From Streptomyces sp. NBC_01314 (lineage in GTDB: Bacteria > Actinomycetota > Actinomycetes > Streptomycetales > Streptomycetaceae): 64,000 nt of DNA. A model generated the notes under the pieces. The model made no database searches, was not told the origin of the DNA, and saw only the letters and a list, made by a program, of their open reading frames with translations. Shown here one piece after another: positions 1 through 64,000 of this stretch; the first letter of the stretch is position 1, and every line of letters begins with the position of its first letter. The DNA lies in NCBI RefSeq assembly GCF_041435215.1, contig NZ_CP108394.1, positions 9,982,001 to 10,046,000 of the forward strand, in the 5' to 3' direction. The position numbers were made by a program, and so were the translations under genes.

Positions 1-730
1 AGTGCACGGCGAGTGCGACGGTGTTGCGGTTGTAGGCGGAGGCCGGCATGTACTCGTAGGTCCTGGTCGAGGCGACCTTCTCGGCGGTGTGCTCGGTCAG
101 GCCGGCCTTCACGAGGAACAGGGAGGCGACGGCGATCAGCAGCCCCGCCGCGCCGAACAGGTAGAAGGGCGAGTGCCAGGTGCCGTGCGTGCTCATGAGC
201 TGGACGCCGATCAGCGGGGCCATGAACACGCCGACCGAGTAGCCCACGCCGATGATGCCGAAGGCGAGGCCGCGCCGGTGGGCGAAGAAGGCGCCGATCG
301 CCGCGAAGATGGCGGCGGACTGCATGCCCTCACCGAAGCCCGAGACGACCCGGTACAGGGTCATGTCGGCGAAACCGGTCGCCAGTGGCGTGGCCATCGT
401 GCCCAGGGAGTAGATCACGATGCTGGCCACCAGCACGGTCTTGCGGCGGAAGCGGTCCAGGAGGTAGCCCGCGGGAAGGCCGGCCAGGGCCATGCCGAGG
501 GTGAAGTTCGTCGCCAGCAGCCCGCCCTGCTCCAGGGAGAACCCGTACTCCTCACGGATGTTGGGCAGCAGGGGAGGGAAGACCTGACGGTCCATGGCGT
601 TGACCATGTAGGAGAGGACGATCACCAGGAAGCCCAGGCCGATCATGGGGCGGGAAAGGGAGGGCCGGTTGCCTTCCTGTGTTTCACCGGCGGGCACCGC
701 ACTGGTGTCGACTTGCGCTGCGTGAGTCAT
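1..730 (-). CDS. MFS transporter, 3' end cut by window edge
   Basis: The first 243 residues of a major facilitator permease lie in the window; the C-terminal half runs off the left edge. The ATG at 728-730 follows CAGGAG with a 5-base gap. A hydrophilic N-terminus (about 28 residues) leads into TM1 (about 29-45). The MFS loop 2-3 signature G-Y-L-L-D-R-F-R-R-K-T is at residues 88-98, and roughly six hydrophobic segments are visible. The N-A-M-D-R-Q stretch after TM1 resembles organic-acid and aromatic-acid:H+ symporters. It is transcribed away from the hydroxyacid dehydrogenase operon across a 737-bp gap, so it probably imports that locus's substrate. The substrate itself is not identifiable. 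Confidence 0.9.
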   Translation of the reverse strand, partial: MTHAAQVDTSAVPAGETQEGNRPSLSRPMIGLGFLVIVLSYMVNAMDRQVFPPLLPNIREEYGFSLEQGGLLATNFTLGMALAGLPAGYLLDRFRRKTVLVASIVIYSLGTMATPLATGFADMTLYRVVSGFGEGMQSAAIFAAIGAFFAHRRGLAFGIIGVGYSVGVFMAPLIGVQLMSTHGTWHSPFYLFGAAGLLIAVASLFLVKAGLTEHTAEKVASTRTYEYMPASAYNRNTVALAVH

Positions 731-1467
731 AGCGGCTCCTGAGGAGGAATGGGCCACGGCGGACCGCGGCGGTTCCACCGCCGTACGGGGCCGTACGGGC
801 GATGAAGAGAAGCGGTGAGCTGAACACGGACTCGAGCCGACGACGGCGATGTGGTCGTCGACTGGGGGAATGAGGGCGACGGCCTGCCGCGCGGTCGGAC
901 ACCGCATGCGGAATTCAGCCGTATATCGCCCGTCGGGACGTCCGTGGCTATGGCGTCTTCGACAGCCGGACTTCGTGTGGACACTTGTCGGTCACACGGT
1001 CGGCGCTGGCTGAAACCATGAAGGGAACCAGCGGGCGCGTCAAGATGTGCACACGGTTTTCTTGGGCGCCTCATGTTTTCCCCTGGCGGGCAGGGCGCCC
1101 TCGCTCTGAAATGGGCCCAGCGGTGGGATGGCGACGACCAGGTGTACGTCGCACCCTTGCGCACTCTTGACGTGCCGAAGGTTCTGAATGCTATCGTTAG
1201 CACTGCGTGGCTGTGACAAAGTGATGCGACGTGTCCTGGTATCCCGTGATCCGTTCCAGGGACGTACCGCGGTGCCTGCCCCGACCACAAGTCGGCGAGC
1301 GCCGACGAGCCCAGTGACCCCTCCGACCCGCCCAAGGCGGTCGACGGCCCATCGGACGTGCCGTCGACCGCCGTTCCGGGTGGCGATCAAACCCGCTCAC
1401 CGGACGCGACCGGGCGCGACGCCCGCCCGTCCGCCGCGGCCGCACGAATCTGCGAGGACGACCTGTC
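731..1467. other. Intergenic regulatory region, no gene seen
   Basis: This 737-bp stretch lies between the divergent MFS gene and the hydroxyacid dehydrogenase gene. Open frames across it have no ribosome binding site or recognisable protein and read as GC-bias artefacts. A promoter-like sequence with a palindrome sits at 1167-1202, leaving about 265 bp of leader before the dehydrogenase start. Nothing else could be assigned. Confidence 0.5.
1167..1202 (+). promoter_or_regulatory. Candidate promoter with 14-bp palindromic operator
   Basis: TTGACG at 1167-1172 is followed 16-18 bp later by a TGCTAT/CTATCG -10 region. The -10 is embedded in TGCTATCGTTAGCA (1189-1202), a perfect 5-bp inverted repeat around TCGT. 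Such palindromes are typical of LacI/GntR-class operators. It could control the dehydrogenase-kinase-cupin genes from a distance. No cognate regulator lies next to it except the LysR at 4380, whose family normally uses a different site architecture. Confidence 0.4.
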
Positions 1468-2469
1468 ATGAACCAATCGAGCCGCCCAGGCACCGTGCTG
1501 CTCACCGACTACGCCTGGCCCGACGACTCCGTGGAGCGATCCGTCATCGAGGAGGCGGGTCACACCCTGGTGACCGGCCCCGCCGAGCCCGCTTCCGCCG
1601 AGGCCGTCGAGGAACTGGTGGCCGAGCACCGACCCGCGGGGATCCTGACCTGCTGGGCACCCGTCTCCGCCACCGCGATCGGCACCTCGCCGGACCTGCG
1701 GATCGTGGCCAGGCTCGGCGTCGGCCTCGACAACATCGCCGTGGAGGCCGCCACCGACCGGGGCGTCTGGGTCACCAACGTGCCCGACTACTGCGTCGAG
1801 GAGGTCGCGGACCACGCCGTCGGCATGGTGCTGGCCTGGACACGCGGTCTGGCCCTGTTCGACCGGGACGTCCGTGCGGGCCGCTGGAACCCCGCAGGTG
1901 CGCGGCTGCGCCGGCTTTCGACACTGACCTGCGGTGTCGTCGGATACGGACGCATCGGACGCGCAACCGCCGGTCGACTCGGCGCGTTCGGCTGCCGGAT
2001 CCTGGCCCACGACCCGTATCCGCCGAAGGACACCCCCGGAGTGCAGATGGTGGGCCTGGAGGAGCTGCTGCGCCGCAGCGACGTGGTGATCCTCCACGTG
2101 CCGCTCACACCCGACACCCACCACCTCATCGGAGCCGAACAACTGGCGCTGATGCGGCGGGGCGGCCTGCTGGTCAACGTCAGCCGGGGCGGTCTGGTGC
2201 ACACCGACGCGGTGATCAAGGCGCTCGACAGCGGTCACCTGGACGGAGCCGCCCTCGATGTCCTGGAGAGCGAGCCGCACGTCCCCGACGGCCTGCTGGC
2301 GCAGCCGGGTGCGCTGTTCACCCCGCACGTCGCTTTCTCCTCCGACGCCTCGGTCACGGAGCTGCGCCGCCGCGCCGCCGAGGAGGTCGTACGGATTCTG
2401 GCGGGCCAGGCACCGGCCCACGCCCGCAACAGTCCTCGCGGTCTGCCCGCCGGGTCCGGTGGTCGGTGA
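1468..2469 (+). CDS. D-isomer-specific 2-hydroxyacid dehydrogenase (CtBP-like)
   Basis: A 333-residue NAD(P)-dependent oxidoreductase that should interconvert a 2-hydroxyacid and a 2-ketoacid. The Rossmann motif G-Y-G-R-I-G is at 159-164. The family's catalytic Arg (V-N-V-S-R240-G), Glu269 (in L-D-V-L-E-S-E-P) and His287 (T-P-H) are all present. ATG follows GAGGACGA. The stop overlaps the next gene's start (TGATG), so the two are translationally coupled. A dehydrogenase coupled to a small-molecule kinase suggests a short catabolic route in which one enzyme oxidises and the other phosphorylates. The substrate is unknown; subfamily members include C-terminal-binding-protein-like dehydrogenases. 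Confidence 0.92.
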   Translation: MNQSSRPGTVLLTDYAWPDDSVERSVIEEAGHTLVTGPAEPASAEAVEELVAEHRPAGILTCWAPVSATAIGTSPDLRIVARLGVGLDNIAVEAATDRGVWVTNVPDYCVEEVADHAVGMVLAWTRGLALFDRDVRAGRWNPAGARLRRLSTLTCGVVGYGRIGRATAGRLGAFGCRILAHDPYPPKDTPGVQMVGLEELLRRSDVVILHVPLTPDTHHLIGAEQLALMRRGGLLVNVSRGGLVHTDAVIKALDSGHLDGAALDVLESEPHVPDGLLAQPGALFTPHVAFSSDASVTELRRRAAEEVVRILAGQAPAHARNSPRGLPAGSGGR

Positions 2470-3521
2470 TGAACCAGCCCTCCGCGCCGATGAGCCCGCA
2501 CACCGAGCCGGCCGACTTCCTGTTCGCCCAGAGGCTCGCCGAGCCGGGTGAGCCCGCGCGCTGGACGCCGCTGGCCGGTGGCGTCTCGTCCGACCTGTGG
2601 CGGGTGGACCTGCCGGGACGCTCCCTGTGCGTCAAGCGGGCCCTGGCCCGGCTGCGGGTCGCCGCCGACTGGGAGGCACCGGTGTCGCGCAACGCCTACG
2701 AATGGGCGTGGATGCGGTTCGCGTCCCGGCACCGGCCGGACAGTGTGCCGGAGCTGCTGGCCCACGACGTCGAGGCCGGCCTGTTCGCGATGGCGTTCCT
2801 GCCTCCCGAGCAGTACCCGGTGTGGAAGGCGCGGTTGTTCGGCGGCCGGGTGGAGGTGGCGACCGCCGCGGCCGTCGGAGAGCTGCTCGGCACCCTGCAC
2901 GCCGCGAGCGCGGGCGATCCCACCCTCGCCGCGGAGTTCGCCACCGACGACAACTTCCACGCGTTGCGCATCGAGCCGTACCTGCTGGCCACCGCGGCGG
3001 CGCACCCCGACCTGAGCGACGTCCTTCAGGGCCTCGCCCACCGCACGGTCACGACCCGCCTGGCCCTGGTGCACGGCGACGTCAGCCCCAAGAACATCCT
3101 TGTCGGCCCGGCCGGGCCCGTGCTGCTGGACGCCGAGTGCGCCTGGTACGGCGACCCTGCCTTCGACCTGGCCTTCTGCGTCAACCATCTGCTCCTCAAG
3201 AGCCTGGTGATGCCGGGGCACCGAGCCGGTCTCCTCGACTCCGCCCGGGCGCTGACGGAGCAGTACGTCCGGTGCGTCGACTGGGAGCCCCGGCAGGCCC
3301 TTGAGGCGCGGGCCGCGGCACTGCTTCCGGCGCTGCTGCTCGCACGCGTGGACGGAAAGTCCCCGGCGGAATACCTGACGGACGACCGGCACCGGCTGTT
3401 CGTACGCACCGTGGCATCCGCCCTGCTGCGGGCGCCCGCCCCAACGGTGGCGGAGGCCCTGGACGCCTGGGCGACCGCGCTCGACGCCCCGGCCGGGCCC
3501 GGCAGCGGTCGGCCCCACTGA
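2469..3521 (+). CDS. APH/choline-kinase-type phosphotransferase
   Basis: A 350-residue protein of the aminoglycoside phosphotransferase-like kinase fold. An ATP-site Lys lies near 56 (L-C-V-K-R), the Brenner motif H-G-D-V-S-P-K-N is at 202-209, and the metal-binding Asp221 begins D-A-E-C-A-W-Y-G-D-P. The motif set is complete, so it should be an active kinase. Its ATG overlaps the dehydrogenase stop by one base. Members of this fold phosphorylate aminoglycosides, choline, methylthioribose, homoserine and sugar alcohols. In this operon a catabolic small-molecule kinase is more likely than antibiotic resistance. The reading frame is open far upstream (to about 1188), but that extension overlaps the dehydrogenase and is not coding. 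Confidence 0.88.
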   Translation: MNQPSAPMSPHTEPADFLFAQRLAEPGEPARWTPLAGGVSSDLWRVDLPGRSLCVKRALARLRVAADWEAPVSRNAYEWAWMRFASRHRPDSVPELLAHDVEAGLFAMAFLPPEQYPVWKARLFGGRVEVATAAAVGELLGTLHAASAGDPTLAAEFATDDNFHALRIEPYLLATAAAHPDLSDVLQGLAHRTVTTRLALVHGDVSPKNILVGPAGPVLLDAECAWYGDPAFDLAFCVNHLLLKSLVMPGHRAGLLDSARALTEQYVRCVDWEPRQALEARAAALLPALLLARVDGKSPAEYLTDDRHRLFVRTVASALLRAPAPTVAEALDAWATALDAPAGPGSGRPH

Positions 3522-3595
3522 CATCGACCGAACTGAGGGCTTCGTCGGGCCAGGTGGACCGGGCGGGTCCCATGGACTTGAACGAGGAGAGACGC

Positions 3596-4126
3596 ATGCG
3601 CAGAGTCGTCACCGGCCATGACGAGAACGGCAGGTCGGTCGTCGTCAGCGACGGCCCCGTCCCGCGCAGCCGGGACTTCACCAGCCTCCCGGGCTGGGTC
3701 TCCCGCCTGCCGTGGGCCACCGAACCCGGCGCACAGGTCAGCCGGACCGGCGAGGACCCCACACCGAAGATCACCAGCCTCCTCCCGGCGCCCGGCGGCA
3801 CGCGGTTCATCGTCCTGACCTTCCCGCCGGACACCGCGATGGCCGACCCGGCGTTCGACCCCATCGCCTTCGACCGGGAACAGCGGGCCGACTCGCCCGG
3901 TATCGCGGACCTCATGGAGCCCGACGGCATGCACACGACGCCGACCGTGGACTACGGCATCGTGCTGCAGGGCGACATCGTCCTCGAACTCGACAACGGC
4001 CACCGCACTCCCCTCTCGGCAGGGGACATCGTGATCCAGAACGGCACCCGCCACAGCTGGCGCAACCGCAGCGACCAGCCGGTCACCATGGCCTTCGTCC
4101 TCGTCGGCGCGGAGCGCGACGGCTGA
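3596..4126 (+). CDS. Cupin-domain protein
   Basis: A 176-residue single-domain cupin. I chose the ATG at 3596 because GAGGAG lies 6-7 bases upstream; a more upstream ATG (3554) lacks a site. The beta-barrel core is at about 117-172. Candidate metal ligands are His113, Asp119 and His153 (G-T-R-H-S-W-R-N). The classical H-x-H pair of motif 1 and the Pro-x-Gly of motif 2 are altered, so metal-dependent catalysis is uncertain. It lies 74 bp downstream of the kinase in the same direction. Cupins of this size next to hydroxyacid or aromatic catabolism genes may be dioxygenases, isomerases or ligand-binding proteins. Confidence 0.8.
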   Translation: MRRVVTGHDENGRSVVVSDGPVPRSRDFTSLPGWVSRLPWATEPGAQVSRTGEDPTPKITSLLPAPGGTRFIVLTFPPDTAMADPAFDPIAFDREQRADSPGIADLMEPDGMHTTPTVDYGIVLQGDIVLELDNGHRTPLSAGDIVIQNGTRHSWRNRSDQPVTMAFVLVGAERDG

Positions 4127-4311
4127 CAGGGGGCGGAGTGGTTCCCGGCCCGAAGCCGGCTTCGCCCTCTCCGCGTGAGGCGACCGCAGGGCGCACGACG
4201 GCGGGTGGGCGAAGGTCCGGGCCGACGAGCCACCGCTGCCCACGCTGCTCCAGAACTCGCGGGCGAGCGCCGAGCGGGGGTGGGTCCGCGCTCACCGCAC
4301 GTGCGGATGTG

Positions 4312-4341
4312 AGCCCCACGGTGTCGACGACCCGTGGGGCT
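4312..4341. terminator. Bidirectional terminator hairpin
   Basis: AGCCCCACGG (4312-4321) and CCGTGGGGCT (4332-4341) are perfect 10-bp inverted arms around a 10-base loop. The hairpin lies between the convergent cupin and LysR genes and can serve both. Confidence 0.75.
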
Positions 4342-4379
4342 ACAACCGTTCGCGGGAGTCGGCCGGAGCCGGACGCGTG

Positions 4380-5306
4380 TCAGTCGATGGTGTCCGGTCC
4401 GCCGGGTCCGGCGAGCGTCTTCTCGGCGTACTGGAGGAACGCGCGGGCCCGGTGCGTGGGGATGACGTGCGAGGCATGGGCGATCACGAGCTCGACATCG
4501 TCCAGCGGGTCGCTGAGCGGTACGGATGCCAGGGGGAGTCCTTCGACGCTGGTGTCGGTCGGCCAGGTCTGAATCAGCGTGGCGAAGCCGAGACCGCGGG
4601 CGACCATGCTGCGGACGGCTTCGATGCTCGAGGTCCGGTAGCGGATGTTCGGCCGTGCTCCGGCGAGGGAGAACCAGTGGTCGGCGTTCTGCTGGGCGGG
4701 CGGCTCCGCGTAGATGATCAGTGGCTCGTCCGCCAGTTCTGCGAGTGAGACGGACTCGCGCCCCGCCACGGCGTGGTCGGCGGCCACGATGACGTACGGA
4801 CGGCTTGCGCGGAGCGTCGTACAGGACAGGCCGGCCTCGTCACCGAACGCGTACAACAAAGCGACATCGCATGAGCCCTTTACCAGGGCTTGCCTCATTT
4901 CGTTCTGCTGACCCTCGATCAGTTCCAGGTTTACCGCCGGGTGACGCCGGGTGAAACCGTCCACCAGGAGCGGGATCAGGAAAGGCGTCAAGGCCGCATA
5001 GCAGCCAACTGTCAAGCGGCCGGCCAGTTGACCTTCCTCGGCCTGGGCGCCGGCCGTTATCTCGTCGGCCTGAGTCAACATCGCCTGGGCACGTCCGAGG
5101 ATCCGGCTGCCCGCCTCGGTGAGAGAGACCCCTTTCGCCCGACGTCGTATCAACAACTGCACGCCGAGGCGGCGTTCGAGGTCGGCGATCGCCGTGGAGA
5201 TGCTGGCCTGGGAGGCATGGCACCGCACCGCCGCCGCGCTCATGGAGCCGGTGTCCGCCACAGCGACGAAGTATTCCAACTGGCGGAGGGAAAAATTTAC
5301 TGCCAT
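4380..5306 (-). CDS. LysR-family transcriptional regulator
   Basis: A 308-residue LTTR. The N-terminal winged helix-turn-helix (about 1-62, L-R-Q-L-E-Y-F-V-A-V-A through S-I-S-T-A-I-A-D-L-E) is followed by a substrate-binding domain from about 92 onward. ATG is preceded by AGGAG with a short 4-base gap. It is divergent from the oxygenase gene at 5461, and the 154-bp gap holds a candidate LTTR box. The classical LTTR arrangement predicts activation of the oxygenase/reductase pair by a pathway ligand. It converges on the cupin gene, so the whole 1-7.4 kb segment may be one functional locus. Confidence 0.92.
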   Translation of the reverse strand: MAVNFSLRQLEYFVAVADTGSMSAAAVRCHASQASISTAIADLERRLGVQLLIRRRAKGVSLTEAGSRILGRAQAMLTQADEITAGAQAEEGQLAGRLTVGCYAALTPFLIPLLVDGFTRRHPAVNLELIEGQQNEMRQALVKGSCDVALLYAFGDEAGLSCTTLRASRPYVIVAADHAVAGRESVSLAELADEPLIIYAEPPAQQNADHWFSLAGARPNIRYRTSSIEAVRSMVARGLGFATLIQTWPTDTSVEGLPLASVPLSDPLDDVELVIAHASHVIPTHRARAFLQYAEKTLAGPGGPDTID

Positions 5307-5334
5307 TTCTCTCCTACTGCTATGGGAACTCTCA

Positions 5335-5345
5335 ATAAGCCTTAT
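5335..5345. promoter_or_regulatory. Candidate LysR binding site
   Basis: ATAAG-C-CTTAT is a perfect 11-bp palindrome, with the T-N11-A spacing expected of LTTR boxes, in an unusually AT-rich patch between the divergent LysR and oxygenase genes. It lies 29 bp from the LysR start and 115 bp from the oxygenase start, a normal place for an activator recognition site. Confidence 0.5.
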
Positions 5346-5460
5346 CGGAAAGTTCTGCTTTTCCTGGATGTGACGCAGATGTCATTCTAAGCCGCAGTTC
5401 ACCCGTGGAAAAAGCTTGTTTTACGGGCAAGCCCAACGAGCGCTCAACGAGGAGACCTCC

Positions 5461-6633
5461 GTGACCACGCTTCTTGACCCCACCCGATCCACAGACCGAG
5501 GAATTGGCGGCAGCGTGCTCGACCGCGTCCGCGCGCTCCTTCCCGAGATCGCCGCACGCTCCGCCGAGGGAGAGGACGCCCGGGCCGTTCCGGTGGAGAT
5601 CGTCGCCGCGCTGCGCGAGGCCGGTGTGTTCCGGATGGCCCTGCCCCGGGTGTGGGGCGGCGAACAGCTCGGGCTGCTGGAAGGCGCCCGGGTGGTACGG
5701 GAGATCGCCCGGGCCGACGGATCGACGGGCTGGACCGTCCAGGCCGCTTCGATGGCGTGGTTCTTCGTACGGTCGCTGCCCCGGGAGACGCTGGAGGAAG
5801 AGGTGTTCGCAGGCGGAGCGGATCCGATGCTCCGAGGAGCGGTGGCTCCGAAGGGGCTGGCTACGCCGGTGAACGGCGGTTACCGGATCAGTGGCCGATG
5901 GCCGCTGGCGAGCGGTCCGTTCACTCCGGACTGGATGCTCGGAGGTTTTCTGGTCGAAGGGGCGCCTCCGCTACCGGACGGCCGCCCGGACATGCGGGTC
6001 GCACTGCTGCGGCCCGAGCAGGTCACCTTCCTCGACACCTGGGACGCGGTCGGCCTGCGTGCCACCCAGAGCACGGACTTCACGATGGACGACGTCTTCG
6101 TACCCGAGCACCGCACGGGGCCGATGTTCGGGGGCAACAACATCCCCGCTCCCCTTTACGACCTGCCCTACTCACCCACCGGCGCCTCGCACGACGCCGT
6201 CATCCTCGGCGCCCTCGACGGGGCGCTCGACGATCTCGCCGAACTCGCCGCCACCAAGCGGCCGGCGTTCAACCCGAGGGCCCTCCTCGGTGAGGACCCG
6301 GTTTTCCAGGAGGAGTTCGCCGAGCTGCATCTGCGGGCCGGTGCTCTGGCTGCCCTGTCGGAACAGACCGGACGCATCGTCATGGACCGTGCCCTCAAGG
6401 GCGAGGCGCCCACCTCGACCGAGTGGTTCAGCTACAAGGGCACCACCCAGCACATCCACCACGAGGGCATCCGGATCCTCAACGAGATCATGAGCCTCTC
6501 GGGCAGCGCGGGCCTCTACAGCACGAGTCCGCTCCAGCGCCGCTGGCGCGACGTCCGCTGCGTCTCCCAGCACGTGGTCGGCAACACGGGCGCGATGCGG
6601 CAGCTCGGCGCGGTCCTGTCGGGCCAGAACTGA
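5461..6633 (+). CDS. Acyl-CoA-dehydrogenase-fold flavin monooxygenase (oxygenase component)
   Basis: A 390-residue protein with the acyl-CoA dehydrogenase N-terminal, middle and C-terminal domains, in the subgroup that includes HsaA, DszC and HpaB-like two-component oxygenases. I chose GTG at 5461 because GAGGAG lies 7-8 bases upstream; an upstream ATG at 5416 has no site. The helical C-terminus carries H-I-H-H-E-G-I-R-I-L-N-E and a late R-R-W-R-D-V-R-C-V-S-Q-H segment typical of these hydroxylases. It should use reduced flavin and O2 to hydroxylate or desulfurise a small organic substrate. The flavin reductase at 6871 is the obvious partner and the LysR gene the likely regulator. Confidence 0.85.
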   Translation: MTTLLDPTRSTDRGIGGSVLDRVRALLPEIAARSAEGEDARAVPVEIVAALREAGVFRMALPRVWGGEQLGLLEGARVVREIARADGSTGWTVQAASMAWFFVRSLPRETLEEEVFAGGADPMLRGAVAPKGLATPVNGGYRISGRWPLASGPFTPDWMLGGFLVEGAPPLPDGRPDMRVALLRPEQVTFLDTWDAVGLRATQSTDFTMDDVFVPEHRTGPMFGGNNIPAPLYDLPYSPTGASHDAVILGALDGALDDLAELAATKRPAFNPRALLGEDPVFQEEFAELHLRAGALAALSEQTGRIVMDRALKGEAPTSTEWFSYKGTTQHIHHEGIRILNEIMSLSGSAGLYSTSPLQRRWRDVRCVSQHVVGNTGAMRQLGAVLSGQN

Positions 6634-6870
6634 CGCCCGGCAGCAGACACGACGAGCCGAGGCGGAGCCAGTGGCACGCGAGCACCACCCGCCCCCGCCC
6701 TCGCACGGCTCAGGCCCCGCACCTGTGACACCGAAACGGTTCCCGCCAGACCTCCAACTCCCTCCGAGGAATCGATGCATACGCCACTCAGTACCCGTCC
6801 TGCCAGCCCCCGTGATCCGCGCCGCGGCGCGGCCGCACCGCACACGCCGACACAGGAAGGGTGGACCTCG

Positions 6871-7368
6871 ATGAGCTCTCTCGACGCGACACCGACCAGC
6901 TCTGCTCTGTTGCGCCAGGCTTACGGCTGCTTCCCCTCTGGGGTGACAGCCGTGTGCGCACTCGACTCCGGCAGCCCGGTCGGCATGGCCGCGAGCACGT
7001 TCACCCCGGTCTCCCTCTCACCCGCCCTGATATCGGTCTGCATGCAGGACACCTCCACGACATGGCCGAAACTGCGTCGGCGGAGCCATGTGGGCGTGAG
7101 TGTGCTCGCCCAGGGCCAGGACGCGATCTGCCGGTCGCTGGCCGGCAAGGAAAGCGACCGGTTCACGGGAGTCGACTGGGACGCCGATGACGACGGCGGC
7201 GTGTACATCCATGGCGCCGGCCTCTGGCTGAGCTGCTCACTGCACGCCGAGCTCCCCGGCGGCGACCACACGATCGTCCTCCTGGAAATCCAGGGACTGA
7301 AGGCCGAACCCGATCGTGAACCCCTGGTGTTCCACAACAGCAGGTTCCGAAGCCTGGCCGTCTCATAA
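6871..7368 (+). CDS. Flavin reductase-like protein (reductase component)
   Basis: A 165-residue split-barrel FMN-binding protein of the HpaC/HsaB/DszD type. The start R-Q-A-Y-G-C-F-P-S-G-V-T-A-V and the G-M-A-A-S-T-F-T-P-V-S-L-S-P core match the family. It should reduce FMN or FAD with NAD(P)H and pass it to the oxygenase encoded just upstream. The ATG at 6871 follows AGGAAGGGTGG. An in-frame ATG at 6775 has GAGGA only 4 bases away and would add a 32-residue, Arg/Pro-rich extension that looks non-native. The 237-bp gap after the oxygenase shows no clear terminator, so cotranscription is possible. Confidence 0.87.
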   Translation: MSSLDATPTSSALLRQAYGCFPSGVTAVCALDSGSPVGMAASTFTPVSLSPALISVCMQDTSTTWPKLRRRSHVGVSVLAQGQDAICRSLAGKESDRFTGVDWDADDDGGVYIHGAGLWLSCSLHAELPGGDHTIVLLEIQGLKAEPDREPLVFHNSRFRSLAVS

Positions 7369-7400
7369 GTCCCGCCCGTTGCGCGGGCTCGCGCGCCCAT

Positions 7401-7437
7401 CTGCGGCCCCATGCAGTGGGGGCCACGTCGGCCGCAG
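7401..7437. terminator. Nested inverted repeats, likely terminator
   Basis: CTGCGGCC (7401-7408) pairs with GGCCGCAG (7430-7437). An alternative inner stem pairs GGCCCC (7405-7410) with GGGGCC (7419-7424). The structure lies between convergent genes ending at 7368 and 7577. Confidence 0.5.
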
Positions 7438-7576
7438 GCGACGTCGGACCCTTCGCCTGCGGCCGTGACGATCATTGCGTCACCCCGGCCCGCCCTGGTC
7501 CCGCGCAATGAGCTCAACCGGGTTTCGTGCGGTCCTCAAGCCAGGCATTCTTCGTCTGCTTCTTCGTCCTGTCCAC

Positions 7577-8662
7577 TCAGCCGACGACCGCCGCGCGTAC
7601 GCACAACACGTCGGGCAGGTGTGACAGCAACTGCCGCCAGCTGTCGCCGTCGTCGGCCGACGCGTACAGCTCGCCGTTGCGGTTGCCGAAGTACACGCCC
7701 GCCGGGTCCGCGTCGTCCGTGCACATCGCGTCGCGCAGGACCGTGCCGTAGTGGTTCTCCGTCGGCAGTCCCGCCGACAGTGGCTCCCAGCTCCTGCCCG
7801 CGTCCGCGGTGCGGAAGACCCGGCAGCGGTGGTCGGCCGGGACACGGTCCGCGTCGGCGCTGATCGGGAAGACGTAGGCGGTGTCCCCGCGGTGCGGATG
7901 GGAGACCGCGGCGAACCCGAACGTGGAGGGCAGTCCCTCGCCGATGTCCTCCCAGTGCGCGCCCGCGTCGTCGCTGCGGTACACCCCCCAGTGGTTCTGC
8001 AGGTACAGCCGGTCGGGGGTCGCCGCGTCCCGGGTCACCTTGTGCACACACTGGCCGAACTCCGGGTTCGGGTCCGGCAGGAACACCGCGGAGACGCCGG
8101 AGTTGGAGGGCGACCAGCTCGCGCCGCCGTCCTCGGTGCGGAACACCCCGGCGGTGGAGACGGCCACGGTCACAGCGCGCGCGTCGCGCCGGTCGGTGAG
8201 GATCGTGTGCAACCCCTCGCCACCGCCACCCGGCACCCACCGGTCGCGGGTCGGGTGCTCCCACAGCGGCCGTACCAGCTCGAAGGTCTCCCCCCGGTCC
8301 TCGGAGCGGTAGAGCGCGGCCGGTTCCGTGCCCGCGTACACCACGTCCGGCTCGGCGGCGGACGGGTGCAACTGCCACACGCGCTCCAGCGAGGCCCCGG
8401 TGTCCTTGGGGAACTTGACGGCCGGACGGGTGGGTTCGGTCCAGGTGCGGCCGAGGTCGTCGGAGTGGAAGACCGAGGGGCCCCAGTGGGCGCTGTCGCC
8501 GCCGACGAGCAGCCGGGGGGTGTCCGTACGGGTGTCGATGGCGACCGCGTAGACGGCCTGCGCGTTGAAGTACGGAGTCTCGTCGAACTCCCAGGCGCCT
8601 CCGCGCCGCCGCCCGATGAACAGTCCCTTGCGCGTGCCCACCGTGAGCAGTACGTCAGCCAT
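7577..8662 (-). CDS. BNR/Asp-box repeat beta-propeller protein
   Basis: A 361-residue protein with repeated Asp-box motifs of the sialidase/VPS10 kind: S-D-D-L-G-R-T-W, S-E-D-R-G-E-T-F, T-E-D-G-G-A-S-W, S-D-D-A-G-A-H-W, T-A-D-A-G-R-S-W and S-A-D-D-G-D-S-W. That makes at least six blades, enough for a full propeller. I chose the ATG at 8662 because AGGAGG lies 8 bases upstream; a GTG three codons earlier is too close to it. No signal peptide is visible, so it is probably cytoplasmic. Sialidase catalytic residues are not evident. It is often annotated as exo-alpha-sialidase, but a binding or scaffold role is safer. Confidence 0.82.
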   Translation of the reverse strand: MADVLLTVGTRKGLFIGRRRGGAWEFDETPYFNAQAVYAVAIDTRTDTPRLLVGGDSAHWGPSVFHSDDLGRTWTEPTRPAVKFPKDTGASLERVWQLHPSAAEPDVVYAGTEPAALYRSEDRGETFELVRPLWEHPTRDRWVPGGGGEGLHTILTDRRDARAVTVAVSTAGVFRTEDGGASWSPSNSGVSAVFLPDPNPEFGQCVHKVTRDAATPDRLYLQNHWGVYRSDDAGAHWEDIGEGLPSTFGFAAVSHPHRGDTAYVFPISADADRVPADHRCRVFRTADAGRSWEPLSAGLPTENHYGTVLRDAMCTDDADPAGVYFGNRNGELYASADDGDSWRQLLSHLPDVLCVRAAVVG

Positions 8663-8898
8663 CTCGGCCACCTCCTGGACATCGTCGTCTCAGTCACGGG
8701 CCAGTCTGCACCCCACCACTGACAGTCACCCCTTGAGACGCCCTCGCCGCAGGTCAGCGGGCGTGGAAGCGGGTTGTGCACGGGGTTGGGACCGGCCGGG
8801 CCGGGCGGGGTGACCCACATCGCATGAGCAGCGGGAGGGCCGCCGCCGTATGGAAGAGCGGTCCGGCAGTCCTGCGTGTGCGAGGGAGGGTGCCTCCG

Positions 8899-9480
8899 AT
8901 GGTGGCATTCCGTGGTCCGAAGGTGTTGCTGTGGCGATGGCGGCGCAATCCGCTCAGAAGACGCAGCGACCGGCTCGAGTCCTGGGTCGTGCTGATCACC
9001 TGGGCCCTGACGCTGTTCGGCGGGGTGGTCATGGGCCTCATGGCCGCCGACTCCGTCGAGTCAGGCCTCGCCCGGCAGCGCGCCGAGTGGCGGCCCGTCG
9101 GCGCGGTCCTCACCGAGGACGCGCCGGAGCCGTCCGGCCCGAACGGGACGGGCACGGAGAAGGTGTGGGCGAAGGTGCGCTGGACGGCACCGGGCGGCTC
9201 CGCCCACGAGGGGCAGGCCCGGGTCGATCCCGCCAGCCTGATGGGAGCCCCGGTCACCGTCTGGACGGACTCCGAGGGCCTTCTGGTCACCAAGCCGGCC
9301 AGCGAGTCCCAGGCCCGGTTGCGCGCCGCGCTCGTCGGTGGTCTCGCGGGTGTGTTCGTGGCAGCCGTGCCCTTCGTGGGCGGCCGGTTCGTACGCGGCC
9401 GTATGGAGCGGCGGCGGATGGAGCAGTGGGACGAGGAGTGGCAGAGGATCGGCCCGCTCTGGGAACGCAAGATCTGGTGA
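8899..9480 (+). CDS. Rv1733c-family membrane protein
   Basis: A 193-residue two-pass membrane protein. The cytoplasmic N-terminus carries W-R-W-R-R-N-P-L-R-R-R-S-D-R-L-E-S-W, the typical start of actinobacterial Rv1733c-like proteins. TM1 is about 29-50, an external domain of about 90 residues follows, and TM2 is about 143-161 before a basic tail. ATG at 8899 has GAGGGAGGGTG upstream; the longer frame from 8776 lacks a site. The function of the family is unknown. The gene stands alone and converges on the PL3 pectate lyase. Confidence 0.8.
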   Translation: MVAFRGPKVLLWRWRRNPLRRRSDRLESWVVLITWALTLFGGVVMGLMAADSVESGLARQRAEWRPVGAVLTEDAPEPSGPNGTGTEKVWAKVRWTAPGGSAHEGQARVDPASLMGAPVTVWTDSEGLLVTKPASESQARLRAALVGGLAGVFVAAVPFVGGRFVRGRMERRRMEQWDEEWQRIGPLWERKIW

Positions 9481-9510
9481 GAACGGGCGGGGCGTGAACG
9501 GGCGGGGCGT
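9481..9510 (+). repeat. Two exact tandem copies of a 15-bp unit
   Basis: GAACGGGCGGGGCGT occurs at 9481-9495 and again at 9496-9510, immediately after the stop codon of the Rv1733c-like gene. It looks like a simple local duplication. Confidence 0.7.
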
Positions 9511-9544
9511 GGACGTGACGGCGACCGTCCCGCGCACGGCCGAA

Positions 9545-9584
9545 CGGCCGGACGAGGCCCGTGGGGGAAGGCTTCGTCCGGCCG
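9545..9584. terminator. Strong bidirectional hairpin terminator
   Basis: Arms of 15 bases at 9545-9559 and 9570-9584 pair with one mismatch around a 10-base loop, between the convergent Rv1733c-like and PL3 pectate lyase genes. Confidence 0.75.
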
Positions 9585-9617
9585 CCGGGGGGACTCACCG
9601 GTGGGTGATGAGCGGTC

Positions 9618-10400
9618 TCACCTGTAGGTGATGTCCGAGGAGGAGTACAGGCAGTTGGTGCTGTCGGGGCCGGTGCCGGCGCTGTCGTTGTTGTTGTACT
9701 TCTGGCACGGGACGACCTTGCGGCCGCTGTCGTTGAGGATCGTGATCTTCCGCAGGGTCGCCACGTCGCCCCGGTTGACGTTGATGCCGACGAGCCGCGC
9801 GGTGGAGCCCGTCCCGGTCACCTCGATGTTGTTGAGGTTCACCTTGCGGGTGTACTGCGTGGAGCAGTCGCCGCACGAGCGGTACAGCGTCTTGAACTCG
9901 CTGACCGCGAAGTTGGAGATGTTCAGGGTGCCGGGCCCGTTGTGCTGGAAGACCTTGTCCGCCGCCTTCTTGGCGCCGCCGCCGGTCACCGTGTAGGTGG
10001 AGCCGCCGCGGAAGGTCGCCGCGTCCTCGCCGACGTCCTCCCACCACACGTTCTGCAGCGTGCAGTTGCCCTCGCAGTGGATGCCGTCGGCGCCGGGCTT
10101 GCCGATGATGACGTTCTTCAGCGTCGCGCCGTTCGCGAGCTTGAAGATCGGGTCCTGGCCCTCTTCCTGGTCGTCGCCGGCCAGGGCGCCGCTGCCGTAG
10201 TAGCGGACCATGCCGCCGTCCCTGGTGCCGGACACCGAGATGGTGGAGGACACCGGCTGGCTGTTCGTGGGCGTGGGCCAGGTGGCGGCACTCGCCGGAG
10301 TGGCCCCGCTGATCATGATCATGCCAAACGAGAGGCTGAACGCGGCGAGCGTGCCGGTCAGCGCGCGCGTGCGGACACGCGGACGTGCTGCAGAAGTCAT
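9618..10400 (-). CDS. Secreted pectate lyase, PL3 family
   Basis: A 260-residue secreted enzyme. The Sec signal peptide (about 1-38) ends in A-T-P-A-S-A-A. The mature part begins W-P-T-P-T and has the compact PL3 beta-helix pattern, with D-G-I-H-C-E-G-N-C, V-W-W-E-D-V-G-E-D-A-A-T-F and the later S-C-G-D-C cysteine pairs. It cleaves polygalacturonate by Ca-dependent beta-elimination outside the cell. I chose the ATG at 10400 (AAGGA upstream) rather than one 14 codons earlier. It sits 38 bp downstream of the PL1 lyase start-to-stop unit on the same strand, so the two lyases probably form an operon. Confidence 0.93.
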   Translation of the reverse strand: MTSAARPRVRTRALTGTLAAFSLSFGMIMISGATPASAATWPTPTNSQPVSSTISVSGTRDGGMVRYYGSGALAGDDQEEGQDPIFKLANGATLKNVIIGKPGADGIHCEGNCTLQNVWWEDVGEDAATFRGGSTYTVTGGGAKKAADKVFQHNGPGTLNISNFAVSEFKTLYRSCGDCSTQYTRKVNLNNIEVTGTGSTARLVGINVNRGDVATLRKITILNDSGRKVVPCQKYNNNDSAGTGPDSTNCLYSSSDITYR

Positions 10401-10438
10401 GTCCCGATTCCTTCTGTGGTCCGAGCGGATAGGGGGTG

Positions 10439-11416
10439 TCACAGCTTTCCGGCGCCCGCGCCCGACGTCACCGAGGCGACGACGGAGGAGGCGGGCTCGG
10501 CGGTGTAGCCGTAGGGCGGGGCGGTGAAGCTCCCCACCCGGGAGATCTCGGTGGCGGCCCCACCGAGGTCGTTGCCGCGCAGATTCGCGTAGCCGTCCAC
10601 GTCACTGCTGCGGTTCGTGGTGACCGCGACTCCCGTGTTGCGGAAGACGTTGTTCTCCACGAGCATCTGGGCGCCCATGCGCGAGTGGCAGGCGGTCTCG
10701 GCGCCGTCGACGTAGTTGTTGTAGAAGTGCCCGGTGCCGAAGCGCAGGCTGGGGATGCGCGAGTAGACGTTGCTGAAGTGGTTGTGATGGAAGGTCACCT
10801 TCAGGTGCCCGGTGTCCTCGGAGGCGTTGTTGTCGCTGTGGCCGACGAGTGAGCCCTTGAAGTGCTCCTTGAAGGTGTTCCAGGACACCGTCACGTTGTC
10901 CGAGCCGTGGTTGATGTCCAGCAGACCGTCGTAATAGTCCTTGTCGTGCGTGCGGTCCGCGGAGAAGGAGTTGTGGTCGATCCACACCTTCGTGGACTCC
11001 TGGACCGTGATCCCGTCGGCGGGCGCGACCGGCTTGCTGATGTTCAGGTTGCGGACGACGACGTTGGTCTCTTCCTTGATCCGCAGGCCGCCGCCGGTGA
11101 ACCCGGACGACGAACCCACGCCCAGCACCGTCGTGTTGGAGCCGAGGTCCACCTGGCCGCTCAGCGGGATCAGGCCGCTCACGCGGACGACCTTGGCCGC
11201 GTTGCCGGTCACGGCGCTCTTGAAGGCGGCGAGCGTCGAGACCGTGACCGGGGTGGTGCTGCCGCCGCCGGTGGTCCCGGCGCCGTAGCCGATCGGGGAG
11301 GTCTCCGCCGCTCCCGCGGAGTGCGGTAGGGCGAGGACGGCGGCTGTCGCCAGGGCGGCCGCCGCGGCCACCAGGGCTGATCTTTGCGTCTGTGTACGTG
11401 GGGGGACGGTACGCAT
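10439..11416 (-). CDS. Secreted pectate lyase, PL1 family
   Basis: A 325-residue secreted beta-helix lyase. The signal peptide (about 1-36) ends P-H-S-A-G-A. The PL1 hallmark V-W-I-D-H is at 144-148, D-G-L-L-D-I-N-H-G-S-D-N-V-T follows, and the substrate-binding or catalytic Arg region R-I-P-S-L-R-F-G lies at 220-227. It degrades pectate extracellularly and complements the PL3 enzyme. I chose the ATG at 11416 because AAGGGA lies 9 bases upstream; ATG codons 14 residues earlier have no site. It is the first gene of the pectinolytic pair, and its upstream gap contains palindromic candidate operators. Confidence 0.94.
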   Translation of the reverse strand: MRTVPPRTQTQRSALVAAAAALATAAVLALPHSAGAAETSPIGYGAGTTGGGSTTPVTVSTLAAFKSAVTGNAAKVVRVSGLIPLSGQVDLGSNTTVLGVGSSSGFTGGGLRIKEETNVVVRNLNISKPVAPADGITVQESTKVWIDHNSFSADRTHDKDYYDGLLDINHGSDNVTVSWNTFKEHFKGSLVGHSDNNASEDTGHLKVTFHHNHFSNVYSRIPSLRFGTGHFYNNYVDGAETACHSRMGAQMLVENNVFRNTGVAVTTNRSSDVDGYANLRGNDLGGAATEISRVGSFTAPPYGYTAEPASSVVASVTSGAGAGKL

Positions 11417-11626
11417 GCGGGTGCGTCCCTTCAGGGAGAGCTGACGGGCCATGTACATGAATACAGTTCACTTATTTGACCGACGCACGCGAGCGGTACG
11501 GGTGCGTCGTGGATCTCGATGGTGCAGGTGGAGCGGTTTCCCAACGGGTGCCTGACGTCGGCGTGCGTGGCCCCTGGGGCGGGACAGCGGCAGCCGGTTC
11601 ACACTGCTGAACGGAACGTAGAGGGC

Positions 11627-11656
11627 AAGCGCTTTCTAGTCAACGCTTTGCGCAAA
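11627..11656. promoter_or_regulatory. Two adjacent palindromes, candidate LacI-type operators
   Basis: AAGCGCTT at 11627-11634 and TTTGCGCAAA at 11647-11656 have centres 21 bp apart, about two helical turns. Such CG-centred palindromes are typical LacI-family half-site pairs. They lie about 210-240 bp upstream of both divergent genes. Confidence 0.45.
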
Positions 11657-11761
11657 AGACATTGGGCCAGGCCTGGTGGGAGGGCCGGCCGGGATCGGTG
11701 GGTGCGCAGGCGGGCGCGGGCCGGGCGCGGCAGGCCGGCGTCAGCGAATTCTTTCGACGTG

Positions 11762-11775
11762 TGGGAGCGCTTCCA
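11762..11775. promoter_or_regulatory. CebR-like operator
   Basis: TGGGAGCGCTTCCA differs at one position from the known Streptomyces CebR box TGGGAGCGCTCCCA, which represses cellulose and cello-oligosaccharide genes. It lies about 90 bp upstream of the CBM2-bearing esterase, consistent with induction by cello-oligosaccharides. The match was made from memory of the consensus. Confidence 0.65.
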
Positions 11776-11865
11776 TGGCGACCATGTGCATGTCACGATC
11801 ACCTCCTGCTGACCCGAACCGACTTCTCTCCTTCCGCCGAACCCGTCACAGGAAGGCACAACGAC

Positions 11866-13191
11866 GTGACCCTCACCCCCCACGACCGGGCGCGCGGACC
11901 GCTGCGTTCGTTACTCGTCGCGCTGCTGGGAGCGCTGGTGCCGTTGCTCGCGGCCACGCTCCTGACCGCGCCCGCGGCCGCCGCGGCGGACGCGAAGGCC
12001 GAGGCGGCCCCCCGGGCCGCGCTCACCGAGATCACGGGCTTCGGCACGAACCCCAGCAATCTGCAGATGTACCTGTACGTGCCGGACAGCGTCACCGCCG
12101 ACCCGGCGATCGTGGTGGCCGTGCACTACTGCACCGGCTCGGGGCCGGCGATGTACAGCGGCACCGAGTACGCCTCGCTGGCGGACCGGTACGGGTTCAT
12201 CGTCGTGTACCCGTCCGTCACCCGTAGCAGCAAGTGCTTCGACGTCGCCTCCCCGCAGGCGCTGACCCGCGGCGGCGGCAGCGACCCCGTGGGCATCAAG
12301 TCCATGGTCGACTGGACCGTCCGCACCTACGACGCCGACACCGACCGTGTCTTCGCCACCGGCATCTCCTCCGGCGCGATGATGACCAACGTCCTCCTCG
12401 GTGACTACCCCGACGTGTTCGCCGCCGGCGCCGCCTTCGCGGGCGTCCCCTTCGCCTGCTTCGCCACCACCAACGGCTCCGAGTGGAACAGCGACTGCGC
12501 GAACGGCACCATCACCCGCACCCCGCAGGCCTGGGGCGACCTCGTCCGCGGGGCCTATCCCGGCTACAACGGACCCCGGCCCCGCATGCAGTTGTGGCAC
12601 GGCACCACGGACGACGTACTGCGCTACCCGAACTTCGGCGAGGAGATAAAGCAGTGGACCGACGTGCACGGTGTCGGCCAGACACCGGCCGCCACCGACT
12701 CGCCCCAGTCCGGCTGGACCCGCACCCGCTACGGCGGCACCGGTGACCGTGCCCCCGTCGAGGCCATCAGCCTTCAGGGCACCGGCCACAACCTCTACGC
12801 CTGGGGCATGGCCGAGCGCGTCCTCACCTTCTTCGGCCTCAACGGATCCGGCCCCGCGCCCCAGCCTCCGGCCGGCCCCTGCAAGGTGACCGTCACCACC
12901 AACGCCTGGAGCACGGGCCTGACCGCGTCCGTGACCGTCACCAACACCGGTACGACGGCGGTCAACGGCTGGCAACTGGGCTTCACCCTGCCCTCCGGAC
13001 AGACCGTCACCAACGGCTGGGGCGCCACCTACAGCCCGGCGAGCGGTGCCGTGACCGCGACCAACGCGACGTACAACGCCGCGATCGCCCCCGGCGCGAG
13101 CGTCAGCATCGGCTACCAGGCCAACCACACCGGCAACAGCGCCGCACCCTCGGCGTACTCGCTCAACGGGACGGCGTGCACGACCGGTTGA
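11866..13191 (+). CDS. Secreted CE1/PHB-depolymerase-type esterase with CBM2
   Basis: A 441-residue secreted enzyme. The Sec signal (about 1-41) ends in an Ala-rich stretch. An alpha/beta-hydrolase esterase domain (about 55-330) carries the nucleophile elbow G166-I-S168-S-G170 and a late G-T-G-H-N-L-Y His motif. A CBM2 cellulose-binding domain occupies about 342-441, with its paired Cys near each end. The likely role is acetylxylan or feruloyl esterase acting on plant cell wall. GTG at 11866 follows AGGAAGG; the longer frame lacks a site. The CebR-like box upstream and the pectate lyases opposite support a biomass-degradation role. Confidence 0.9.
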   Translation: MTLTPHDRARGPLRSLLVALLGALVPLLAATLLTAPAAAAADAKAEAAPRAALTEITGFGTNPSNLQMYLYVPDSVTADPAIVVAVHYCTGSGPAMYSGTEYASLADRYGFIVVYPSVTRSSKCFDVASPQALTRGGGSDPVGIKSMVDWTVRTYDADTDRVFATGISSGAMMTNVLLGDYPDVFAAGAAFAGVPFACFATTNGSEWNSDCANGTITRTPQAWGDLVRGAYPGYNGPRPRMQLWHGTTDDVLRYPNFGEEIKQWTDVHGVGQTPAATDSPQSGWTRTRYGGTGDRAPVEAISLQGTGHNLYAWGMAERVLTFFGLNGSGPAPQPPAGPCKVTVTTNAWSTGLTASVTVTNTGTTAVNGWQLGFTLPSGQTVTNGWGATYSPASGAVTATNATYNAAIAPGASVSIGYQANHTGNSAAPSAYSLNGTACTTG

Positions 13192-13214
13192 CGGGCCCTG
13201 ACCTTCGTCTCGCT

Positions 13215-13290
13215 CCGACCGACCGACCGACCCACCGACCCACCGACCCACCGGCCGACCAACCGGCCCGCCCGACCGAACCGACCGCCC
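13215..13290 (+). repeat. Low-complexity CCGA/CCCA tetranucleotide tract
   Basis: About 75 bp of near-repeating CCGA, CCCA and CCAA units follow the esterase stop and precede its terminator. It is a slippage-prone, purine-poor tract, and I see no coding role. Confidence 0.6.
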
Positions 13291-13292
13291 GT

Positions 13293-13323
13293 CCGGGCGC
13301 GCGCCGACGAGGCGCGCGCCCGG
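13293..13323. terminator. Perfect 13-bp hairpin terminator
   Basis: CCGGGCGCGCGCC (13293-13305) and GGCGCGCGCCCGG (13311-13323) pair perfectly around GACGA, between the esterase and the SGNH hydrolase gene, so the latter probably has its own promoter or depends on readthrough. Confidence 0.75.
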
Positions 13324-13364
13324 CCCTCGTTCGTCCCGCCCGACCTCCGCAGAAAGGCCCGCAC

Positions 13365-14729
13365 TTGCGACCGCCCAGCAGCCCACAGCCCGTCAAGCCG
13401 TCGAGCGGGGCGCCGTTCGCGACCGTGATCGCCACCTGCGTCCTCGCCCTGGCCCTCGTGGTGGCGTCGTCCGCCGTTGTCGCCCTGGTCGGGAGCCCGC
13501 GGCGGACGGACGGGGCCGGTGCCGGGGACACGGCGTCGTCCGCCCGGCACTGGGTGAACACCTGGTCGGCGATGCCGCAGCTCACCGAGCCGGGCAACAT
13601 GCCCCCGGCGCCGTTCACCGGGGAGCGGGCCGTGCTGGTCGACACCACCCTGCGGCAGACCGTCCGCGTCACCACCGGCGGCGACCGCGTCCGGCTGCGC
13701 TTCTCCAACGCCTTCGGCGGCAGCGCGCTGCCGCTGACCGCCGTGACGGTGGCCCTCCCGCTGGGCGGGCAGGCCGGGGTCGCGGCGATCGAACCCGGTA
13801 CCTCCCGGACGGTGACCTTCAGCGGCCGGGGGTCGACGACCGTGCCGGTCGGCGCCCAAGTGGTCTCGGACCCCCTGGACTTCACGCTGAGGCCGGGCAC
13901 CAACCTGACCGTGACGGCGTACCTGGCCGAGGGCCAGGCGTCTCTCGCCCTCACCTCGCACCCCGGCTCCCGCACCACCTCGTACCTCCGCCACGGCGAC
14001 CGCACCGAGGACACGGAACTGCCCGGCGCGACCCCGACCAACCACTGGTATCTGCTCAGCGACATCGAGGTGTTGTCGCGGCCCGCCACGACCTCGGTCG
14101 CCGTTCTCGGTGACTCGCTCACCGACGGCCGGGGCTCCACCACCAACGGCAACAACCGCTGGCCCGACCAGCTCTTCGACCGCCTCCAGCAGCGGCCCGG
14201 CACCCGGCACATCGCCGTGGTGAACCTGGCGGCCGGCGGCAATCGCGTCCTCAACGACGGCCTCGGCCCCAACGCCCTCGCCCGCCTGGACCGCGACATC
14301 CTCGCGCACAGCGCAGTCGAGCAGCTGATCGTCTTCGAGGGCGTCAACGACCTCGGCACCGCCGAGGCCACCCCCGCCGCCCAACAGCGCGTCACCGCCG
14401 ACCTCATCGCCGCCTACGAGCAGATCATCGTGCGCGCCCACGCCCAGGGCATCCGCGTCCACGGCGCGACCCTCCTGCCCTTCGGCGGCAACACCCCCTA
14501 CGACGACACCGCCGGACACCGCGAGGCGGCGCGGCAGGTCGTCAACACCTGGATCCGCACCAGCGGCCGCTTCGACGCCGTCCTCGACTTCGACCGAGCG
14601 GTCCGCGACCCGGGCGACCCGAGCCGCCTCCTCCCCGCTCTCCACGACGGCGACTGGCTGCACCTCAACCCGGAGGGCTACCGAGTCCTCGCCGAGGCGG
14701 TTCCGGCCCGCCTGTTGCAGCGGAAGTGA
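13365..14729 (+). CDS. Secreted SGNH/GDSL esterase
   Basis: A 454-residue SGNH hydrolase. The N-terminal signal/TM segment is about 18-43. A beta-rich N-terminal domain (about 60-235) is followed by the catalytic domain with block I G-D-S-L-T-D (Ser251), block II Gly in L-A-A-G-G-N-R, block III G-V-N-D-L-G and block V D-W-L-H-L-N-P (catalytic Asp/His). TTG at 13365 follows AGAAAGG with 7 bases; no ATG or GTG with a site is available, and the track upstream runs through the terminator. It is similar to secreted GDSL lipase/esterases acting on carbohydrate esters, and follows the CE1-CBM2 esterase. Confidence 0.87.
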   Translation: MRPPSSPQPVKPSSGAPFATVIATCVLALALVVASSAVVALVGSPRRTDGAGAGDTASSARHWVNTWSAMPQLTEPGNMPPAPFTGERAVLVDTTLRQTVRVTTGGDRVRLRFSNAFGGSALPLTAVTVALPLGGQAGVAAIEPGTSRTVTFSGRGSTTVPVGAQVVSDPLDFTLRPGTNLTVTAYLAEGQASLALTSHPGSRTTSYLRHGDRTEDTELPGATPTNHWYLLSDIEVLSRPATTSVAVLGDSLTDGRGSTTNGNNRWPDQLFDRLQQRPGTRHIAVVNLAAGGNRVLNDGLGPNALARLDRDILAHSAVEQLIVFEGVNDLGTAEATPAAQQRVTADLIAAYEQIIVRAHAQGIRVHGATLLPFGGNTPYDDTAGHREAARQVVNTWIRTSGRFDAVLDFDRAVRDPGDPSRLLPALHDGDWLHLNPEGYRVLAEAVPARLLQRK

Positions 14730-14934
14730 GCGGCTCGGCCCGGCCGCCGGTGGGAAACCCGCCTGGACCGACCGGTGGTACTGCTCGGGTACGCGCACCT
14801 CGCCCCCGGGTTCCCGGGCCGTGTACCGGGCCCACGAAGGGGCGCGCAGCGCTTCACGGCCCAGCGGGACCGCGTCACGGCGAGGTCCGGCCCTCGGGCG
14901 GTGGGGGACCGCGTCCACCGGGTGGGTGGGGTGG

Positions 14935-14964
14935 TGGATGCCAGGGGCGAGGCCCTGGCATCCA
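14935..14964. terminator. 12-bp perfect hairpin terminator
   Basis: TGGATGCCAGGG (14935-14946) and CCCTGGCATCCA (14953-14964) pair perfectly around a 6-base loop, between the convergent SGNH and ferredoxin reductase genes. Confidence 0.75.
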
Positions 14965-14981
14965 TGAACAGTTTGTTGACT

Positions 14982-16406
14982 TCAGGGGTGGCGCCCGTGT
15001 GCGTTGGCAGTGCGGGTCGGTGGGGGCTGATCGCGCGGTTCCCCGTGCCCATGGAGGGGCACGCTGCCGCGTGCGGCGGTCATCAGCGACTCCCAGTCCG
15101 GAAGTTTCACCACGCCTCTGCCCAGTGAGGCTCCCCATGTCGCCTCGGCCCTCTCGATCGCCTGCCAGCCCGGCCACTCGACCGGTGCGCAGCCCGCCGC
15201 GCTCAGCTCCGGCAGCGGGTCGTCCGGCACGTTTCCGGTCGCCAGCGCCGACGCGTCCTCCAGCAGTGACGTCGCCGTCTCCTTGGCGCAGGGGCGGTTG
15301 GTGCCGATCACCCCGGTCGGGCCGCGCTTGATCCAGCCGGCCACATACTCGCCCGGAGAGGGGACGCCTTCGCGGAGTACGCGGCCCGCGGTGTGCGGGA
15401 CCGTGCCGTGGGCCGGGTCGAAGGGGAGGCCGTCGACGGGGACGCCCCGGTAGCCGACCGAGCGGAGCACGAGCTGGGCCTCGATCTCCTCGTACCGGCC
15501 GGTGCCGGTCAGACCGCCGTGGCCGTCGGGTTCCGTGCGCTCCAGGCGGACACCGCAGACCCGGTCGCCGTCGGCGAGGAGGGCGACGGGGCGCAGGAAG
15601 AAGCGCAGGCGGATGCGGTGGCGGCCGGGCGGGGCGGGCGCGGTGGCCCAGCCACGCAGGACCTCGACGTTGCGGCGCCGGGCGGCGGGGAGGGACGACG
15701 GGTCGACGTAGTCCGGGTCCAGTTCCAGCTCGGCCGGGTTGACGCTCACCTGGGTGTCCGGGAGGGTGCTCAGCTCGCGCAGCTCCTTCGTGGTGAAGCG
15801 GGCCTGCGAAGGCCCCCGGCGGCCCACCATGTGGACGCGGGTGACCTCGCTGGCGGCGAGGGAGGTGAGCGCGGCCTGGGGCATGTCCGTGGGGCTCAGC
15901 TCGGCCGCGCCGCGCGCGAGCATACGGGTGACGTCCACCGCGACGTTGCCGACGCCGATGACCACGGCGGTCCGAGCCCCGAGGGCGGGCCCGTCGAACA
16001 GGCAGCCCGCGGCGTCCGGGTGCGCGCTGTACCAGGAGACGAACTCGGTCGCCGACCAGCTGCCGCGCAGCTCCTCGCCCGGGATGTCGAGCCGGCGGTC
16101 GGCGGCGGCGCCCACGCAGTACACGACCGCGTGGTACAGCTCCCGCAGCCGGGCGGCCGGCACCCCGTCCGGGCCCACCCGCACACCGCCGAGGAACCGC
16201 ACCCGCTCGTGCTCCAGCACGGCACGCAGATTGTTCTGCAGCGACTTGATCTTCTCGTGGTCCGGCGCCACCCCGTAGCGCACCAGGCCGTACGGGCACG
16301 GCAGCCGGTCCAGTACGTCGACGAGCACGTCCGGGTCCTGCTGGACGAGGCTCTGAGCGGTGTAGCACCCGCTCGGCCCCGAACCGACGACGGCGACACG
16401 CAGCAC
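14982..16406 (-). CDS. FAD-dependent ferredoxin--NADP reductase (FprA-like)
   Basis: A 474-residue adrenodoxin-reductase-type flavoprotein. The FAD motif G8-S-G-P-S-G13 is at the N-terminus. The NADP-binding V-I-G-V-G-N-V-A-V-D-V-T-R-M and G-R-R-G-P-S-Q-A-R-F segments follow, then V-A-G-W-I-K-R-G-P-T-G-V-I-G-T-N near the C-terminus. It transfers electrons from NADPH to ferredoxins serving P450s or other oxygenases. I chose GTG at 16406 because AAGGAG lies 7 bases upstream. The open frame continues about 150 codons further but crosses the opposite-strand DUF6214-like gene. The last 28 or so residues are Pro/His/Arg-rich and are encoded by a dispersed repeat element, so the native C-terminus may have been replaced. 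Confidence 0.9.
   Translation of the reverse strand: MLRVAVVGSGPSGCYTAQSLVQQDPDVLVDVLDRLPCPYGLVRYGVAPDHEKIKSLQNNLRAVLEHERVRFLGGVRVGPDGVPAARLRELYHAVVYCVGAAADRRLDIPGEELRGSWSATEFVSWYSAHPDAAGCLFDGPALGARTAVVIGVGNVAVDVTRMLARGAAELSPTDMPQAALTSLAASEVTRVHMVGRRGPSQARFTTKELRELSTLPDTQVSVNPAELELDPDYVDPSSLPAARRRNVEVLRGWATAPAPPGRHRIRLRFFLRPVALLADGDRVCGVRLERTEPDGHGGLTGTGRYEEIEAQLVLRSVGYRGVPVDGLPFDPAHGTVPHTAGRVLREGVPSPGEYVAGWIKRGPTGVIGTNRPCAKETATSLLEDASALATGNVPDDPLPELSAAGCAPVEWPGWQAIERAEATWGASLGRGVVKLPDWESLMTAARGSVPLHGHGEPRDQPPPTRTANAHGRHP
15021..15063. repeat. Dispersed palindromic repeat, copy 1
   Basis: Contains the CGCGCGGTTCCCCG core with the stem CGTGCCC (15044-15050) / GGGCACG (15057-15063). The same core occurs at 25751 and 45381. 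This copy lies inside the 3' end of the ferredoxin reductase gene. Confidence 0.6.
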
Positions 16407-16564
16407 GGCGGAACTCCTTACGCGAGGAGATCGCTGATGCCTCAAGGATCGCACCGCGGGGCCCGCCGGGGGAGGGGTGCGCGGGCGAGGGAAGGGGTGC
16501 TGAGCCGTCGGGGTGCCGTGCGCCCCCGGTACGCGTGGCAATGCGCAGTGAATGTGATCATGCG

Positions 16565-16579
16565 CATACGTTGCGTATG
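16565..16579. promoter_or_regulatory. Palindrome overlapping a start codon
   Basis: CATACG-TTG-CGTATG is a perfect inverted repeat whose last base is the first base of the GTG start at 16579. A protein or RNA stem here would directly affect expression of the downstream gene; it also lies about 160 bp upstream of the divergent ferredoxin reductase start. Confidence 0.5.
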
Positions 16580-17109
16580 TGCTGGAAGCATCCTTTCTCA
16601 ATCTTTCCGATCGCCACTGGCAGGACGGCACGGTGACCGTGCGGCCCGCGTGGGAGGTGCAGGAGCACGACGGCGCCACGGCCTGGTTCAACGCGAGGCT
16701 GGCCTTCCCGGACGGCGCCGCGGTCGAGGTGCTCGCCGTGGTCTGCGGGGGCCGTCTGTCCCTGGAGGACGTGCGCGCCCAGCCGCCGCTGTCCCTGGAC
16801 GACCTGGCGGAGCTGGCCGACTGGATCGAGAGCCCGCTGTTCGAGGCGTGCGGCACCACGCCCGAGTTCCCCGACGAGGAGCTGCCGGAGACCTCGTACG
16901 GACCCGGGCGCCGGGCCAGGCCCGCGTGGCCGCGCGGGGTGGAGGGGCGGCGGCTGGTGGCCGAGGAGTACCTCGCGGCGCAGCGGTCCGGCTACGACCC
17001 GGTCCTCGCCGTGATGTGCGCGACCGGGCACAGCCGCCGCAAGTCGCTCCGGATGATCGCCGGAGCGCGCGACGAGGGCCTGCTCGGCCCCCGCCACGCC
17101 CGGCGCTGA
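16579..17109 (+). CDS. Conserved Streptomyces protein of unknown function (DUF6214-like)
   Basis: A 176-residue soluble protein. GTG at 16579 is the only plausible start, and no clear ribosome binding site precedes it, which fits a leaderless transcript. An N-terminal half rich in W, V and E (W-E-V-Q-E-H-D-G-A-T-A-W-F-N-A-R-L) is followed by a helical C-terminus with S-R-R-K-S-L-R-M-I-A-G-A-R-D-E-G-L-L, which resembles a small helix-turn-helix. The latter suggests nucleic-acid binding, but this is inference. The family assignment to DUF6214 is from memory. It converges on the DUF305 gene. Confidence 0.72.
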   Translation: MLEASFLNLSDRHWQDGTVTVRPAWEVQEHDGATAWFNARLAFPDGAAVEVLAVVCGGRLSLEDVRAQPPLSLDDLAELADWIESPLFEACGTTPEFPDEELPETSYGPGRRARPAWPRGVEGRRLVAEEYLAAQRSGYDPVLAVMCATGHSRRKSLRMIAGARDEGLLGPRHARR

Positions 17110-17135
17110 GCCCGGAGTCGGGCCGGCCGCCCCGG

Positions 17136-17801
17136 TCACCGCGTCAGGTCGCGCATCCGGCTGATCTCCGTCGCCTGCTGGGCGATCACGTCGTCGGCCA
17201 TCTCCTCGACCAGGATGTTGTTGCCCTGCGCCTTCACATCCGTGGCCATGGTGATCGCCCCCTCGTGATGGGTGATCATCAGCTTCAGGAAGAGCTGGTC
17301 GAACTTCTTCCCGTCGAGCGAGCCGAGTTCCTTCAGCTGCGCCTCGGTCGCCATGCCGGGCATCGACTCGTGGTCGTGCGAAGTGTCCCGCCCGTCACCG
17401 TCGTTGACCTTCAGCCAGCCCTCCATGGCCTCGATCTCGGGCTTCTGGGCGGCCGAGATGCGCTCGGCGATCCGCTTCACCTGGGTCGACTTCGCGTGGT
17501 CGGGGGCGAGTTCGGTCATCTCCAGGGCCTGGGTGTGGTGCACGATCATCATGCGCACGTAGTCGTGGTCAGCCGAATTCGGAGAGTCGTCTTCCGCTCG
17601 CCGCTTCTCGACTTCTTCCGGCGAGAGGGTTTGAGCCGCCTCACCGGGTTTTCCGGGGGCGATCACCGCCGGTCCGCCCGACTTGGCGGAACCGCCGTCG
17701 GGGTCCGCGTCCGACCCCGAGTCGCAGCCCGCGAGTACCAGTACGACGGCCGTCAGTGTGGCCGTGACCAGCGGCGCGCGGGATGTGCGGCGAACGAGCA
17801 C
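17136..17801 (-). CDS. DUF305 lipoprotein
   Basis: A 221-residue exported lipoprotein. The signal segment ends in the lipobox L-V-L-A-G-C (Cys26). The DUF305 region has its two signature motifs, M-M-I-V-H-H-T-Q-A-L-E-M and L-M-I-T-H-H-E-G-A-I-T-M-A, with paired His and Met residues that are often linked to copper binding in this family. GTG at 17801 follows AGGAGG with 5 bases. It is divergent from the LVIVD protein gene; the two often occur together in Streptomyces and probably act jointly at the cell surface. Confidence 0.9.
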   Translation of the reverse strand: MLVRRTSRAPLVTATLTAVVLVLAGCDSGSDADPDGGSAKSGGPAVIAPGKPGEAAQTLSPEEVEKRRAEDDSPNSADHDYVRMMIVHHTQALEMTELAPDHAKSTQVKRIAERISAAQKPEIEAMEGWLKVNDGDGRDTSHDHESMPGMATEAQLKELGSLDGKKFDQLFLKLMITHHEGAITMATDVKAQGNNILVEEMADDVIAQQATEISRMRDLTR

Positions 17802-17995
17802 AGGGACCTCCTGGGACACGGCAACGGGCGTACACCTCATGAGTGTTGACAGACTTTCCTAACACGCTTTCACTGATCGGTGATCAAATTTGTTCGTTAC
17901 AAGTACATTGCCGCCTGTTGATCTGTGCATGATGAAGACGATACTTCGGAGGAGCCTGAACCGTTCGACCGCGAACGGCCACACGGGAGGACACA

Positions 17996-19507
17996 GTGAC
18001 CCTGTTGAACAACCTTCGGACGCGGCGCAGACGTCTGGGGGTCGCCGCGACTGCGGCCGGCCTGCTGGCCGCGTTACTCACCGCCGGACCGGCGGCCGCG
18101 ACCCCCGACCCCGGCGACTCGCCCGCCGTGCGGGAGAAGGTCTCCAAGAGCGATGCCGCCGAGGCGCGGGCGGCGATAGCCGCCGGCGAGATACCCGGCC
18201 AGGACGAGATCGTCCACTCCGCCAACATCCAGCACCTGGCCAACATCCCCAAGGAGGCGTTGCCGGGCACCAACTCGGACCTCGCCTTCCAGGGCAAGTA
18301 CGCCTACGCCGGCAACTACGACGGATTCCGGGTCTTCGACCTCAGCGATCCGAAGGCGCCGAAAACCGTGGCCCAGGTGCTCTGCCCCGGCTCGCAGAAC
18401 GACATCTCCGTCTCCGGCGACCTGCTGTTCCTGTCCACCGACTCCTCGCGCAGCGACAACTCCTGCAACAGCACCACGCAGCCCGCGACCGAGAAGTCGT
18501 CGTGGGAGGGCATGAAGATCTTCGACATCAGCGACAAGGCGCACCCGAAGTACGTCGCCGCCGTCGAGACGTCCTGCGGCTCGCACACCCACACGCTGGT
18601 GCCCGACGGCAAGAACGTCTACGTCTACGTCTCCTCGTACTCGCCGAGCGCCGCGTTCCCCGACTGTCAGCCTCCGCACGACGGCATCTCGGTCATCAAG
18701 GTGTCCCGCAAGCACCCGGAGAGGGCGAAGGTCGTGGGCTTCCCGGTCCTCTTCCCCGGTGAGGGCACCGACGGCGGCGGCAACCCGGGTTCGCCGACGA
18801 ACCCCGGTGTCTCCAAGACCACTGGCTGCCACGACATCACGGTGCTGCCGTCGAAGGATCTGGCCGCCGGCGCGTGCATGGGTGACGGCATCCTGTTCTC
18901 CATCAAGAACCCGAAGAAGCCGAAGGTCATCGACCGGGTCCAGGACAACGTGAACTTCGCGTTCTGGCACTCGGCCACCTTCAACCAGGAGGCCGACAAG
19001 GTCGTCTTCACCGACGAGTTGGGCGGCGGCGGCGCGGCCACCTGCAACGCGGCGATCGGGCCGAACCGCGGTGCCGACGGCATCTACGAGATCGTCGGCA
19101 AGGGGGACAAGCGCAAGCTCGTCTTCAAGAGCTACTTCAAGATCCCCCGCCACCAGGCGGACACCGAGAACTGCGTCGCCCACAACGGCTCGCTGATCCC
19201 GGTCAAGGGCAAGGACATCATGGTCCAGGCCTGGTACCAGGGCGGTGTCTCCGTCTGGGACTTCACCGACTCCGCCAAGCCCGAGGAGATCGCCTACTTC
19301 GAGCGCGGTCCGATCTCCACCAGCACCCTCGTGGGCGGCGGTTCCTGGTCCGCGTACTACTACAACGGTTACATCTACTCGAACGACCTGGTGAAGGGCT
19401 TCGACGTGTTGAAGCTCGACGACGCGCGGACGAACCCGGCCCAGGCCGTCCACCTGAGCGAGCTCAACGTGCAGTCGCAGCCGGACTACTTCGACATCGA
19501 CCGCTAG
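17996..19507 (+). CDS. Secreted LVIVD-repeat beta-propeller protein
   Basis: A 503-residue exported protein. The signal peptide spans about 1-36 (ends A-G-P-A-A-A). The mature region has repeated blade motifs such as F-R-V-F-D-L-S-D-P-K-A-P-K and M-K-I-F-D-I-S-D-K-A-H-P-K, typical of LVIVD (beta-propeller) repeats. H-x-H clusters such as C-G-S-H-T-H-T and F-W-H-S-A-T could bind metal. GTG at 17996 follows GGGAGG with 5 bases. It is divergent from the DUF305 lipoprotein across 194 bp, so the two are probably coregulated. The biochemical role is unknown. Confidence 0.88.
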   Translation: MTLLNNLRTRRRRLGVAATAAGLLAALLTAGPAAATPDPGDSPAVREKVSKSDAAEARAAIAAGEIPGQDEIVHSANIQHLANIPKEALPGTNSDLAFQGKYAYAGNYDGFRVFDLSDPKAPKTVAQVLCPGSQNDISVSGDLLFLSTDSSRSDNSCNSTTQPATEKSSWEGMKIFDISDKAHPKYVAAVETSCGSHTHTLVPDGKNVYVYVSSYSPSAAFPDCQPPHDGISVIKVSRKHPERAKVVGFPVLFPGEGTDGGGNPGSPTNPGVSKTTGCHDITVLPSKDLAAGACMGDGILFSIKNPKKPKVIDRVQDNVNFAFWHSATFNQEADKVVFTDELGGGGAATCNAAIGPNRGADGIYEIVGKGDKRKLVFKSYFKIPRHQADTENCVAHNGSLIPVKGKDIMVQAWYQGGVSVWDFTDSAKPEEIAYFERGPISTSTLVGGGSWSAYYYNGYIYSNDLVKGFDVLKLDDARTNPAQAVHLSELNVQSQPDYFDIDR

Positions 19508-19535
19508 AAGAGCAAGCGACGGATCTCGCTCACCC

Positions 19536-19566
19536 GTCCCGCCGGGCCCCTCGGGCCCGGCGGGAC
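19536..19566. terminator. Perfect 14-bp hairpin terminator
   Basis: GTCCCGCCGGGCCC (19536-19549) and GGGCCCGGCGGGAC (19553-19566) pair perfectly around a 3-base loop, directly after the LVIVD gene. Confidence 0.85.
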
Positions 19567-19817
19567 ACCGGGCCTGCGGACTCTTCACCGACCGGGACGC
19601 AGGGCGAGGACATCCGGCAACTCCCGCGTCGGCTCGCCGTCGGCGAACTATACTCAACGCTTCCGGGCGGCGACCCTACGTGCTCCCGTCCGGCCGTCGT
19701 TCGTCCCGGGCCGCACGGGGGACGGTCCGGGACGGACGTCCGGCGGTGGCGAACAATCGTTCGGTGACCGGGACCCGGACACCCGGCCAGGCTCACGGGG
19801 CAGCGGCCCGCGGCACC

Positions 19818-20516
19818 TCAGTCCACCAGATCCAGCACCGGCCGCAGCCCGTCCGGCCGCTCGGCGGCGGGCAGATGGTCGACGAAGTGCACCCCGCACC
19901 CCAGCGCCGCCGCACCGCCGTCGGCCCGCCGGTCGTCGCCCACCATCAGGGTTTTTCGCGCGTCGACACCGAGCGCCTCGCACGCGCGGGCGAACAGCCG
20001 CGGGTCCGGCTTCTGGATGCCGTGCTCGTAGGACAGCATGTACACGCCGACGTACGGGTCGAGGCCGTGCGCGCGGAACACCGGCCGCAGATCCCAGCCG
20101 ATGTTGCTCACCACCCCGACGGCCACCCCACGTTCCCGCAGGGCGGCGAGGACCTCGGCGGCGTCCGGGTAGGGGCACCACGCCGACGGCTTCATATGGC
20201 GGTCGTACAGCGCGTCGTGGAGCGCGGGGGCGGGGAGAGCCACCCGGCGGGAGAGAGCCGTGTAGGCGGCACGGTGCTGCTCGGCGCTCCGGTCCCGCAC
20301 CGCCCACAGCTCACCCGGCCGGCCTGTCGGCGGCTGCGCCGGGAACGCCCCGCCCGGCAGCGCGCCCGCCCGGTCCAGTGCCTCGGCCGCCCTGACCAAC
20401 TCCGGCTCGGGCAGGGTCAGACCGGTGTCCGTCAGGGCCGCACGGAGCCAGGACTCGGTGGACTCCACGCGGAAGAGGGTTCCGGAGAAGTCGAACAGCA
20501 CTCCTTCGACAGTCAT
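19818..20516 (-). CDS. HAD-superfamily hydrolase with altered motif I
   Basis: A 232-residue HAD-like protein with cap domain (about 20-105). Motif I reads D9-F-S11-G-T13, so the usual second Asp (general acid/base) is Ser. Motif II is near V-V-S-N-I-G-W-D, the motif III Lys lies in I-Q-K-P-D-P, and motif IV is M-V-G-D-D-R-R-A-D. A D-x-S variant may slow phosphatase turnover or favour another HAD chemistry, as with the D-W-A of phosphonatases. It lies 33 bp downstream of the PAP2 phosphatase gene on the same strand and is probably cotranscribed. Confidence 0.85.
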   Translation of the reverse strand: MTVEGVLFDFSGTLFRVESTESWLRAALTDTGLTLPEPELVRAAEALDRAGALPGGAFPAQPPTGRPGELWAVRDRSAEQHRAAYTALSRRVALPAPALHDALYDRHMKPSAWCPYPDAAEVLAALRERGVAVGVVSNIGWDLRPVFRAHGLDPYVGVYMLSYEHGIQKPDPRLFARACEALGVDARKTLMVGDDRRADGGAAALGCGVHFVDHLPAAERPDGLRPVLDLVD

Positions 20517-20549
20517 GCCGTCGATCCTTCGTGCCCGCCGCCGATTCGG

Positions 20550-21233
20550 TCAAGTACGCCTCGACGCCTGCCACTTGTCGTACGTCAGCACCGCCAGCGC
20601 GATCGTCAGGCCGCCCAGCAGCCAGCCGGCCAGCACGTCCGACGCCCAGTGCACGCCCAGCCAGATCCGGGTCAGTCCGACGCCCACGACGGAGACGGCG
20701 GCCACCGCCAGGGCCGTCCGCAGGACGACGCGGCCGGCACCGTACCGGTGCAGGAGCCACACCAGCAGACCGAGGACGACCGTGGCCGTCATGGCGTGGC
20801 CCGACGGGTACGCCGCGTAGTGGGCGGAGTCGACAGGGTCGGGCCACGCGGGCCGCTCCCGGCCGACAGCCGCCTTCAGGGCCTGCTGCAACGCCGTACC
20901 CACCGCGCAGGTGACCGCCAGCCACAGGGCGAGCCACCATTCCCGGTGGCGCCACACCAGCCAGACCACGGCGCCGGCGGCCAGCAGACGCATCGTCACC
21001 GGGTCCCAGACCCAGTCCGTCAGGATGCGGAACGCGTGGGTGATGCCCGGTTCGTCGACGGCCCATCTGTGGGTGGTGTTCGCGACGCTCTCGTCCAGTG
21101 ACATGAGCGGTCCCCAGGCGAGCGCGACCAGGACGAGCAGCAGGACGGAGGGCGCCGCGAAGGCCGCGACGGCGCGGACGGTGCGGGGGGCCGACGGCCG
21201 GTGGGGCGGCGCCTCGACGGTGGGGGTGTGCAT
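20550..21233 (-). CDS. PAP2-family membrane phosphatase
   Basis: A 227-residue integral membrane lipid phosphatase with about five or six hydrophobic segments. All three PAP2 motifs are intact: K120-x6-R127-P128, P143-S-G-H146, and T-R189-I-W-L-G-V-H195-W-A-S-D. It should dephosphorylate undecaprenyl pyrophosphate, phosphatidate or a related lipid at the outer membrane face. ATG at 21233 has AGGAT upstream; the open frame 46 codons further upstream lacks a site. The HAD hydrolase gene follows. Confidence 0.9.
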   Translation of the reverse strand: MHTPTVEAPPHRPSAPRTVRAVAAFAAPSVLLLVLVALAWGPLMSLDESVANTTHRWAVDEPGITHAFRILTDWVWDPVTMRLLAAGAVVWLVWRHREWWLALWLAVTCAVGTALQQALKAAVGRERPAWPDPVDSAHYAAYPSGHAMTATVVLGLLVWLLHRYGAGRVVLRTALAVAAVSVVGVGLTRIWLGVHWASDVLAGWLLGGLTIALAVLTYDKWQASRRT

Positions 21234-21470
21234 ACAGCGATCCTGGCCGATTCCCGGGGCCTCAGGCCAACGCCGGGGCGTGAGATCACTGTCACGCGCG
21301 GCGACCGGAGCAAAGCCGTCGCGTCGCACGTTGTTCTTGGGCTGCCCTTTGTTCCCTCTTTGCCATGTCACGACCTGCCGAGTGCCCGCAAAGCCGGGAC
21401 GAAAGCCCCGACCGACGGTCCCGCCGCCGCACGGGCCCGCGCCCCCGGCGACACTTGCCGCGCGTACCGC

Positions 21471-22025
21471 TCAGACCGTCAGCAGCATGGCGAACATCCC
21501 GATCCCCATGGACAGTCGGCAGGCCCGCGCCAACTCCGGCCGGTCGCCCCAGCCGGGCGCCCGCCCGGGCGGAACCCGCGCGCCCACCGAGGCCGGTACG
21601 GGCATGAGCCGGGCGCCCGCCCACAGCACGTAGCCGGCGAAGTACACCAGCAGCACCCCGGTCACCAGGGGCAGGCCCGCGCCGCCGTGGCCACCGCCCG
21701 GCGAGGCGACCATCACCGCGGCCATGTACACCATCGCCAGCGCACCGACCAGATGGTGCAGATGGTGCGCGCTCGTGCGGGCCGACCACAGCGCACGCGC
21801 CGCCGCCGCGCCGAACACCACCGCGTAGGTGAACCACGCCCAGCGCGGCGGCGCCACGGCCGCGGCGGGCACGGCCATCGCGGCCATGCCGAACCCCATC
21901 AGCGCCTCGCCGCCGGCGGCCAGGCGCTGCTCCTCGACGGCACTGCGCATCCGCAGCAGGCAGTAGCCCCCGGTCATCGCGCACAACGCGACCAGCAGCC
22001 AGCCGGGCGAAACCGGTCCGTGCAC
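21471..22025 (-). CDS. DUF5134 membrane protein
   Basis: A 184-residue membrane protein with about five TM segments. M-H-G-P-V-S-P-G-W-L-L-V-A-L-C-A-M is a typical DUF5134 start, and H-H-L-H-H-L-V in the middle adds a His cluster. GTG at 22025 follows GGGGAGG with 6 bases. The open frame extends 600 codons upstream but crosses the FUSC gene antisense, which is not coding. The function is unknown. It is divergent from the FUSC-MarR operon. Confidence 0.82.
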   Translation of the reverse strand: MHGPVSPGWLLVALCAMTGGYCLLRMRSAVEEQRLAAGGEALMGFGMAAMAVPAAAVAPPRWAWFTYAVVFGAAAARALWSARTSAHHLHHLVGALAMVYMAAVMVASPGGGHGGAGLPLVTGVLLVYFAGYVLWAGARLMPVPASVGARVPPGRAPGWGDRPELARACRLSMGIGMFAMLLTV

Positions 22026-22187
22026 TGCGCACCTCCCCGTTCGACGACGTCGGTCAGCGCTGAGAGCGAGGTCGGACAGTCGGTCAGGGCATGCCCCGGC
22101 CCGATGGCGCGCATACGAGCGCAAGGGTGTACGCGGGGGAGCGCGCGGGGGTGCGGCTCGGAGACGAGCGCCACAGCGCATAATGTA

Positions 22188-22201
22188 TTTCACGAGTAAA
22201 A
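22188..22201. promoter_or_regulatory. Candidate MarR operator
   Basis: TTTCACGAGTAAAA is an imperfect 14-bp inverted repeat (one mismatch per arm) in an AT-rich island 19 bp upstream of the FUSC start. The MarR gene is coupled to FUSC, so autoregulation at this site is plausible. Confidence 0.5.
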
Positions 22202-22220
22202 CACCAGCTAAAGTCATGGC

Positions 22221-23861
22221 ATGCGCAGCGTCAGACCTCCCCGTGCCCGCCGGCTTCCGCTCTCCGGTGTCCTCCGTGTGCACCGGCCCTCCGAGATCTG
22301 GTTCAAGCCCGCGTTCAGCGTGGTCGTCGCGGCCGCACCGCCCAACCTGACGCTGCTGGCCCTCGACCGCCTCGACCTGGCGATGTACACGATGGCAGGG
22401 TCCCTGTGCGCGCTCTACGCCCACCACCGCCCGTACACCGCCCGCGCCCGCACCCTCGCCCTGGTCGTGCTCGGCATGGTCGCCGGACTCGCGGTCGCTC
22501 TGGTCGCCGCCTCGCTCACCACGAACGCGGTGGCGCTGGTCACCGTGGGCGCGCTCCTGGCCGCCGCGCAGAAGGCGCTCTGCGACGTGAGCCGGATCGG
22601 GCCGCCCGCCAACGTCATCTTTACCTTCGTCACCTCGGCGGCCCTCTTCCTGCCCCAGACCCTCGCCCAGGTCCCCGGTCACCTCGCCGCGGCCGCCGTC
22701 GCGGGCACCTGGGCCTGGCTCGTGTGCATGGCCCCCGGCCTGCCGCGCCCGCACGGGCCGGAGCGCCGCGCCACGGCCCAGGCCCTGAACGCGGTGGCCG
22801 CCCACATCGAGGCGGCCCGCCCGGAGCGACCGGGGTCCCGCACGGCCGCCGCGACCGCCGTGCACACCGCCTGGCAGACACTGCTCGCCGCCGGCGCCCG
22901 CACCGAGCCCCGGCGCGCCCTCGAAGCGCTTCTGGTCCGCGCCGACGTCGCCCTCACCGCGCCCGCGGACGCCGACGCCGGCCGACTGCGCGCCCAGGCA
23001 CGGGAACTGCGCGGTGCCCGCCCTCTCCCACGAGCCGCCGCCCCCGCGGAGGCCGCCGACGCGATGCCCGGTGTGGAGGGCGAACCCGCGGGCGGTAGGG
23101 CCCCGTTGTGGAGCAGGCTCGGCCCACTCACCCCCATCGTCGTACGCACCGCGGTCGGCTGCGCCCTCGCCGGGTACGCCTCCCTCGCGATCGGTGTCGG
23201 CCGCCCCTACTGGGCCCTCGTCACCGCCGCCTCGCTCTACCAGGCGAACCTCACCCTCACCTGGAGCCGGGGAGTCCAGCGCGTCGTCGGCAACCTCGCC
23301 GGAGTGCTGGCCTTCGCCGCCCTGGTCCCGCTCGCCCACCTCGGCCCGACGGCACTCGTCCTGTGCTGCCTCGCCCTCGGCTTCGGTGCCGAGGCCCTGA
23401 TCAGCCGCAACTACTGGCTCGGCACCATCTGCGTGACCCCGATGGCCCTGCTCGTCACCGAGTTCGTCCGCTACGGAAACCCCGGCGAGCTGATCACCGA
23501 CCGTCTGCTGGACACCGTCGTCGGCGCCCTGGTCGGCTTCCTCGCGGCGGTCGCCGTCACCAACCGGCGTGCCGGAGACCGCGTCGCCCACGCCCTCACC
23601 ACCGTGGAGCGCGCCCGCGCGCACACCGTCCGCACGGCCGCCGACCCCAACGCCACGCCCGGCGCACTGACCGCCGCCCGCCGCGCCCTCGCCACCGCCC
23701 TCGTCGACCTGCGCGCCGTCACCGACGCCGCGAGTGGCGAATGGTGGCAACGCGCCTGGCCGTCGGAGCGGGTGACGCACGCCGAGCAGGCCGGACACCG
23801 TACGCTCGCGGCGACGGTACGACAGCACCGGTTCCAGGCATCGGAGGGCGCACGGGCATGA
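22221..23861 (+). CDS. FUSC-family membrane protein (aromatic acid efflux-like)
   Basis: A 546-residue protein with two hydrophobic blocks (about 28-175 and 305-450) separated and followed by helical cytoplasmic regions, the FUSC/YccS/AaeB layout. The second block has P-Y-W-A-L-V-T-A-A-S-L and later E-A-L-I-S-R-N-Y-W-L-G-T. Family members export aromatic acids or act in envelope stress. Its stop overlaps the MarR start (ATGA), so the exporter is translated together with its probable repressor. No partner periplasmic adaptor is expected in a Gram-positive. Confidence 0.85.
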   Translation: MRSVRPPRARRLPLSGVLRVHRPSEIWFKPAFSVVVAAAPPNLTLLALDRLDLAMYTMAGSLCALYAHHRPYTARARTLALVVLGMVAGLAVALVAASLTTNAVALVTVGALLAAAQKALCDVSRIGPPANVIFTFVTSAALFLPQTLAQVPGHLAAAAVAGTWAWLVCMAPGLPRPHGPERRATAQALNAVAAHIEAARPERPGSRTAAATAVHTAWQTLLAAGARTEPRRALEALLVRADVALTAPADADAGRLRAQARELRGARPLPRAAAPAEAADAMPGVEGEPAGGRAPLWSRLGPLTPIVVRTAVGCALAGYASLAIGVGRPYWALVTAASLYQANLTLTWSRGVQRVVGNLAGVLAFAALVPLAHLGPTALVLCCLALGFGAEALISRNYWLGTICVTPMALLVTEFVRYGNPGELITDRLLDTVVGALVGFLAAVAVTNRRAGDRVAHALTTVERARAHTVRTAADPNATPGALTAARRALATALVDLRAVTDAASGEWWQRAWPSERVTHAEQAGHRTLAATVRQHRFQASEGARA

Positions 23862-24406
23862 CGGCAGGCAGCGGGCGGACGGCGGCGGGGAGCGGCGCGG
23901 TACTCGGGGACACGGTCGCCAAGGTGGTGCGCCAGTGGCAGACGGTCCACCCCGGTCTCGACACGGCGCCGATGGAGATCATCGGCCGCGTCAACCGCTG
24001 CGCCGCCCTCCTCCAACAGGCCGAGGACGCGCCACTGCGGCGCGCCGGTCTCACCCGCCCCGAGTTCGACGTCCTCGGCACCCTGCGCCGCACCGGTCAT
24101 GAACTGACGCCCAGTGAGATCGCCCGCGAGACCTTCGCCTCCGGCGCCGCCGTCACCAAACGCCTCAAGCTGCTCACCGAGCGCGAACTGGTCGAGCGAC
24201 GCGGAGACGACCGTGACCGCCGCGTCGCCCACGTCCGCCTCACCGACGCCGGCCGCGACCTCGTGGACAGCGTCATGCCGGAGCAACTGGCCTACGAGGA
24301 GGCCGTACTCTCCGGTGTCGACACCGACGACCGCCGCGACCTCGCCGTACTGCTGGGCGAGTTGCTGATCCAGCTGGAGGGCCGCCTCGGCCTGCCGCGC
24401 GCCTAG
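23858..24406 (+). CDS. MarR-family regulator
   Basis: A 182-residue winged-helix regulator. The core P-L-R-R-A-G-L-T-R-P-E-F-D-V-L-G-T-L-R-R, the recognition helix region S-G-A-A-V-T-K-R-L-K-L-L and the wing R-G-D-D-R-D-R-R-V-A-H-V are standard MarR. An extra 50-residue N-terminal helix precedes it. The start ATG overlaps the FUSC stop. It probably senses an exported phenolic compound and represses the operon through the palindrome at 22188. Confidence 0.92.
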   Translation: MTAGSGRTAAGSGAVLGDTVAKVVRQWQTVHPGLDTAPMEIIGRVNRCAALLQQAEDAPLRRAGLTRPEFDVLGTLRRTGHELTPSEIARETFASGAAVTKRLKLLTERELVERRGDDRDRRVAHVRLTDAGRDLVDSVMPEQLAYEEAVLSGVDTDDRRDLAVLLGELLIQLEGRLGLPRA

Positions 24407-24463
24407 CGGCCGTAGCGGCGCGCTGTCCACATGGGACGCGCAGGTGTGCCCGCCGGGCCGGTG

Positions 24464-25228
24464 TCAGCCCTCCGCGCCCGCCAAGTACACGCCGAACACG
24501 GCCCCTTGGGGGTCCCGCAGCACCGCGATGCGGGGTCCCTCCGGCACCGTGGTGGGCTCCATGAGGAGGGTGCCGCCCGCCCCGGCGGCGACGCGGGCCG
24601 TGTCGTCGACGTCCTCGACGGCGAAGTACGGCAGCCAGTGCGAAGGCACTTCGTGCGGGAACTTGTCGTCCATCGTGATCATGCCGCCGAAGTCGGCGCC
24701 GTCGATGCCCCACTGCGTGTACTGCCCGCCGGCGCTCACGCTCCAGCCGAACACCGCCGTGTAGAAGGCCTTCGCCTGTTCCGGCACGCGGGTCAGCAGC
24801 TCGACCCAGCCGAGCGCGCCGGGCGCGTTGAACAGCCCGGCACCGGGGAAGGACCGCGCCTGCCACAGCTGGAAGGCCGCGCCACCCGGGTCGAACGCCA
24901 CCGCGAACCGCCCGATGTCGAAGACGTCCACCGGCTCCATCACGACGGTTCCGCCGGCCGCCCATACCGCCCCCGCCGACGCGTCCGCGTCGCTCACCGC
25001 GAACGACACGTTCCAGGCCACCGGCTGCGACTCCTGGTAGAGCGGTGCGAGGGCGGCGACCGCCGCGTCACCGAGGTGCGCGATGCTGTAGCCGCCGGCC
25101 TCCTGGCGCGGATCGGTCTCCGTACGCCAGCCGAACAGCTCGGTGTAGAACCGCTTGGCCGCCTCCAGGTCGCTGGTCCCCAGCTCGGTCCAGCAGGGCC
25201 CACCGGTCACCGGCGCGTCGAGCTTCAT
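24464..25228 (-). CDS. Two-domain VOC (glyoxalase-like) protein
   Basis: A 254-residue protein made of two vicinal-oxygen-chelate modules (about 8-120 and 135-252). Each starts with a C-W-T-E-L or W-V-E-L strand and contains F-Y-T-x-x-F-G-W. Such tandem VOC proteins can be hydrolases, isomerases or drug-binding proteins. The substrate is not predictable. The next gene upstream on the strand is another VOC gene, after a 79-bp gap. Confidence 0.85.
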   Translation of the reverse strand: MKLDAPVTGGPCWTELGTSDLEAAKRFYTELFGWRTETDPRQEAGGYSIAHLGDAAVAALAPLYQESQPVAWNVSFAVSDADASAGAVWAAGGTVVMEPVDVFDIGRFAVAFDPGGAAFQLWQARSFPGAGLFNAPGALGWVELLTRVPEQAKAFYTAVFGWSVSAGGQYTQWGIDGADFGGMITMDDKFPHEVPSHWLPYFAVEDVDDTARVAAGAGGTLLMEPTTVPEGPRIAVLRDPQGAVFGVYLAGAEG

Positions 25229-25307
25229 GACGTTCCCTCCGGGGACGAAAACCCCCTTCCAGCACGCTATGCCCGAGCCCCGGCCCCGGCCACCGGGATG
25301 CGACGCG

Positions 25308-25700
25308 TCAGATACCCGGCCGGTACCGCAGCGGATGGTCCGCCGGGATCTCCACCACCACGATCTCCGTGCCGTCCGGGTCGGCGATCCCCATCTCGAT
25401 CAGTCCCCACGGCTCCTTCACCGGCGGCCGTCGCACCTCCACCCCGGCCGCCAGCAGCTCCTCGTGCGCCGCCGTCACGTCCGCCACCTGCAGCCACAGC
25501 TTCAGCGCGGGTGACGGCGGGGTCTCCGAGCGGCCCGCGACCTCCAGGAAACCGCCGCCGAGGAAGTACACGACGCCCCGGTGGTCACCCGTACCGAACT
25601 CCCGGTACACGGGGAGCCCCAGCCGCTCGCCGTAGAAGACGCGGGAACGCTCGGGGTCGGTGGGGCGGAGGAGGACGCGGCTGCTGAGTACGTGGATCAT
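25308..25700 (-). CDS. Single-domain VOC protein
   Basis: A 130-residue glyoxalase/bleomycin-resistance fold protein: V-L-L-R-P-T-D-P-E-R-S-R-V-F-Y-G-E-R-L-G-L-P-V-Y at the start and D-P-D-G-T-E-I-V-V-V-E at the end, with Glu as a probable metal ligand. ATG at 25700 is the first sensible start. The apparent upstream extension of over 500 codons runs antisense to GNAT and through GDPD, and was rejected. It may be cotranscribed with the two-domain VOC gene. Confidence 0.85.
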   Translation of the reverse strand: MIHVLSSRVLLRPTDPERSRVFYGERLGLPVYREFGTGDHRGVVYFLGGGFLEVAGRSETPPSPALKLWLQVADVTAAHEELLAAGVEVRRPPVKEPWGLIEMGIADPDGTEIVVVEIPADHPLRYRPGI

Positions 25701-25750
25701 CAGCCGAGCGTAGGGCGCCGGGGCCGTGTTCCCGGGTGTGGGCGAGGGGA

Positions 25751-25790
25751 ATTCCCGCACGGTTCCCCGCGCCCCTTTCGGGGCGGGGGT
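25751..25790. repeat. Dispersed palindromic repeat, copy 2
   Basis: Contains GCACGGTTCCCCGCGCCCC with the stem CGCCCC (25770-25775) / GGGGCG (25780-25785). It lies between the divergent VOC and GNAT genes. Confidence 0.6.
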
Positions 25791-25844
25791 GCGGCTACCC
25801 TCTTGCGTGTTCGCGCCGCAGCATGACTCGCCAGGAGTGCACCC

Positions 25845-26381
25845 ATGGACACCGCCACCGGCCTGACCTTCCGTGACGCCACCGACGGCGATGTGGACGC
25901 CCTCGTCGCGCTGATCGAGTCGGCGTACCGCGGGGACTCCAGCCGGGCCGGGTGGACCACGGAGGCGGACATCCTCGAAGGGCAGCGGACCGACCCCGAG
26001 GGCGTCCTGAAGGTCATCAAGTCGCCCGACAGCCGGCTGCTCACCGTCGAGCGGGACGGCGCGGTCGTCGCCTGCTGCCAGCTCGAACACCGCGGTGACC
26101 ACGCTTACTTCGGGATGTTCGCGGTGAGCCCGGCCCTCCAGGGCGGCGGTCTCGGCAAGGTGATCATCGCCGAGGCCGAGCGGATCGTGCGCGAGACCTG
26201 GGGCGCCAAGGAGATGCACATGACCGTGATCTCCGTACGGAACGACCTCATCGCCTGGTACGAGCGGCGCGGCTACTGCCGTACGGGACGGATGACCCCG
26301 TTCCCGTACGGCGACGAGCGCTTCGGCATTCCGCAGCGCGACGACCTGCGGTTCGAGCTGCTGGTCAAGGAAATCTTCTGA
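25845..26381 (+). CDS. GNAT-family acetyltransferase
   Basis: A 178-residue N-acetyltransferase. Beta4 (A-Y-F-G-M-F-A-V-S) leads into motif A Q-G-G-G-L-G-K, which holds the acetyl-CoA pyrophosphate loop. Motif B has N-D-L-I-A-W-Y-E-R-R-G-Y. It is a full-length single-domain member. The substrate is unknown (a small amine, antibiotic or protein N-terminus are all possible). It is preceded by repeat copy 2 and followed by a short repeat-rich gap before the convergent GDPD gene. Confidence 0.88.
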   Translation: MDTATGLTFRDATDGDVDALVALIESAYRGDSSRAGWTTEADILEGQRTDPEGVLKVIKSPDSRLLTVERDGAVVACCQLEHRGDHAYFGMFAVSPALQGGGLGKVIIAEAERIVRETWGAKEMHMTVISVRNDLIAWYERRGYCRTGRMTPFPYGDERFGIPQRDDLRFELLVKEIF

Positions 26382-26383
26382 GG

Positions 26384-26454
26384 CCTGAGCAGACCGGAGC
26401 CTGAGCCCGGCAGTCCGGAGCCTGAGCCCGACCGGAACCAGGGGCCTGAGCCCG
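26384..26454 (+). repeat. Four irregular copies of CCTGAGC
   Basis: CCTGAGC begins at 26384, 26400, 26421 and 26445, three copies followed by CCG, in the 77-bp gap between convergent GNAT and GDPD genes. It looks like a decayed tandem repeat. Confidence 0.55.
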
Positions 26455-26458
26455 CGGC

Positions 26459-27142
26459 CTACGCCGTGAAGCGGCCCGTGCGTTTGATGTCCGGGTAGTC
26501 GGTCGTCGCGCCGTCCAGCTGGAGCGCGCGGACCAGGCGCAGGTGGTCCTGGGTGTTGACCACCCAGCCGATGATCCGCAGGTTCGCCTTGCGGGCCTTC
26601 TCGACGACCTCCAGCGTCAGCCGCCGGATGTTCAGCACGAGGGTGGCGGCGCCCACCGCCACCGCCCGGTCCACGACGTCGGGGCCGTAGCGGCTGGCGA
26701 CGAGCGCGGTGCGTACGCCGGGCACGAGCCCGGCGATCTCGGCGACCGCCTCGTCGTGGAAGGACAGCACCTCGACCCGCCCCACCAGGTCCCGCCGGTG
26801 CATGACCTCGGCGAGGGCGCGGGCCGCCGCCGTGTTCTTGATCTCGGCCTGGAGCGGTGCCCGTACCGCGTCCAGGACCTCCTCGAAGGTGGGGACGCGC
26901 TCGCCGCGGCCCGCGTCCAGGGCACGCAGTTCGGCGAGGGTCTTGTCGGCGATCGAGCCCGTGCCGTCCGTCGTCCGGTCCACGTCCGCGTCGTGCATGA
27001 CGACGAGCGCGCCGTCCTTGCTCAGATGCAGATCGAGTTCGATGACGTCGAGGCCCGCGCGATCGGCGGCTACGAAGGAACGGAGGGTGTTCTCGGGTTC
27101 GACACCCATGACTCCGCGGTGACCGATGGTGAGGAAGTTCAA
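26459..27142 (-). CDS. Glycerophosphodiester phosphodiesterase family protein
   Basis: A 227-residue TIM-barrel GDPD. G-H8-R-G-V-M-G-V-E-P-E17-N-T opens the protein, and the metal/catalytic loop E-L-D-L-H-L-S-K-D-G-A-L-V-V-M-H-D follows. It hydrolyses glycerophosphodiesters to glycerol-3-phosphate and an alcohol. The start is probably TTG at 27142, since the conserved fold begins right there. Further upstream the frame is Arg-rich and lacks a site. No signal peptide is visible, so it is a cytoplasmic form. Confidence 0.87.
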   Translation of the reverse strand: MNFLTIGHRGVMGVEPENTLRSFVAADRAGLDVIELDLHLSKDGALVVMHDADVDRTTDGTGSIADKTLAELRALDAGRGERVPTFEEVLDAVRAPLQAEIKNTAAARALAEVMHRRDLVGRVEVLSFHDEAVAEIAGLVPGVRTALVASRYGPDVVDRAVAVGAATLVLNIRRLTLEVVEKARKANLRIIGWVVNTQDHLRLVRALQLDGATTDYPDIKRTGRFTA

Positions 27143-27557
27143 GGTTGACTCGCTTCCGTCGACGGCGGCTCGGGCCCGCGTGACCGGGGGAGGGGCGGCA
27201 CGCGGCTGGGGCGCAGCGTAGTCCTCCCGCCGTGCGATGCATCCGTATGTGCACGCGCCCTTTCGGGTCGTGTCACGCCGTGTCACGTCGGAGAACAGGA
27301 CCGTTTCCGCACCTGCCCCGAAGCGATCAGGTCATCCGTGAGTGGGCGAGTTGGGCGCGCGTTGACCCCGGAGACCTCTCCGCGCGGAGCGAGGCGCATG
27401 AACTGTGATCCATGCCGCGTGTGACAGGAGATTCAGCGGTTAGGTGGAGGGGGTGGCGGGAAGATTTCCGGCTGGATCGCTCAAGATCGGTCTTGCGGTG
27501 GGGAACTCTCGCTACGTACGGTGTCCTTACGAAAGGTTATCCCGTGGAGGATGGGTC
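27143..27557. other. Divergent intergenic region, no gene
   Basis: These 415 bp separate GDPD (minus) from the DUF6421 operon (plus). I see a candidate promoter at 27493-27522 and no coding sequence. Confidence 0.5.
27493..27522 (+). promoter_or_regulatory. Candidate promoter of the DUF6421 operon
   Basis: TTGCGG (27493-27498) and TACGGT (27517-27522) are separated by 18 bp and lie 35 bp upstream of the DUF6421 start. A housekeeping-sigma promoter is plausible but weak. Confidence 0.35.
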
Positions 27558-28955
27558 ATGACGGAAATTCTTGTGCAGATGGGCGCGGAGGGCGTCGTTC
27601 CTTCGGCCATCAGGGTGGTGGAGCACCCGGCCTGGCCCGTGCTCAAGGATGCCGTGGAGCGGATCCGGCCATGGCAGTCCAAGGACGGCTCGATCGACTT
27701 CGACGCCGAGCACGCCCCCGATCCGGCCGACGCCGAACTGGCCGTACAGGGCGTCGTCGGGGCGGTGGAGGAGCTGTCCCCGCTGCTGCCGCACGACGCC
27801 GCCTACCACGAGGCGCTCGTCGAGGACCTGCGGCGCTGGGCCGACGACGGTTTCGAGGTGCCCGACTTCCTCGACTCGCTCCTGGCCTTCCAGCCGGCCG
27901 CGAGCCGCGCGGACGGCCTCCAGCACCTGGTCGTGTTCCCGATGTACACGCAGAACGGCAACCCCGACCGCAACCTCGAAGCGGTCGTGCTGCGCATGGT
28001 CTGGCCGGAGTGGCTGGCCGAGCTGGAGCGCACCCGCTACGACAACCCGCTGTTCTGCGGCATCACCTTCGAGGACTTCACCGCCGGTTACGACACCAAC
28101 TCGGCCGTTCTCTTCCCGGAGACCATCGCCGTGCGCGAGGCCCCGGCCCGCTTCTCCTGGGGTGGCATCTTCTGCGACCGCGAGGCCGCCCGGTTCCGCC
28201 GTGTCACCGAGGCCGCCGTCGACATCCTCGGCCTCGAACTGCCCGAGGACGTCGCGGCGATGGTCCACGACCAGAAGCGCTGCGAGGAGGCCTTCGTCCT
28301 GTGGGACATGGTCCACGACCGCACCCACAGCCACGGCGACCTGCCCTTCGACCCCTTCATGATCAAGCAGCGCCAGCCGTTCTGGATGTACGGCCTGGAA
28401 GAGCTGCGCTGCGACCTCACCGCCTTCAAGGAGGCCGTCAAGCTGGAGGCCGACGGCGTCCCGCAGGCCCGTGACGTGCAGTACGCGGTCCTCTTCGACC
28501 GCATGTTCCGTTTCCCGGTCACCGGCGAGCGGGTCCGCAACTACGACGGCCTCGGCGGCCAGCTCCTCTTCGCCTACCTGCACAGGCACGACGTCGTCCG
28601 CTGGACCGACAACAAGCTGCACATCGACTGGCAGCGCGCCCCGCAGGTCACCAACCAGCTCTGTGCCGACATCGAGCAGCTCTACCGGGACGGCATCGAC
28701 CGCCCGAAACTGGTCCACTGGTTCGCCGGATACCAGCTGGTCGCCGACTACCTCGCCCCGCACCCCGGATCCCGCTGGGCCAAGGGCCCGGACGCCCTGG
28801 ATCTGACGCAGCCGCCGCGGAAACTCGTCGACGACGTGCTTCCGGACGAGTTTCCGCTCAGCATGTTCTATGAGGCGCTCGCCAAGAAGCTGAAGACCGT
28901 GATCGCCTCCACCAAGGGCATCACCGCGGCGAACGCCGAGCGGGTCGCCGCGTGA
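27558..28955 (+). CDS. DUF6421 protein
   Basis: A 465-residue soluble protein conserved in Streptomyces, with no recognised catalytic motif. A central segment with H-D-R-T-H-S-H-G-D-L-P-F-D-P-F and a Y-L-H-R-H-D-V stretch give clusters of His/Asp that could bind metal. ATG at 27558 has GGAGG 7 bases upstream. It is the first gene of a tight three-gene operon with an SDR and a threonine aldolase-like enzyme, which suggests a metabolic role, but I cannot name it. Confidence 0.85.
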   Translation: MTEILVQMGAEGVVPSAIRVVEHPAWPVLKDAVERIRPWQSKDGSIDFDAEHAPDPADAELAVQGVVGAVEELSPLLPHDAAYHEALVEDLRRWADDGFEVPDFLDSLLAFQPAASRADGLQHLVVFPMYTQNGNPDRNLEAVVLRMVWPEWLAELERTRYDNPLFCGITFEDFTAGYDTNSAVLFPETIAVREAPARFSWGGIFCDREAARFRRVTEAAVDILGLELPEDVAAMVHDQKRCEEAFVLWDMVHDRTHSHGDLPFDPFMIKQRQPFWMYGLEELRCDLTAFKEAVKLEADGVPQARDVQYAVLFDRMFRFPVTGERVRNYDGLGGQLLFAYLHRHDVVRWTDNKLHIDWQRAPQVTNQLCADIEQLYRDGIDRPKLVHWFAGYQLVADYLAPHPGSRWAKGPDALDLTQPPRKLVDDVLPDEFPLSMFYEALAKKLKTVIASTKGITAANAERVAA

Positions 28956-29002
28956 GCGCCGGATTCGCGGACGTCACAGACGCTGCTCAGGAGGCGAGGA
29001 CC

Positions 29003-29755
29003 ATGCAGAACGGCAACGGTGCACTGGGTGGCGCGGTGATCGCGGTGGCCGGAGCGGGCGGACCCGCCGGCCGGGCGGCCCTGCTGCGGCTGGCCGACGC
29101 GGGAGCGATCGTCGTCGGCTCCGACAACGACCCCGAGCGGCTCTCCGAGGCCGTCGACGCGGCCCGCTACGCGCACGGCGGCGCCACGGTCGTCGGCGAC
29201 ACGGTCGACCTCCTCGACCTCCAGTCCACCCGTGACTGGGCCACCCGCATCGAGAAGGACTTCGGGCGGGTCGACGGCCTCGTCCACCTCGTCGGCGGCT
29301 GGCGCGGCAGCGAGACCTTCACCAGGACCAGCCTCGACGACTGGGACTTCCTGGAGATGCTGCTCATCCGCACCGTGCAGCACACCTCCCTCGCCTTCCA
29401 CGAGGCCCTGCAGCGCAGTGAGCGCGGCCGGTACGTCCTGATCAGTGCGGCCGGCGCCAGCAGGCCCACCGCGGGCAACGCCGCCTACGCCGCCGCCAAG
29501 GCCGCCGCCGAGGCGTGGACGCTGGCCACGGCCGACTACTTCCGCAAGGCGGGCGGGCCGGACGGGCCGACCTCCGCGGCTGCCATCCTGGTGGTGAAGG
29601 CGTTGGTGCACGACGCGATGCGCGCCGACCGACCCAACGCGAAGTTCGCGGGCTTCACCGACGTCAAGGAGCTGGCCGAGGCCATCGCCGGTGTCTGGGA
29701 GAAGTCCGCCGCCGAAGTGAACGGGAACCGTCTGTGGCTGACCGACAAGCCGTGA
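29003..29755 (+). CDS. Short-chain dehydrogenase/reductase
   Basis: A 250-residue SDR. The cofactor loop is V-A-G-A-G-G-P-A-G-R (about 12-21), an atypical G-x-G-G-x-x-G. The conserved L-V-H-L-V-G-G region replaces N-N-A-G. The catalytic set Ser in L-I-S-A-A-G-A-S and Y-A-A-A-K is present. I chose ATG at 29003 because AGGAGG lies 8 bases upstream. A GTG at 28952 that overlaps the DUF6421 stop is an alternative, adding 17 residues. It overlaps the downstream aldolase start by GTGA. Confidence 0.85.
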   Translation: MQNGNGALGGAVIAVAGAGGPAGRAALLRLADAGAIVVGSDNDPERLSEAVDAARYAHGGATVVGDTVDLLDLQSTRDWATRIEKDFGRVDGLVHLVGGWRGSETFTRTSLDDWDFLEMLLIRTVQHTSLAFHEALQRSERGRYVLISAAGASRPTAGNAAYAAAKAAAEAWTLATADYFRKAGGPDGPTSAAAILVVKALVHDAMRADRPNAKFAGFTDVKELAEAIAGVWEKSAAEVNGNRLWLTDKP

Positions 29756-30822
29756 ACCCTCCGAAGACCGACGCCCGACGCCATCACGACCCGGAGATCC
29801 GCGGCTTCGCCAGTGACAACTACGCCGGGGTCCACCCCGAGGTGCTGGCCGCCCTGGCCCTGGCCAACGGCGGGCACCAGGTCGCGTACGGCGAGGACGA
29901 GTACACCGAGAACCTCCAGCGGATCGTCCGCAGCCACTTCGGCGGCACCGCCGAGGCCTTCCCGGTCTTCAACGGCACCGGCGCCAACGTCGTCGCGCTC
30001 CAGGCCGTCACCGACCGCTGGGGCGCGGTGATCTGCGCCGAGAGCGCGCACATCCACGTCGACGAGTGCGGAGCGCCCGAGCGCGTCGGAGGCCTGAAGC
30101 TGCTCACGGTGCCCACACCCGACGGCAAGCTCACACCCGAGCTGATCGACCGGCAGGCGTACGGCTGGGACGACGAGCACCGCGCGATGCCGCAGGTCGT
30201 CTCGATCACCCAGAGCACCGAACTCGGCACGCTCTACACGCCCGAGGAGATCCGCGCGATCTGTGAGCACGCCCACGCGCACGGTATGAAGGTGCACCTG
30301 GACGGCTCGCGGATAGCCAACGCCGCCGCCTCCCTGGACGTCCCGATGCGTACGTTCACCAACGCGGCCGGTGTCGACCTGCTCTCCCTGGGCGGCACCA
30401 AGAACGGGGCGATGTTCGGCGAGGCGGTGGTCGTCATCGACCAGGACGCCGTCCGCCACATGAAGCACCTGCGCAAGCTGTCCATGCAGCTCGCCTCCAA
30501 GATGCGCTTCGTGTCCGCGCAGTTGGAGGCCCTGCTGGCGAAGGACCTGTGGCTGCGCAACGCCCGCCACTCCAACGCGATGGCCCAGCGGCTCGCCGAG
30601 GGCGTCCGCGCGGTGCACGGGGTGGAGATCCTCCATCCCGTGCAGGCCAACGCCGTCTTCGCCCGTCTCCCGCACGACGTGAGCGAACGCCTCCAGAAGC
30701 GCTACCGCTTCTACTTCTGGGACGAGACGGCCGGCGACGTCCGCTGGATGTGCTCCTTCGACACGACGGAGGAGGACGTGGACGGGTTCGTGGCGGCACT
30801 CAAGGAGGAGATGGCTCGCTGA
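29752..30822 (+). CDS. Threonine aldolase-family PLP enzyme
   Basis: A 356-residue fold-type I PLP enzyme of the low-specificity threonine aldolase/beta-eliminating lyase group. F-A-S-D-N-Y is near the N-terminus, F-N-G-T-G-A-N is the phosphate loop, V-H-L-D-G-S-R-I-A-N holds the PLP Asp, and L-G-G-T-K217-N-G the Schiff-base Lys. It should cleave L-threonine or allo-threonine to glycine and acetaldehyde, or a related beta-hydroxy amino acid. It is translationally coupled to the SDR, so the pair may process the aldehyde or keto product. Confidence 0.9.
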   Translation: MNPPKTDARRHHDPEIRGFASDNYAGVHPEVLAALALANGGHQVAYGEDEYTENLQRIVRSHFGGTAEAFPVFNGTGANVVALQAVTDRWGAVICAESAHIHVDECGAPERVGGLKLLTVPTPDGKLTPELIDRQAYGWDDEHRAMPQVVSITQSTELGTLYTPEEIRAICEHAHAHGMKVHLDGSRIANAAASLDVPMRTFTNAAGVDLLSLGGTKNGAMFGEAVVVIDQDAVRHMKHLRKLSMQLASKMRFVSAQLEALLAKDLWLRNARHSNAMAQRLAEGVRAVHGVEILHPVQANAVFARLPHDVSERLQKRYRFYFWDETAGDVRWMCSFDTTEEDVDGFVAALKEEMAR

Positions 30823-30868
30823 CCCGGCCCGGCCCCGAGACCGGTCCAGAACGGGACTCCTAGAGCCT

Positions 30869-30927
30869 GCATAGATATGCGGTCATCCGAAATTATATTG
30901 ACTCTCGGGTGATCGTATTCCTATGCT
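30869..30927 (+). promoter_or_regulatory. Promoter with upstream palindrome, leaderless gene
   Basis: TTGACT (30898-30903) and TATGCT (30922-30927) with an 18-bp spacer form a good housekeeping promoter. Transcription would start at about 30934-30936, at the ATG itself. GCATA-GA-TATGC (30869-30880) upstream of the -35 could be an operator. Confidence 0.65.
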
Positions 30928-30935
30928 CTGCGGGC

Positions 30936-31529
30936 ATGGAGCTCATCCAGCAAACCCCCGACCTGTCCGCGTATCTGGCCGCCGACGAGGCCATCGACCA
31001 TGACCACCCCCGCGTACGGGAGACGGCCGCGCGGCTCGCCAAGGACGCGACCGACTCGTATGACTATGCGCGGGCAGCATACGAGTTCGTGCGCGACACC
31101 ATTCCCCACTCGGCCGACTCGGGAGATCCGCGCGTCACCTGGCGCGCCTCCGACGTCCTGGAGCAGGGCACCGGTATCTGCTACGCCAAGGCCCACGCGC
31201 TGGCCGCGCTGCTGCGTGCCGAGGACATCCCCACCGCGCTCTGCTACCAGCGGCTGGCGCACGACGACGGCGCCGGACACGCCGTGCACGGCCTGGTCGC
31301 GGTGCGTTTCCACGGGCACTGGCACCGCCAGGACCCCCGCGGCAACAAGCCGGGCGTGAACGCCCGGTTCTCCCTGGACGGTGAGCGGCTGGCCTGGGTA
31401 CCCGACCCCGGCTCGGACGAACTGGACTATCCCGTCCTCCACGCCGCGCCGCATCCGGCGGTACTCGACGCGCTCAAGGCCGCCCCCGACCGGTCGTACC
31501 TCTGGCGAACGCTCCCCACGGAACTCTGA
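30936..31529 (+). CDS. Transglutaminase-like cysteine protease-fold protein
   Basis: A 197-residue transglutaminase-like domain. The catalytic triad is Cys82 (G-T-G-I-C-Y-A-K-A-H), His118 (H-A-V-H-G-L-V) and Asp133 (H-R-Q-D-P-R-G-N). It is cytoplasmic, with no signal. The ATG at 30936 has no ribosome binding site and sits at the predicted transcription start of a good promoter, so the mRNA is probably leaderless. Family members are proteases, amidases or crosslinkers; the substrate is unknown. Confidence 0.88.
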   Translation: MELIQQTPDLSAYLAADEAIDHDHPRVRETAARLAKDATDSYDYARAAYEFVRDTIPHSADSGDPRVTWRASDVLEQGTGICYAKAHALAALLRAEDIPTALCYQRLAHDDGAGHAVHGLVAVRFHGHWHRQDPRGNKPGVNARFSLDGERLAWVPDPGSDELDYPVLHAAPHPAVLDALKAAPDRSYLWRTLPTEL

Positions 31530-31670
31530 AGCCCTCGCGGGCGAACGCTTCCCGGGACGTTCCTGTCGCGCGCGACCACGGGGCGGGCTTCATCGGTTCC
31601 CCGCTCACCTACCGGAACCCATGGGGTGTCGGCGTACGGAGATCCGTGAAGCCCGCGCCGGTCGAGCGGG

Positions 31671-32399
31671 TCAGCGGGTCTCGGCCTCGCGGACCTGCTC
31701 CGGGGTCGGAGCCGTGCCACCGAGGTGGGCGGGCATCCACCAGGTGTCGTCCGGCCCCTTGGGGCGGACGGGGTAGGCGCGCTGGGCGGCCTCCAGCAGT
31801 TCCTGGACGCGCTCGCGGAGCTGACGGGTGATGGCGCCCGCGTACTTGTCCTTGGAGGCCTCTATCGTCTCGCCGACCCGGATGGTGATCGGGATGTGGC
31901 TGCGCTTGAAGTTGCGCGGGTGCCCCTTGGTCCACAGTCGCTGGGTGCCCCAGACGGCCATCGGGATCAGCGGGACGCCCGCCTCCTGGGCCAGCCGGGC
32001 AGCGCCGGACTTGAAGCTCTTCAGGGCGAACGACTGCGAGATGGTGGCCTCGGGGAAGACGCCGATGATCTCGCCGGAGCGCAGCGAGTCCAGCGCGCGC
32101 GCGTAGGCCTCTTCACCCTGCTTGCGGTCCACCGGGATGTGCCGCATGTTCCGCATCAGCGGACCGGAGATCTTGTGCCGGAACACCGACTCCTTGGCCA
32201 TGAAGCGCACCAGGCGCTTCTGCGGCAGCGCCGCCAGGCCGTCGAAGATGAAGTCCAGGTAGCCGATGTGATTGCTCACCAGCACGGCGCCGCCCGAGCG
32301 CGGGATGTTCTCCGACCCCTTGCAGTCGATCTTCAGGTCCCATGCCTTGAACAGAGTGCGGGCGAGACCGATCGCGGGACGGTAGACAAGCTCTGCCAT
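31671..32399 (-). CDS. 1-acyl-sn-glycerol-3-phosphate acyltransferase (PlsC-like)
   Basis: A 242-residue acyltransferase. The N43-H44-I-G-Y-L-D49 motif (H-x4-D) is catalytic, G-V-F-P-E-A-T-I-S is the glycerol-phosphate site, and V-P-L-I-P-M-A-V-W-G is motif IV. It makes phosphatidic acid from lysophosphatidate, or acylates a related acceptor, at the inner membrane face. It stands alone; 186 bp of mostly featureless sequence separate it from the DUF4395 gene on the same strand. Confidence 0.93.
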   Translation of the reverse strand: MAELVYRPAIGLARTLFKAWDLKIDCKGSENIPRSGGAVLVSNHIGYLDFIFDGLAALPQKRLVRFMAKESVFRHKISGPLMRNMRHIPVDRKQGEEAYARALDSLRSGEIIGVFPEATISQSFALKSFKSGAARLAQEAGVPLIPMAVWGTQRLWTKGHPRNFKRSHIPITIRVGETIEASKDKYAGAITRQLRERVQELLEAAQRAYPVRPKGPDDTWWMPAHLGGTAPTPEQVREAETR

Positions 32400-32585
32400 G
32401 GGCGGAGTGGACCCTTCTCTCTGCCTGGACGGGGTCTCCCGGGCGGGAAGTTACGCAGCCGTAGGTTTACGGCATCTCGCAGATCGTGCCCCAAGAACGC
32501 ACGAGTAGCCAGTCCTGTCGCCGGCCGGCGGCGAGATTCTCATCACGTCGGACACGTGGTCGACCATCGGAAGTTCACTCGTCCT

Positions 32586-33002
32586 TTACTGCGTGCGTAC
32601 GGTCACCCGCCGGACGAGCAGGTACATTTCGCACCCCAGGCAGTACCCGAACACCGCGTTCAGGAAGGCCGCCGCGAGCGCCGCGCCGGTCGCGGTCAGC
32701 CCCAACCACTCGGGCCCCACCGTGAAACCGGCCAGGCCCACCGCGGCGAAGACGAGTCCGACCACCTGCGCGAACCGTGGCGGCTCCGGCGCCTCGAACT
32801 CCGTGGGCGGCCCGATCCGGGGCCGCACCAGCGTGCGGAAGACCCAGCCGTACGGCGAACGCCCGACCCCGCCCGCCGCGCCCAGCGCGAACGCGAACGT
32901 CTGCCAGCCCAGCAGCCAGCCGCTCCCGGTGACCAGCACGACCGCCAGCACCACGGTCGTCACGGCCGCCCCGAAGCGGGGCCCCCTCACATCAATGTCC
33001 AT
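32586..33002 (-). CDS. DUF4395 membrane protein
   Basis: A 138-residue membrane protein. I-D-V-R-G-P-R-F-G-A-A-V at the start, about four TM segments, and the conserved C-terminal G-Y-C-L-G-C-E-M-Y with a C-x-x-C pair identify DUF4395. It is divergent from a membrane-anchored thioredoxin across 75 bp. This pairing recurs in actinobacteria and suggests DUF4395 is a thiol-redox partner or electron conduit. Confidence 0.9.
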   Translation of the reverse strand: MDIDVRGPRFGAAVTTVVLAVVLVTGSGWLLGWQTFAFALGAAGGVGRSPYGWVFRTLVRPRIGPPTEFEAPEPPRFAQVVGLVFAAVGLAGFTVGPEWLGLTATGAALAAAFLNAVFGYCLGCEMYLLVRRVTVRTQ

Positions 33003-33041
33003 GCGTCAAGTATTCCGTAGGCCAATCTCCTTGGGCAGCCG

Positions 33042-33067
33042 GGAATCTTTGCGGTCTCGTGAACGCT
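33042..33067 (+). promoter_or_regulatory. Weak SigR-like promoter for thioredoxin
   Basis: GGAAT (33042-33046), preceded by G, is followed after 18 bp by GCT rather than the SigR consensus GTT. The position, 11 bp ahead of the thioredoxin GTG, fits a thiol-stress promoter with a nearly leaderless transcript. Confidence 0.3.
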
Positions 33068-33077
33068 GAGGCACGCT

Positions 33078-33491
33078 GTGACCGGACTTGCGGTGTGTGG
33101 ACTGGTGCTCGCCATGGCGAGCGTCTACGGAGTGCTGCATCAGCGGCGGAGCGGGAGAGTCAGGGTGCGCGGGCGGGACGGCGACAAGCGGCTCGGCGCG
33201 GCGGAGTTGGGGGAAGGGCTCGGCGAACGGGCCACGCTCGTCCAGTTCTCCAGCGCCTTCTGCGCACCCTGCCGGGCGACCCGAAGAGTGCTCGTCGAGG
33301 TGGCCCACATGGTTCCCGGTGTCGCCCATGTGGAGATCGACGCCGAGGACCACCTCGACCTCGTGCGGCGGCTCGACATCCTCAAGACGCCGACCGTGCT
33401 CGTGCTCGACGCCGACGGCCGAATCGTGCGACGGGCAACAGGACTGCCGCGCAAGGCGGATGTGATCGCCGCCCTCGGTGAGGCCGTGTGA
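33078..33491 (+). CDS. Membrane-anchored thioredoxin
   Basis: A 137-residue thioredoxin. The N-terminal anchor is about 2-20. The redox motif is F-C62-A-P-C65-R-A-T, and the cis-Pro loop K-T-P-T-V-L-V-L-D follows. The active site C-A-P-C differs from C-G-P-C and suggests a shifted redox potential. It is divergent from DUF4395. The leader peptide/flavin reductase unit begins 56 bp after its stop. Confidence 0.92.
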   Translation: MTGLAVCGLVLAMASVYGVLHQRRSGRVRVRGRDGDKRLGAAELGEGLGERATLVQFSSAFCAPCRATRRVLVEVAHMVPGVAHVEIDAEDHLDLVRRLDILKTPTVLVLDADGRIVRRATGLPRKADVIAALGEAV

Positions 33492-33547
33492 AGCCGCATA
33501 CCGGAACGCACTTGACTGTGCGCCTCACCTCTCGTCAGCCTGACCGT

Positions 33548-33628
33548 ATGCCCCGAGAACTCCTTCTGGTCGAGCGCCTGCACGTGGACCTGGTCCGCAC
33601 GGCGAGTTCGCGCTGTCCCGGCTCCTGA
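33548..33628 (+). CDS. Putative regulatory leader peptide
   Basis: A 26-residue ORF (ATG 33548, stop 33626-33628). Residues L-V-E-R-L-H-V-D-L-V-R-T-A-S-S-R-C match the R-x-H-V-D-L-x-R-x-A-S-x-x-C pattern of actinobacterial leader peptides found upstream of sulfur-assimilation and cysteine genes. The Cys near the end is where ribosomes would stall under cysteine limitation. A hairpin covering the next gene's ribosome binding site starts 13 bp after its stop. It is almost certainly a cis-acting attenuation peptide rather than a functional protein. Confidence 0.8.
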   Translation: MPRELLLVERLHVDLVRTASSRCPGS

Positions 33629-33640
33629 GCAGCCACGGAC

Positions 33641-33674
33641 CCTCCCCCACTCTCGACTTCACTCGAGCGGGAGG
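33641..33674 (+). promoter_or_regulatory. Hairpin sequestering the flavin reductase RBS
   Basis: CCTCCC (33641-33646) pairs with GGGAGG (33669-33674), and CTCGA (33652-33656) with TCGAG (33663-33667). GGGAGG is the Shine-Dalgarno of the ATG at 33682, so folding would block translation. A ribosome stalled on the leader peptide could disrupt it. Confidence 0.65.
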
Positions 33675-33681
33675 TGCCCCC

Positions 33682-34218
33682 ATGCCGACTCCAGCGAAGG
33701 ACAACTCCATGACGGCCACCTCCGGCCTCCGCTCGCCCCAGCTCGCCTCTCCCGATCTCCTGCGCTCCGTCTTCCGGCGGCATGCAGCCGGCGTCGCCGT
33801 GATCACCGCGCAGAACGCCGCCGGCCCGGTCGGCTTCACCGCCACATCGCTCTCCTCGGTCTCCGCCGACCCCCCGCTCCTCTCGTTCGGAATCGGCACC
33901 GGTGCCTCCAGCTGGCCGGTGATCTCCGAGGCGCGCCATGTGGGCGTGCACATACTCGGGGAGCACCAGCGGGAGCTGGCCGCCACCTTCGCCCGCAGCG
34001 GCGCCGACCGGTTCGGTGCTCCCACCGGATGGCGTAGTGGGCCAGAGGGAGTTCCCGTCCTCGACGACGTACTCGCCTGGCTGGTCTGCCGGGTGGTGGC
34101 GCGCGTGCCGGCGGGTGACCACCGGATCGTTCTTGCCGAGGTGCTCATGGGCGACCCCTCGGGCGCCGGACAGCCGCTGCTGTACCACCAGGGCCGCTTC
34201 AACGGTCTGCGAGACTGA
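33682..34218 (+). CDS. Flavin reductase-like protein behind a leader peptide
   Basis: A 178-residue flavin reductase domain protein (F-R-R-H-A-A-G-V-A-V-I-T-A and G-F-T-A-T-S-L-S-S-V-S-A-D-P-P core, about 27-178). It should supply reduced FMN to a two-component oxygenase. ATG at 33682 follows GGGAGG with 7 bases; an internal ATG nine codons later is weaker. The leader peptide links it to sulfur status. The LLM monooxygenase pair at 56002-58505 has the same kind of leader and could use its FMNH2. Confidence 0.88.
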   Translation: MPTPAKDNSMTATSGLRSPQLASPDLLRSVFRRHAAGVAVITAQNAAGPVGFTATSLSSVSADPPLLSFGIGTGASSWPVISEARHVGVHILGEHQRELAATFARSGADRFGAPTGWRSGPEGVPVLDDVLAWLVCRVVARVPAGDHRIVLAEVLMGDPSGAGQPLLYHQGRFNGLRD

Positions 34219-34258
34219 TTCCCGCCCGATTACGCAGGGTTGCCTACCTCACAGTTCA

Positions 34259-34266
34259 AAGCGCTT
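34259..34266. promoter_or_regulatory. AAGCGCTT palindrome upstream of etfB
   Basis: AAGCGCTT is followed by GCTTAGC in the 204-bp leader region of the ETF operon. It resembles TetR- or LacI-type half-site arrangements seen near fatty-acid genes. The regulator is unknown. Confidence 0.3.
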
Positions 34267-34422
34267 GCTTAGCGGGCACGGAATGCGGGACCGTAGGTGT
34301 CGTACTGACGAGTAATATCTCGACCGGAGCGCAGGTCGCCCCGATCGGGATCGGCCGCTTCAGGCGCCTATGCTGCCTGGAAGAAGGCAGCCCGGAAATG
34401 ACGATGCAGTAGGAGAGCCGGC

Positions 34423-35208
34423 GTGAGCTTGAGGATCGTTGTCACTGTGAAGTACGTGCCCGACGCCACCGGCGACCGGCACTTCGCCGATGACCTGACC
34501 GTCGACCGTGACGACGTGGACGGCCTGCTCTCCGAGCTGGACGAGTACGCGGTCGAGCAGGCGCTGCAGATCGCCGACGAGGCCGACGACGCCGAGATCA
34601 CCGTGCTGACCGTTGGTCCGGAGGACGCCAAGGACGCGCTGCGCAAGGCGCTGTCGATGGGCGCGGACAAGGCAATCCACGTCGAGGACGACGACCTGCA
34701 CGGCACCGACGCCATCGGTACCTCGCTGGTGCTGGCGAAGGCGATCGAGAAGGCCGGCTACGACCTGGTGATCTCCGGCATGGCGTCCACGGACGGCACG
34801 ATGGGTGTCGTGCCGGCGCTGCTGGCCGAGCGTCTGGGTGTTCCGCAGGTCACGCTGCTCTCCGAGATCTCCGTCGAGGACGGCACGGTCAAGGGCCGCC
34901 GTGACGGCGACGCCGCCTCCGAGCAGCTCGAGGCCTCCCTCCCCGCGGTCGTGTCGGTCACCGACCAGTCGGGCGAGGCGCGTTACCCGTCCTTCAAGGG
35001 CATCATGGCGGCGAAGAAGAAGCCGGTTCAGGCGTGGGACCTGTCCGATCTCGACATCGAGGCGGACGAGGTCGGTCTGGAGGGTGCCTGGACGGCTGTC
35101 GCCTCCGCGACCGAGCGCCCGGCGCGCACCGCCGGCACGATCGTCAAGGACGAGGGCGAGGGCGGCAAGCAGCTCGCCGAGTTCCTCGCGGGCCAGAAGT
35201 TCATCTAG
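34423..35208 (+). CDS. etfB: Electron transfer flavoprotein beta subunit
   Basis: A 261-residue EtfB. V-V-T-V-K-Y-V-P-D at the N-terminus, D-E-Y-A-V-E-Q-A-L-Q-I-A and the A-x-x-x-x-T-D-G-T-M-G-V-V-P motif in the AMP-binding region are characteristic. It forms the ETF heterodimer that accepts electrons from acyl-CoA dehydrogenases and passes them to ETF:quinone oxidoreductase. GTG at 34423 follows AGGAGA. etfA is 88 bp downstream. Confidence 0.96.
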   Translation: MSLRIVVTVKYVPDATGDRHFADDLTVDRDDVDGLLSELDEYAVEQALQIADEADDAEITVLTVGPEDAKDALRKALSMGADKAIHVEDDDLHGTDAIGTSLVLAKAIEKAGYDLVISGMASTDGTMGVVPALLAERLGVPQVTLLSEISVEDGTVKGRRDGDAASEQLEASLPAVVSVTDQSGEARYPSFKGIMAAKKKPVQAWDLSDLDIEADEVGLEGAWTAVASATERPARTAGTIVKDEGEGGKQLAEFLAGQKFI

Positions 35209-35296
35209 GCCCAGCGGCCCGCCGCGGCCCGTGGGTCCGGCCGAGGCCCGACTCCCTTACCGCCCTTCAGACTTCGCAATCCGCAGGAGCATTCCC

Positions 35297-36259
35297 ATGG
35301 CTGAAGTTCTTGTCTACGTCGACCACGTGGACGGTGCCGTCCGCAAGCCCACCCTGGAGCTGCTGACCCTGGCCCGCCGCATCGGCGAGCCCGTCGCCGT
35401 CGCGCTCGGTGCCGGCGCCGCCGACACCGCCGCCGCCCTCGCCGAGCACGGCGCGGTGAAGGTCCTCACCCACGAGGCCGCCGAGTACGCCGACTACCTC
35501 GTCGTACCCAAGGTCGACGCGCTGCAGGCCGCCGTCGAGGCCGTCTCCCCGGCCGCCGTACTCGTCCCCTCCTCCGCCGAGGGCAAGGAGATCGCCGCCC
35601 GTCTCGCGGTGCGTATCGGCTCCGGCATCATCACCGACGCCATCGACCTGGAAGCCTCCGACGAGGGCCCGGTGGCCACCCAGTCGGTGTTCGCCGCCTC
35701 CTTCACCACCAAGACCCGTGTCTCCAAGGGCACCCCGGTCATCACGGTCAAGCCCAACTCCGCCGCCGTCGAGGCCGCCCCGGCCGCCGGTACGGTCGAG
35801 GCGCTCGCCGTGACGTTCGGCGCGCTGGCCACCGGCACCAAGGTCACCGGCCGCACCCCCCGCCAGTCCACCGGGCGTCCGGAGCTGACCGAGGCCGCGA
35901 TCGTCGTCTCCGGCGGCCGCGGCGTCAACGGCACCGAGAACTTCGCGATCATCGAGGCCCTCGCCGACTCCCTCGGCGCGGCCGTCGGCGCCTCCCGCGC
36001 CGCGGTGGACGCCGGCTGGTACCCGCACACCAACCAGGTCGGCCAGACCGGCAAGTCCGTCTCGCCGCAGCTGTACATCGCCAACGGCATCTCCGGCGCC
36101 ATCCAGCACCGCGCCGGCATGCAGACCTCGAAGACGATCGTGGCCGTCAACAAGGACGCCGAGGCTCCGATCTTCGACCTCGTCGACTACGGCGTCGTCG
36201 GCGACCTCTTCGACGTCGTCCCCCAGCTCACCGAGGAGATCAACACCCGCAAGGGCTGA
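35297..36259 (+). CDS. etfA: Electron transfer flavoprotein alpha subunit
   Basis: A 320-residue EtfA. The N-terminal domain starts A-E-V-L-V-Y-V-D-H. The C-terminal FAD domain has [35 protein letters not shown] and the N-K-D-A-E-A-P-I-F closing motif. It binds FAD and partners EtfB. ATG at 35297 follows AGGAG with 7 bases. A strong terminator closes the operon. Confidence 0.97.
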
Positions 36260-36274
36260 GCCTCCTGACTCGTC

Positions 36275-36314
36275 CGAGGCCCCCGCGACCGCACGAACGG
36301 TCACGGGGGCCTCG
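36275..36314. terminator. 17-bp hairpin terminator between convergent genes
   Basis: Arms 36275-36291 and 36298-36314 (CGAGGCCCCCG core) pair with a single mismatch around CACGAA, ending etfA and, from the other strand, the EEP gene. Confidence 0.85.
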
Positions 36315-36316
36315 GC

Positions 36317-37222
36317 TCATCCTAGGGTCACCGAGGCCTGCACCGGCAGATGGTCGCTCGGGTACAGCCCGTCCACCGAGAAGGTGTTCATCGCCGCCCA
36401 GTGCGTGGTCACGCCGGGCGAGGTCAGGATCCAGTCGATGCGCCGGCCGTCGGGCTTGAGGTCCCGGTAACCGTGGTACGTCCCGTACGCCGGGCTGCGC
36501 GAGGCCGCCGCGTCCCAGGCGTCCACGAGCCCGTGGTCCAGCATCCGGTCGTACACCCGGTTGTCGTGGGCGGCCGCGTTGAAGTCACCGGTGACGATGA
36601 CCGGCAAAGACCGGTCCCACCCGGCGATCGTCTCGCCGATGAGCGCCGCGGAGCGTTCCCGCGCGTACTGGCTGACGCTGTCCAGATGGGTGTTGAGAAC
36701 GTAGAACTCCCGCCCCCCGTCGGCGAGATCGGCGAACTTGACCCAGGTCACCATGCGTAGCCAGTCCGCGTCCCAGGTGTTGGAGGCGATCGTGTACGGG
36801 GTGTCGGACAGCCAGAAGTGATCGAACTCGATCGGGTCGAGTCTGCGGGTGTCGTAGAAGACCGCCATGAACTCGTCCTTGCTGCCGCCCCCTCGGCCCG
36901 TGCCGATCCAGTCGTAGTGCCCGCCGAGATCCCTCTCGATCATGCGCAGCTGCTGGTACAGCCCCTCCTGGGTGCCGATGACGTGCGGTCGCTCGCGGCG
37001 CAGCAGCTCCCGCATCACCGGACGGCGCACGGCCCAGCGTGGTGTCCTGTCGACGACGGTCGCGAAGCGCACGTTGAACGTCATGACGTTCAGGGCGCCC
37101 GCGTACTCACCGGCGGTCGCCGGCTGCGACGAGCCCGCCGTGGTCAGCAGCGGCACGGCGATGGCGGCGGCCGCCGCGGACCTGAGTCCTTGGCGGCGCG
37201 TCACTCCGACCTCTTTCGGCAA
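36317..37222 (-). CDS. Secreted endonuclease/exonuclease/phosphatase family protein
   Basis: A 301-residue EEP-fold hydrolase. The N-terminus T-R-R-Q-G-L-R with a hydrophobic stretch to T-A-G resembles a Tat signal. Catalytic motifs: M-T-F-N-V-R-F, I-G-T-Q-E-G-L (metal Glu), L-N-T-H-L-D, V-T-G-D-F-N-A and Y-P-S-D-H-L-P-V (general base His). It probably hydrolyses phosphodiesters or phosphate esters extracellularly. TTG at 37222 follows GGGAGGAG with 6 bases; a GTG six codons later is an alternative that keeps the twin Arg. Confidence 0.88.
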   Translation of the reverse strand: MPKEVGVTRRQGLRSAAAAAIAVPLLTTAGSSQPATAGEYAGALNVMTFNVRFATVVDRTPRWAVRRPVMRELLRRERPHVIGTQEGLYQQLRMIERDLGGHYDWIGTGRGGGSKDEFMAVFYDTRRLDPIEFDHFWLSDTPYTIASNTWDADWLRMVTWVKFADLADGGREFYVLNTHLDSVSQYARERSAALIGETIAGWDRSLPVIVTGDFNAAAHDNRVYDRMLDHGLVDAWDAAASRSPAYGTYHGYRDLKPDGRRIDWILTSPGVTTHWAAMNTFSVDGLYPSDHLPVQASVTLG

Positions 37223-37335
37223 CGCGATCTCCTCCCTTTGGGGTCAGGATGAACCTTGCCCGATGAATACGGAAGAAGAGGGCGGGTCAGCAGTGACCAG
37301 GGGGAAAGCATGGGCAATCCCACTTCGAGACAGTA

Positions 37336-37365
37336 TTGACCGGGGTGAAGATCGGCGCTTAGCTT
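37336..37365 (+). promoter_or_regulatory. Promoter of the HpcH-like aldolase gene
   Basis: TTGACC (37336-37341) and TAGCTT (37360-37365) are 18 bp apart. The predicted transcription start, about 37372, is just upstream of the palindrome at 37384. Confidence 0.6.
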
Positions 37366-37383
37366 CGATATACGGATTTTTGA

Positions 37384-37398
37384 TTCCGCAGTGCGGAA
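37384..37398. promoter_or_regulatory. Palindromic operator, IclR-like
   Basis: TTCCGCA-G-TGCGGAA is a perfect 15-bp palindrome between the predicted transcription start and the aldolase ribosome binding site, ideal for repression by roadblock. TTCCG/CGGAA half-sites resemble IclR-family sites such as those of glyoxylate/allantoin pathways. No IclR gene is in the window, so a distant regulator is implied. Confidence 0.6.
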
Positions 37399-37413
37399 AA
37401 TGGAGGGTGTTGA

Positions 37414-38721
37414 ATGGGGCAGGGCCGGCAGGAGAACGTGGCGACGAGTCTCGCGGGCGCCGTCAGCGAGGAGATCAGCGCCTCCCTCGCCCCCGTCGAC
37501 GCGGAGCTGGAGCGCCGCTATCCGGGTGACCCGGGCACCCGCCAGCCCGTGCACACCGTCTACGTGCCCGGTGACGTCTTCGCCGCCGACACCCTCCGCA
37601 CCTGGGGCGACCGGGCCCTCGCCGCCCTCGACGAGCACGCGCCCGACGCCGCCTCCTTCGCCGCCGTCCTCGGCCTCGGCGACGATCTCGCCGGGCCCGT
37701 GTACGACCGCGTCCGCGCCAAGCTGGAGCGCGAGCCGATCGAAGACCTCCGCGTCGACTTCGAGGACGGCTACGGGCCGCGTCCGGACGCGGAGGAGGAC
37801 GAGGCCGCCGCCCGCGCCGCCCGGCTGATCGCGGAGGCGTACGCCAAGGGCACGGCGGCCCCGTACATGGGCATCCGTACGAAGTGCATGGAGGCGCCGG
37901 TCCGCGACCGGGGCATCCGCACCCTCGACATCTTCCTCACCGGTCTGCTGGAGGCCGGCGGCCTGCCCGACGGGCTCGTCCTGACCCTGCCCAAGGTGAC
38001 GTACGCCGAGCAGGTCACCGCCATGGTCCGGCTCCTCGAAGCCTTCGAGAAGGCGCGTGGTCTGGAGCCCGGCCGGATCGGCTTCGAGATCCAGATCGAG
38101 ACCAGCCAGTCCATCCTCGCCGCCGACGGCACCGCCACCGTCGCCCGCATGATCGGCGCCTCCGAGGGCCGCGCGACCGGCCTGCACTACGGCACCTTCG
38201 ACTACAGCGCCTGCCTCGGCGTCTCCGCCGCCCACCAGGCCAGCGACCACCCCGCCGCCGACCACGCCAAGGCGATCATGCAGGTCGCCGCGGCCGGCAC
38301 CGGCGTACGCGTCTCGGACGGCTCCACCAACGTCCTGCCGGTCGGCCCGACCCAGAAGGTCCACGACGCCTGGCGACTGCACTACGGCCTCACCCGGCGC
38401 GCCCTCGCCCGCGCCTACTACCAGGGCTGGGACATGCACCCCGGCCACATCCCCACCCGCTACGCGGCCGTCTTCGCCTTCTACCGCGAGGGCTACGCAC
38501 AGGCCGCAGCCCGTCTCTCCCGCTACGCCAACCGGGCCGGCGGCGACGTGATGGACGAGCCCGCGACGGCCAAGGCCCTCAGTGGCTATCTCCTGCGGGG
38601 CCTCGACTGCGGCGCCCTCGACATCGACGAGGTGTCCGGGGCGACCGGTCTGGCCCGCGCCGATCTGGAGGGCTTCGCGGCGCCCCGCCGGGCGGATCCG
38701 GCGATCTCCTCCGGCCAGTAG
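37414..38721 (+). CDS. DUF6986, HpcH/HpaI aldolase/citrate-lyase-like protein
   Basis: A 435-residue TIM-barrel protein. L-R-V-D-F-E-D-G-Y-G-P-R carries the acidic metal motif, G-I-R-T-K-C-M-E follows, and G-F-E-I-Q-I-E-T-S-Q-S-I-L-A holds the catalytic Glu region typical of HpcH/HpaI and malate-synthase-like enzymes. It should perform an aldol or Claisen C-C cleavage or condensation. ATG at 37414 follows GGAGGG. It has its own promoter and a candidate operator, and is divergent from the EEP gene. Confidence 0.85.
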   Translation: MGQGRQENVATSLAGAVSEEISASLAPVDAELERRYPGDPGTRQPVHTVYVPGDVFAADTLRTWGDRALAALDEHAPDAASFAAVLGLGDDLAGPVYDRVRAKLEREPIEDLRVDFEDGYGPRPDAEEDEAAARAARLIAEAYAKGTAAPYMGIRTKCMEAPVRDRGIRTLDIFLTGLLEAGGLPDGLVLTLPKVTYAEQVTAMVRLLEAFEKARGLEPGRIGFEIQIETSQSILAADGTATVARMIGASEGRATGLHYGTFDYSACLGVSAAHQASDHPAADHAKAIMQVAAAGTGVRVSDGSTNVLPVGPTQKVHDAWRLHYGLTRRALARAYYQGWDMHPGHIPTRYAAVFAFYREGYAQAAARLSRYANRAGGDVMDEPATAKALSGYLLRGLDCGALDIDEVSGATGLARADLEGFAAPRRADPAISSGQ

Positions 38722-38845
38722 GCGGGTGGGCCGGACGGCGGACAAGTAGCGGTCCTGTGACAGCCGTTGCCGCCGGTCCGGGGCGCCCCCGCCCACGGCT
38801 TAGGCTGTACGCCATTCGTCGGTGTGTCACAGGAACGAGGCGCGG

Positions 38846-40735
38846 GTGTCTTCGGGGGCGAACGGACAGACGGACGGTGCCGGGCGGGTTCTCGCCGGGC
38901 GGTACCGGGTCGTGGAGCAGCTCGGACGCGGCGGCATGGGCGTCGTCTGGCGGGCCGTGGACGAGGTGCTCCACCGCGAGGTCGCCCTCAAGGAGCTGCG
39001 CACCTTCACGGACGCGGGCGCGCCCGAGCTGGCCGACCTCGGTCTGCGGATGCAGCGCGAGGCGCGGGCCGCCGCTCGCGTCCGGCACCCCGGAGTCGTC
39101 GCCGTGCACGACGTGGCCGAGATCGACGGACGCCCGCTGATCGTCATGGAGCTGGTCGACGGACCGTCCCTCGACGACGTCCTGCGCGACCGGGGCCTAC
39201 TCGACCCGCGCGAGGCGGCCGGCATCGGCGCCAAGGTCATGGACGCCCTCGCCGCCGCCCACCGGGTCGGCGTACTGCACCGCGACGTCAAGCCCGGCAA
39301 CATCCTCCTGGACCGCTCGGGCCGCGTCGTCCTCACCGACTTCGGCATCGCCACGATGGAGGACCCGGGCGACGGCTCCGCCACCCACCTCACCCGCAGC
39401 GGCGAACTCGTCGGCTCCCTCGACTACCTGGCCCCCGAACGCGCCCAGGGCAACGACCCCGGCCCCGCCTCCGACGTCTGGGCACTCGGCGCCACCCTGT
39501 ACGCGGCCGTCGAGGGCGCCTCCCCGTTCCGGCGTACGTCGACCTGGTCGACGCTCACCGCGATCGTGGCCGACCCGCTGCCCGAACCCCGGCGGGCCGG
39601 ACCGCTCGGACCCGTCCTGCGACAGCTGATGGACAAGCGCCCGGAGCACCGCCCGGACGCCGACCGGGCCCGTGAACTGCTGGAGGCCGTGGCCGCCGGG
39701 GGAACGCCCGACGTCCCGACCGAGGGGCAGGGCGGCGGTGGTCCGGCACCTCGGCCGAGGGCGGAGACCGAACGGAGCGTTCCGTCGGTGCCACCGGGCT
39801 TCGGACCGCCGACGACGGGCGTGGCGGCCGACGGGACGGGCGCCGGATTCGGCGGGACGGGTGAGGGAGGTGGGTTCGGCTCGACGGGCCCGACCCCCGG
39901 CTTCGGGCCGCCGCAGCCGGTCCCGGCACCCGGCACGGGGGCGTCCTCGGAGGTCGGCGGGTCCGGCGCGGGCGCGCCGCAGGCACCGGTCCCCGCTTCG
40001 GGACCCGTCACCACCGTGTCCTCGACCGACAGCGGCCGTCCCCGCAAGGGCCGCGCCCTCCTGGCCGCCGTGGCCGTCGCCGTCGTGCTCGCCGCCTCGG
40101 GCATCACCGTCGCGCTGCTCACCGGGGACGACGACGCGGAGACGGGCGCCCGTCCCTCGGCCACCGGATCGAGCGGCGGCACACCCTCCCCGGGCCGCAG
40201 CAGAGGCACGGTCGACCTCACCGACGACTCCGACGCGAAGGAGGAGGGGAAGGACCGCAAGAAGTCCCCGAGCCCGAGCGAGAAGGCCGAGGAGGACGAG
40301 ACCGAGGCGTCCGCCTCCCCGTCGAAGAACGCGAGCGGCGGCACCACCGGCGGCGGCTCAGGGGGTTCGGACACCACGGACGGCGGCTCCACGAGCGGGG
40401 GCACGAGCGGGGGCACGACCGGCGGGACGACCGGAGGGTCGACCGAGGAGGAACCGGTCTGCCATTCGATCGGCGGCGGCAAGTACAACTGCACGGTCTG
40501 GACCACCGCCAAGTCCTACACCGCCGCCGGCACCGAGGTCGGCGTCCTCAACCAGGGCACCAACTACTTCTACTGCCAGCAGAACCTGGGCCGCCGCGAG
40601 ACCTCCGGCGAGTGGACCAACGTGTGGTGGGCCAAGACCGACGACGACAGCGGCAACACCGGAGTCTTCGTCAGCGACGTCTACATCCAGGGAGGCGACA
40701 ACGACGCCCCGGTGCCCGGCCTCCCGGTCTGCTGA
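38846..40735 (+). CDS. PknB-like membrane serine/threonine kinase
   Basis: A 629-residue receptor-type kinase. The kinase domain is about 20-285, with G-R-G-G-M-G-V-V-W, Lys49, H145-R-D-V-K-P-G-N and D165-F-G. A Pro/Gly-rich juxtamembrane linker spans about 290-400, with one TM at 404-425. The external part is a low-complexity Ser/Gly/Thr stalk to about 535 followed by a compact C-terminal domain with four Cys, resembling an SH3-like fold rather than PASTA repeats. GTG at 38846 follows GAGG. The external domain may sense an envelope ligand. Confidence 0.92.
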   Translation: MSSGANGQTDGAGRVLAGRYRVVEQLGRGGMGVVWRAVDEVLHREVALKELRTFTDAGAPELADLGLRMQREARAAARVRHPGVVAVHDVAEIDGRPLIVMELVDGPSLDDVLRDRGLLDPREAAGIGAKVMDALAAAHRVGVLHRDVKPGNILLDRSGRVVLTDFGIATMEDPGDGSATHLTRSGELVGSLDYLAPERAQGNDPGPASDVWALGATLYAAVEGASPFRRTSTWSTLTAIVADPLPEPRRAGPLGPVLRQLMDKRPEHRPDADRARELLEAVAAGGTPDVPTEGQGGGGPAPRPRAETERSVPSVPPGFGPPTTGVAADGTGAGFGGTGEGGGFGSTGPTPGFGPPQPVPAPGTGASSEVGGSGAGAPQAPVPASGPVTTVSSTDSGRPRKGRALLAAVAVAVVLAASGITVALLTGDDDAETGARPSATGSSGGTPSPGRSRGTVDLTDDSDAKEEGKDRKKSPSPSEKAEEDETEASASPSKNASGGTTGGGSGGSDTTDGGSTSGGTSGGTTGGTTGGSTEEEPVCHSIGGGKYNCTVWTTAKSYTAAGTEVGVLNQGTNYFYCQQNLGRRETSGEWTNVWWAKTDDDSGNTGVFVSDVYIQGGDNDAPVPGLPVC

Positions 40736-40782
40736 GGCCGGGCCGCGCCGGCAGCGGCCCTCCCCGCCGTGCCGCGGCGAAT

Positions 40783-41550
40783 CTACGCCCGGGGGTGCGG
40801 CCGTACGTACTGCTCCAGACCCGACACCGTCGTCCACCTCTGCTCGGCGAACAGCTCCCTGCCCCTCAGGCACAGCCCCCGGTCACCGCGCGCCCGGGCG
40901 CAGAACTCGTCGGGGGTGGTGCCGAACAGTTCACGCAACTCGGCCGACGAGGCGAGGAGTTCGGCGATGAGCGGGCGCTGCCGGCCCGGGTGGGCGCGCG
41001 GGCCGGGGCCGCCGTCGCGCAGAACGCCCCACCGGTTGACGTAGATCCAGGCGTGGTCGAGGAGGTCGCCCGACTCCAGCTCGACACGGAAGTCTGCGGC
41101 GGGCAGGGCAGCCCGCTGGAAGTTGCCGGTCGGTGAGTCGACGCCCTCGCTCGCGTCGACCACGGCGAGCTGCGCCTCGTCGAGCCAGGTGAGGAACAGT
41201 TCGCTGGTGGAGCCGGGGGAGCGGAACGGCGACGCGGACAGATAGCCGAGCAGGCTGACATGGGCGGAGACACCGATCCCGATGCCCGTGACCCTGGCCT
41301 TGACCATGGGGACCCGGCACTCGACACCGCGCTCGGCCATCTTGTGGACGAGCTGCGCGGGGCAGGCGTTGGAGCCGACCGAGAGGACGGGCACCCGGTC
41401 CTCGAAGACGAGCGTGTCCAGCGGCAGCATCCGGTTGCCGTCCAAGAGCGCGGACTCGGCGGGCCACGCGCCCGGATAGCTCAGCGGGTCCTCGCGCGGA
41501 GCCACGGCGAGGCCGAGCGCTTCGAGCGTACGGGGATCGGAGGCTGTCAA
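40783..41550 (-). CDS. Uncharacterised protein, weak gamma-glutamylcyclotransferase-like motif
   Basis: A 255-residue soluble protein. V-L-S-V-G-S-N-A-C-P-A-Q-L is reminiscent of the Y-G-S-N-x-x-P-x-x-L phosphate loop of gamma-glutamylcyclotransferases, but the rest shows no clear match. The TTG start lies 3 bp after the LacI stop on the same strand, suggesting coupled translation. The start is uncertain; internal GTG codons exist. No function can be assigned with confidence. Confidence 0.65.
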   Translation of the reverse strand: MTASDPRTLEALGLAVAPREDPLSYPGAWPAESALLDGNRMLPLDTLVFEDRVPVLSVGSNACPAQLVHKMAERGVECRVPMVKARVTGIGIGVSAHVSLLGYLSASPFRSPGSTSELFLTWLDEAQLAVVDASEGVDSPTGNFQRAALPAADFRVELESGDLLDHAWIYVNRWGVLRDGGPGPRAHPGRQRPLIAELLASSAELRELFGTTPDEFCARARGDRGLCLRGRELFAEQRWTTVSGLEQYVRPHPRA

Positions 41551-41553
41551 GGG

Positions 41554-42603
41554 TCAGTCCGCGGGCGGGAGTTCGCCCGAGCCGCGGGCGATCAGCCGGG
41601 TCGGCAGCTCGATGCGCTCCGGGGCGACGAGGGAGCCGTCCAGCTGCTGGAAGAGACGTTCGGCGGCGGTGCGGCCCAGCCGGGCGGGGTCCTGGGCGAC
41701 GACCGTGATGCCCGGCCGGAGCAGATCGGCCAGCTCGAAGTCGTCGAAGCCGACGACGGCGACCGGACGGGTGTGCTCGGCGAGGACGCGCACGGCCGTC
41801 ACCGTGACCCGGTTGTTGCCCGCGAAGACCGCCGTGACGGGCGACGGGCCGGACAGCATCTCCTCGGCCGCCCTGCGGACCCGCTCGGGATCGGTGACGC
41901 CCAGGGACATCCACGCGTCCTCGACCTGGATGCCGGCGTCCTCCATGGCCGCCCGGTAACCGCGCAGCCGCTCGGCGGCGGTGTGGATGCGGGGCATGTC
42001 GCCGATGAAGCCGATGCGGCGGTGGCCGTGGGCGACGAGGTGGGCGACGCCGTCGCGGGCCCCGCCGAAGTTGTCCGACAGCACGACGTCGGCGTCGATC
42101 CGCCCGGCCGGGCGGTCCACGAACACCGTGGCGACGCCCGCCCTGATCTCGGGTTCCAGATACCGGTGGTCGTCACCGGCCGGAATGATCACGAGCCCGT
42201 CGACGCGGCGGGCGCACAGCGCCAGCGCCAGCTCCTGCTCGCGGTCCGGGTCCTCCGCGCTGGACCCGTTGATCAGCAGCGAGCCGTGGGCGCGGGACAC
42301 CTCCTCCACCGCCCGGCTGAGGGGACCGTAGAACGGGTCGGCGAGGTCCTCCAGGACCAGGCCGATGGTGGCCGTGCTGCCCTTGCGCAGCACCCGCGCG
42401 CTGTCATTGCGCCGGAAGCCGAGCGCCTCGATCGCCTCCTGGACGCGGCGCTCGGTGTCCGGGGTGACACCCGGTTCGCCGTTCACCACCCGGGAGACCG
42501 TCTTCAGACCCACCCCGGCCCGGGCCGCGACGTCCTTCATCGTGGGACGGTTGCCGTAGCGGTTCTCGGGGCGGCGGGCGATGCCGTTGGCGGTCTCGGG
42601 CAC
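41554..42603 (-). CDS. LacI-family transcriptional regulator
   Basis: A 349-residue repressor. The HTH M-K-D-V-A-A-R-A-G-V-G-L-K-T-V-S-R-V-V-N-G is at about 22-42, the hinge follows, and a periplasmic-binding-protein-like sugar domain spans about 70-345. I chose GTG at 42603; a TTG nine codons earlier is possible. It is divergent from a ROK kinase and a perfect LacI operator lies in the gap, so it probably represses that kinase gene and itself until a sugar or sugar phosphate binds. Confidence 0.92.
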   Translation of the reverse strand: MPETANGIARRPENRYGNRPTMKDVAARAGVGLKTVSRVVNGEPGVTPDTERRVQEAIEALGFRRNDSARVLRKGSTATIGLVLEDLADPFYGPLSRAVEEVSRAHGSLLINGSSAEDPDREQELALALCARRVDGLVIIPAGDDHRYLEPEIRAGVATVFVDRPAGRIDADVVLSDNFGGARDGVAHLVAHGHRRIGFIGDMPRIHTAAERLRGYRAAMEDAGIQVEDAWMSLGVTDPERVRRAAEEMLSGPSPVTAVFAGNNRVTVTAVRVLAEHTRPVAVVGFDDFELADLLRPGITVVAQDPARLGRTAAERLFQQLDGSLVAPERIELPTRLIARGSGELPPAD

Positions 42604-42699
42604 TATGCGCTGTCCTGTCCTGTCGTCCAAGGGTGTGGCCGGTGGTGCCGTGTCGGAATTGTGTGGCTGTTGAGGATGTGCCGTCGAGCATAGAGCCTG

Positions 42700-42711
42700 G
42701 ACAACGTTGTC
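42700..42711. promoter_or_regulatory. LacI-type operator
   Basis: GACAACGTTGTC is a perfect 12-bp palindrome with the central CG typical of LacI-family sites, flanked by TG and AC. It lies between the divergent LacI and ROK genes, 97 bp from the LacI start and 145 bp from the ROK start. Confidence 0.75.
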
Positions 42712-42855
42712 ACGGCCGGGAGAGACTGTCTATCGCATTCTCTGGCCGGCGCCCCCCACCAGGCGAGCGTCGTGCTGCCAGTTTCCGGCCGGAGATCCGG
42801 GCGCCGCTCTGTTCGGGCGCCCGGTAGGAGACTCGCAGCGGGAGAACTGACACTG

Positions 42856-43812
42856 ATGCAGACCGACCTCGTGGCCGCGCTCGACATCGGCGGCACCAAG
42901 ATCGCCGGGGCGCTGGTGGACGGCCACGGCCGGATCCTGGTGCGCGCGCAGCGCCCGACACCCGCGCAGGAGGACGGCGACACCGTCATGCGGGCCGTGG
43001 AAGAGGTGCTCGGCGAGCTGACAGCCGCGCCATTGTGGGGCGGGGCCACTGCGGTCGGGATCGGCAGCGCGGGCCCGGTGGACGCCTCGGCCGGCACGGT
43101 GAGCCCGGTGAACGTCCCCGGCTGGCGCGGCTTCCCCCTCGTCGAGCGGGTCCGGGCGGCGACCGGCGGGCTGCCCGTCGAGCTGATCGGCGACGGTGTG
43201 GCCATAACAGCGGCCGAGCACTGGCAGGGCGCGGCGCGCGGCCATGACAACGCGCTGTGCATGGTCGTGTCGACGGGCGTCGGCGGTGGCCTCGTCCTCG
43301 GCGGAAGGCTGCACGCGGGCCCTACCGGGAACGCCGGCCACATCGGTCACATCAGCGTGGACCTCGACGGCGACGCCTGCCCCTGCGGTGCCCGCGGCTG
43401 TGTCGAGCGCATCGCGAGCGGCCCCAACCTGGCTCGCCGCGCCCTGGAGAACGGCTGGCGGCCCGGCCCCGGCGGTGACACCTCGGCCGCGGCGGTCGCC
43501 GCCGCCGCGCGGGCCGGTGACCCGATCGCCGTGGCCTCCTTCGAGCGCGCCGCGCAGGCCCTGGCCGCGGGGATCGCCGCCACCGCCACCCTCGTCGAGA
43601 TCGACATCGCTGTCATCGGCGGCGGTGTCGCGAACGCAGGCGACGTCCTCTTCGCCCCCCTCCGCACCGCCCTCAAGGACTACGCCACCCTGTCCTTCGT
43701 CCAGCACCTCACCATCGCCCCCGCCGTGATGGGCACGGACGCGGGCCTGGTGGGCGCCGCCGCGGCGGCGCTGGCGGCCCGGCCGAGCATGCGGACGGCG
43801 GGGGTGGGATAG
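42856..43812 (+). CDS. ROK-family sugar kinase (glucokinase-like)
   Basis: A 318-residue ROK protein without a DNA-binding domain, so a kinase. The ATP-phosphate loop D-I-G-G-T-K-I is near 10. The zinc/ROK motif is C-P-C-G-A-R-G-C-V-E, and G-H-I-G-H-I-S-V-D holds the zinc His. It should phosphorylate glucose, N-acetylglucosamine or a related sugar. ATG at 42856 has GGGAGAA upstream; the longer frame from 42772 is unsupported. The divergent LacI gene implies sugar induction. Confidence 0.92.
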   Translation: MQTDLVAALDIGGTKIAGALVDGHGRILVRAQRPTPAQEDGDTVMRAVEEVLGELTAAPLWGGATAVGIGSAGPVDASAGTVSPVNVPGWRGFPLVERVRAATGGLPVELIGDGVAITAAEHWQGAARGHDNALCMVVSTGVGGGLVLGGRLHAGPTGNAGHIGHISVDLDGDACPCGARGCVERIASGPNLARRALENGWRPGPGGDTSAAAVAAAARAGDPIAVASFERAAQALAAGIAATATLVEIDIAVIGGGVANAGDVLFAPLRTALKDYATLSFVQHLTIAPAVMGTDAGLVGAAAAALAARPSMRTAGVG

Positions 43813-43886
43813 GCACGACCGTGCCGGACGCCGGGGCTCCGAAAGTCGGCCGTGACCCCTCGGGGCGTTCCGCAGTTGAGCTGGGC

Positions 43887-44123
43887 ATGAAGAAGCGCAG
43901 CATGCTCGCCATCGCCTCCCTCGCCACCGGTTTCGTCGTCGCGGCCATCACGCCGTCGCACGGTCTCGACGCCTCGGACGCGCTCGGGAAGACGGACGGC
44001 CTCAGCAAACTGGACGTCGAGGGCACGCTCGGCAAGGTCGGCAAGACGGTCTCCAGTGAAAGCCTGGCGGTCGACGAGGACGCCCTGGGGGGCCGGAAGG
44101 GCAAGGGCGGCAAGGAAGGCTGA
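43887..44123 (+). CDS. Small secreted protein of unknown function
   Basis: A 78-residue predicted exported peptide. M-K-K-R-S-M-L-A-I-A-S-L-A-T-G-F-V-V-A-A-I is a clear signal segment, followed by a charged, Lys/Asp/Gly-rich mature part that ends G-G-R-K-G-K-G-G-K. I chose the ATG at 43887 because of the signal sequence; the ribosome binding site is weak. Similar small secreted proteins are common in Streptomyces. The function is unknown. A strong terminator follows. Confidence 0.7.
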   Translation: MKKRSMLAIASLATGFVVAAITPSHGLDASDALGKTDGLSKLDVEGTLGKVGKTVSSESLAVDEDALGGRKGKGGKEG

Positions 44124-44176
44124 CGGCCTTGTAGAGGGCGGCGGATTCTCCGTCCGCCTTCCCTCGCGTCGCAGGT

Positions 44177-44207
44177 GGCGGGTCCCCCACTCGGTGGGGG
44201 ACCCGCC
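44177..44207 (+). terminator. Perfect 14-bp hairpin terminator
   Basis: Arms 44177-44190 and 44194-44207 (core GCGGGTCCCCCAC and its complement) around a 3-base loop end the small secreted-protein gene. Confidence 0.85.
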
Positions 44208-44292
44208 GTCGTATTTCGGCTCCTCGGCAGCGGCTGGTTTCCGTGGCGGAGTGGAGGGCAAGGCTCAGGGGGTCAACAGAAGAGGGGGAACC

Positions 44293-45330
44293 GTGATCGT
44301 CTGGATCAACGGTGCGTTCGGTGCGGGGAAGACGACCACCGCACGGGAACTGATCGAACTGATCCCGAACAGCACGCTCTTCGACCCCGAGGTCATCGGC
44401 GGCGCACTGACGCACCTGCTGCCGGCCAAACGCCTCGCCGAGGTCGGCGACTTCCAGGACCTGCCGAGCTGGCGACGGCTCGTGGTCGACACCGCCGCCG
44501 CCCTGCTCGCCGAGCTGGGCGGCACCCTCGTGGTCCCCATGACCCTGCTCCGCCAGGAGTACCGCGACGAGATCTTCGGCGGCCTCGCCTCCCGCCGCAT
44601 ACCCGTACGGCATCTGCTCCTGGCCCCGGCCGAAACGATACTGCGGGAGCGAATAGCCGGGCGGGAGATACCTCCCGACCTCCCCGACGGCGAGATGCGG
44701 ATGCGTCAATGGGCGTACGACCACATCACGCCCTATCGCGCCGCCCTCGGCGGCTGGCTCACCGCCGATGCCCACCTCGTCGACACCGGCGCCCTCACCC
44801 CGTACGAGGCCGCGCGGCGCATCGCCGACGCCGTGGCCATCGACGACGTACCCGTGTGCGACATCGTGCAGACCCCCGAGCCGACCGCCGAGACGGTCGC
44901 CGCGGGGGTTCTCCTGTTCGACGAGGACGACCGGCTTCTGCTGGTCGATCCGACCTACAAGGCCGGCTGGGAGTTCCCCGGCGGGGTCGTGGAGGCCGGG
45001 GAGGCGCCGGCCCGGGCGGGGGTGCGCGAGGTTCACGAGGAGATTGGGATACGGCTGGCCGACGTGCCCCGGCTGCTGGTGGTGGACTGGGAGGCGCCTC
45101 GGCCGCCCGGGTACGGCGGACTGCGCCTGCTGTTCGACGGAGGCCGACTCGATGTCAGCGGTGGGCAGCGGCCCGTGCTGCCCGGGCCCGAGTTGCGAGG
45201 CTGGCGGTTCGTGACCGAGGAAGAGGCCGCGGATCTGCTGCCGCCGGTCCGGTACGAGCGGCTGCGGTGGGCTCTGCGGGCGCGGGAGCGGGGCGCCGCG
45301 CTGTACTTGGAGGCCGGGGTGCCGGTGTGA
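44293..45330 (+). CDS. Fusion of P-loop kinase-like domain and NUDIX hydrolase
   Basis: A 345-residue two-domain protein. The N-terminal P-loop domain (about 1-180) has G-A-F-G-A-G-K13-T-T and resembles small-molecule kinases such as chloramphenicol phosphotransferase- or AAA_33-type proteins. The C-terminal NUDIX domain (about 200-335) has a complete box G231-x5-E237-x7-R245-E-V-H-E-E-I-G-I. GTG at 44293 follows GAGGGGG with 4 bases. Joining a kinase to a pyrophosphohydrolase suggests modification plus clearance of a nucleotide-like metabolite. The substrate is unknown. Confidence 0.87.
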   Translation: MIVWINGAFGAGKTTTARELIELIPNSTLFDPEVIGGALTHLLPAKRLAEVGDFQDLPSWRRLVVDTAAALLAELGGTLVVPMTLLRQEYRDEIFGGLASRRIPVRHLLLAPAETILRERIAGREIPPDLPDGEMRMRQWAYDHITPYRAALGGWLTADAHLVDTGALTPYEAARRIADAVAIDDVPVCDIVQTPEPTAETVAAGVLLFDEDDRLLLVDPTYKAGWEFPGGVVEAGEAPARAGVREVHEEIGIRLADVPRLLVVDWEAPRPPGYGGLRLLFDGGRLDVSGGQRPVLPGPELRGWRFVTEEEAADLLPPVRYERLRWALRARERGAALYLEAGVPV

Positions 45331-45380
45331 GGGTTCGCCGCCGCCGTTTCGGACAGGTCGTGGGGCGGCCGCGGGTGATG

Positions 45381-45422
45381 TGTGGTCGCTCGCGCAGTTC
45401 TCCGCGCCCCTGAAGGGCGCGG
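45381..45422. repeat. Dispersed palindromic repeat, copy 3
   Basis: Contains CGCGCAGTTCTCCGCGCCCC with stem CCGCGCCC (45402-45409) / GGGCGCGG (45415-45422). It lies between the convergent NUDIX-fusion and M20 genes and could act as a terminator. Confidence 0.65.
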
Positions 45423-45448
45423 CACTGCACCGGCGTTGCCTTGTTCGC

Positions 45449-46804
45449 TCAGTTCGCCGCGTAGTTCCGCAGGAACAGGGCCTCCGTCACCGACATGCGC
45501 TCCAGCTCCTCCGGGGACACGCTCTCGTTGACCGCGTGGATCTGCGCCTCGGGTTCGCTGAGGCCAATGAGGAGGATCTCGGCGTCGGGGTAGAGGGAGG
45601 CCAGGGCGTTGCAGAGGGGGATGGAGCCTCCGTGGCCCGCGTACTGCATCTCCTGTCCCGGGTAGGCGACGGCCATGGCCGAGGCCATCGCCTCGTACGC
45701 CGGGCTGGTGGTGTCGGCGCGGAACGCCTGACCGTGGCCGATCGGTTCGCAGCTCACCCGGGCGCCCCACGGGGTGTGCGCCACCAGGTGCGTCTCGAGC
45801 AGCTTGATCGCGTGCTGGACGTCGACGCCCGGCGGGACGCGCAGGCCGATCAGGGCGCGGGCGCTCGCCTGGATCGACGGGGTCGCGCCGACCACGGGCG
45901 GGGCGTCGATGCCGAGCACGGTGGCGGCGGGGCGCGCCCAGATGCGGTCGGCGACCGTGTCGGCGCCCACCAGCTCCACGCCGTCGAGCACCTTGGCGTC
46001 CTTGCGGAACTGCGCGTCGGTGTACCGCAGGCCGTCCCACGCCCCGTCGCTCGCGAGGCCGTCGACGGTCGTCGTGCCGTCCTCGGCGCGCAGCGAGTCG
46101 AGGACGCGGATCAGCGCGGCCAGCGCGTCGGGGGCCGCGCCGCCGAACTGGCCCGAATGCAGGTTGCCTTCGAGGGTGTCGATCCGCACGCGCATGAGGA
46201 TCATGCCGCGCAGGGAGGTGGTGACCGTCGGCAGGCCGACGCGGAAGTTGCCCGCGTCGCCGATGACGACGGTGTCGGCGGCGAGCAGTTCGGGGTGGGC
46301 CTCGGCGTACCGCTGGAGGCCGCCGGTGCCCATCTCCTCGGAGCCCTCGGCTATCACCTTGATGGTGACGGGCACCCCGCCGTCGGCCTTCAGCGCCCGC
46401 AGCGCGAGCAGGTGCATGATCACGCCGCCCTTGCAGTCGGCGGCACCGCGCCCGTACCAACGGCCGTCGCGCTCGGTCAGCTCGAACGGCGGCGACACCC
46501 AGGCGGCCTCGTCCAGCGGCGGCTGCACGTCGTAGTGCGCGTAGAGCAGGACGGTCTTCGCGCCCTCGGGCCCCGGCAGACAGCCGTACACGGACTGGGT
46601 GCCGTCGGGGGTGTCGAGCAGGGCCACGTCCTGGAAGCCCTCGGCGCGCAGCGCGTCGGCGACCCAGTTCGCGGCGCCCTCGCTCTCGCTCCTCGGGAAC
46701 TGGTCGAAGTCCGCCACCGACCTGAAGGCCACCAGTTCGGCGAGCTCCTGCTTCGCCCGTGGAATCAGGGAGGCGACGGTCTCGGCGACCGGTTTCGACG
46801 GCAT
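45449..46804 (-). CDS. M20-family dipeptidase
   Basis: A 451-residue zinc peptidase of the PepV/CNDP-like dipeptidase group. Metal motifs: L-L-Y-A-H-Y-D-V-Q-P-P, G-R-G-A-A-D-C-K-G-G, the catalytic A-E-G-S-E-E-M-G-T, and a late A-G-H-G-G-S-I-P. The dimerisation (lid) domain lies about 195-330. It hydrolyses dipeptides or acylated amino acids in the cytoplasm. ATG at 46804 has AAGGAG 7 bases upstream. No operon partner. Confidence 0.93.
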   Translation of the reverse strand: MPSKPVAETVASLIPRAKQELAELVAFRSVADFDQFPRSESEGAANWVADALRAEGFQDVALLDTPDGTQSVYGCLPGPEGAKTVLLYAHYDVQPPLDEAAWVSPPFELTERDGRWYGRGAADCKGGVIMHLLALRALKADGGVPVTIKVIAEGSEEMGTGGLQRYAEAHPELLAADTVVIGDAGNFRVGLPTVTTSLRGMILMRVRIDTLEGNLHSGQFGGAAPDALAALIRVLDSLRAEDGTTTVDGLASDGAWDGLRYTDAQFRKDAKVLDGVELVGADTVADRIWARPAATVLGIDAPPVVGATPSIQASARALIGLRVPPGVDVQHAIKLLETHLVAHTPWGARVSCEPIGHGQAFRADTTSPAYEAMASAMAVAYPGQEMQYAGHGGSIPLCNALASLYPDAEILLIGLSEPEAQIHAVNESVSPEELERMSVTEALFLRNYAAN

Positions 46805-46986
46805 GGGCACGCTCCTTGTGGGTGCGACGTTGTCCTTCTGGGTGAGTGGCTGCGTACGCGCTTGCCCGGAGTGTCGGTGTAGGGCGCACGTGCTGCCGAT
46901 CCTCCCACAGCGGTCCTTCGCGTCAGCCGCCGTAGGATGCGTGGGACAGGTGCGGCAGGCGGCTGGATCGGGAGCAGTAGACCATC

Positions 46987-48192
46987 GTGAGCAGCGAGAA
47001 CTCTTCGGCGGACGCCGTGCAGCGGGTGTGGGACGTCGTCGTGGTGGGCGCGGGCCCCGCAGGGGCTTCGGCCGCCTACGCGGCGGCGGTCGCGGGACGC
47101 AGCGTCCTGATGCTGGAGAAGGCGGAGCTGCCGCGGTACAAGACGTGCGGCGGCGGCATCATCGGCCCCTCGCGCGACTCGCTGCCGCCCGGTTTCGAAC
47201 TGCCCCTCAAGGACCGGGTGCACGCGATCACCTTCTCCCTCGACGGCCGTTACGCCCGGACGCGCAAGTCCAAGCAGATGCTGTTCGGCCTGATCAACCG
47301 GCCCGAGTTCGACCAGCAACTCGTCGAGCACGCGCAGAAGGCGGGCGCCGAACTGCGTACGGGCGTCACGGTCACCCGGGTCGAGCAGCACGGCTCGGCC
47401 GTACCGGACCGGCGGACGGTCGCCGTCGTCCTGCAGGGCGGCGAGACGCTGTTCGCGCGGGCCGTGGTCGGGGCGGACGGCAGCGCCAGCCGCATCGGGG
47501 CGCATGTCGGGGTGAAGCTCGAACAGGTCGACCTCGGTCTGGAGGCGGAGATCCCCGTTCCGGAGACCGTCGCCGAGGACTGGAAGGGGCGGGTGCTCAT
47601 CGACTGGGGCCCGATGCCCGGCAGTTACGGGTGGGTCTTCCCCAAGGGCGACACACTGACCGTCGGCGTGATCTCCGCGCGCGGCGAAGGCGCCGCCACC
47701 AAGCGGTACCTGGAGGACTTCATCGGGCGGCTCGGCCTCGCCGGCTTCGAACCGAGCGTCTCCTCGGGGCACTTGACGCGTTGCCGTGCCGACGACTCGC
47801 CGCTCTCACGGGGGCGGGTGCTGGTGTGCGGGGACGCGGCGGGGCTGCTGGAGCCGTGGACGCGGGAGGGCATCTCCTTCGCGCTGCGGTCGGGGCGGCT
47901 CGCGGGGGAGTGGGCGGTACGGATCGCCGAGGCGCACGACGCGGTGGACACCCGCCGCCAGGCCCTCAACTACGCGTTCGCCGTGAAGGCGGGGCTCGGC
48001 GTCGAGATGAGCGTCGGCAAGCGGCTGCTGGTCGCCTTCGAGCGGCGGCCGGGGCTCTTCCACGCGGCGCTCACCGGGTTCCGGCCCGCCTGGCGGGCCT
48101 TCGTCGACATCACGCGCGGGTCGACCTCCCTGGGCGAGATCGTCCGTAACCACCCGATCGCCCAGCGCGCGCTGACCGCGTTCGACAAGTAG
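46987..48192 (+). CDS. Geranylgeranyl reductase-family FAD oxidoreductase
   Basis: A 401-residue flavoprotein. V-V-V-V-G-A-G-P-A-G-A-S-A-A is the FAD motif, followed by L-P-R-Y-K-T-C-G-G-G (the conserved Cys-Gly-Gly of the family) and the late C-G-D-A-A-G-L-L-E-P-W-T-R-E-G-I motif. It should reduce isoprenoid double bonds, for example in menaquinone tails or geranylgeranyl lipids, or act on quinones. GTG at 46987. A tandem repeat begins in its stop codon. It is distant from the ETF genes, which some family members use. Confidence 0.9.
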   Translation: MSSENSSADAVQRVWDVVVVGAGPAGASAAYAAAVAGRSVLMLEKAELPRYKTCGGGIIGPSRDSLPPGFELPLKDRVHAITFSLDGRYARTRKSKQMLFGLINRPEFDQQLVEHAQKAGAELRTGVTVTRVEQHGSAVPDRRTVAVVLQGGETLFARAVVGADGSASRIGAHVGVKLEQVDLGLEAEIPVPETVAEDWKGRVLIDWGPMPGSYGWVFPKGDTLTVGVISARGEGAATKRYLEDFIGRLGLAGFEPSVSSGHLTRCRADDSPLSRGRVLVCGDAAGLLEPWTREGISFALRSGRLAGEWAVRIAEAHDAVDTRRQALNYAFAVKAGLGVEMSVGKRLLVAFERRPGLFHAALTGFRPAWRAFVDITRGSTSLGEIVRNHPIAQRALTAFDK

Positions 48193-48288
48193 GCCCGGGG
48201 GCCGGTTCGACCAGCAGGCCCGGGGCCGGTCCGACGAGCAGGCCCGGGGCCGGTCCGACGAGCAGGCCCGGGGGCCGGTCCGACGAGG
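48191..48288 (+). repeat. Four tandem copies of a 24-25-bp unit
   Basis: Units start at 48191, 48216, 48240 and 48264. Each begins AGGCCCGGGG and ends CCGACGAGC or a close variant. The first overlaps the stop codon of the reductase gene. Copies differ by one or two bases, so the array is young and probably length-variable. Confidence 0.85.
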
Positions 48289-48343
48289 CGGTCCGGAATC
48301 CGCCGGATCGGACGACCCGGGCATCCGCCGGCACCCCGCCCGG

Positions 48344-48808
48344 TCACCGTTCGACGGTGATCCGGAAGACGGGGTGCTTCGGCGCGGCGGCGAGCAGCTC
48401 CTCGTCGGTGGAGTCGGCGCTGACGTCGCCGAAGAACCGGCCCACCTCCCAGCCCCACTTCTTGAGGTAGGTGCGCAGAACGACGGGCTTCTCCTCGTCG
48501 GACAGTTCGACCGCCGTGAACTCCTGGACCCGGCGGCCCACCTGGAGCCGCCCGCCGCCCGCCGCCCGCATGTTGCGCACCCACTCGGAGTGGCCGCGTG
48601 CCGAGACGAGGTAGGGGCCGCCCTCGTACGGCAACGGGTTGACCGGCAGCCGACGCCACTCACCGCTCTTGCGGCCGCGCACGGAGAGCTCGGCCGTGCC
48701 GAGGAGGCTGACGCCGTGTCGGGCGAGCCAGCCGATGAAGCCGTTCAGTGCGCGGTCGAAGGGGTTGGACTTGATGTAGTGGGGCGACGAGTGGGGCGAC
48801 GACGGCAT
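48344..48808 (-). CDS. Deazaflavin (F420)-dependent nitroreductase-like protein
   Basis: A 154-residue DDN-family split-barrel protein. F-I-G-W-L-A-R-H-G-V-S-L-L-G-T-A-E-L-S-V-R-G-R-K-S-G and L-P-V-N-P-L-P-Y-E-G-G-P-Y-L-V-S-A are the F420-binding strands. It should reduce quinones, nitro compounds or biosynthetic intermediates with F420H2. ATG at 48808 follows GGGAGG with 5 bases. It is divergent from a TetR regulator, with several palindromes in between, so induction by a xenobiotic is likely. Confidence 0.9.
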   Translation of the reverse strand: MPSSPHSSPHYIKSNPFDRALNGFIGWLARHGVSLLGTAELSVRGRKSGEWRRLPVNPLPYEGGPYLVSARGHSEWVRNMRAAGGGRLQVGRRVQEFTAVELSDEEKPVVLRTYLKKWGWEVGRFFGDVSADSTDEELLAAAPKHPVFRITVER

Positions 48809-48847
48809 GGGGTCCTCCCGTTGTGGAGCGGCTCTCCGAGCGCTTTG

Positions 48848-48945
48848 GAGAGCACTGCTCTCGCTTGAGAGCAGTGTGCACGCGATCGGTGCTCCAAAGC
48901 AAGAGCGCCGCTCTTGTTTGTGATGGCCGCTCTGATAAGAGAGCA
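48848..48945. promoter_or_regulatory. Operator array for the TetR regulator
   Basis: The gap holds GAGAGCA-C-TGCTCTC (48848-48862), CACTGCTCTC-GCTT-GAGAGCAGTG (48853-48876), CAAGAGCG-C-CGCTCTTG (48900-48916) and GCTCT...AGAGAGCA (48929-48945). The shared core is (G)AGAGC(A). This density of palindromes between divergent TetR and reductase genes predicts cooperative repression of both promoters. Confidence 0.72.
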
Positions 48946-48993
48946 GCGATCCGGAATGTGTGCAGTGCTCTGCCCTTGTGGCACACTCCTCGC

Positions 48994-49707
48994 ATGAGCA
49001 CAGCACGTGGGGCCCGTGCCCGCGCCAGGATCGAGGTCACCGCCGCCATCAAGGACGAGGCGCGCAGACAGCTAGCCGCCGAGGGCGCCGCCAAGCTGTC
49101 GCTGCGAGCTGTGGCGCGCGAGCTCGGCATGGTCTCCTCCGCGCTGTACCGCTACTTCCCGAGCCGCGACGAGCTGCTGACCGCGCTGATCATCGACGCC
49201 TACGACTCCCTGGGCGAGGCCGCCGAGGCCGCGCACGCGAAGTCCGCCGGTGAGAGCCCGGCGGGGCAGTGGGTCGCGGTGTGCGAAGGGGTGCGGGAGT
49301 GGGCGCTGGCGCGACCGCACGAGTACGCGTTGATCTACGGCTCGCCCGTGCCCGGGTACGCCGCGCCCGACACGACCCTGCCGGCCGCGTCCCGGGCCGG
49401 GCGGTTGCTGATCCGGATCGTGCGTGATGCCTACCAGGACAAGGGCGTGGCCCAGTGGAAGCTGCCCGCCGAGGTGCGGCCCGAGGCGCGGCGGATGGCC
49501 GAGCACTTCGCGCCCGATCTGCCGCCGGAGATGGTCGCGGTGCTGGTCGGGGCATGGGCGCAGCTGTTCGGCCTGGTCAGCTTCGAGGTGTTCGGGCAGT
49601 TCAACCGGGTGGTCGAGGACCGTGCGGTGTTCTTCCGGCATGCGGCGGGCCAACTCGCCCACCACGTCGGTCTGGTGTTCCCGCAGTCCGAGGAGGCGGC
49701 GCGCTGA
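48994..49707 (+). CDS. TetR-family regulator
   Basis: A 237-residue TetR/AcrR protein. The HTH region L-S-L-R-A-V-A-R-E-L-G-M-V-S-S-A-L-Y-R-Y-F-P-S-R-D-E-L is about 35-61, and a TetR_C_13-like ligand domain follows. ATG at 48994 has no ribosome binding site, so the transcript may be leaderless. It is divergent from the deazaflavin reductase and should bind the palindrome array between them. Confidence 0.93.
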   Translation: MSTARGARARARIEVTAAIKDEARRQLAAEGAAKLSLRAVARELGMVSSALYRYFPSRDELLTALIIDAYDSLGEAAEAAHAKSAGESPAGQWVAVCEGVREWALARPHEYALIYGSPVPGYAAPDTTLPAASRAGRLLIRIVRDAYQDKGVAQWKLPAEVRPEARRMAEHFAPDLPPEMVAVLVGAWAQLFGLVSFEVFGQFNRVVEDRAVFFRHAAGQLAHHVGLVFPQSEEAAR

Positions 49708-49804
49708 CGTCCCCGGGCCCGGCGGGGTGTACTTCGCCGGGAGTAGGGGCGGTCACCTCGCTCGGGGGCGTCGTGCCCGGTGAGCGGCGTCTAGCGTGAC
49801 AGGT

Positions 49805-51064
49805 ATGGCAGAGCAGGGTGCGGAGGCGGGTGGCCCCCCGGCGTGGGGCGGGCCGCCGTGGCGGCGATGGCACGGGGGCGGGCCCCCGTGGTGGAACCGG
49901 CCTGACGGCGACGAGACGCGCCCTCGCTGGCCGTGGCGTTCCACCGTGGCGTTCACCGTCTTCGTCCTGGTCGGCTCGAACGCGGCCGCCGAGTTGCGGA
50001 AGGACGACCGCGCCGAGCTCGACCTCTTCGCGCGCGTCCTGCTGCTCGTGGGCGCCGCCCTGTTGCTGTGGCGGTGGCGGCGGCCGGTGCTCGTCGCCTT
50101 CGGGACGGTCGCGACCGCCATGGTGTATCTGGGCGCCGGATATCCGTACGGGCCGGTGTTCCTCACCGTCGCCATCGGCTGCTTCAGCGCGATCGTCGCC
50201 GGGCACCGCAAGGCCGCCTGGACGGCGATGGGGGCGCTGTGGGTGGGGCATGTGCTGGTGGCGCACTGGCTGTTCCGGTGGCTGCCGCCCGGCGGGGACG
50301 ACGCAGCGGGCTGGGGGCAGGAGACCGTCGTCGTGACCTGGGGCGTGGCGATCGTCGCGCTCTCGGAGCTGGCCCGGACACGGCGCGAGCAGTGGGCCCG
50401 GGAGCGGGCCGAGCGCGCGCAGGCCGCCCGGCGGCGGGCCGACGAGGAACGGCTGCGGATCGCCCGTGAACTGCACGACGTCCTCGCGCACAGCATCTCG
50501 GTGATCAACGTCCAGGCGGGTGTGGGCCTGGCGCTCCTCGACTCCGACCCGGAACAGGCGCGCACCGCGCTCATCACCATCAAGGCCGCCGGCAAGGAGG
50601 CCCTGGGCGAGGTCCGTCAGGTCCTCGACACCCTCCGGACGCCCGGCGACGCCCCGCGCACCCCGGCCCCCGGCCTCGACCGCCTCCCCGAGCTCGTGGA
50701 GCAGGCGGCGGGCGCGGGCCTGACCGTCGAGGTCGAGGGCGAGACGCCGAAGCTGCCGCCGGGCACCGATCTCGCCGCGTTCCGCATCGTCCAGGAGGCA
50801 CTCACCAACGTCGTACGGCACTCGGGGGCGCGGCATGTGCGCGTGGAGCTCGATCACGACGGCCGTGAGCTGCGGCTGCGGATCGACGACGACGGGCCCG
50901 CGACCGGCACCGACGTGGGCGGCGGCAACGGGCTCGTCGGAATGCGGGAGCGGGCCGCCGCGCTCGGTGGCACGATCGAGGCGGGGCCGCGCGCCGACGG
51001 GGGGTTCGGGGTGCTCGCCGTACTGCCGGTACGGGCGCCCCGCGAGGTCGAGGAGGACCGGTGA
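49805..51064 (+). CDS. Two-component sensor histidine kinase (HisKA_3)
   Basis: A 419-residue membrane kinase. The N-terminus is rich in Pro/Trp, and about five TM segments lie between 46 and 190. The phosphoacceptor box is R-E-L-H224-D-V-L-A-H-S, and the HATPase domain at about 320-410 has N-V-V-R-H-S and N-G-L-V-G-M-R-E-R. A -10-like TAGCGT (49792-49797) places transcription start near the ATG, so it may be leaderless; GTG at 49796 is the alternative. Its stop overlaps the response regulator start (GTGA). Confidence 0.92.
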   Translation: MAEQGAEAGGPPAWGGPPWRRWHGGGPPWWNRPDGDETRPRWPWRSTVAFTVFVLVGSNAAAELRKDDRAELDLFARVLLLVGAALLLWRWRRPVLVAFGTVATAMVYLGAGYPYGPVFLTVAIGCFSAIVAGHRKAAWTAMGALWVGHVLVAHWLFRWLPPGGDDAAGWGQETVVVTWGVAIVALSELARTRREQWARERAERAQAARRRADEERLRIARELHDVLAHSISVINVQAGVGLALLDSDPEQARTALITIKAAGKEALGEVRQVLDTLRTPGDAPRTPAPGLDRLPELVEQAAGAGLTVEVEGETPKLPPGTDLAAFRIVQEALTNVVRHSGARHVRVELDHDGRELRLRIDDDGPATGTDVGGGNGLVGMRERAAALGGTIEAGPRADGGFGVLAVLPVRAPREVEEDR

Positions 51065-51726
51065 TCCGCGTACTGCTGGCCGACGACCAGGCGCTGGTGA
51101 GGGCGGGGTTCAGGGCGCTGCTCGACGCGCAGCCCGACATCGAGGTGGCCGGGGAGGCGGCCGACGGGGAGGAGGCGCTCCGCAGGGTGCGCGAACTCCG
51201 CCCCGATGTCGTCCTGATGGACATCCGTATGCCCCTGCTGGACGGCCTCGCCGCGACCCGGCGCATCACCGACGACGGGGGCCTCGCACAGGTCAGGGTC
51301 GTCATGCTGACCACCTTCGAGCTGGACGAGTACGTCTTCGAGGCCATCCGCTCAGGCGCGTCGGGTTTTCTCGTCAAGGACACCGAGCCGGAGGAACTCG
51401 TGCGCGCGGTAAGGGCGGTGGTGGAGGGCGACGCGTTGCTCTCGCCGGGGGTGACCCGGCGGCTGATCGCCGAGTTCGCGTCCCGCTCCAAGGAACCGGT
51501 GGAAGTCGCCTCCCTAGCCGGACTCACCGAGCGGGAACGGGAGGTGATGGCCCTCGTCGGTATCGGACTGACCAACGACGAGATCGCCCGCCGTCTCGTC
51601 GTCAGCCCGCTGACCGCCAAGACGCATGTAAGCCGCACGATGGTGAAGCTGGGCGCCCGCGACCGCGCCCAACTCGTCGTCCTGGCCTACGAGTCGGGGT
51701 TGGTGCGGCCGGGCTGGCTGGGCTGA
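51061..51726 (+). CDS. NarL/LuxR-family response regulator
   Basis: A 221-residue response regulator. The receiver domain has acidic D8-D9, phosphoacceptor Asp54 (V-V-L-M-D-I-R-M-P) and a conserved Lys in F-L-V-K-D. The LuxR HTH at about 152-215 has L-T-E-R-E-R-E-V and N-D-E-I-A-R-R-L-V-V-S. It is coupled to the upstream kinase and should be phosphorylated by it. Targets are unknown. The 3' end overlaps the convergent small membrane gene by 40 bp. Confidence 0.95.
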   Translation: MIRVLLADDQALVRAGFRALLDAQPDIEVAGEAADGEEALRRVRELRPDVVLMDIRMPLLDGLAATRRITDDGGLAQVRVVMLTTFELDEYVFEAIRSGASGFLVKDTEPEELVRAVRAVVEGDALLSPGVTRRLIAEFASRSKEPVEVASLAGLTEREREVMALVGIGLTNDEIARRLVVSPLTAKTHVSRTMVKLGARDRAQLVVLAYESGLVRPGWLG

Positions 51727-52010
51727 GCGGGGCCCGGCCCACCGGGCTCCGCGGGGGCCCGTGCGGGAGGCCGTGTGGCGCGCCGGAAGCGGGTCAGCAC
51801 GACCGTGACGACCGCGACGAACACCACCACGGTCGCGGTGAGCGCGAGGGGGCCGAGCAGGCTCCGCCGGCCGCGCAGGGAGCCGAACAGGTTCGGCAGG
51901 AACTCGGTCACACCGAAGTAGGCCGCGCCCGCCAGGACCGCCCCCGCGAAGAGAGCGAAACCGATCTCCGTGGTCATCGCGTCCCGATCGGCCTGCGTTC
52001 GTCTCCCCAT
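51687..52010 (-). CDS. Small hypothetical membrane protein
   Basis: A 107-residue protein with two TM segments (about 15-35 and 52-73) and a Pro/Gly-rich, probably cytoplasmic tail. The start is uncertain: ATG at 52010 lacks a site, and ATG at 51977 (11 codons later) has a weak GGGA. It overlaps the response regulator gene on the opposite strand by 40 bp. I recognise no family. Confidence 0.6.
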   Translation of the reverse strand: MGRRTQADRDAMTTEIGFALFAGAVLAGAAYFGVTEFLPNLFGSLRGRRSLLGPLALTATVVVFVAVVTVVLTRFRRATRPPARAPAEPGGPGPAQPSQPGRTNPDS

Positions 52011-52073
52011 GAGCCGAGTGTGGGGGCGGCGGGCCCGCCCGACAAGGCGGTTGGCGCACCCGCCGCGCCCGGT

Positions 52074-52814
52074 TCAGCCGACGCCCGAGGCCTGCCGCCA
52101 CAGTTCCGCGAGTGAGGAGTCGCCCGTGACGGCGGGGAGAGGAAGCCGGTTCCACAGGGACAGGTACAGCCGGGGCGCCGGGCCCGCGATCTCGCAGTCG
52201 GCGGCACCCGCCGTCGACGCTTCCGCGCGTTCCGCCACGGGCGGCTCCGACGACAGCCGTACGGTCCAGGCGGCGTCCGTGTCGGTCGCCCGTACCCGCA
52301 GGACACCTGGTGTCCCGGTGCGCACCCGGCTCCTGCCGCGGGCGTGGAAGCCGAGCAGCAGTTCGTCGATGCCGTCGACGGCGAAGTCCACGGAGGGCTC
52401 GCCGAGTTCGCCGCCGAGCGCGGACTCCGCGTCGGCACGGTGCACGGACGTCTCGTGGGCCTGGCGGCGCGCCCAGAAGGCCAGCGGGGAGGGGGCGGGC
52501 AGGAAGCTCCAGCAGTCGACGTCGGCGGGGGTGGTGCGCAGGGTGTCGACGAGGCGCCGGTGTCCGGTCTCGAACCAGGTCAGCAGGGGGTCACCGTCCA
52601 GATCCGGGCCACTTTCGAGGGGGTGGGGCGAGGAACGGCCCTCGGCGAGGAATGCCGTGGCCCAGCGGTGCACGGCTCCCGTGTGCCGTACCAGGTCCCG
52701 GACCCGCCACTCGGGGCACGTCGGCACCTCGGCGTCCGTACCGGCCTTCCGGGCGGCCGTGGCAAGCAGTCGGCCTTCCTCGTCCAGGGCTCTGATGTGC
52801 TCGGCGGTCTCCAT
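52074..52814 (-). CDS. Mycothiol-dependent maleylpyruvate isomerase-family protein
   Basis: A 246-residue protein. The N-terminal DinB-like four-helix domain has C-P-E-W-R-V-R-D-L-V-R-H-T-G-A-V-H-R-W-A and E-T-S-V-H-R-A-D-A-E, giving the His/Glu/Asp metal triad of mycothiol S-transferases. The C-terminal SCP2-like domain covers about 150-240. It probably conjugates mycothiol to an electrophile or isomerises one. ATG at 52814; the frame upstream runs into the terminator at 52843, which supports this start. Confidence 0.85.
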   Translation of the reverse strand: METAEHIRALDEEGRLLATAARKAGTDAEVPTCPEWRVRDLVRHTGAVHRWATAFLAEGRSSPHPLESGPDLDGDPLLTWFETGHRRLVDTLRTTPADVDCWSFLPAPSPLAFWARRQAHETSVHRADAESALGGELGEPSVDFAVDGIDELLLGFHARGRSRVRTGTPGVLRVRATDTDAAWTVRLSSEPPVAERAEASTAGAADCEIAGPAPRLYLSLWNRLPLPAVTGDSSLAELWRQASGVG

Positions 52815-52842
52815 GGGACGAGTCTGCCGGATGAAGCGTGCT

Positions 52843-52877
52843 CGAAGCGCCCGCCCCGAGCCGGGGCGGGCGCTTCG
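52843..52877 (-). terminator. Perfect 16-bp hairpin terminator after the ATP-grasp gene
   Basis: CGAAGCGCCCGCCCCG (52843-52858) and its complement (52862-52877) pair perfectly around AGC, separating the RiPP locus from the mycothiol enzyme gene. Confidence 0.85.
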
Positions 52878-52902
52878 GTTCACCGGTGGGTGGTCGGGGG
52901 CG

Positions 52903-53886
52903 TCAGGGTGTCGCCCGGATCCGGCCGTCGCGGCGCGTTCCCGCCCCCGGTTCCTCGTGGGCGAGCCACTCGGCGACGCTGTGGGCGATCGGCTGGCCGG
53001 TGTCCATCTCCACGAACCCGAACTGGCCGGACTGGTTGCACTCCAGGAACCACCAGATCCCGTCCCCGTCCTCAGCGAAGTCGAAGGCCCCGTAGGAGAG
53101 TTCGGCGTCGCGGAGGTAGGCGCGCACGGCCGTGGCGGTGCGTGCCGGGACGTCCACCGGCTGCCAGGGCGTGGTGGAGGGGGCGAAGCGGACGTCCACC
53201 TCGTCGGGGTGCGCGTCCGGGGGGACCACCTTGCGGGCGGCCATCATGCGGTCACCGACGACGGTGAGCCGGATGTCGGCGGTCTTGGCGATCCGGCGCT
53301 GCAGCAGCGTCGGGCCGAACGCGACGGCGGTGAAGTCGGTGCCGGGCGCGATGCGGCTGGTGGGGACCGTCCGGGCGGGCTCCTGTGGATGGGTCCCGGA
53401 GACCGGCTTCACCACCAGGTCCGGGAAGCGCTCGGCGAAGTCACGGGCGGCCTGCGGGAACGTGGTGATCAGCGTGGCCGGTACCGGGAGCCCGCAGCGC
53501 TGGGCGTGCCGGAGCTGCCACGGCTTGTGCCGGGCCCGGCGGGCCGCGTCCGGGTCGTTCATCCAGCGGGCCCCCGTGCCGCGCAGCATGCCGTACAGGG
53601 CCTGCGAGGACTCCTCGGTCAGCCAGGGGGACGGCTCGGCGACCCCGGCCGCCGGAACGCCGGGCCGGCGCAGCCAGATGGACCGCAGCGTGCTCATGCT
53701 CACCAGGCGGCCGCCGGCGGACAGATGCCCGCGGAAGGAGCCGTGCACGTACTCGCCGGAGAGCGCCACCGCGCCGGGCAGGTCGGCGGGGTCGAGCCGG
53801 ACCACCGGTACGCCGGTCCTGTTGAGCTGCGCCACCACCAGGTCCGCCGTCACATCCTGTTCGCAGGTGAGGATCAACACCGTCAT
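52903..53886 (-). CDS. ATP-grasp peptide maturase (TgmB/MvdD-like)
   Basis: A 327-residue ATP-grasp ligase. The N-terminal preATP domain starts V-L-I-L-T-C-E-Q-D. L-V-V-K-P-V-S-G-T-H, T-L-L-Q-R-R-I-A-K-T-A-D-I-R and W-F-L-E-C-N-Q-S-G-Q-F-G-F are the ATP- and metal-binding motifs of the graspetide maturase group. It should form side-chain ester or amide (omega-ester/omega-amide) crosslinks in a precursor peptide. The 63-residue precursor is encoded 16 bp upstream. A terminator follows, and no methyltransferase gene is present. Confidence 0.9.
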   Translation of the reverse strand: MTVLILTCEQDVTADLVVAQLNRTGVPVVRLDPADLPGAVALSGEYVHGSFRGHLSAGGRLVSMSTLRSIWLRRPGVPAAGVAEPSPWLTEESSQALYGMLRGTGARWMNDPDAARRARHKPWQLRHAQRCGLPVPATLITTFPQAARDFAERFPDLVVKPVSGTHPQEPARTVPTSRIAPGTDFTAVAFGPTLLQRRIAKTADIRLTVVGDRMMAARKVVPPDAHPDEVDVRFAPSTTPWQPVDVPARTATAVRAYLRDAELSYGAFDFAEDGDGIWWFLECNQSGQFGFVEMDTGQPIAHSVAEWLAHEEPGAGTRRDGRIRATP

Positions 53887-53902
53887 CGTCGCCGGTCCGT
53901 GT

Positions 53903-54094
53903 TCAGTCGTCGAAATGGGTCTTCGATCCCGCAGTGGACGTCGTCGCCCCCAATTCCCTCATAAGACCCTGGTCATGCGCCGCTATCCGCCCGTCGGCGA
54001 GCACGTTCAACTGCAGCCCGGAGTCGTAGGTGTACGGAGCGCTGAACTCCAACTGCTCAGCGGCGCGAGCATAGTTGAGCACGAACAGTCGCAT
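53903..54094 (-). CDS. ATP-grasp-modified RiPP precursor (TgmA-like)
   Basis: A 63-residue peptide. The leader contains F-S-A-P-Y-T-Y-D-S-G-L-Q-L-N-V-L-A-D-G-R, which matches the conserved P-Y-x-Y-D-x-x-x-Q-L-N-V-x-x-D-G recognition segment of TgmA-type precursors. The C-terminal core G-A-T-T-S-T-A-G-S-K-T-H-F-D-D has five Thr/Ser donors and two terminal Asp acceptors, as expected for ester macrocycles. ATG at 54094 follows AAGGAG with 5 bases. It is directly followed by the ATP-grasp gene. The longer open frame upstream is not supported. Confidence 0.88.
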   Translation of the reverse strand: MRLFVLNYARAAEQLEFSAPYTYDSGLQLNVLADGRIAAHDQGLMRELGATTSTAGSKTHFDD

Positions 54095-54112
54095 CGTTTC
54101 TCCTTGTTCGGG

Positions 54113-54134
54113 ACCATCCGGAAAAGCGGATGGT
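54113..54134 (-). promoter_or_regulatory. Hairpin in the 5' leader of the RiPP precursor gene
   Basis: ACCATCCG (54113-54120) and CGGATGGT (54127-54134) form a perfect 8-bp stem around GAAAAG, 5 bp ahead of the precursor's ribosome binding site region. TATAAC-like sequence (minus strand, 54183-54188) could be the -10. Confidence 0.5.
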
Positions 54135-54273
54135 GACGCTCCGGCCGCCCTCTGTTCGGCCGGGTCGCGGTGTCTCCAGGGAGTTATACGAATCGAACGA
54201 CTGAATGGTTGCCTCACGTTCTCGAAGGGCTGACTTCATGCACCGCGAGGTGTCACGGGGCAACGGTGAGTGG

Positions 54274-55509
54274 TCATTTGGCGGCCGAGTGGCGGGTGGT
54301 GAACGCGATGGCGGAGGCGAACGCGGCGAGTACCGCGACGCTCGTGAGCGCGGTGGGCAGGGAGAACCATTCGGCCATGAATCCGATCGCGGGCGGGCCG
54401 AGGAGCATGCCGAGATAGCCGAGGGTGGAGGCGGTGGCCACCCCGCTGGGCCCGGCCAGCGCGCCGGCGCGTTCGATGGCGACGGGGAAGATGTTGGCGA
54501 GGCCCAGACCGGTGACCGCGAAGCCGAGCAGGGTCGCCCACACGGAGGGGGCGAGGGAGCCGAGCAGCATGCCGGCCGTCGCGGTCGCGCCACCGGCCAC
54601 GAGCACCGTGGTCCTGCCCAGGTGTTCGAGCAGGGTCGTCCCCGTGAGCCGGCCGACGGTCATGGCGAGTGCGAAACACGAGTAACCGATCGCCGCGACA
54701 CCGGGCGAGGTGTCCAGGTCCGCCTCCAGGTGCAGGGCGCCCCAGTCGGCCAGCGCCCCCTCGCCGTACGCCGTGCACCCGGCGATCAGGCCGAGGACGA
54801 CCACCAGGCCGCGCGTACGGCCGTCGAGGCGGCGGGGATCCGTCGCCCGGGGGCCCCGCCCGGAGGTGAGGTCCGGTGGTACCGGAGGCTCGTGGCGCAG
54901 CAGGGCGGGTGCGGCTACGGCGGTCACCAGCAGGCCGATCACGGTGATGCCGAGCAGATGGCGCGTGGGGGACAGGGAGCCCGCGACCAGGCCGCCGAGC
55001 CCCGCACCGAGCATGCCGCCGAGGCTGAAAGCGGCGTGGAAACTGGGCATGACGGGCCGGCCCAGCGCGGCCACCAGGTCCACGGCCGCGCTGTTGAAGG
55101 CGACGTTCATCCCGCCGAAAGCCGCGCCGAAGACCAGCAGTACCGCGCCCAGTGCGAGCGCCGAGTGGGTGAGCGGGGGCAGCGCCACGCTGAGCGACAG
55201 CAGGACGGCGCAGGCGACCGTCACCGGGTGGCTGCCGAAGCGGCGGCAGAGCCGGCCGGTGAGGACCATCGTGATCACCGCTCCGGCGGACACGCCCAGC
55301 AGCGCCAGCCCCAGTGCGCCGGGCGCCGCACCGGTCTGTTCCTTGACGGCGGGGATCCTGACCACCCAGCCGGCGAAGACGAAGCCGTCGAGGGCGAAGA
55401 AGGCGGTGATCGCGATGCGGAGGGTGCGGAGGTCGGCTCGGAGGTCGTCGGGGTCGTTGTCGTGGCCCGGCACGGCGTTGTGCGTTCGGGTTTTGTTTAT
55501 TCGCGGCAC
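54274..55509 (-). CDS. MFS transporter (YbjJ-like)
   Basis: A 411-residue permease with about 12 TM segments. G-R-L-C-R-R-F-G-S-H-P-V-T-V is the loop 2-3 motif, and symmetric halves split near 205-225. GTG at 55509 sits at the predicted transcription start of a promoter (TTGCCC/TAGCCT), so it is probably leaderless. It lies immediately upstream of the RiPP genes on the same strand with a 179-bp gap. It could export the graspetide, but related proteins are general drug or sugar transporters. Confidence 0.88.
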   Translation of the reverse strand: MPRINKTRTHNAVPGHDNDPDDLRADLRTLRIAITAFFALDGFVFAGWVVRIPAVKEQTGAAPGALGLALLGVSAGAVITMVLTGRLCRRFGSHPVTVACAVLLSLSVALPPLTHSALALGAVLLVFGAAFGGMNVAFNSAAVDLVAALGRPVMPSFHAAFSLGGMLGAGLGGLVAGSLSPTRHLLGITVIGLLVTAVAAPALLRHEPPVPPDLTSGRGPRATDPRRLDGRTRGLVVVLGLIAGCTAYGEGALADWGALHLEADLDTSPGVAAIGYSCFALAMTVGRLTGTTLLEHLGRTTVLVAGGATATAGMLLGSLAPSVWATLLGFAVTGLGLANIFPVAIERAGALAGPSGVATASTLGYLGMLLGPPAIGFMAEWFSLPTALTSVAVLAAFASAIAFTTRHSAAK

Positions 55510-55515
55510 AAAGCG

Positions 55516-55545
55516 AGGCTAGGTGGGGGTCGGTGGCCGGGGCAA
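55516..55545 (-). promoter_or_regulatory. Promoter of the MFS gene, leaderless
   Basis: On the minus strand TTGCCC (55540-55545) and TAGCCT (55516-55521) are 18 bp apart, and the GTG start lies 6 bases after the -10, at the expected transcription start. Confidence 0.6.
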
Positions 55546-55767
55546 GGGTCTTCGGGCGGAGGCGGGGCCGCCTCGAACCGAGTGGTGGTCGTGGGGTGGC
55601 GACACGTGATGGTGTCGCGGACGGCGAGTGCGGCGAACCGGGCTTTCGGCGGCCGTTGGAGGGCTGTCCCAGTGGCAAGGCCGACGAGGCGACGGCGGAT
55701 GTCGTGCGGACGGTCGCGCGCGGCCCATCGCGTGCGCCTGTTTCACATGCGCGTACAACTAATGTGC

Positions 55768-55798
55768 TTGACACCTTCCAGGGCGTACGACGTAGGTT
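55768..55798 (+). promoter_or_regulatory. Promoter of the leader peptide-LLM operon
   Basis: TTGACA (55768-55773), a perfect -35, and TAGGTT (55793-55798) are 19 bp apart; the leader peptide starts 33 bp further on. Confidence 0.6.
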
Positions 55799-55831
55799 GA
55801 AGCGACAAGCACTGGACGGGTGGAGGCCCTG

Positions 55832-55948
55832 ATGCGCGTACGTGACGCGGCACCGCACGGTGCCGGCGCGGGTACGTGGCTGATCACCCGGCGGCATGTG
55901 GACTACTGCCGTACCGCCTCCGCCGTCTGTCCTTCCGCACGCGTCTGA
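55832..55948 (+). CDS. Putative regulatory leader peptide
   Basis: A 38-residue ORF with GGAGG 5 bases upstream. Its second half, I-T-R-R-H-V-D-Y-C-R-T-A-S-A-V-C, matches the R-R-H-V-D-x-C-R-x-A-S-A-x-C leader-peptide pattern, with two Cys codons available for stalling. A hairpin begins 7 bp after the stop, and the LLM operon start is 54 bp away. It is the second such leader in the window. I infer cysteine- or sulfur-responsive attenuation. Confidence 0.82.
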   Translation: MRVRDAAPHGAGAGTWLITRRHVDYCRTASAVCPSARV

Positions 55949-55955
55949 CCCCTGT

Positions 55956-55970
55956 CGGCCCCTCGGGCCG
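55956..55970 (+). promoter_or_regulatory. Attenuator hairpin after the second leader peptide
   Basis: CGGCCC (55956-55961) and GGGCCG (55965-55970) form a perfect stem with a CTC loop, between the leader peptide stop and the LLM gene. Confidence 0.5.
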
Positions 55971-56001
55971 GCCGTCTCGTCGTGCCCTCGGAAGGAACCC
56001 C

Positions 56002-57108
56002 ATGTCCGGCCCCGCCCTGCGCCTCGCCGTCGAGCTCGACGGCGACGGCGCCCATCCCGCGGCCTGGCGCCGCGCCGCCCACTCCCCCGACCATCTGCTG
56101 ACCCCGCGCCGGGTGGCGCGTGTCGCCGCCGCCGCGGAGAACGCCGGGTTCACCCTGCTCACCCTGGACGACGGCGTACTCCCGCCCGGTTCGGTGCCCG
56201 ACACGGTCGGCAGGATCGGCGCGGTGGAGCGGGCCGCCTTCATCGCCGCGTCGACGAGCGTCGCCGGTGTCGCGCCGGTCGTCCCCCTCACCTACGCCGA
56301 ACCGTTCCATGTCTCCAGCCAGTTGGCGTCCCTCGACCACATCTCCGTCGGGCGCGCCGGGTGGGTGGTCGGTGAGGAGACGCAACCCGAGGCGGCACGT
56401 GCCTGGGGACGCCCCCTCGTCGAAGGGGCCGCCGCCCGAGCAAGCGAATCCCGTGACGGCGTCGCGGCGGTGCGCGCGCTGTGGGACTCGTGGGAGGACG
56501 ACGCGGTCGTCCGTTCCGTGGCCACCAGCCGGTATCTCGACCGCGACCGGCTGCACTACGTCGACTTCACCGGCGACACCTTCACGGTGAAGGGCCCCGC
56601 GATCGTGCCGCGTCCCCCGCAGGGGCAGGTCGTCGTGCTCGGCCACCCCGACCTCGTACCCGCCGAGCAGCTCGACGTCGCCCTCGTCGCGGGCCGCGGC
56701 CTCGCCGCCGTCGCCACGGCCGCCGCCGGTGCCGGGACGCCCCGGGTCTTCGCCGAGATCGAGGTCGCCCTCGACACGGCACACGCCACGGCCGAGGAAC
56801 GCGTCGCCGACCTCGAACAGCATGCTCCGTGGACCGATCGCGGACGGTTGCGCCATGTCGGCTCCGCCGCCGGACTCGCCGCGCTGCTGGAGCGGCTGCG
56901 GGGAGTCGTGGACGGCGTACGGCTGCATCCGCTGGTGCTGGACGAGGACCTTCCGGAGCTGTCCCGGCTCGTGCTGCCGCATCTCTTCGAACGGCGGCAC
57001 GCGGTCCGTCCGTCGGCCGGCGCTACCCTGCGCACCCACCTGGGCCTGGAGCGGCCCGCCAACCGCTACGCCACCGCGGCGGTCCCGGCCGGGGAGGTGA
57101 CCCGATGA
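56002..57108 (+). CDS. LLM-class flavin-dependent oxidoreductase
   Basis: A 368-residue bacterial luciferase-like monooxygenase. L-R-L-A-V-E-L-D-G-D-G-A-H-P opens the barrel, and L-A-S-L-D-H-I-S-V-G-R-A-G-W and E-A-A-R-A-W-G-R are family motifs. It should use FMNH2 and O2 to oxidise an organosulfur or similar substrate. ATG at 56002 follows AAGGA. It overlaps the next LLM gene by ATGA. The upstream leader peptide suggests derepression in sulfur limitation. Confidence 0.87.
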   Translation: MSGPALRLAVELDGDGAHPAAWRRAAHSPDHLLTPRRVARVAAAAENAGFTLLTLDDGVLPPGSVPDTVGRIGAVERAAFIAASTSVAGVAPVVPLTYAEPFHVSSQLASLDHISVGRAGWVVGEETQPEAARAWGRPLVEGAAARASESRDGVAAVRALWDSWEDDAVVRSVATSRYLDRDRLHYVDFTGDTFTVKGPAIVPRPPQGQVVVLGHPDLVPAEQLDVALVAGRGLAAVATAAAGAGTPRVFAEIEVALDTAHATAEERVADLEQHAPWTDRGRLRHVGSAAGLAALLERLRGVVDGVRLHPLVLDEDLPELSRLVLPHLFERRHAVRPSAGATLRTHLGLERPANRYATAAVPAGEVTR

Positions 57109-58505
57109 CCCGTACCGATCCCCTCGACGTCCCCCGGCCCGACGCACAGCTGCACCTCGGGGTCTTTTTCCAGGGCGTCAACCACTGGACCATCTGGTCC
57201 GACCCGGCGAGCGGCAGCCAGATCGACCCCGCCAGCTTCCGGAAGGTGGCCCGGACCGCCGAACGGGGCCTGTTCGACGCGTTCTTCCTCGGGGAGGGGC
57301 TGCGGCTGCGCGAGGTCGACGGCAGGATCCACGATCTCGACGTCGCCGGACGGCCCGACGCCATCACCCAGCTCGCCGCCCTGGCCGCCGTCACCGACCG
57401 GATCGGCCTGGTCTCCACCTCCAACACCACGTTCAACGAGGCCCCCGACCTCGCCCGCCGCCTGTCCGGCCTCGATCTGCTCTCCGAGGGCCGCGCCGGC
57501 TGGAACGTGGTGACCACCGACAACGCCTGGACCGGGGAGAACTTCCGCCGCGGCGGCTACCTCGACCACGCCGACCGGTACACGCGCGCCGAGGAGTTCC
57601 TCACCGTGGCCCGCGCCCTCTGGGACGGCTGGAAGGACGGCGCCGCCTCCGGCTCCCCGGGCGCCTCCACCTGGGCGGCACCCGGAGCCGTCCGCCGGGT
57701 CCGGCACCGGGGAGCGCAGTTCGACGTCGACCTAGCGCCGACCCTGCCGCGCTCCGCCCAGGGTCACCCGGTGATCTTCCAGGCCGGCGACTCGGGTGAG
57801 GGCCGGGAATTCGCCGCCCGCAACGCCGACGTCATCTTCTCCGCGCACGGCAGCGACTTCGACGACGCGCTGGCCTTCGCCGACGACGTCCGGCGCCGTC
57901 TGCTGTCCGCCGGCCGGCCCGAGGACGACCTGCGCATCCTCCCCGGTACGGAGATCATCATCGGGGCCACCGAGGAGGAGGCCCTGGAGAAGAAGCGCTG
58001 GATCCGCCTCCAACAGGTCACCCCCGCCACGGCGTTGGGCATCGCCGGGCTCCTGTGGAACCGTGACCTGTCCGACCGGGACGCCGACGGGCCGCTGCCG
58101 AAGGAGGACCCGGTCGTCGCCGAGAACGACGGCTCCTTCGGCGCCCGGCGTATCGCCGACCCGTACACGGTGGTCGCCGAATGGCGGGAGAAGGCCGAGG
58201 CGGGAGGCTGGTCGCTGCGCGAGACCGTCATCGCCCTGGGTCCGCAGCGCGGCCACGTCGGTACTCCGGCGGGCCTCGCCGACAGGTTCACCCACTGGGT
58301 GCGCCACGGCGCGGTCGACGGCTTCAACGTCACGCCGTACCTGATCCCCGACGGCCTCGACGACATCGTCGACCTGCTCGTCCCCGAACTGCAGGAACGC
58401 GGCGTCTACCGCACCGAGTACACGGGCACGACGCTGCGCGAGCACCTGGGCCTGCGTGAACCTCTCACCCACCGCTCCACGACGGACGGCCGGCGAGCCG
58501 GCTGA
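57105..58505 (+). CDS. NtaA/DszA/SnaA-type FMN-dependent monooxygenase
   Basis: A 466-residue member of the larger LLM branch that includes nitrilotriacetate and dibenzothiophene-sulfone monooxygenases. Hallmarks: L-G-V-F-F-Q-G-V-N-H-W-T-I-W, L-V-S-T-S-N-T-T-F-N-E-A-P-D-L-A-R, S-E-G-R-A-G-W-N-V-V-T-T and H-R-G-A-Q-F-D-V. It should open or desulfurise a substrate with O2 and FMNH2, which must come from a separate reductase (one with a similar leader lies at 33682). It is translationally coupled to the preceding gene. Confidence 0.92.
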   Translation: MTRTDPLDVPRPDAQLHLGVFFQGVNHWTIWSDPASGSQIDPASFRKVARTAERGLFDAFFLGEGLRLREVDGRIHDLDVAGRPDAITQLAALAAVTDRIGLVSTSNTTFNEAPDLARRLSGLDLLSEGRAGWNVVTTDNAWTGENFRRGGYLDHADRYTRAEEFLTVARALWDGWKDGAASGSPGASTWAAPGAVRRVRHRGAQFDVDLAPTLPRSAQGHPVIFQAGDSGEGREFAARNADVIFSAHGSDFDDALAFADDVRRRLLSAGRPEDDLRILPGTEIIIGATEEEALEKKRWIRLQQVTPATALGIAGLLWNRDLSDRDADGPLPKEDPVVAENDGSFGARRIADPYTVVAEWREKAEAGGWSLRETVIALGPQRGHVGTPAGLADRFTHWVRHGAVDGFNVTPYLIPDGLDDIVDLLVPELQERGVYRTEYTGTTLREHLGLREPLTHRSTTDGRRAG

Positions 58506-59111
58506 CCCACCGCCGTTCTTCTTCCGTGGCGACGGCCCACCCCGACCGGGGTGGGCCGCCGCCCGTTCGCCGTGACAGCCCCAGGTACGTGCACGCTCTC
58601 AAGGCGCACGACGCGCCCGTGTGGGCCGGGACCGGGTCGACGGACCGGCCGGAGTCCCCGAGTCGTCCTCACCCCACAGGACGGCCCCGGGATCCGACCT
58701 CCGTGGCCGTGCGACACCGGACGGTCCGGGCGACCGGTGCCGCCTTTTTCACCGTGCCGGACCAGAATCCGCTCCGCGTCCACCTCGGGGGCGTCACGGT
58801 CCGTGACCGGCCGCGTCGATTTTCTCGTGACCGCCCTCGACGGAATTCTCGCTGTCCGGGCAACTCGCTGGTCGGGCATGGAGAATTCGTCGATATCGCT
58901 ATCCGGCAACCCCGTGTGAATACGCGGGTCAGGCCCTGTACGTGTGAAAAGCCGCCCCGTCATCAAGGGCGCTCATCGGCACCACCTGCGTGATGTCCAA
59001 TCGAACCCGGCATTCCGCACCGTTTTCGCCGAGACGCGGCGGCATCGTGTCGAATGCCCGTCAATTCCCGGCGCCGTACGCGCGGCCGGCCTGAGGTGTC
59101 GGCGAGTTGAT
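58506..59111. other. Intergenic region of 606 bp, no gene seen
   Basis: Apart from the terminator at 58533-58558 I see no feature. The frames open on both strands are Arg/Pro-rich, lack ribosome binding sites and resemble no family. Confidence 0.55.
58533..58558 (+). terminator. 11-bp hairpin terminator of the LLM operon
   Basis: CGGCCCACCCC (58533-58543) and GGGGTGGGCCG (58548-58558) pair perfectly around GACC, 28 bp after the LLM stop. Confidence 0.8.
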
Positions 59112-61373
59112 TCAGCCGGCCGCGCGGAACGTCCGTAGGCGCAGGGAGTTGCCGACGACGAAGACCGAGGAGAAGGCCATGGCCGCCCCGGCGATCATCG
59201 GGTTGAGGAGGCCCGCCGCCGCGAGCGGCACAGCGGCCACGTTGTAGGCGAAGGCCCAGAACAGGTTGGACCGGATGGTGCCGAGGGTCCGGCGGGCGAG
59301 GCGGATGGCGTCGGCTGCCACGCGCAGATCACCCCGTACGAGGGTCAGGTCGCCGGCCTGGATCGCGGCGTCCGTGCCCGTGCCCATCGCCAGCCCCAGG
59401 TCGGCCTGCGCGAGCGCGGCCGCGTCGTTGACGCCGTCACCGACCATCGCGACCGAACGGCCCTCCACCTGCAGCCGCTTGACCACGTCGACCTTGTCCT
59501 GCGGCAGCACCTCCGCGATCACGTCCTCGACCGCGATACCCACCTCACGCGCGACGGACTCGGCCACGGCCCTGTTGTCCCCGGTCAGCAGGATCGGGGT
59601 GAGGCCGAGCGCGCGCAGCCGGGTGACCGCCTCCGCGCTGGTCTCCTTCACCGCGTCGGCGACTTCGAGCACCGCGCGGGCCTCGCCGTCCCAGGCGACC
59701 ACGATGGCGGTACGGCCGGACGCCTCGGCCTCGGCCCGCGTCCGTGCCAGGCGCTCCGGCAGTTCCATGGCCCAGTCGGCGAGGAGCCGTTCGCGGCCGA
59801 CGAGGACCGCGTGGCCGTCGACGATCCCCCGCACCCCGAGGCCGGGTACGTTCGCGAAGTCCTCCGGTGCGGGCAGGGAGCCGAGCCGCGTCAGCGCACC
59901 CTCGGCGACGGCGCGGGCGACCGGGTGTTCGGAGGCGTGCTCCAACGCGCCCGCCAGCCGCAGGACTTCGGCCTCGTGGGTGCCGGCGGCGGGGTGTACG
60001 GCCAGCAGGGTCATCCGGCCGGTGGTGATGGTGCCGGTCTTGTCCAGGACGACGGTGTCGACCTTGCGCGTGGACTCCAGTACCTCCGGGCCCTTGATCA
60101 GGATGCCCAGTTGGGCGCCGCGCCCGGTGCCGACCAGCAGCGCGGTCGGTGTGGCGAGCCCCAGGGCGCAGGGGCAGGCGATGATCAGTACGGCGACGGC
60201 GGCGGTGAACGCGGCCGTGGGCCCGGCGCCGTTGCCGAGCCAGAAGCCGAGCGTGCCCAGGGCGAGGGCGATCACGATCGGCACGAAGACGGCGGAGATC
60301 CGGTCGGCGAGCCGTTGGGCAGCGGCCTTCCCGTTCTGTGCGTCCTCCACCAGCTTCGCCATCCGGGCCAGTTGGGTGTCGGCGCCGATCCGGCCGGCCT
60401 CGACGACGAGACGGCCGCCGGCGTTGACGGTGGCACCGGTGACCGGATCGCCGGCCACGACCTCCAGGGGCACGGACTCGCCGGTGAGCATGGACGCGTC
60501 CACTGCGGACGAGCCCTCGACGACCGTCCCGTCGGTGGCGATCTTCTCGCCGGGCCGCACGAGGAAGCGGTCGCCGACCCGCAACTCACCGATGGGGAGC
60601 GTCCGTTCGCGGCCGTCCCGCGTGAGGACGGTGACGTCCTTCGCGCCCAGCTCCAGCAGTGCCCGCAGCGCCGCGCCCGCCTTCCGCTTGGAGCGGGCCT
60701 CGAAGTAGCGCCCGGCGAGGATGAAGGCGGTCACCCCGGCCGCGGCCTCCAGATAGATGCTCCCGGCGCCGTCGCCCCGGACGACGGTCAGCTCGAAGGG
60801 GTGCGTCATGCCCGCTGTGCCCGCCGTCCCGAGGAACAGCGCCCACAGCGACCAGCCGAACGCGGCCAGGGTGCCGACGGAGATCAGGGTGTCCATGGTG
60901 GCGGCACCGTGCCGGGCGTTCTTCCAGGCGGCGCGGTGGAAGGGCCACCCGGCGTACGTCACCACCGGCGCCGCCAGCGTCAGGGACAGCCACTGCCAGT
61001 ACTCGAACTGCAGCGCGGGGATCATGGCCATCGCGATCACGGGGACGGCGAGGACCACCGCTGTGATCAGCCGCTGCCGGAGCCGCAGCGACTCGTCGTC
61101 CACCGCCTCGCCCGTGCTCTCGGGCTCGGACCGTGCGGGTGGCGCCGGCTCCCGCGCCGTGTAGCCCGTCGCCTCGACGGTGGCGATCAGGTCCCGCACC
61201 GAGACGTCATCGGTGTGGCTGACCTTCGCCTTCTCGGTGGCGTAGTTGACCGTGGCCGTGACGCCGTCCATGCGGTTCAGCTTCTTCTCGACGCGGGCCG
61301 CGCAGGAGGCACAGGTCATACCGCCGATGGAGAGCTCCACCTCGGCGGCGGGGCCGGTCCTGGTGATGGTCAT
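59112..61373 (-). CDS. copA: Copper-translocating P1B-type ATPase
   Basis: A 753-residue heavy-metal P-type ATPase. One HMA domain with G-G-M-T-C21-A-S-C24-A-A is at the N-terminus. Then come eight TM segments, the A-domain T-G-E-S, the TM6 metal site A-C-P-C-A-L-G, the phosphorylation site D-K-T-G-T, and H-P, T-G-D-N and G-D-G-V-N-D motifs. The CPC and single CxxC HMA indicate Cu(I) export. ATG at 61373 follows GAGGAG with 5 bases. CsoR-type boxes control it and the divergent exported protein. Confidence 0.95.
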
Positions 61374-61457
61374 GGCTGCTCCTCGTACATCGTGGGCGGC
61401 TTGCCGGGCGGCTTGCCGGACTGATACGGGGTGGGGGTATCCTCGCGTACAGTCCCT

Positions 61458-61486
61458 GTATACCCCCATAGGGTATCGGCGGCAAA
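61458..61486 (-). promoter_or_regulatory. Copper ATPase promoter with CsoR-type box
   Basis: Minus-strand TTGCCG (61481-61486) and TATACA (61458-61463) have a 17-bp spacer that contains ATACCC...GGGTAT (61461-61477), an imperfect CsoR-type palindrome. Cu(I) binding to CsoR should release repression. Confidence 0.75.
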
Positions 61487-61500
61487 TCGCTCCGCACCGC

Positions 61501-61528
61501 TTGACTGCATACCCCCTAGGGGTATGGT
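61501..61528 (+). promoter_or_regulatory. Promoter of the exported metal protein with CsoR-type box
   Basis: TTGACT (61501-61506) and TATGGT (61523-61528) with a 16-bp spacer overlap CATACCCC-CTA-GGGGTATG (61508-61526), a perfect CsoR-type palindrome. This box is better than the one at the divergent promoter. Confidence 0.8.
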
Positions 61529-61567
61529 GAGCTGTGTGTAGGACCCGAACCCCCGAAGGAGACGGCC

Positions 61568-62536
61568 ATGAACACCGGACTGAGGATCACCGCGTTCGCC
61601 GCCGCCCTGGCCGCGACGTTCGGCACCGCCTACGGCGTGGGCAAGGGCGTCGGCCCCGTCGTCTCGGACACCCCGGAGAGCGCGGAGAGCGCGCCCGCCC
61701 GCCACGACAGCCATACCGAGGAGGAGTCACCGGATCCCGGAGAGAGCGAGGGCGGGCAGGCGGCGGCCCCGGCCGGCGGACTGCGGATCTCCGAGGGCGG
61801 CTACACGCTCGACCTCCGGACCTCGGGTGTCACCGCCGGACACCGCGCCGACCTGCGCTTCGTCATCCGGGACGAGGACGGCCGCGCCGTCACCGCGTTC
61901 CAGCGCGAGCACGACAAGGAACTCCACCTCATCGTCGCCTCACGCGACCTGGTCACCTACCGCCATCTGCACCCCACCCGCGCCGCCGACGGCACCTGGA
62001 GCACCCCCGTCGACCTGCCCGGGGCGGGCGACTACCGCGTCTTCGCCGACTTCACCCCCGCCGGGAAGGACGCCGAGAACCTCACGCTCGGCGCCGACCT
62101 CGCGGCCTCGGGCACGTACAAACCGGAAAAGCTCCCGGCGCAGAGCGACACCGCCGAGGTCAACGGCTACGAGGTCGAGCTGACCGGTGGCCTGCGCCCG
62201 GGCGTCGCGAGCGAACTCAAGCTGAAGGTCTCCCGCGACGGCAGGCCCGTCACCGACCTCCAGCCCTACCTCGGCGCGTACGGCCACCTGGTCGCCCTGC
62301 GCTCCGGCGACCTCGCCTACCTGCACGTACATCCCCACGGTGAACCCGGCGACGGCAGGACCGCACCCGGCCCGGACGTCTCCTTCACGGCCACCGCGCC
62401 CAGCGCCGGCGCCTACCGCCTGTTCCTCGACTTCAAGCACGAGGGCAAGGTCCACACGGCCGCGTTCACGGTCCGGACGGGCGCGGCGGCCACACCGGAG
62501 GAGCCGCACGAGACCTCGACCGGCCACTCCCACTGA
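61568..62536 (+). CDS. Exported, His-rich copper-locus protein
   Basis: A 322-residue protein. The N-terminal signal/anchor is about 5-26, followed by an acidic linker and a beta-rich region. Possible metal ligands are grouped: H-D-S-H, Y-R-H-L-H-P, L-H-V-H-P-H-G and a terminal G-H-S-H. ATG at 61568 follows GAAGGAG. The CsoR-type promoter and divergent CopA point to extracytoplasmic copper binding or chaperoning. The exact biochemical role is not established. Confidence 0.85.
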
Positions 62537-62573
62537 GAAGCGGCGACACGCCCCCGCACCTACCTGCCGGGAC

Positions 62574-64000
62574 CTACACGCCGTCGGCCATCACCACCGG
62601 CGGTCGCCGCTCGCCGAACCGCGTCGCCCGTTCGAAGGCGTGGCCGGCCCTCAGGACCGACCAGTCCCGCCGGTGCGGGCCCACGATCTGCAGCCCGACC
62701 GGCAGGCCCTCCGGGGTGAACCCGGCCGGGACGGACAGGGCGGGGCAGCCCGTGACGGAGATCAGGTACGCCGAGCGCATCCAGTCGAGATAGGTCTCCA
62801 TGGGGGTGCCGTCGACGACCGTCGGGTACGCCAGGTCGATGGCGAAGGGGACGACCTGACTGACCGGCAGCAACAGCAGGTCGTACCGCCCGAAGAACTC
62901 GCGGACCCGGTGGAAGAGGGCGCCGTGCAGCGCCTGCGCCCGCCCCAGGTCGGGTCCGCCGAGCCTGCGGCCCTCCTCGATGTTCCAGATCACGTCCGGG
63001 GCCAGCCGGTCGCGGTGCTCGTCCAGCAGCGGCCCGTACGTGAGCTCCACCTGCCAGGCGCGCTGGGCGAGGAACACCTCGTCCGCGCCGGAGAGGTCCG
63101 GGCAGGCCTCCTCGACGTCCCAGCCCAGCGCGGAGAACGCCTCGACCGCCGGGCCCAGCGCGTCCCGTACCTCCGGATCGACGGGCACCCGCCCGCCGAG
63201 ATCGGGGGACCAGGCCACCCGCAACCCCCGTAGCCCGCCGTCGAGTTGCCAGGCGAAAGTGGAACCGGGCGTCTGCAGGGAGCGTGGGTCGCGGGGATCG
63301 GGACCGGCCAGCACGGACAGGGCCAGGGCGACGTCCGCCACGGTCCGGGCCATCGGCCCCTTCACCGACAGCTGGCCCCACGGAGCCTTGTCGGGCCAGG
63401 ACGGCACCCGGCCCGGAGAGGGGCGCAGACCGACGACGTTGTTGAAGGAGGCGGGGTTGCGCAGGGAGCCGCCGGTGTCGCTGCCGTCGGCGATGGGCTG
63501 CATCCCGCAGGCGAGGGCCGCCCCCGCCCCTCCGCTGCTGCCGCCCGCGCTGCGGGACAGGTCGTACGGGTTGCGGGTGGCCCCGAAGACGGGGTTGACG
63601 GTGTGCGAACCCAGGCCCAGTTCGGGGACGTTGGTCTTGCCGAGGGTGATCGCCCCCGCCTTCCGCAGTCGTTCGACGACCAGATGGTCACGGTCGGGCA
63701 CCCGGTCGGCGAAGATGGGCGAGCCGGACGTCGTCCGGATACCCGCCGTGTCGTGCAGGTCCTTGTGCGCGACGGGCAGCCCGTGCAGAGGGCCCACCGG
63801 CTCCCCGGCCGCCATCCGGTCGTCCGCCTCGGCCGCCTGCTCCAGCGCCCGGTCGGCCACGAGCGTCACGATCGCGTTCACCGCCGGATTGACCCGCTCG
63901 ATCCGCTTCAGGTGGGCCGTCACCACCTCCCGCGCGGACAGCTCGCGGCGCGCCAGCGCGACGGAGAGTTCGTACGCGGTCCGAAAACACAGGTCGTCGG
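62574..64000 (-). CDS. Amidase, 5' end beyond window
   Basis: At least 475 residues of an amidase-signature enzyme. The Ser-cisSer-Lys triad is visible: V-A-H-K-D-L-H-D-T-A-G (Lys), D-G-S-D-T-G-G-S-L-R (both Ser), with G-G-S-S-G-G-A-G-A. The frame continues to the window end with L-S-A-R-E-V-V-T-A-H, the typical amidase N-terminal region, so the true start is upstream (beyond 64000). It hydrolyses an amide to a carboxylate and ammonia. The substrate is unknown. Confidence 0.92.
   Translation of the reverse strand, partial: DDLCFRTAYELSVALARRELSAREVVTAHLKRIERVNPAVNAIVTLVADRALEQAAEADDRMAAGEPVGPLHGLPVAHKDLHDTAGIRTTSGSPIFADRVPDRDHLVVERLRKAGAITLGKTNVPELGLGSHTVNPVFGATRNPYDLSRSAGGSSGGAGAALACGMQPIADGSDTGGSLRNPASFNNVVGLRPSPGRVPSWPDKAPWGQLSVKGPMARTVADVALALSVLAGPDPRDPRSLQTPGSTFAWQLDGGLRGLRVAWSPDLGGRVPVDPEVRDALGPAVEAFSALGWDVEEACPDLSGADEVFLAQRAWQVELTYGPLLDEHRDRLAPDVIWNIEEGRRLGGPDLGRAQALHGALFHRVREFFGRYDLLLLPVSQVVPFAIDLAYPTVVDGTPMETYLDWMRSAYLISVTGCPALSVPAGFTPEGLPVGLQIVGPHRRDWSVLRAGHAFERATRFGERRPPVVMADGV

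Follow-up and report, generated by a model that had tools for sequence, protein, structure and literature searches.

Does a short precursor gene followed by a single ATP-grasp enzyme gene, with no methyltransferase beside it, form a complete graspetide locus, and is its product of an unusual kind? The question is raised by a gene pair on the minus strand of a 64,000-nucleotide stretch from Streptomyces sp. NBC_01314, the whole of which is called the window here and supplies all coordinates given without another name. Our reading, with a probability of roughly 0.82, is that these two genes make up a graspetide locus belonging to the Strep_pep (PF14404)/TIGR04187 family, with a predicted bicyclic product of about 13 residues.

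The gene pair and its surroundings

The precursor gene (53903..54094, minus strand) begins with ATG, 5 nt behind a Shine-Dalgarno sequence AAGGAG discernible at 54100..54105 on the same strand, and encodes the 63-residue peptide MRLFVLNYARAAEQLEFSAPYTYDSGLQLNVLADGRIAAHDQGLMRELGATTSTAGSKTHFDD. The initial annotation had described a 63-residue precursor with P-Y-x-Y-D, Q-L-N-V and D-G signatures and a C-terminal D-D, all of which are present, and had proposed a comparison with TgmA/graspetide families. Two family models recognize the peptide above their cut-offs: PF14404 “Strep_pep” spans positions 1-63 of 63 with 129.9 bits (gathering score 25, E 3.6e-38) and TIGR04186 yields 31.3 bits (cut-off 25). 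In length, leader and core the peptide equals Strep_pep, and it departs from the family majority in nothing of weight, for example by R2, L3 and A50 instead of Q, P and T. Strep_pep is itself named in PMC8939145 as one of the precursor families found in 2009.

The per-column conservation of 111 precursors suggests a leader/core boundary after residue 50. The predicted leader (residues 1-50; 53945..54094, minus strand) bears the conserved pattern PY.YD...QLNVL.DGR, the first part of which, PY.YD, is compatible with the Phhx(1,2)h leader motif given in PMC8939145. By the same profile, the predicted core (residues 51-63; 53906..53944, minus strand) is TTSTAGSKTHFDD. A search for a solved precursor structure gave nothing usable.

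Between the precursor stop and the start of the ATP-grasp maturase gene (52903..53886, minus strand) lie 16 nt (53887-53902), just as initially annotated. The 327-residue maturase carries an FLECN (E-x-N) motif, and the surrounding FLECNQSGQFG shows no variation across 30 aligned maturases; this region could also be aligned with those of 5ig8 and AMdnB (7m4s). The solved homologue chain 9bou_A aligns to residues 1-315 with an E-value of 3.8e-155; the named genomes nearest to this chain, at 96-98%, include those of S. violaceorubidus, S. tendae and S. coelicoflavus, and our literature search found no mention of 9BOU. The enzyme scores 401 bits (cut-off 350) with TIGR04187 (GRASP_SAV_5884), a family of ribosomal-peptide maturases, and 36.4 bits (cut-off 27) with PF21068. 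It thus falls in a peptide-maturase family and not, as would have spoken against the initial annotation, in a family of non-peptide ligases.

Free amino acids are known to be added by ATP-grasp ligases of other, non-graspetide pathways. One could therefore envisage a RimK-like enzyme that joins the Asp carboxylates to a partner other than a core side chain, or one that closes a single ring, in which case the invariant core would be a tag for recognition. The RimK model does match the maturase, if weakly (45 bits, where its cut-off is 143), but the 401 bits of the peptide-maturase model and the graspetide-like donor and acceptor make-up of the core render this alternative unlikely. The data instead support a putative graspetide-type precursor and its ATP-grasp maturase in a minimal two-gene locus.

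On the 3' side of the maturase gene a hairpin (52843..52877, minus strand) with a perfect 16-bp stem and a loop of 3 folds with -42.4 kcal/mol (z -4.5), and none of 200 shuffles was equally stable. It is probably the site at which transcription ends. As it has no T-run, our scan for T-run terminators found none. An uninterrupted stem of at least 10 pairs follows the maturase in only 7 of 114 loci, the window included, and is not a feature of the family. The terminator named initially corresponds to this hairpin.

The neighbouring genes on either side lie on the same strand; the downstream one (52074-52883 as listed) encodes a mycothiol-dependent enzyme, the upstream one (54274-55509) an MFS transporter. 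Elsewhere in the window are a tandem pair of luciferase-like (PF00296) monooxygenase genes (55876-58505) and, at 59112-62536, a gene for a heavy-metal P-type ATPase (PF00122, PF00403) divergent from one for a 322-residue protein that matches nothing in Pfam at E 0.001.

Distribution and gene neighbourhood

To place the locus among its relatives, we searched genus-level samples made up of species representatives, not of all strains. PF14404 matched at E 0.001 in 106 of 199 genomes of the genus, in 104 of them above cut-off; in two of the 106 (G072 and G100) every match falls within a long frame and is spurious, leaving 104 genomes with the locus. Five PF14404 matches, covering positions 30-57 within frames of 643-709 residues, were likewise judged spurious and left out. 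The 104 genomes carry 115 places, 11 of them having two, and the locus is missing from 95 of the 199, which indicates a function dispensable for the genus as a whole. At the level of the order 97 of 197 genomes score above cut-off, with matches in one of six genera; at that of the class 19 of 296 genomes match, again in a single genus, of 114. All named matches are from Streptomyces, except for one record titled Kitasatospora aureofaciens. The locus is an ordinary one, carried by roughly every second genome in the genus sample, and its recipe has already been catalogued by sequence.

The 114 places besides the window, from 103 other genomes, formed our comparison set, fetched with up to 8 kb on each side, or less at contig ends (7 loci are shorter than 10 kb in all). 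In all 114, as in the window, the maturase gene lies on the same strand just downstream of the precursor gene, and 114 of the 115 pairs are separated by 4-38 nt. The exception is L194, where the precursor frame (L194:7956-8102) is broken before the core while the maturase frame is open, making it the one relic among the 114. Such relics raise the thought that the window strain, too, might hold an inactive remnant. This is most improbable given its two intact frames, strong Shine-Dalgarno sequence, consensus core and upstream element (see below). When named loci were instead collected by their maturases, the precursor was present in 80 of 80, these being the best 80 of 454 and hence loci close to the 9bou clade.

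Does a third gene travel with the pair? By the counts obtained, none does. Filtered reading frames of at least 180 codons recur in at most 46 of the 114 loci, at variable distance, by a rough filter that in 86 of 114 picked up even the maturase, and small frames within 1.2 kb recur in at most 30. No conserved protease, exporter or methyltransferase accompanying the pair was found across the loci. The most frequent neighbour, a 412-codon gene without a Pfam match (e.g., L086:14073-15308), occurs in 46 of the 114 at a varying 2-7.8 kb before the maturase start and always on the maturase strand, and a small membrane-protein frame stands close upstream in about 30 of 114; we considered both as functional partners but read them as partial synteny. 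The 11 genes flanking the pair in the window recur in no more than 4 of the 114 loci and were dismissed as functional neighbours.

On contigs longer than 7 Mb, 26 of 33 loci (a subset plus the window) are no farther than 1.3 Mb from the nearer contig end, a limit chosen after seeing the data, when about 9 would be expected under uniform placement. By these end distances Strep_pep is a locus of the chromosome arms.

A relative was also observed on plasmid NZ_CP130725.1 (L277:3989-5537). Its precursor is 45% identical, with a Lys-free core, TTSTAGSATHNDDD, that has three acidic residues, and its maturase reaches 341 bits with TIGR04187, under the cut-off. A 134-residue overlapping gene without an NCBIfam match directly follows the plasmid pair, which is possibly a three-gene variant.

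The missing methyltransferase

The observation that no methyltransferase is near the pair is correct: tblastn with nine sound PIMT queries found no match across the entire 64-kb window. In the whole genome, the TIGR04188 model gave only two matches at E 1e-5, both below cut-off and at least 2.65 Mb away. The further suggestion that this lack is unusual did not survive comparison. The same tblastn search found a PIMT in none of the 114 Strep_pep loci. As a positive control we took 30 TIGR04187 loci of another clade, the top-scoring ones and not a random draw, of which 29 have a PIMT within 1.5 kb (L048 being the one without). These PIMT loci encode another type of precursor, with a PYP leader and an HGT... 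core of 30-39 residues. A tree of 144 maturases separates the 114 Strep_pep rows, including the window but without L134, which is cut by its contig, from the 30 control rows by a branch with support 100. Since none of these Strep_pep loci has a PIMT, nearly all controls do and the tree is two-sided, the missing methyltransferase is a trait of the Strep_pep family. Consistently, PIMT is tied to group 13 graspetides in PMC13001092 and PMC13097080.

A nearly invariant core

The 115 precursors share few core variants: TTSTAGSKTHFDD in 84, Q8 (core numbering) in 11, A8 in 10, A2 in 5, K4 together with A8 in 4, and the one broken frame. In the 111 precursors used for per-column comparison, 10 of 13 core columns are invariant, among them T51, S53, S57 and T59, and the variable ones are 52 (Ala replacing T52 in 5 of 111), 54 and 58 (K in 88, A in 14, Q in 9). 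One natural precursor without K58 has the core TTSTAGSQTHFDD. Among the database homologues listed (160 of 227 and 605 found) the consensus core occurs in 147 of 160. A literature search with the core sequence gave nothing usable.

Over the 6105 pairs of the 111 precursors with 63 residues, the mean pairwise difference is 0.039 (3.9%) for the core, as against 0.356 for the leader and 0.308 for the maturase. Of 315 stretches of 13 residues along the maturase, none matches the conservation of the core, the best being WWFLECNQSGQFG with 0.045 in a sample of 1500 pairs. Four-fold sites of shared residues show a difference in 58% of comparisons within the core and in 48% of those within the leader; because these sites have diverged, selection acts on the peptide, and a constraint at the level of DNA or RNA was rejected as the cause. 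An overlapping gene was discarded as well: the +1 and +2 frames across the core are open, yet their sequence is varied. Nor is the uniformity an artefact of searching with a model, as the consensus core recurs in 79 of the 80 named loci seeded by maturase (best 80 of 454) and L194, with positions 1-46 alone, was still found at 49 bits.

For comparison, a control set of 28 cores of the PIMT type from this genus (L040 being left out as out of frame) differs by 0.399 and their maturases by 0.348, that is, core variation ten times that of Strep_pep. Similarly, PMC8939145 describes its largest precursor cluster, which may or may not contain Strep_pep, as so diverse that the aspartates alone are conserved.

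The variation at position 58 follows another maturase tree: the clade of the window has 71 rows, the window included, and every one retains K58, while many sister-clade rows are without it, a pattern to be taken with caution as five outgroup rows of that tree are in the wrong frame. Four loci without K58 have a Lys at position 54.

Proposed ring chemistry

The candidate donors of the core are T51, T52, S53, T54, S57, K58 and T59, and its candidate acceptors D62 and D63. The Thr/Ser donors recognized initially hold, but Lys58 had been overlooked as a further, possibly lactam-forming donor. In the proposed mechanism, the maturase would recognize the leader through PY.YD...QLNVL.DG and, at the expense of ATP, phosphorylate D62 and D63 on their side-chain carboxylates, in keeping with the acyl-phosphate mechanism described for graspetide synthetases (PMC13097080). 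Core nucleophiles would then attack the activated aspartates. As there are two acceptors, at most two side-chain rings can form, and the predicted product is a bicyclic peptide of about 13 residues that has lost 2 x 18 Da. Its leader would be removed by a host protease encoded elsewhere.

The simplest ring set would be one Thr/Ser ester and one K58 lactam, with two esters as the other possibility. The step from K58 to D62 is one of four residues, like that of the Lys9-Asp13 isopeptide of corallotide (PMC13097080). A core Lys is absent from 21 of the 115 precursors (11 with Q8 and 10 with A8), so a Lys lactam is not obligate for the family. It is possible, if on the doubtful side, that the same class of enzyme makes both rings as Thr/Ser esters and that K58 is no donor. 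That would agree with the four invariant hydroxyl residues (T51, S53, S57, T59), with A or Q at position 58 in 23 of 111 precursors, and with the Lys-free core of the plasmid relative (P0241). Against it stand the retention of K58 throughout the window's maturase clade, the Lys at position 54 that replaces it in four loci, and prunipeptin, which reportedly has one ester and one isopeptide bond. Set against the initial prediction of one or two ester rings in a possibly distinct topology, an ester plus a lactam through Lys58 appears at least as likely as two esters.

A conserved element upstream

Upstream of the precursor gene we identified a conserved 35-bp element (54183..54217, minus strand; consensus GTAAGGAAACCAAtCACcCGTTCGATTCGTATAAG) in 71 of 113 upstream regions tested, a call being made where the score exceeded every score from five-fold shuffles. 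Identity among the 71 is 90% in the element but 45% and 57% in the flanking 35 and 20 bp. The 71 loci correspond to the window's maturase clade, plus L134, which stands outside the tree, and minus L141, whose upstream stretch was too short in that test and whose genome does have the element. It was absent from all 42 loci tested beyond that clade, of which 12-13 (e.g., L172 and L161) share another stretch, AAGTGATGAATTCCTTAC.

In its own genome, the 16-bp 3' part of the element (at most 2 mismatches) and the spaced pattern of its two ends each match only 54183-54217. Across 101 genomes of the genus, with at most 3 mismatches, 28 have one match each, every one of them upstream of a Strep_pep start at a distance of 30-31 or 88-101 nt; a reversed control pattern matched nowhere in the 101. 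The element is a putative promoter or regulator site: its unvaried sequence and its placement at either of two discrete distances would suit a promoter to which a regulator binds. A sigma-70 promoter scan found nothing, and GGAAAC...CGT within the element is reminiscent of ECF sigma-factor promoters. The single copy in the genome excludes a regulon sharing the full 35-bp sequence; a regulator requiring part of the element alone may serve other genes.

A possible role for the product

The locus is of a known kind, and its frozen core and upstream element matter more than the locus itself. So little variation in the core hints at a defined partner, or at a role for the peptide in the producer. 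Both the core and the 35-bp element are nearly unchanged in the window's clade, which suggests that the product most likely has one constant partner and constant regulation, and hence that its role is in Streptomyces itself. Tentatively, and at somewhat less than even odds, we read the product as a ring-locked peptide of fixed sequence under dedicated control that acts on Streptomyces itself, and not as a diversifying antibiotic. It may serve in signalling, in regulation or as a house inhibitor directed at one enzyme. If so, the sister-clade exchange of K58, the presumed lactam donor, for A or Q, sometimes with K54, would amount to a set of ring variants that nature has built on a common scaffold. 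As the system has two genes and the structure of a synthetase homologue is solved, its ring pattern, its partner, its control and the phenotype of a knockout lend themselves to direct tests.

Comparison with known graspetide systems

The microviridin enzymes MvdC/MvdD and MdnB/MdnC can be aligned over the whole of the window maturase, including the E-x-N region. However, the microviridin models TIGR04184 and TIGR04185 give it only 124.5 and 106.3 bits (cut-offs 425 and 475), and the microviridin motif PFFARFL is absent from the window's leader.

The group 13 graspimiditides (fuscimiditide, amycolimiditide and albusimiditide), which are of Thr/Asp ester chemistry (PMC13001092), resemble the window in that PIMT-linked loci also match TIGR04187. 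That model takes in the PIMT-linked clade as well, from which the window maturase stands apart with a branch support of 100. They differ by a PIMT (TIGR04188), a PYP leader, a core of 30-39 residues and a separate maturase clade; the linked PIMT typical of group 13 was found neither in the window nor in the 114 loci nor, above cut-off, in the genome.

The closest known product is probably prunipeptin of Streptomyces prunicolor, called a bicyclic graspetide in a title cited in PMC13097080, whose cluster family has 3,589 members, 99.53% of them from Streptomyces (PMC11888242). This fits the distribution of Strep_pep. Prunipeptin, described by Unno and Kodani in 2021, reportedly arises from two genes and carries one ester and one isopeptide bond. 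The window locus is like it in lying in Streptomyces and, by that reported arrangement, in consisting of two genes alone. From the two-gene origin and ester-plus-isopeptide structure ascribed to prunipeptin and the matching Streptomyces distribution, the predicted product of the window is likely to be prunipeptin.
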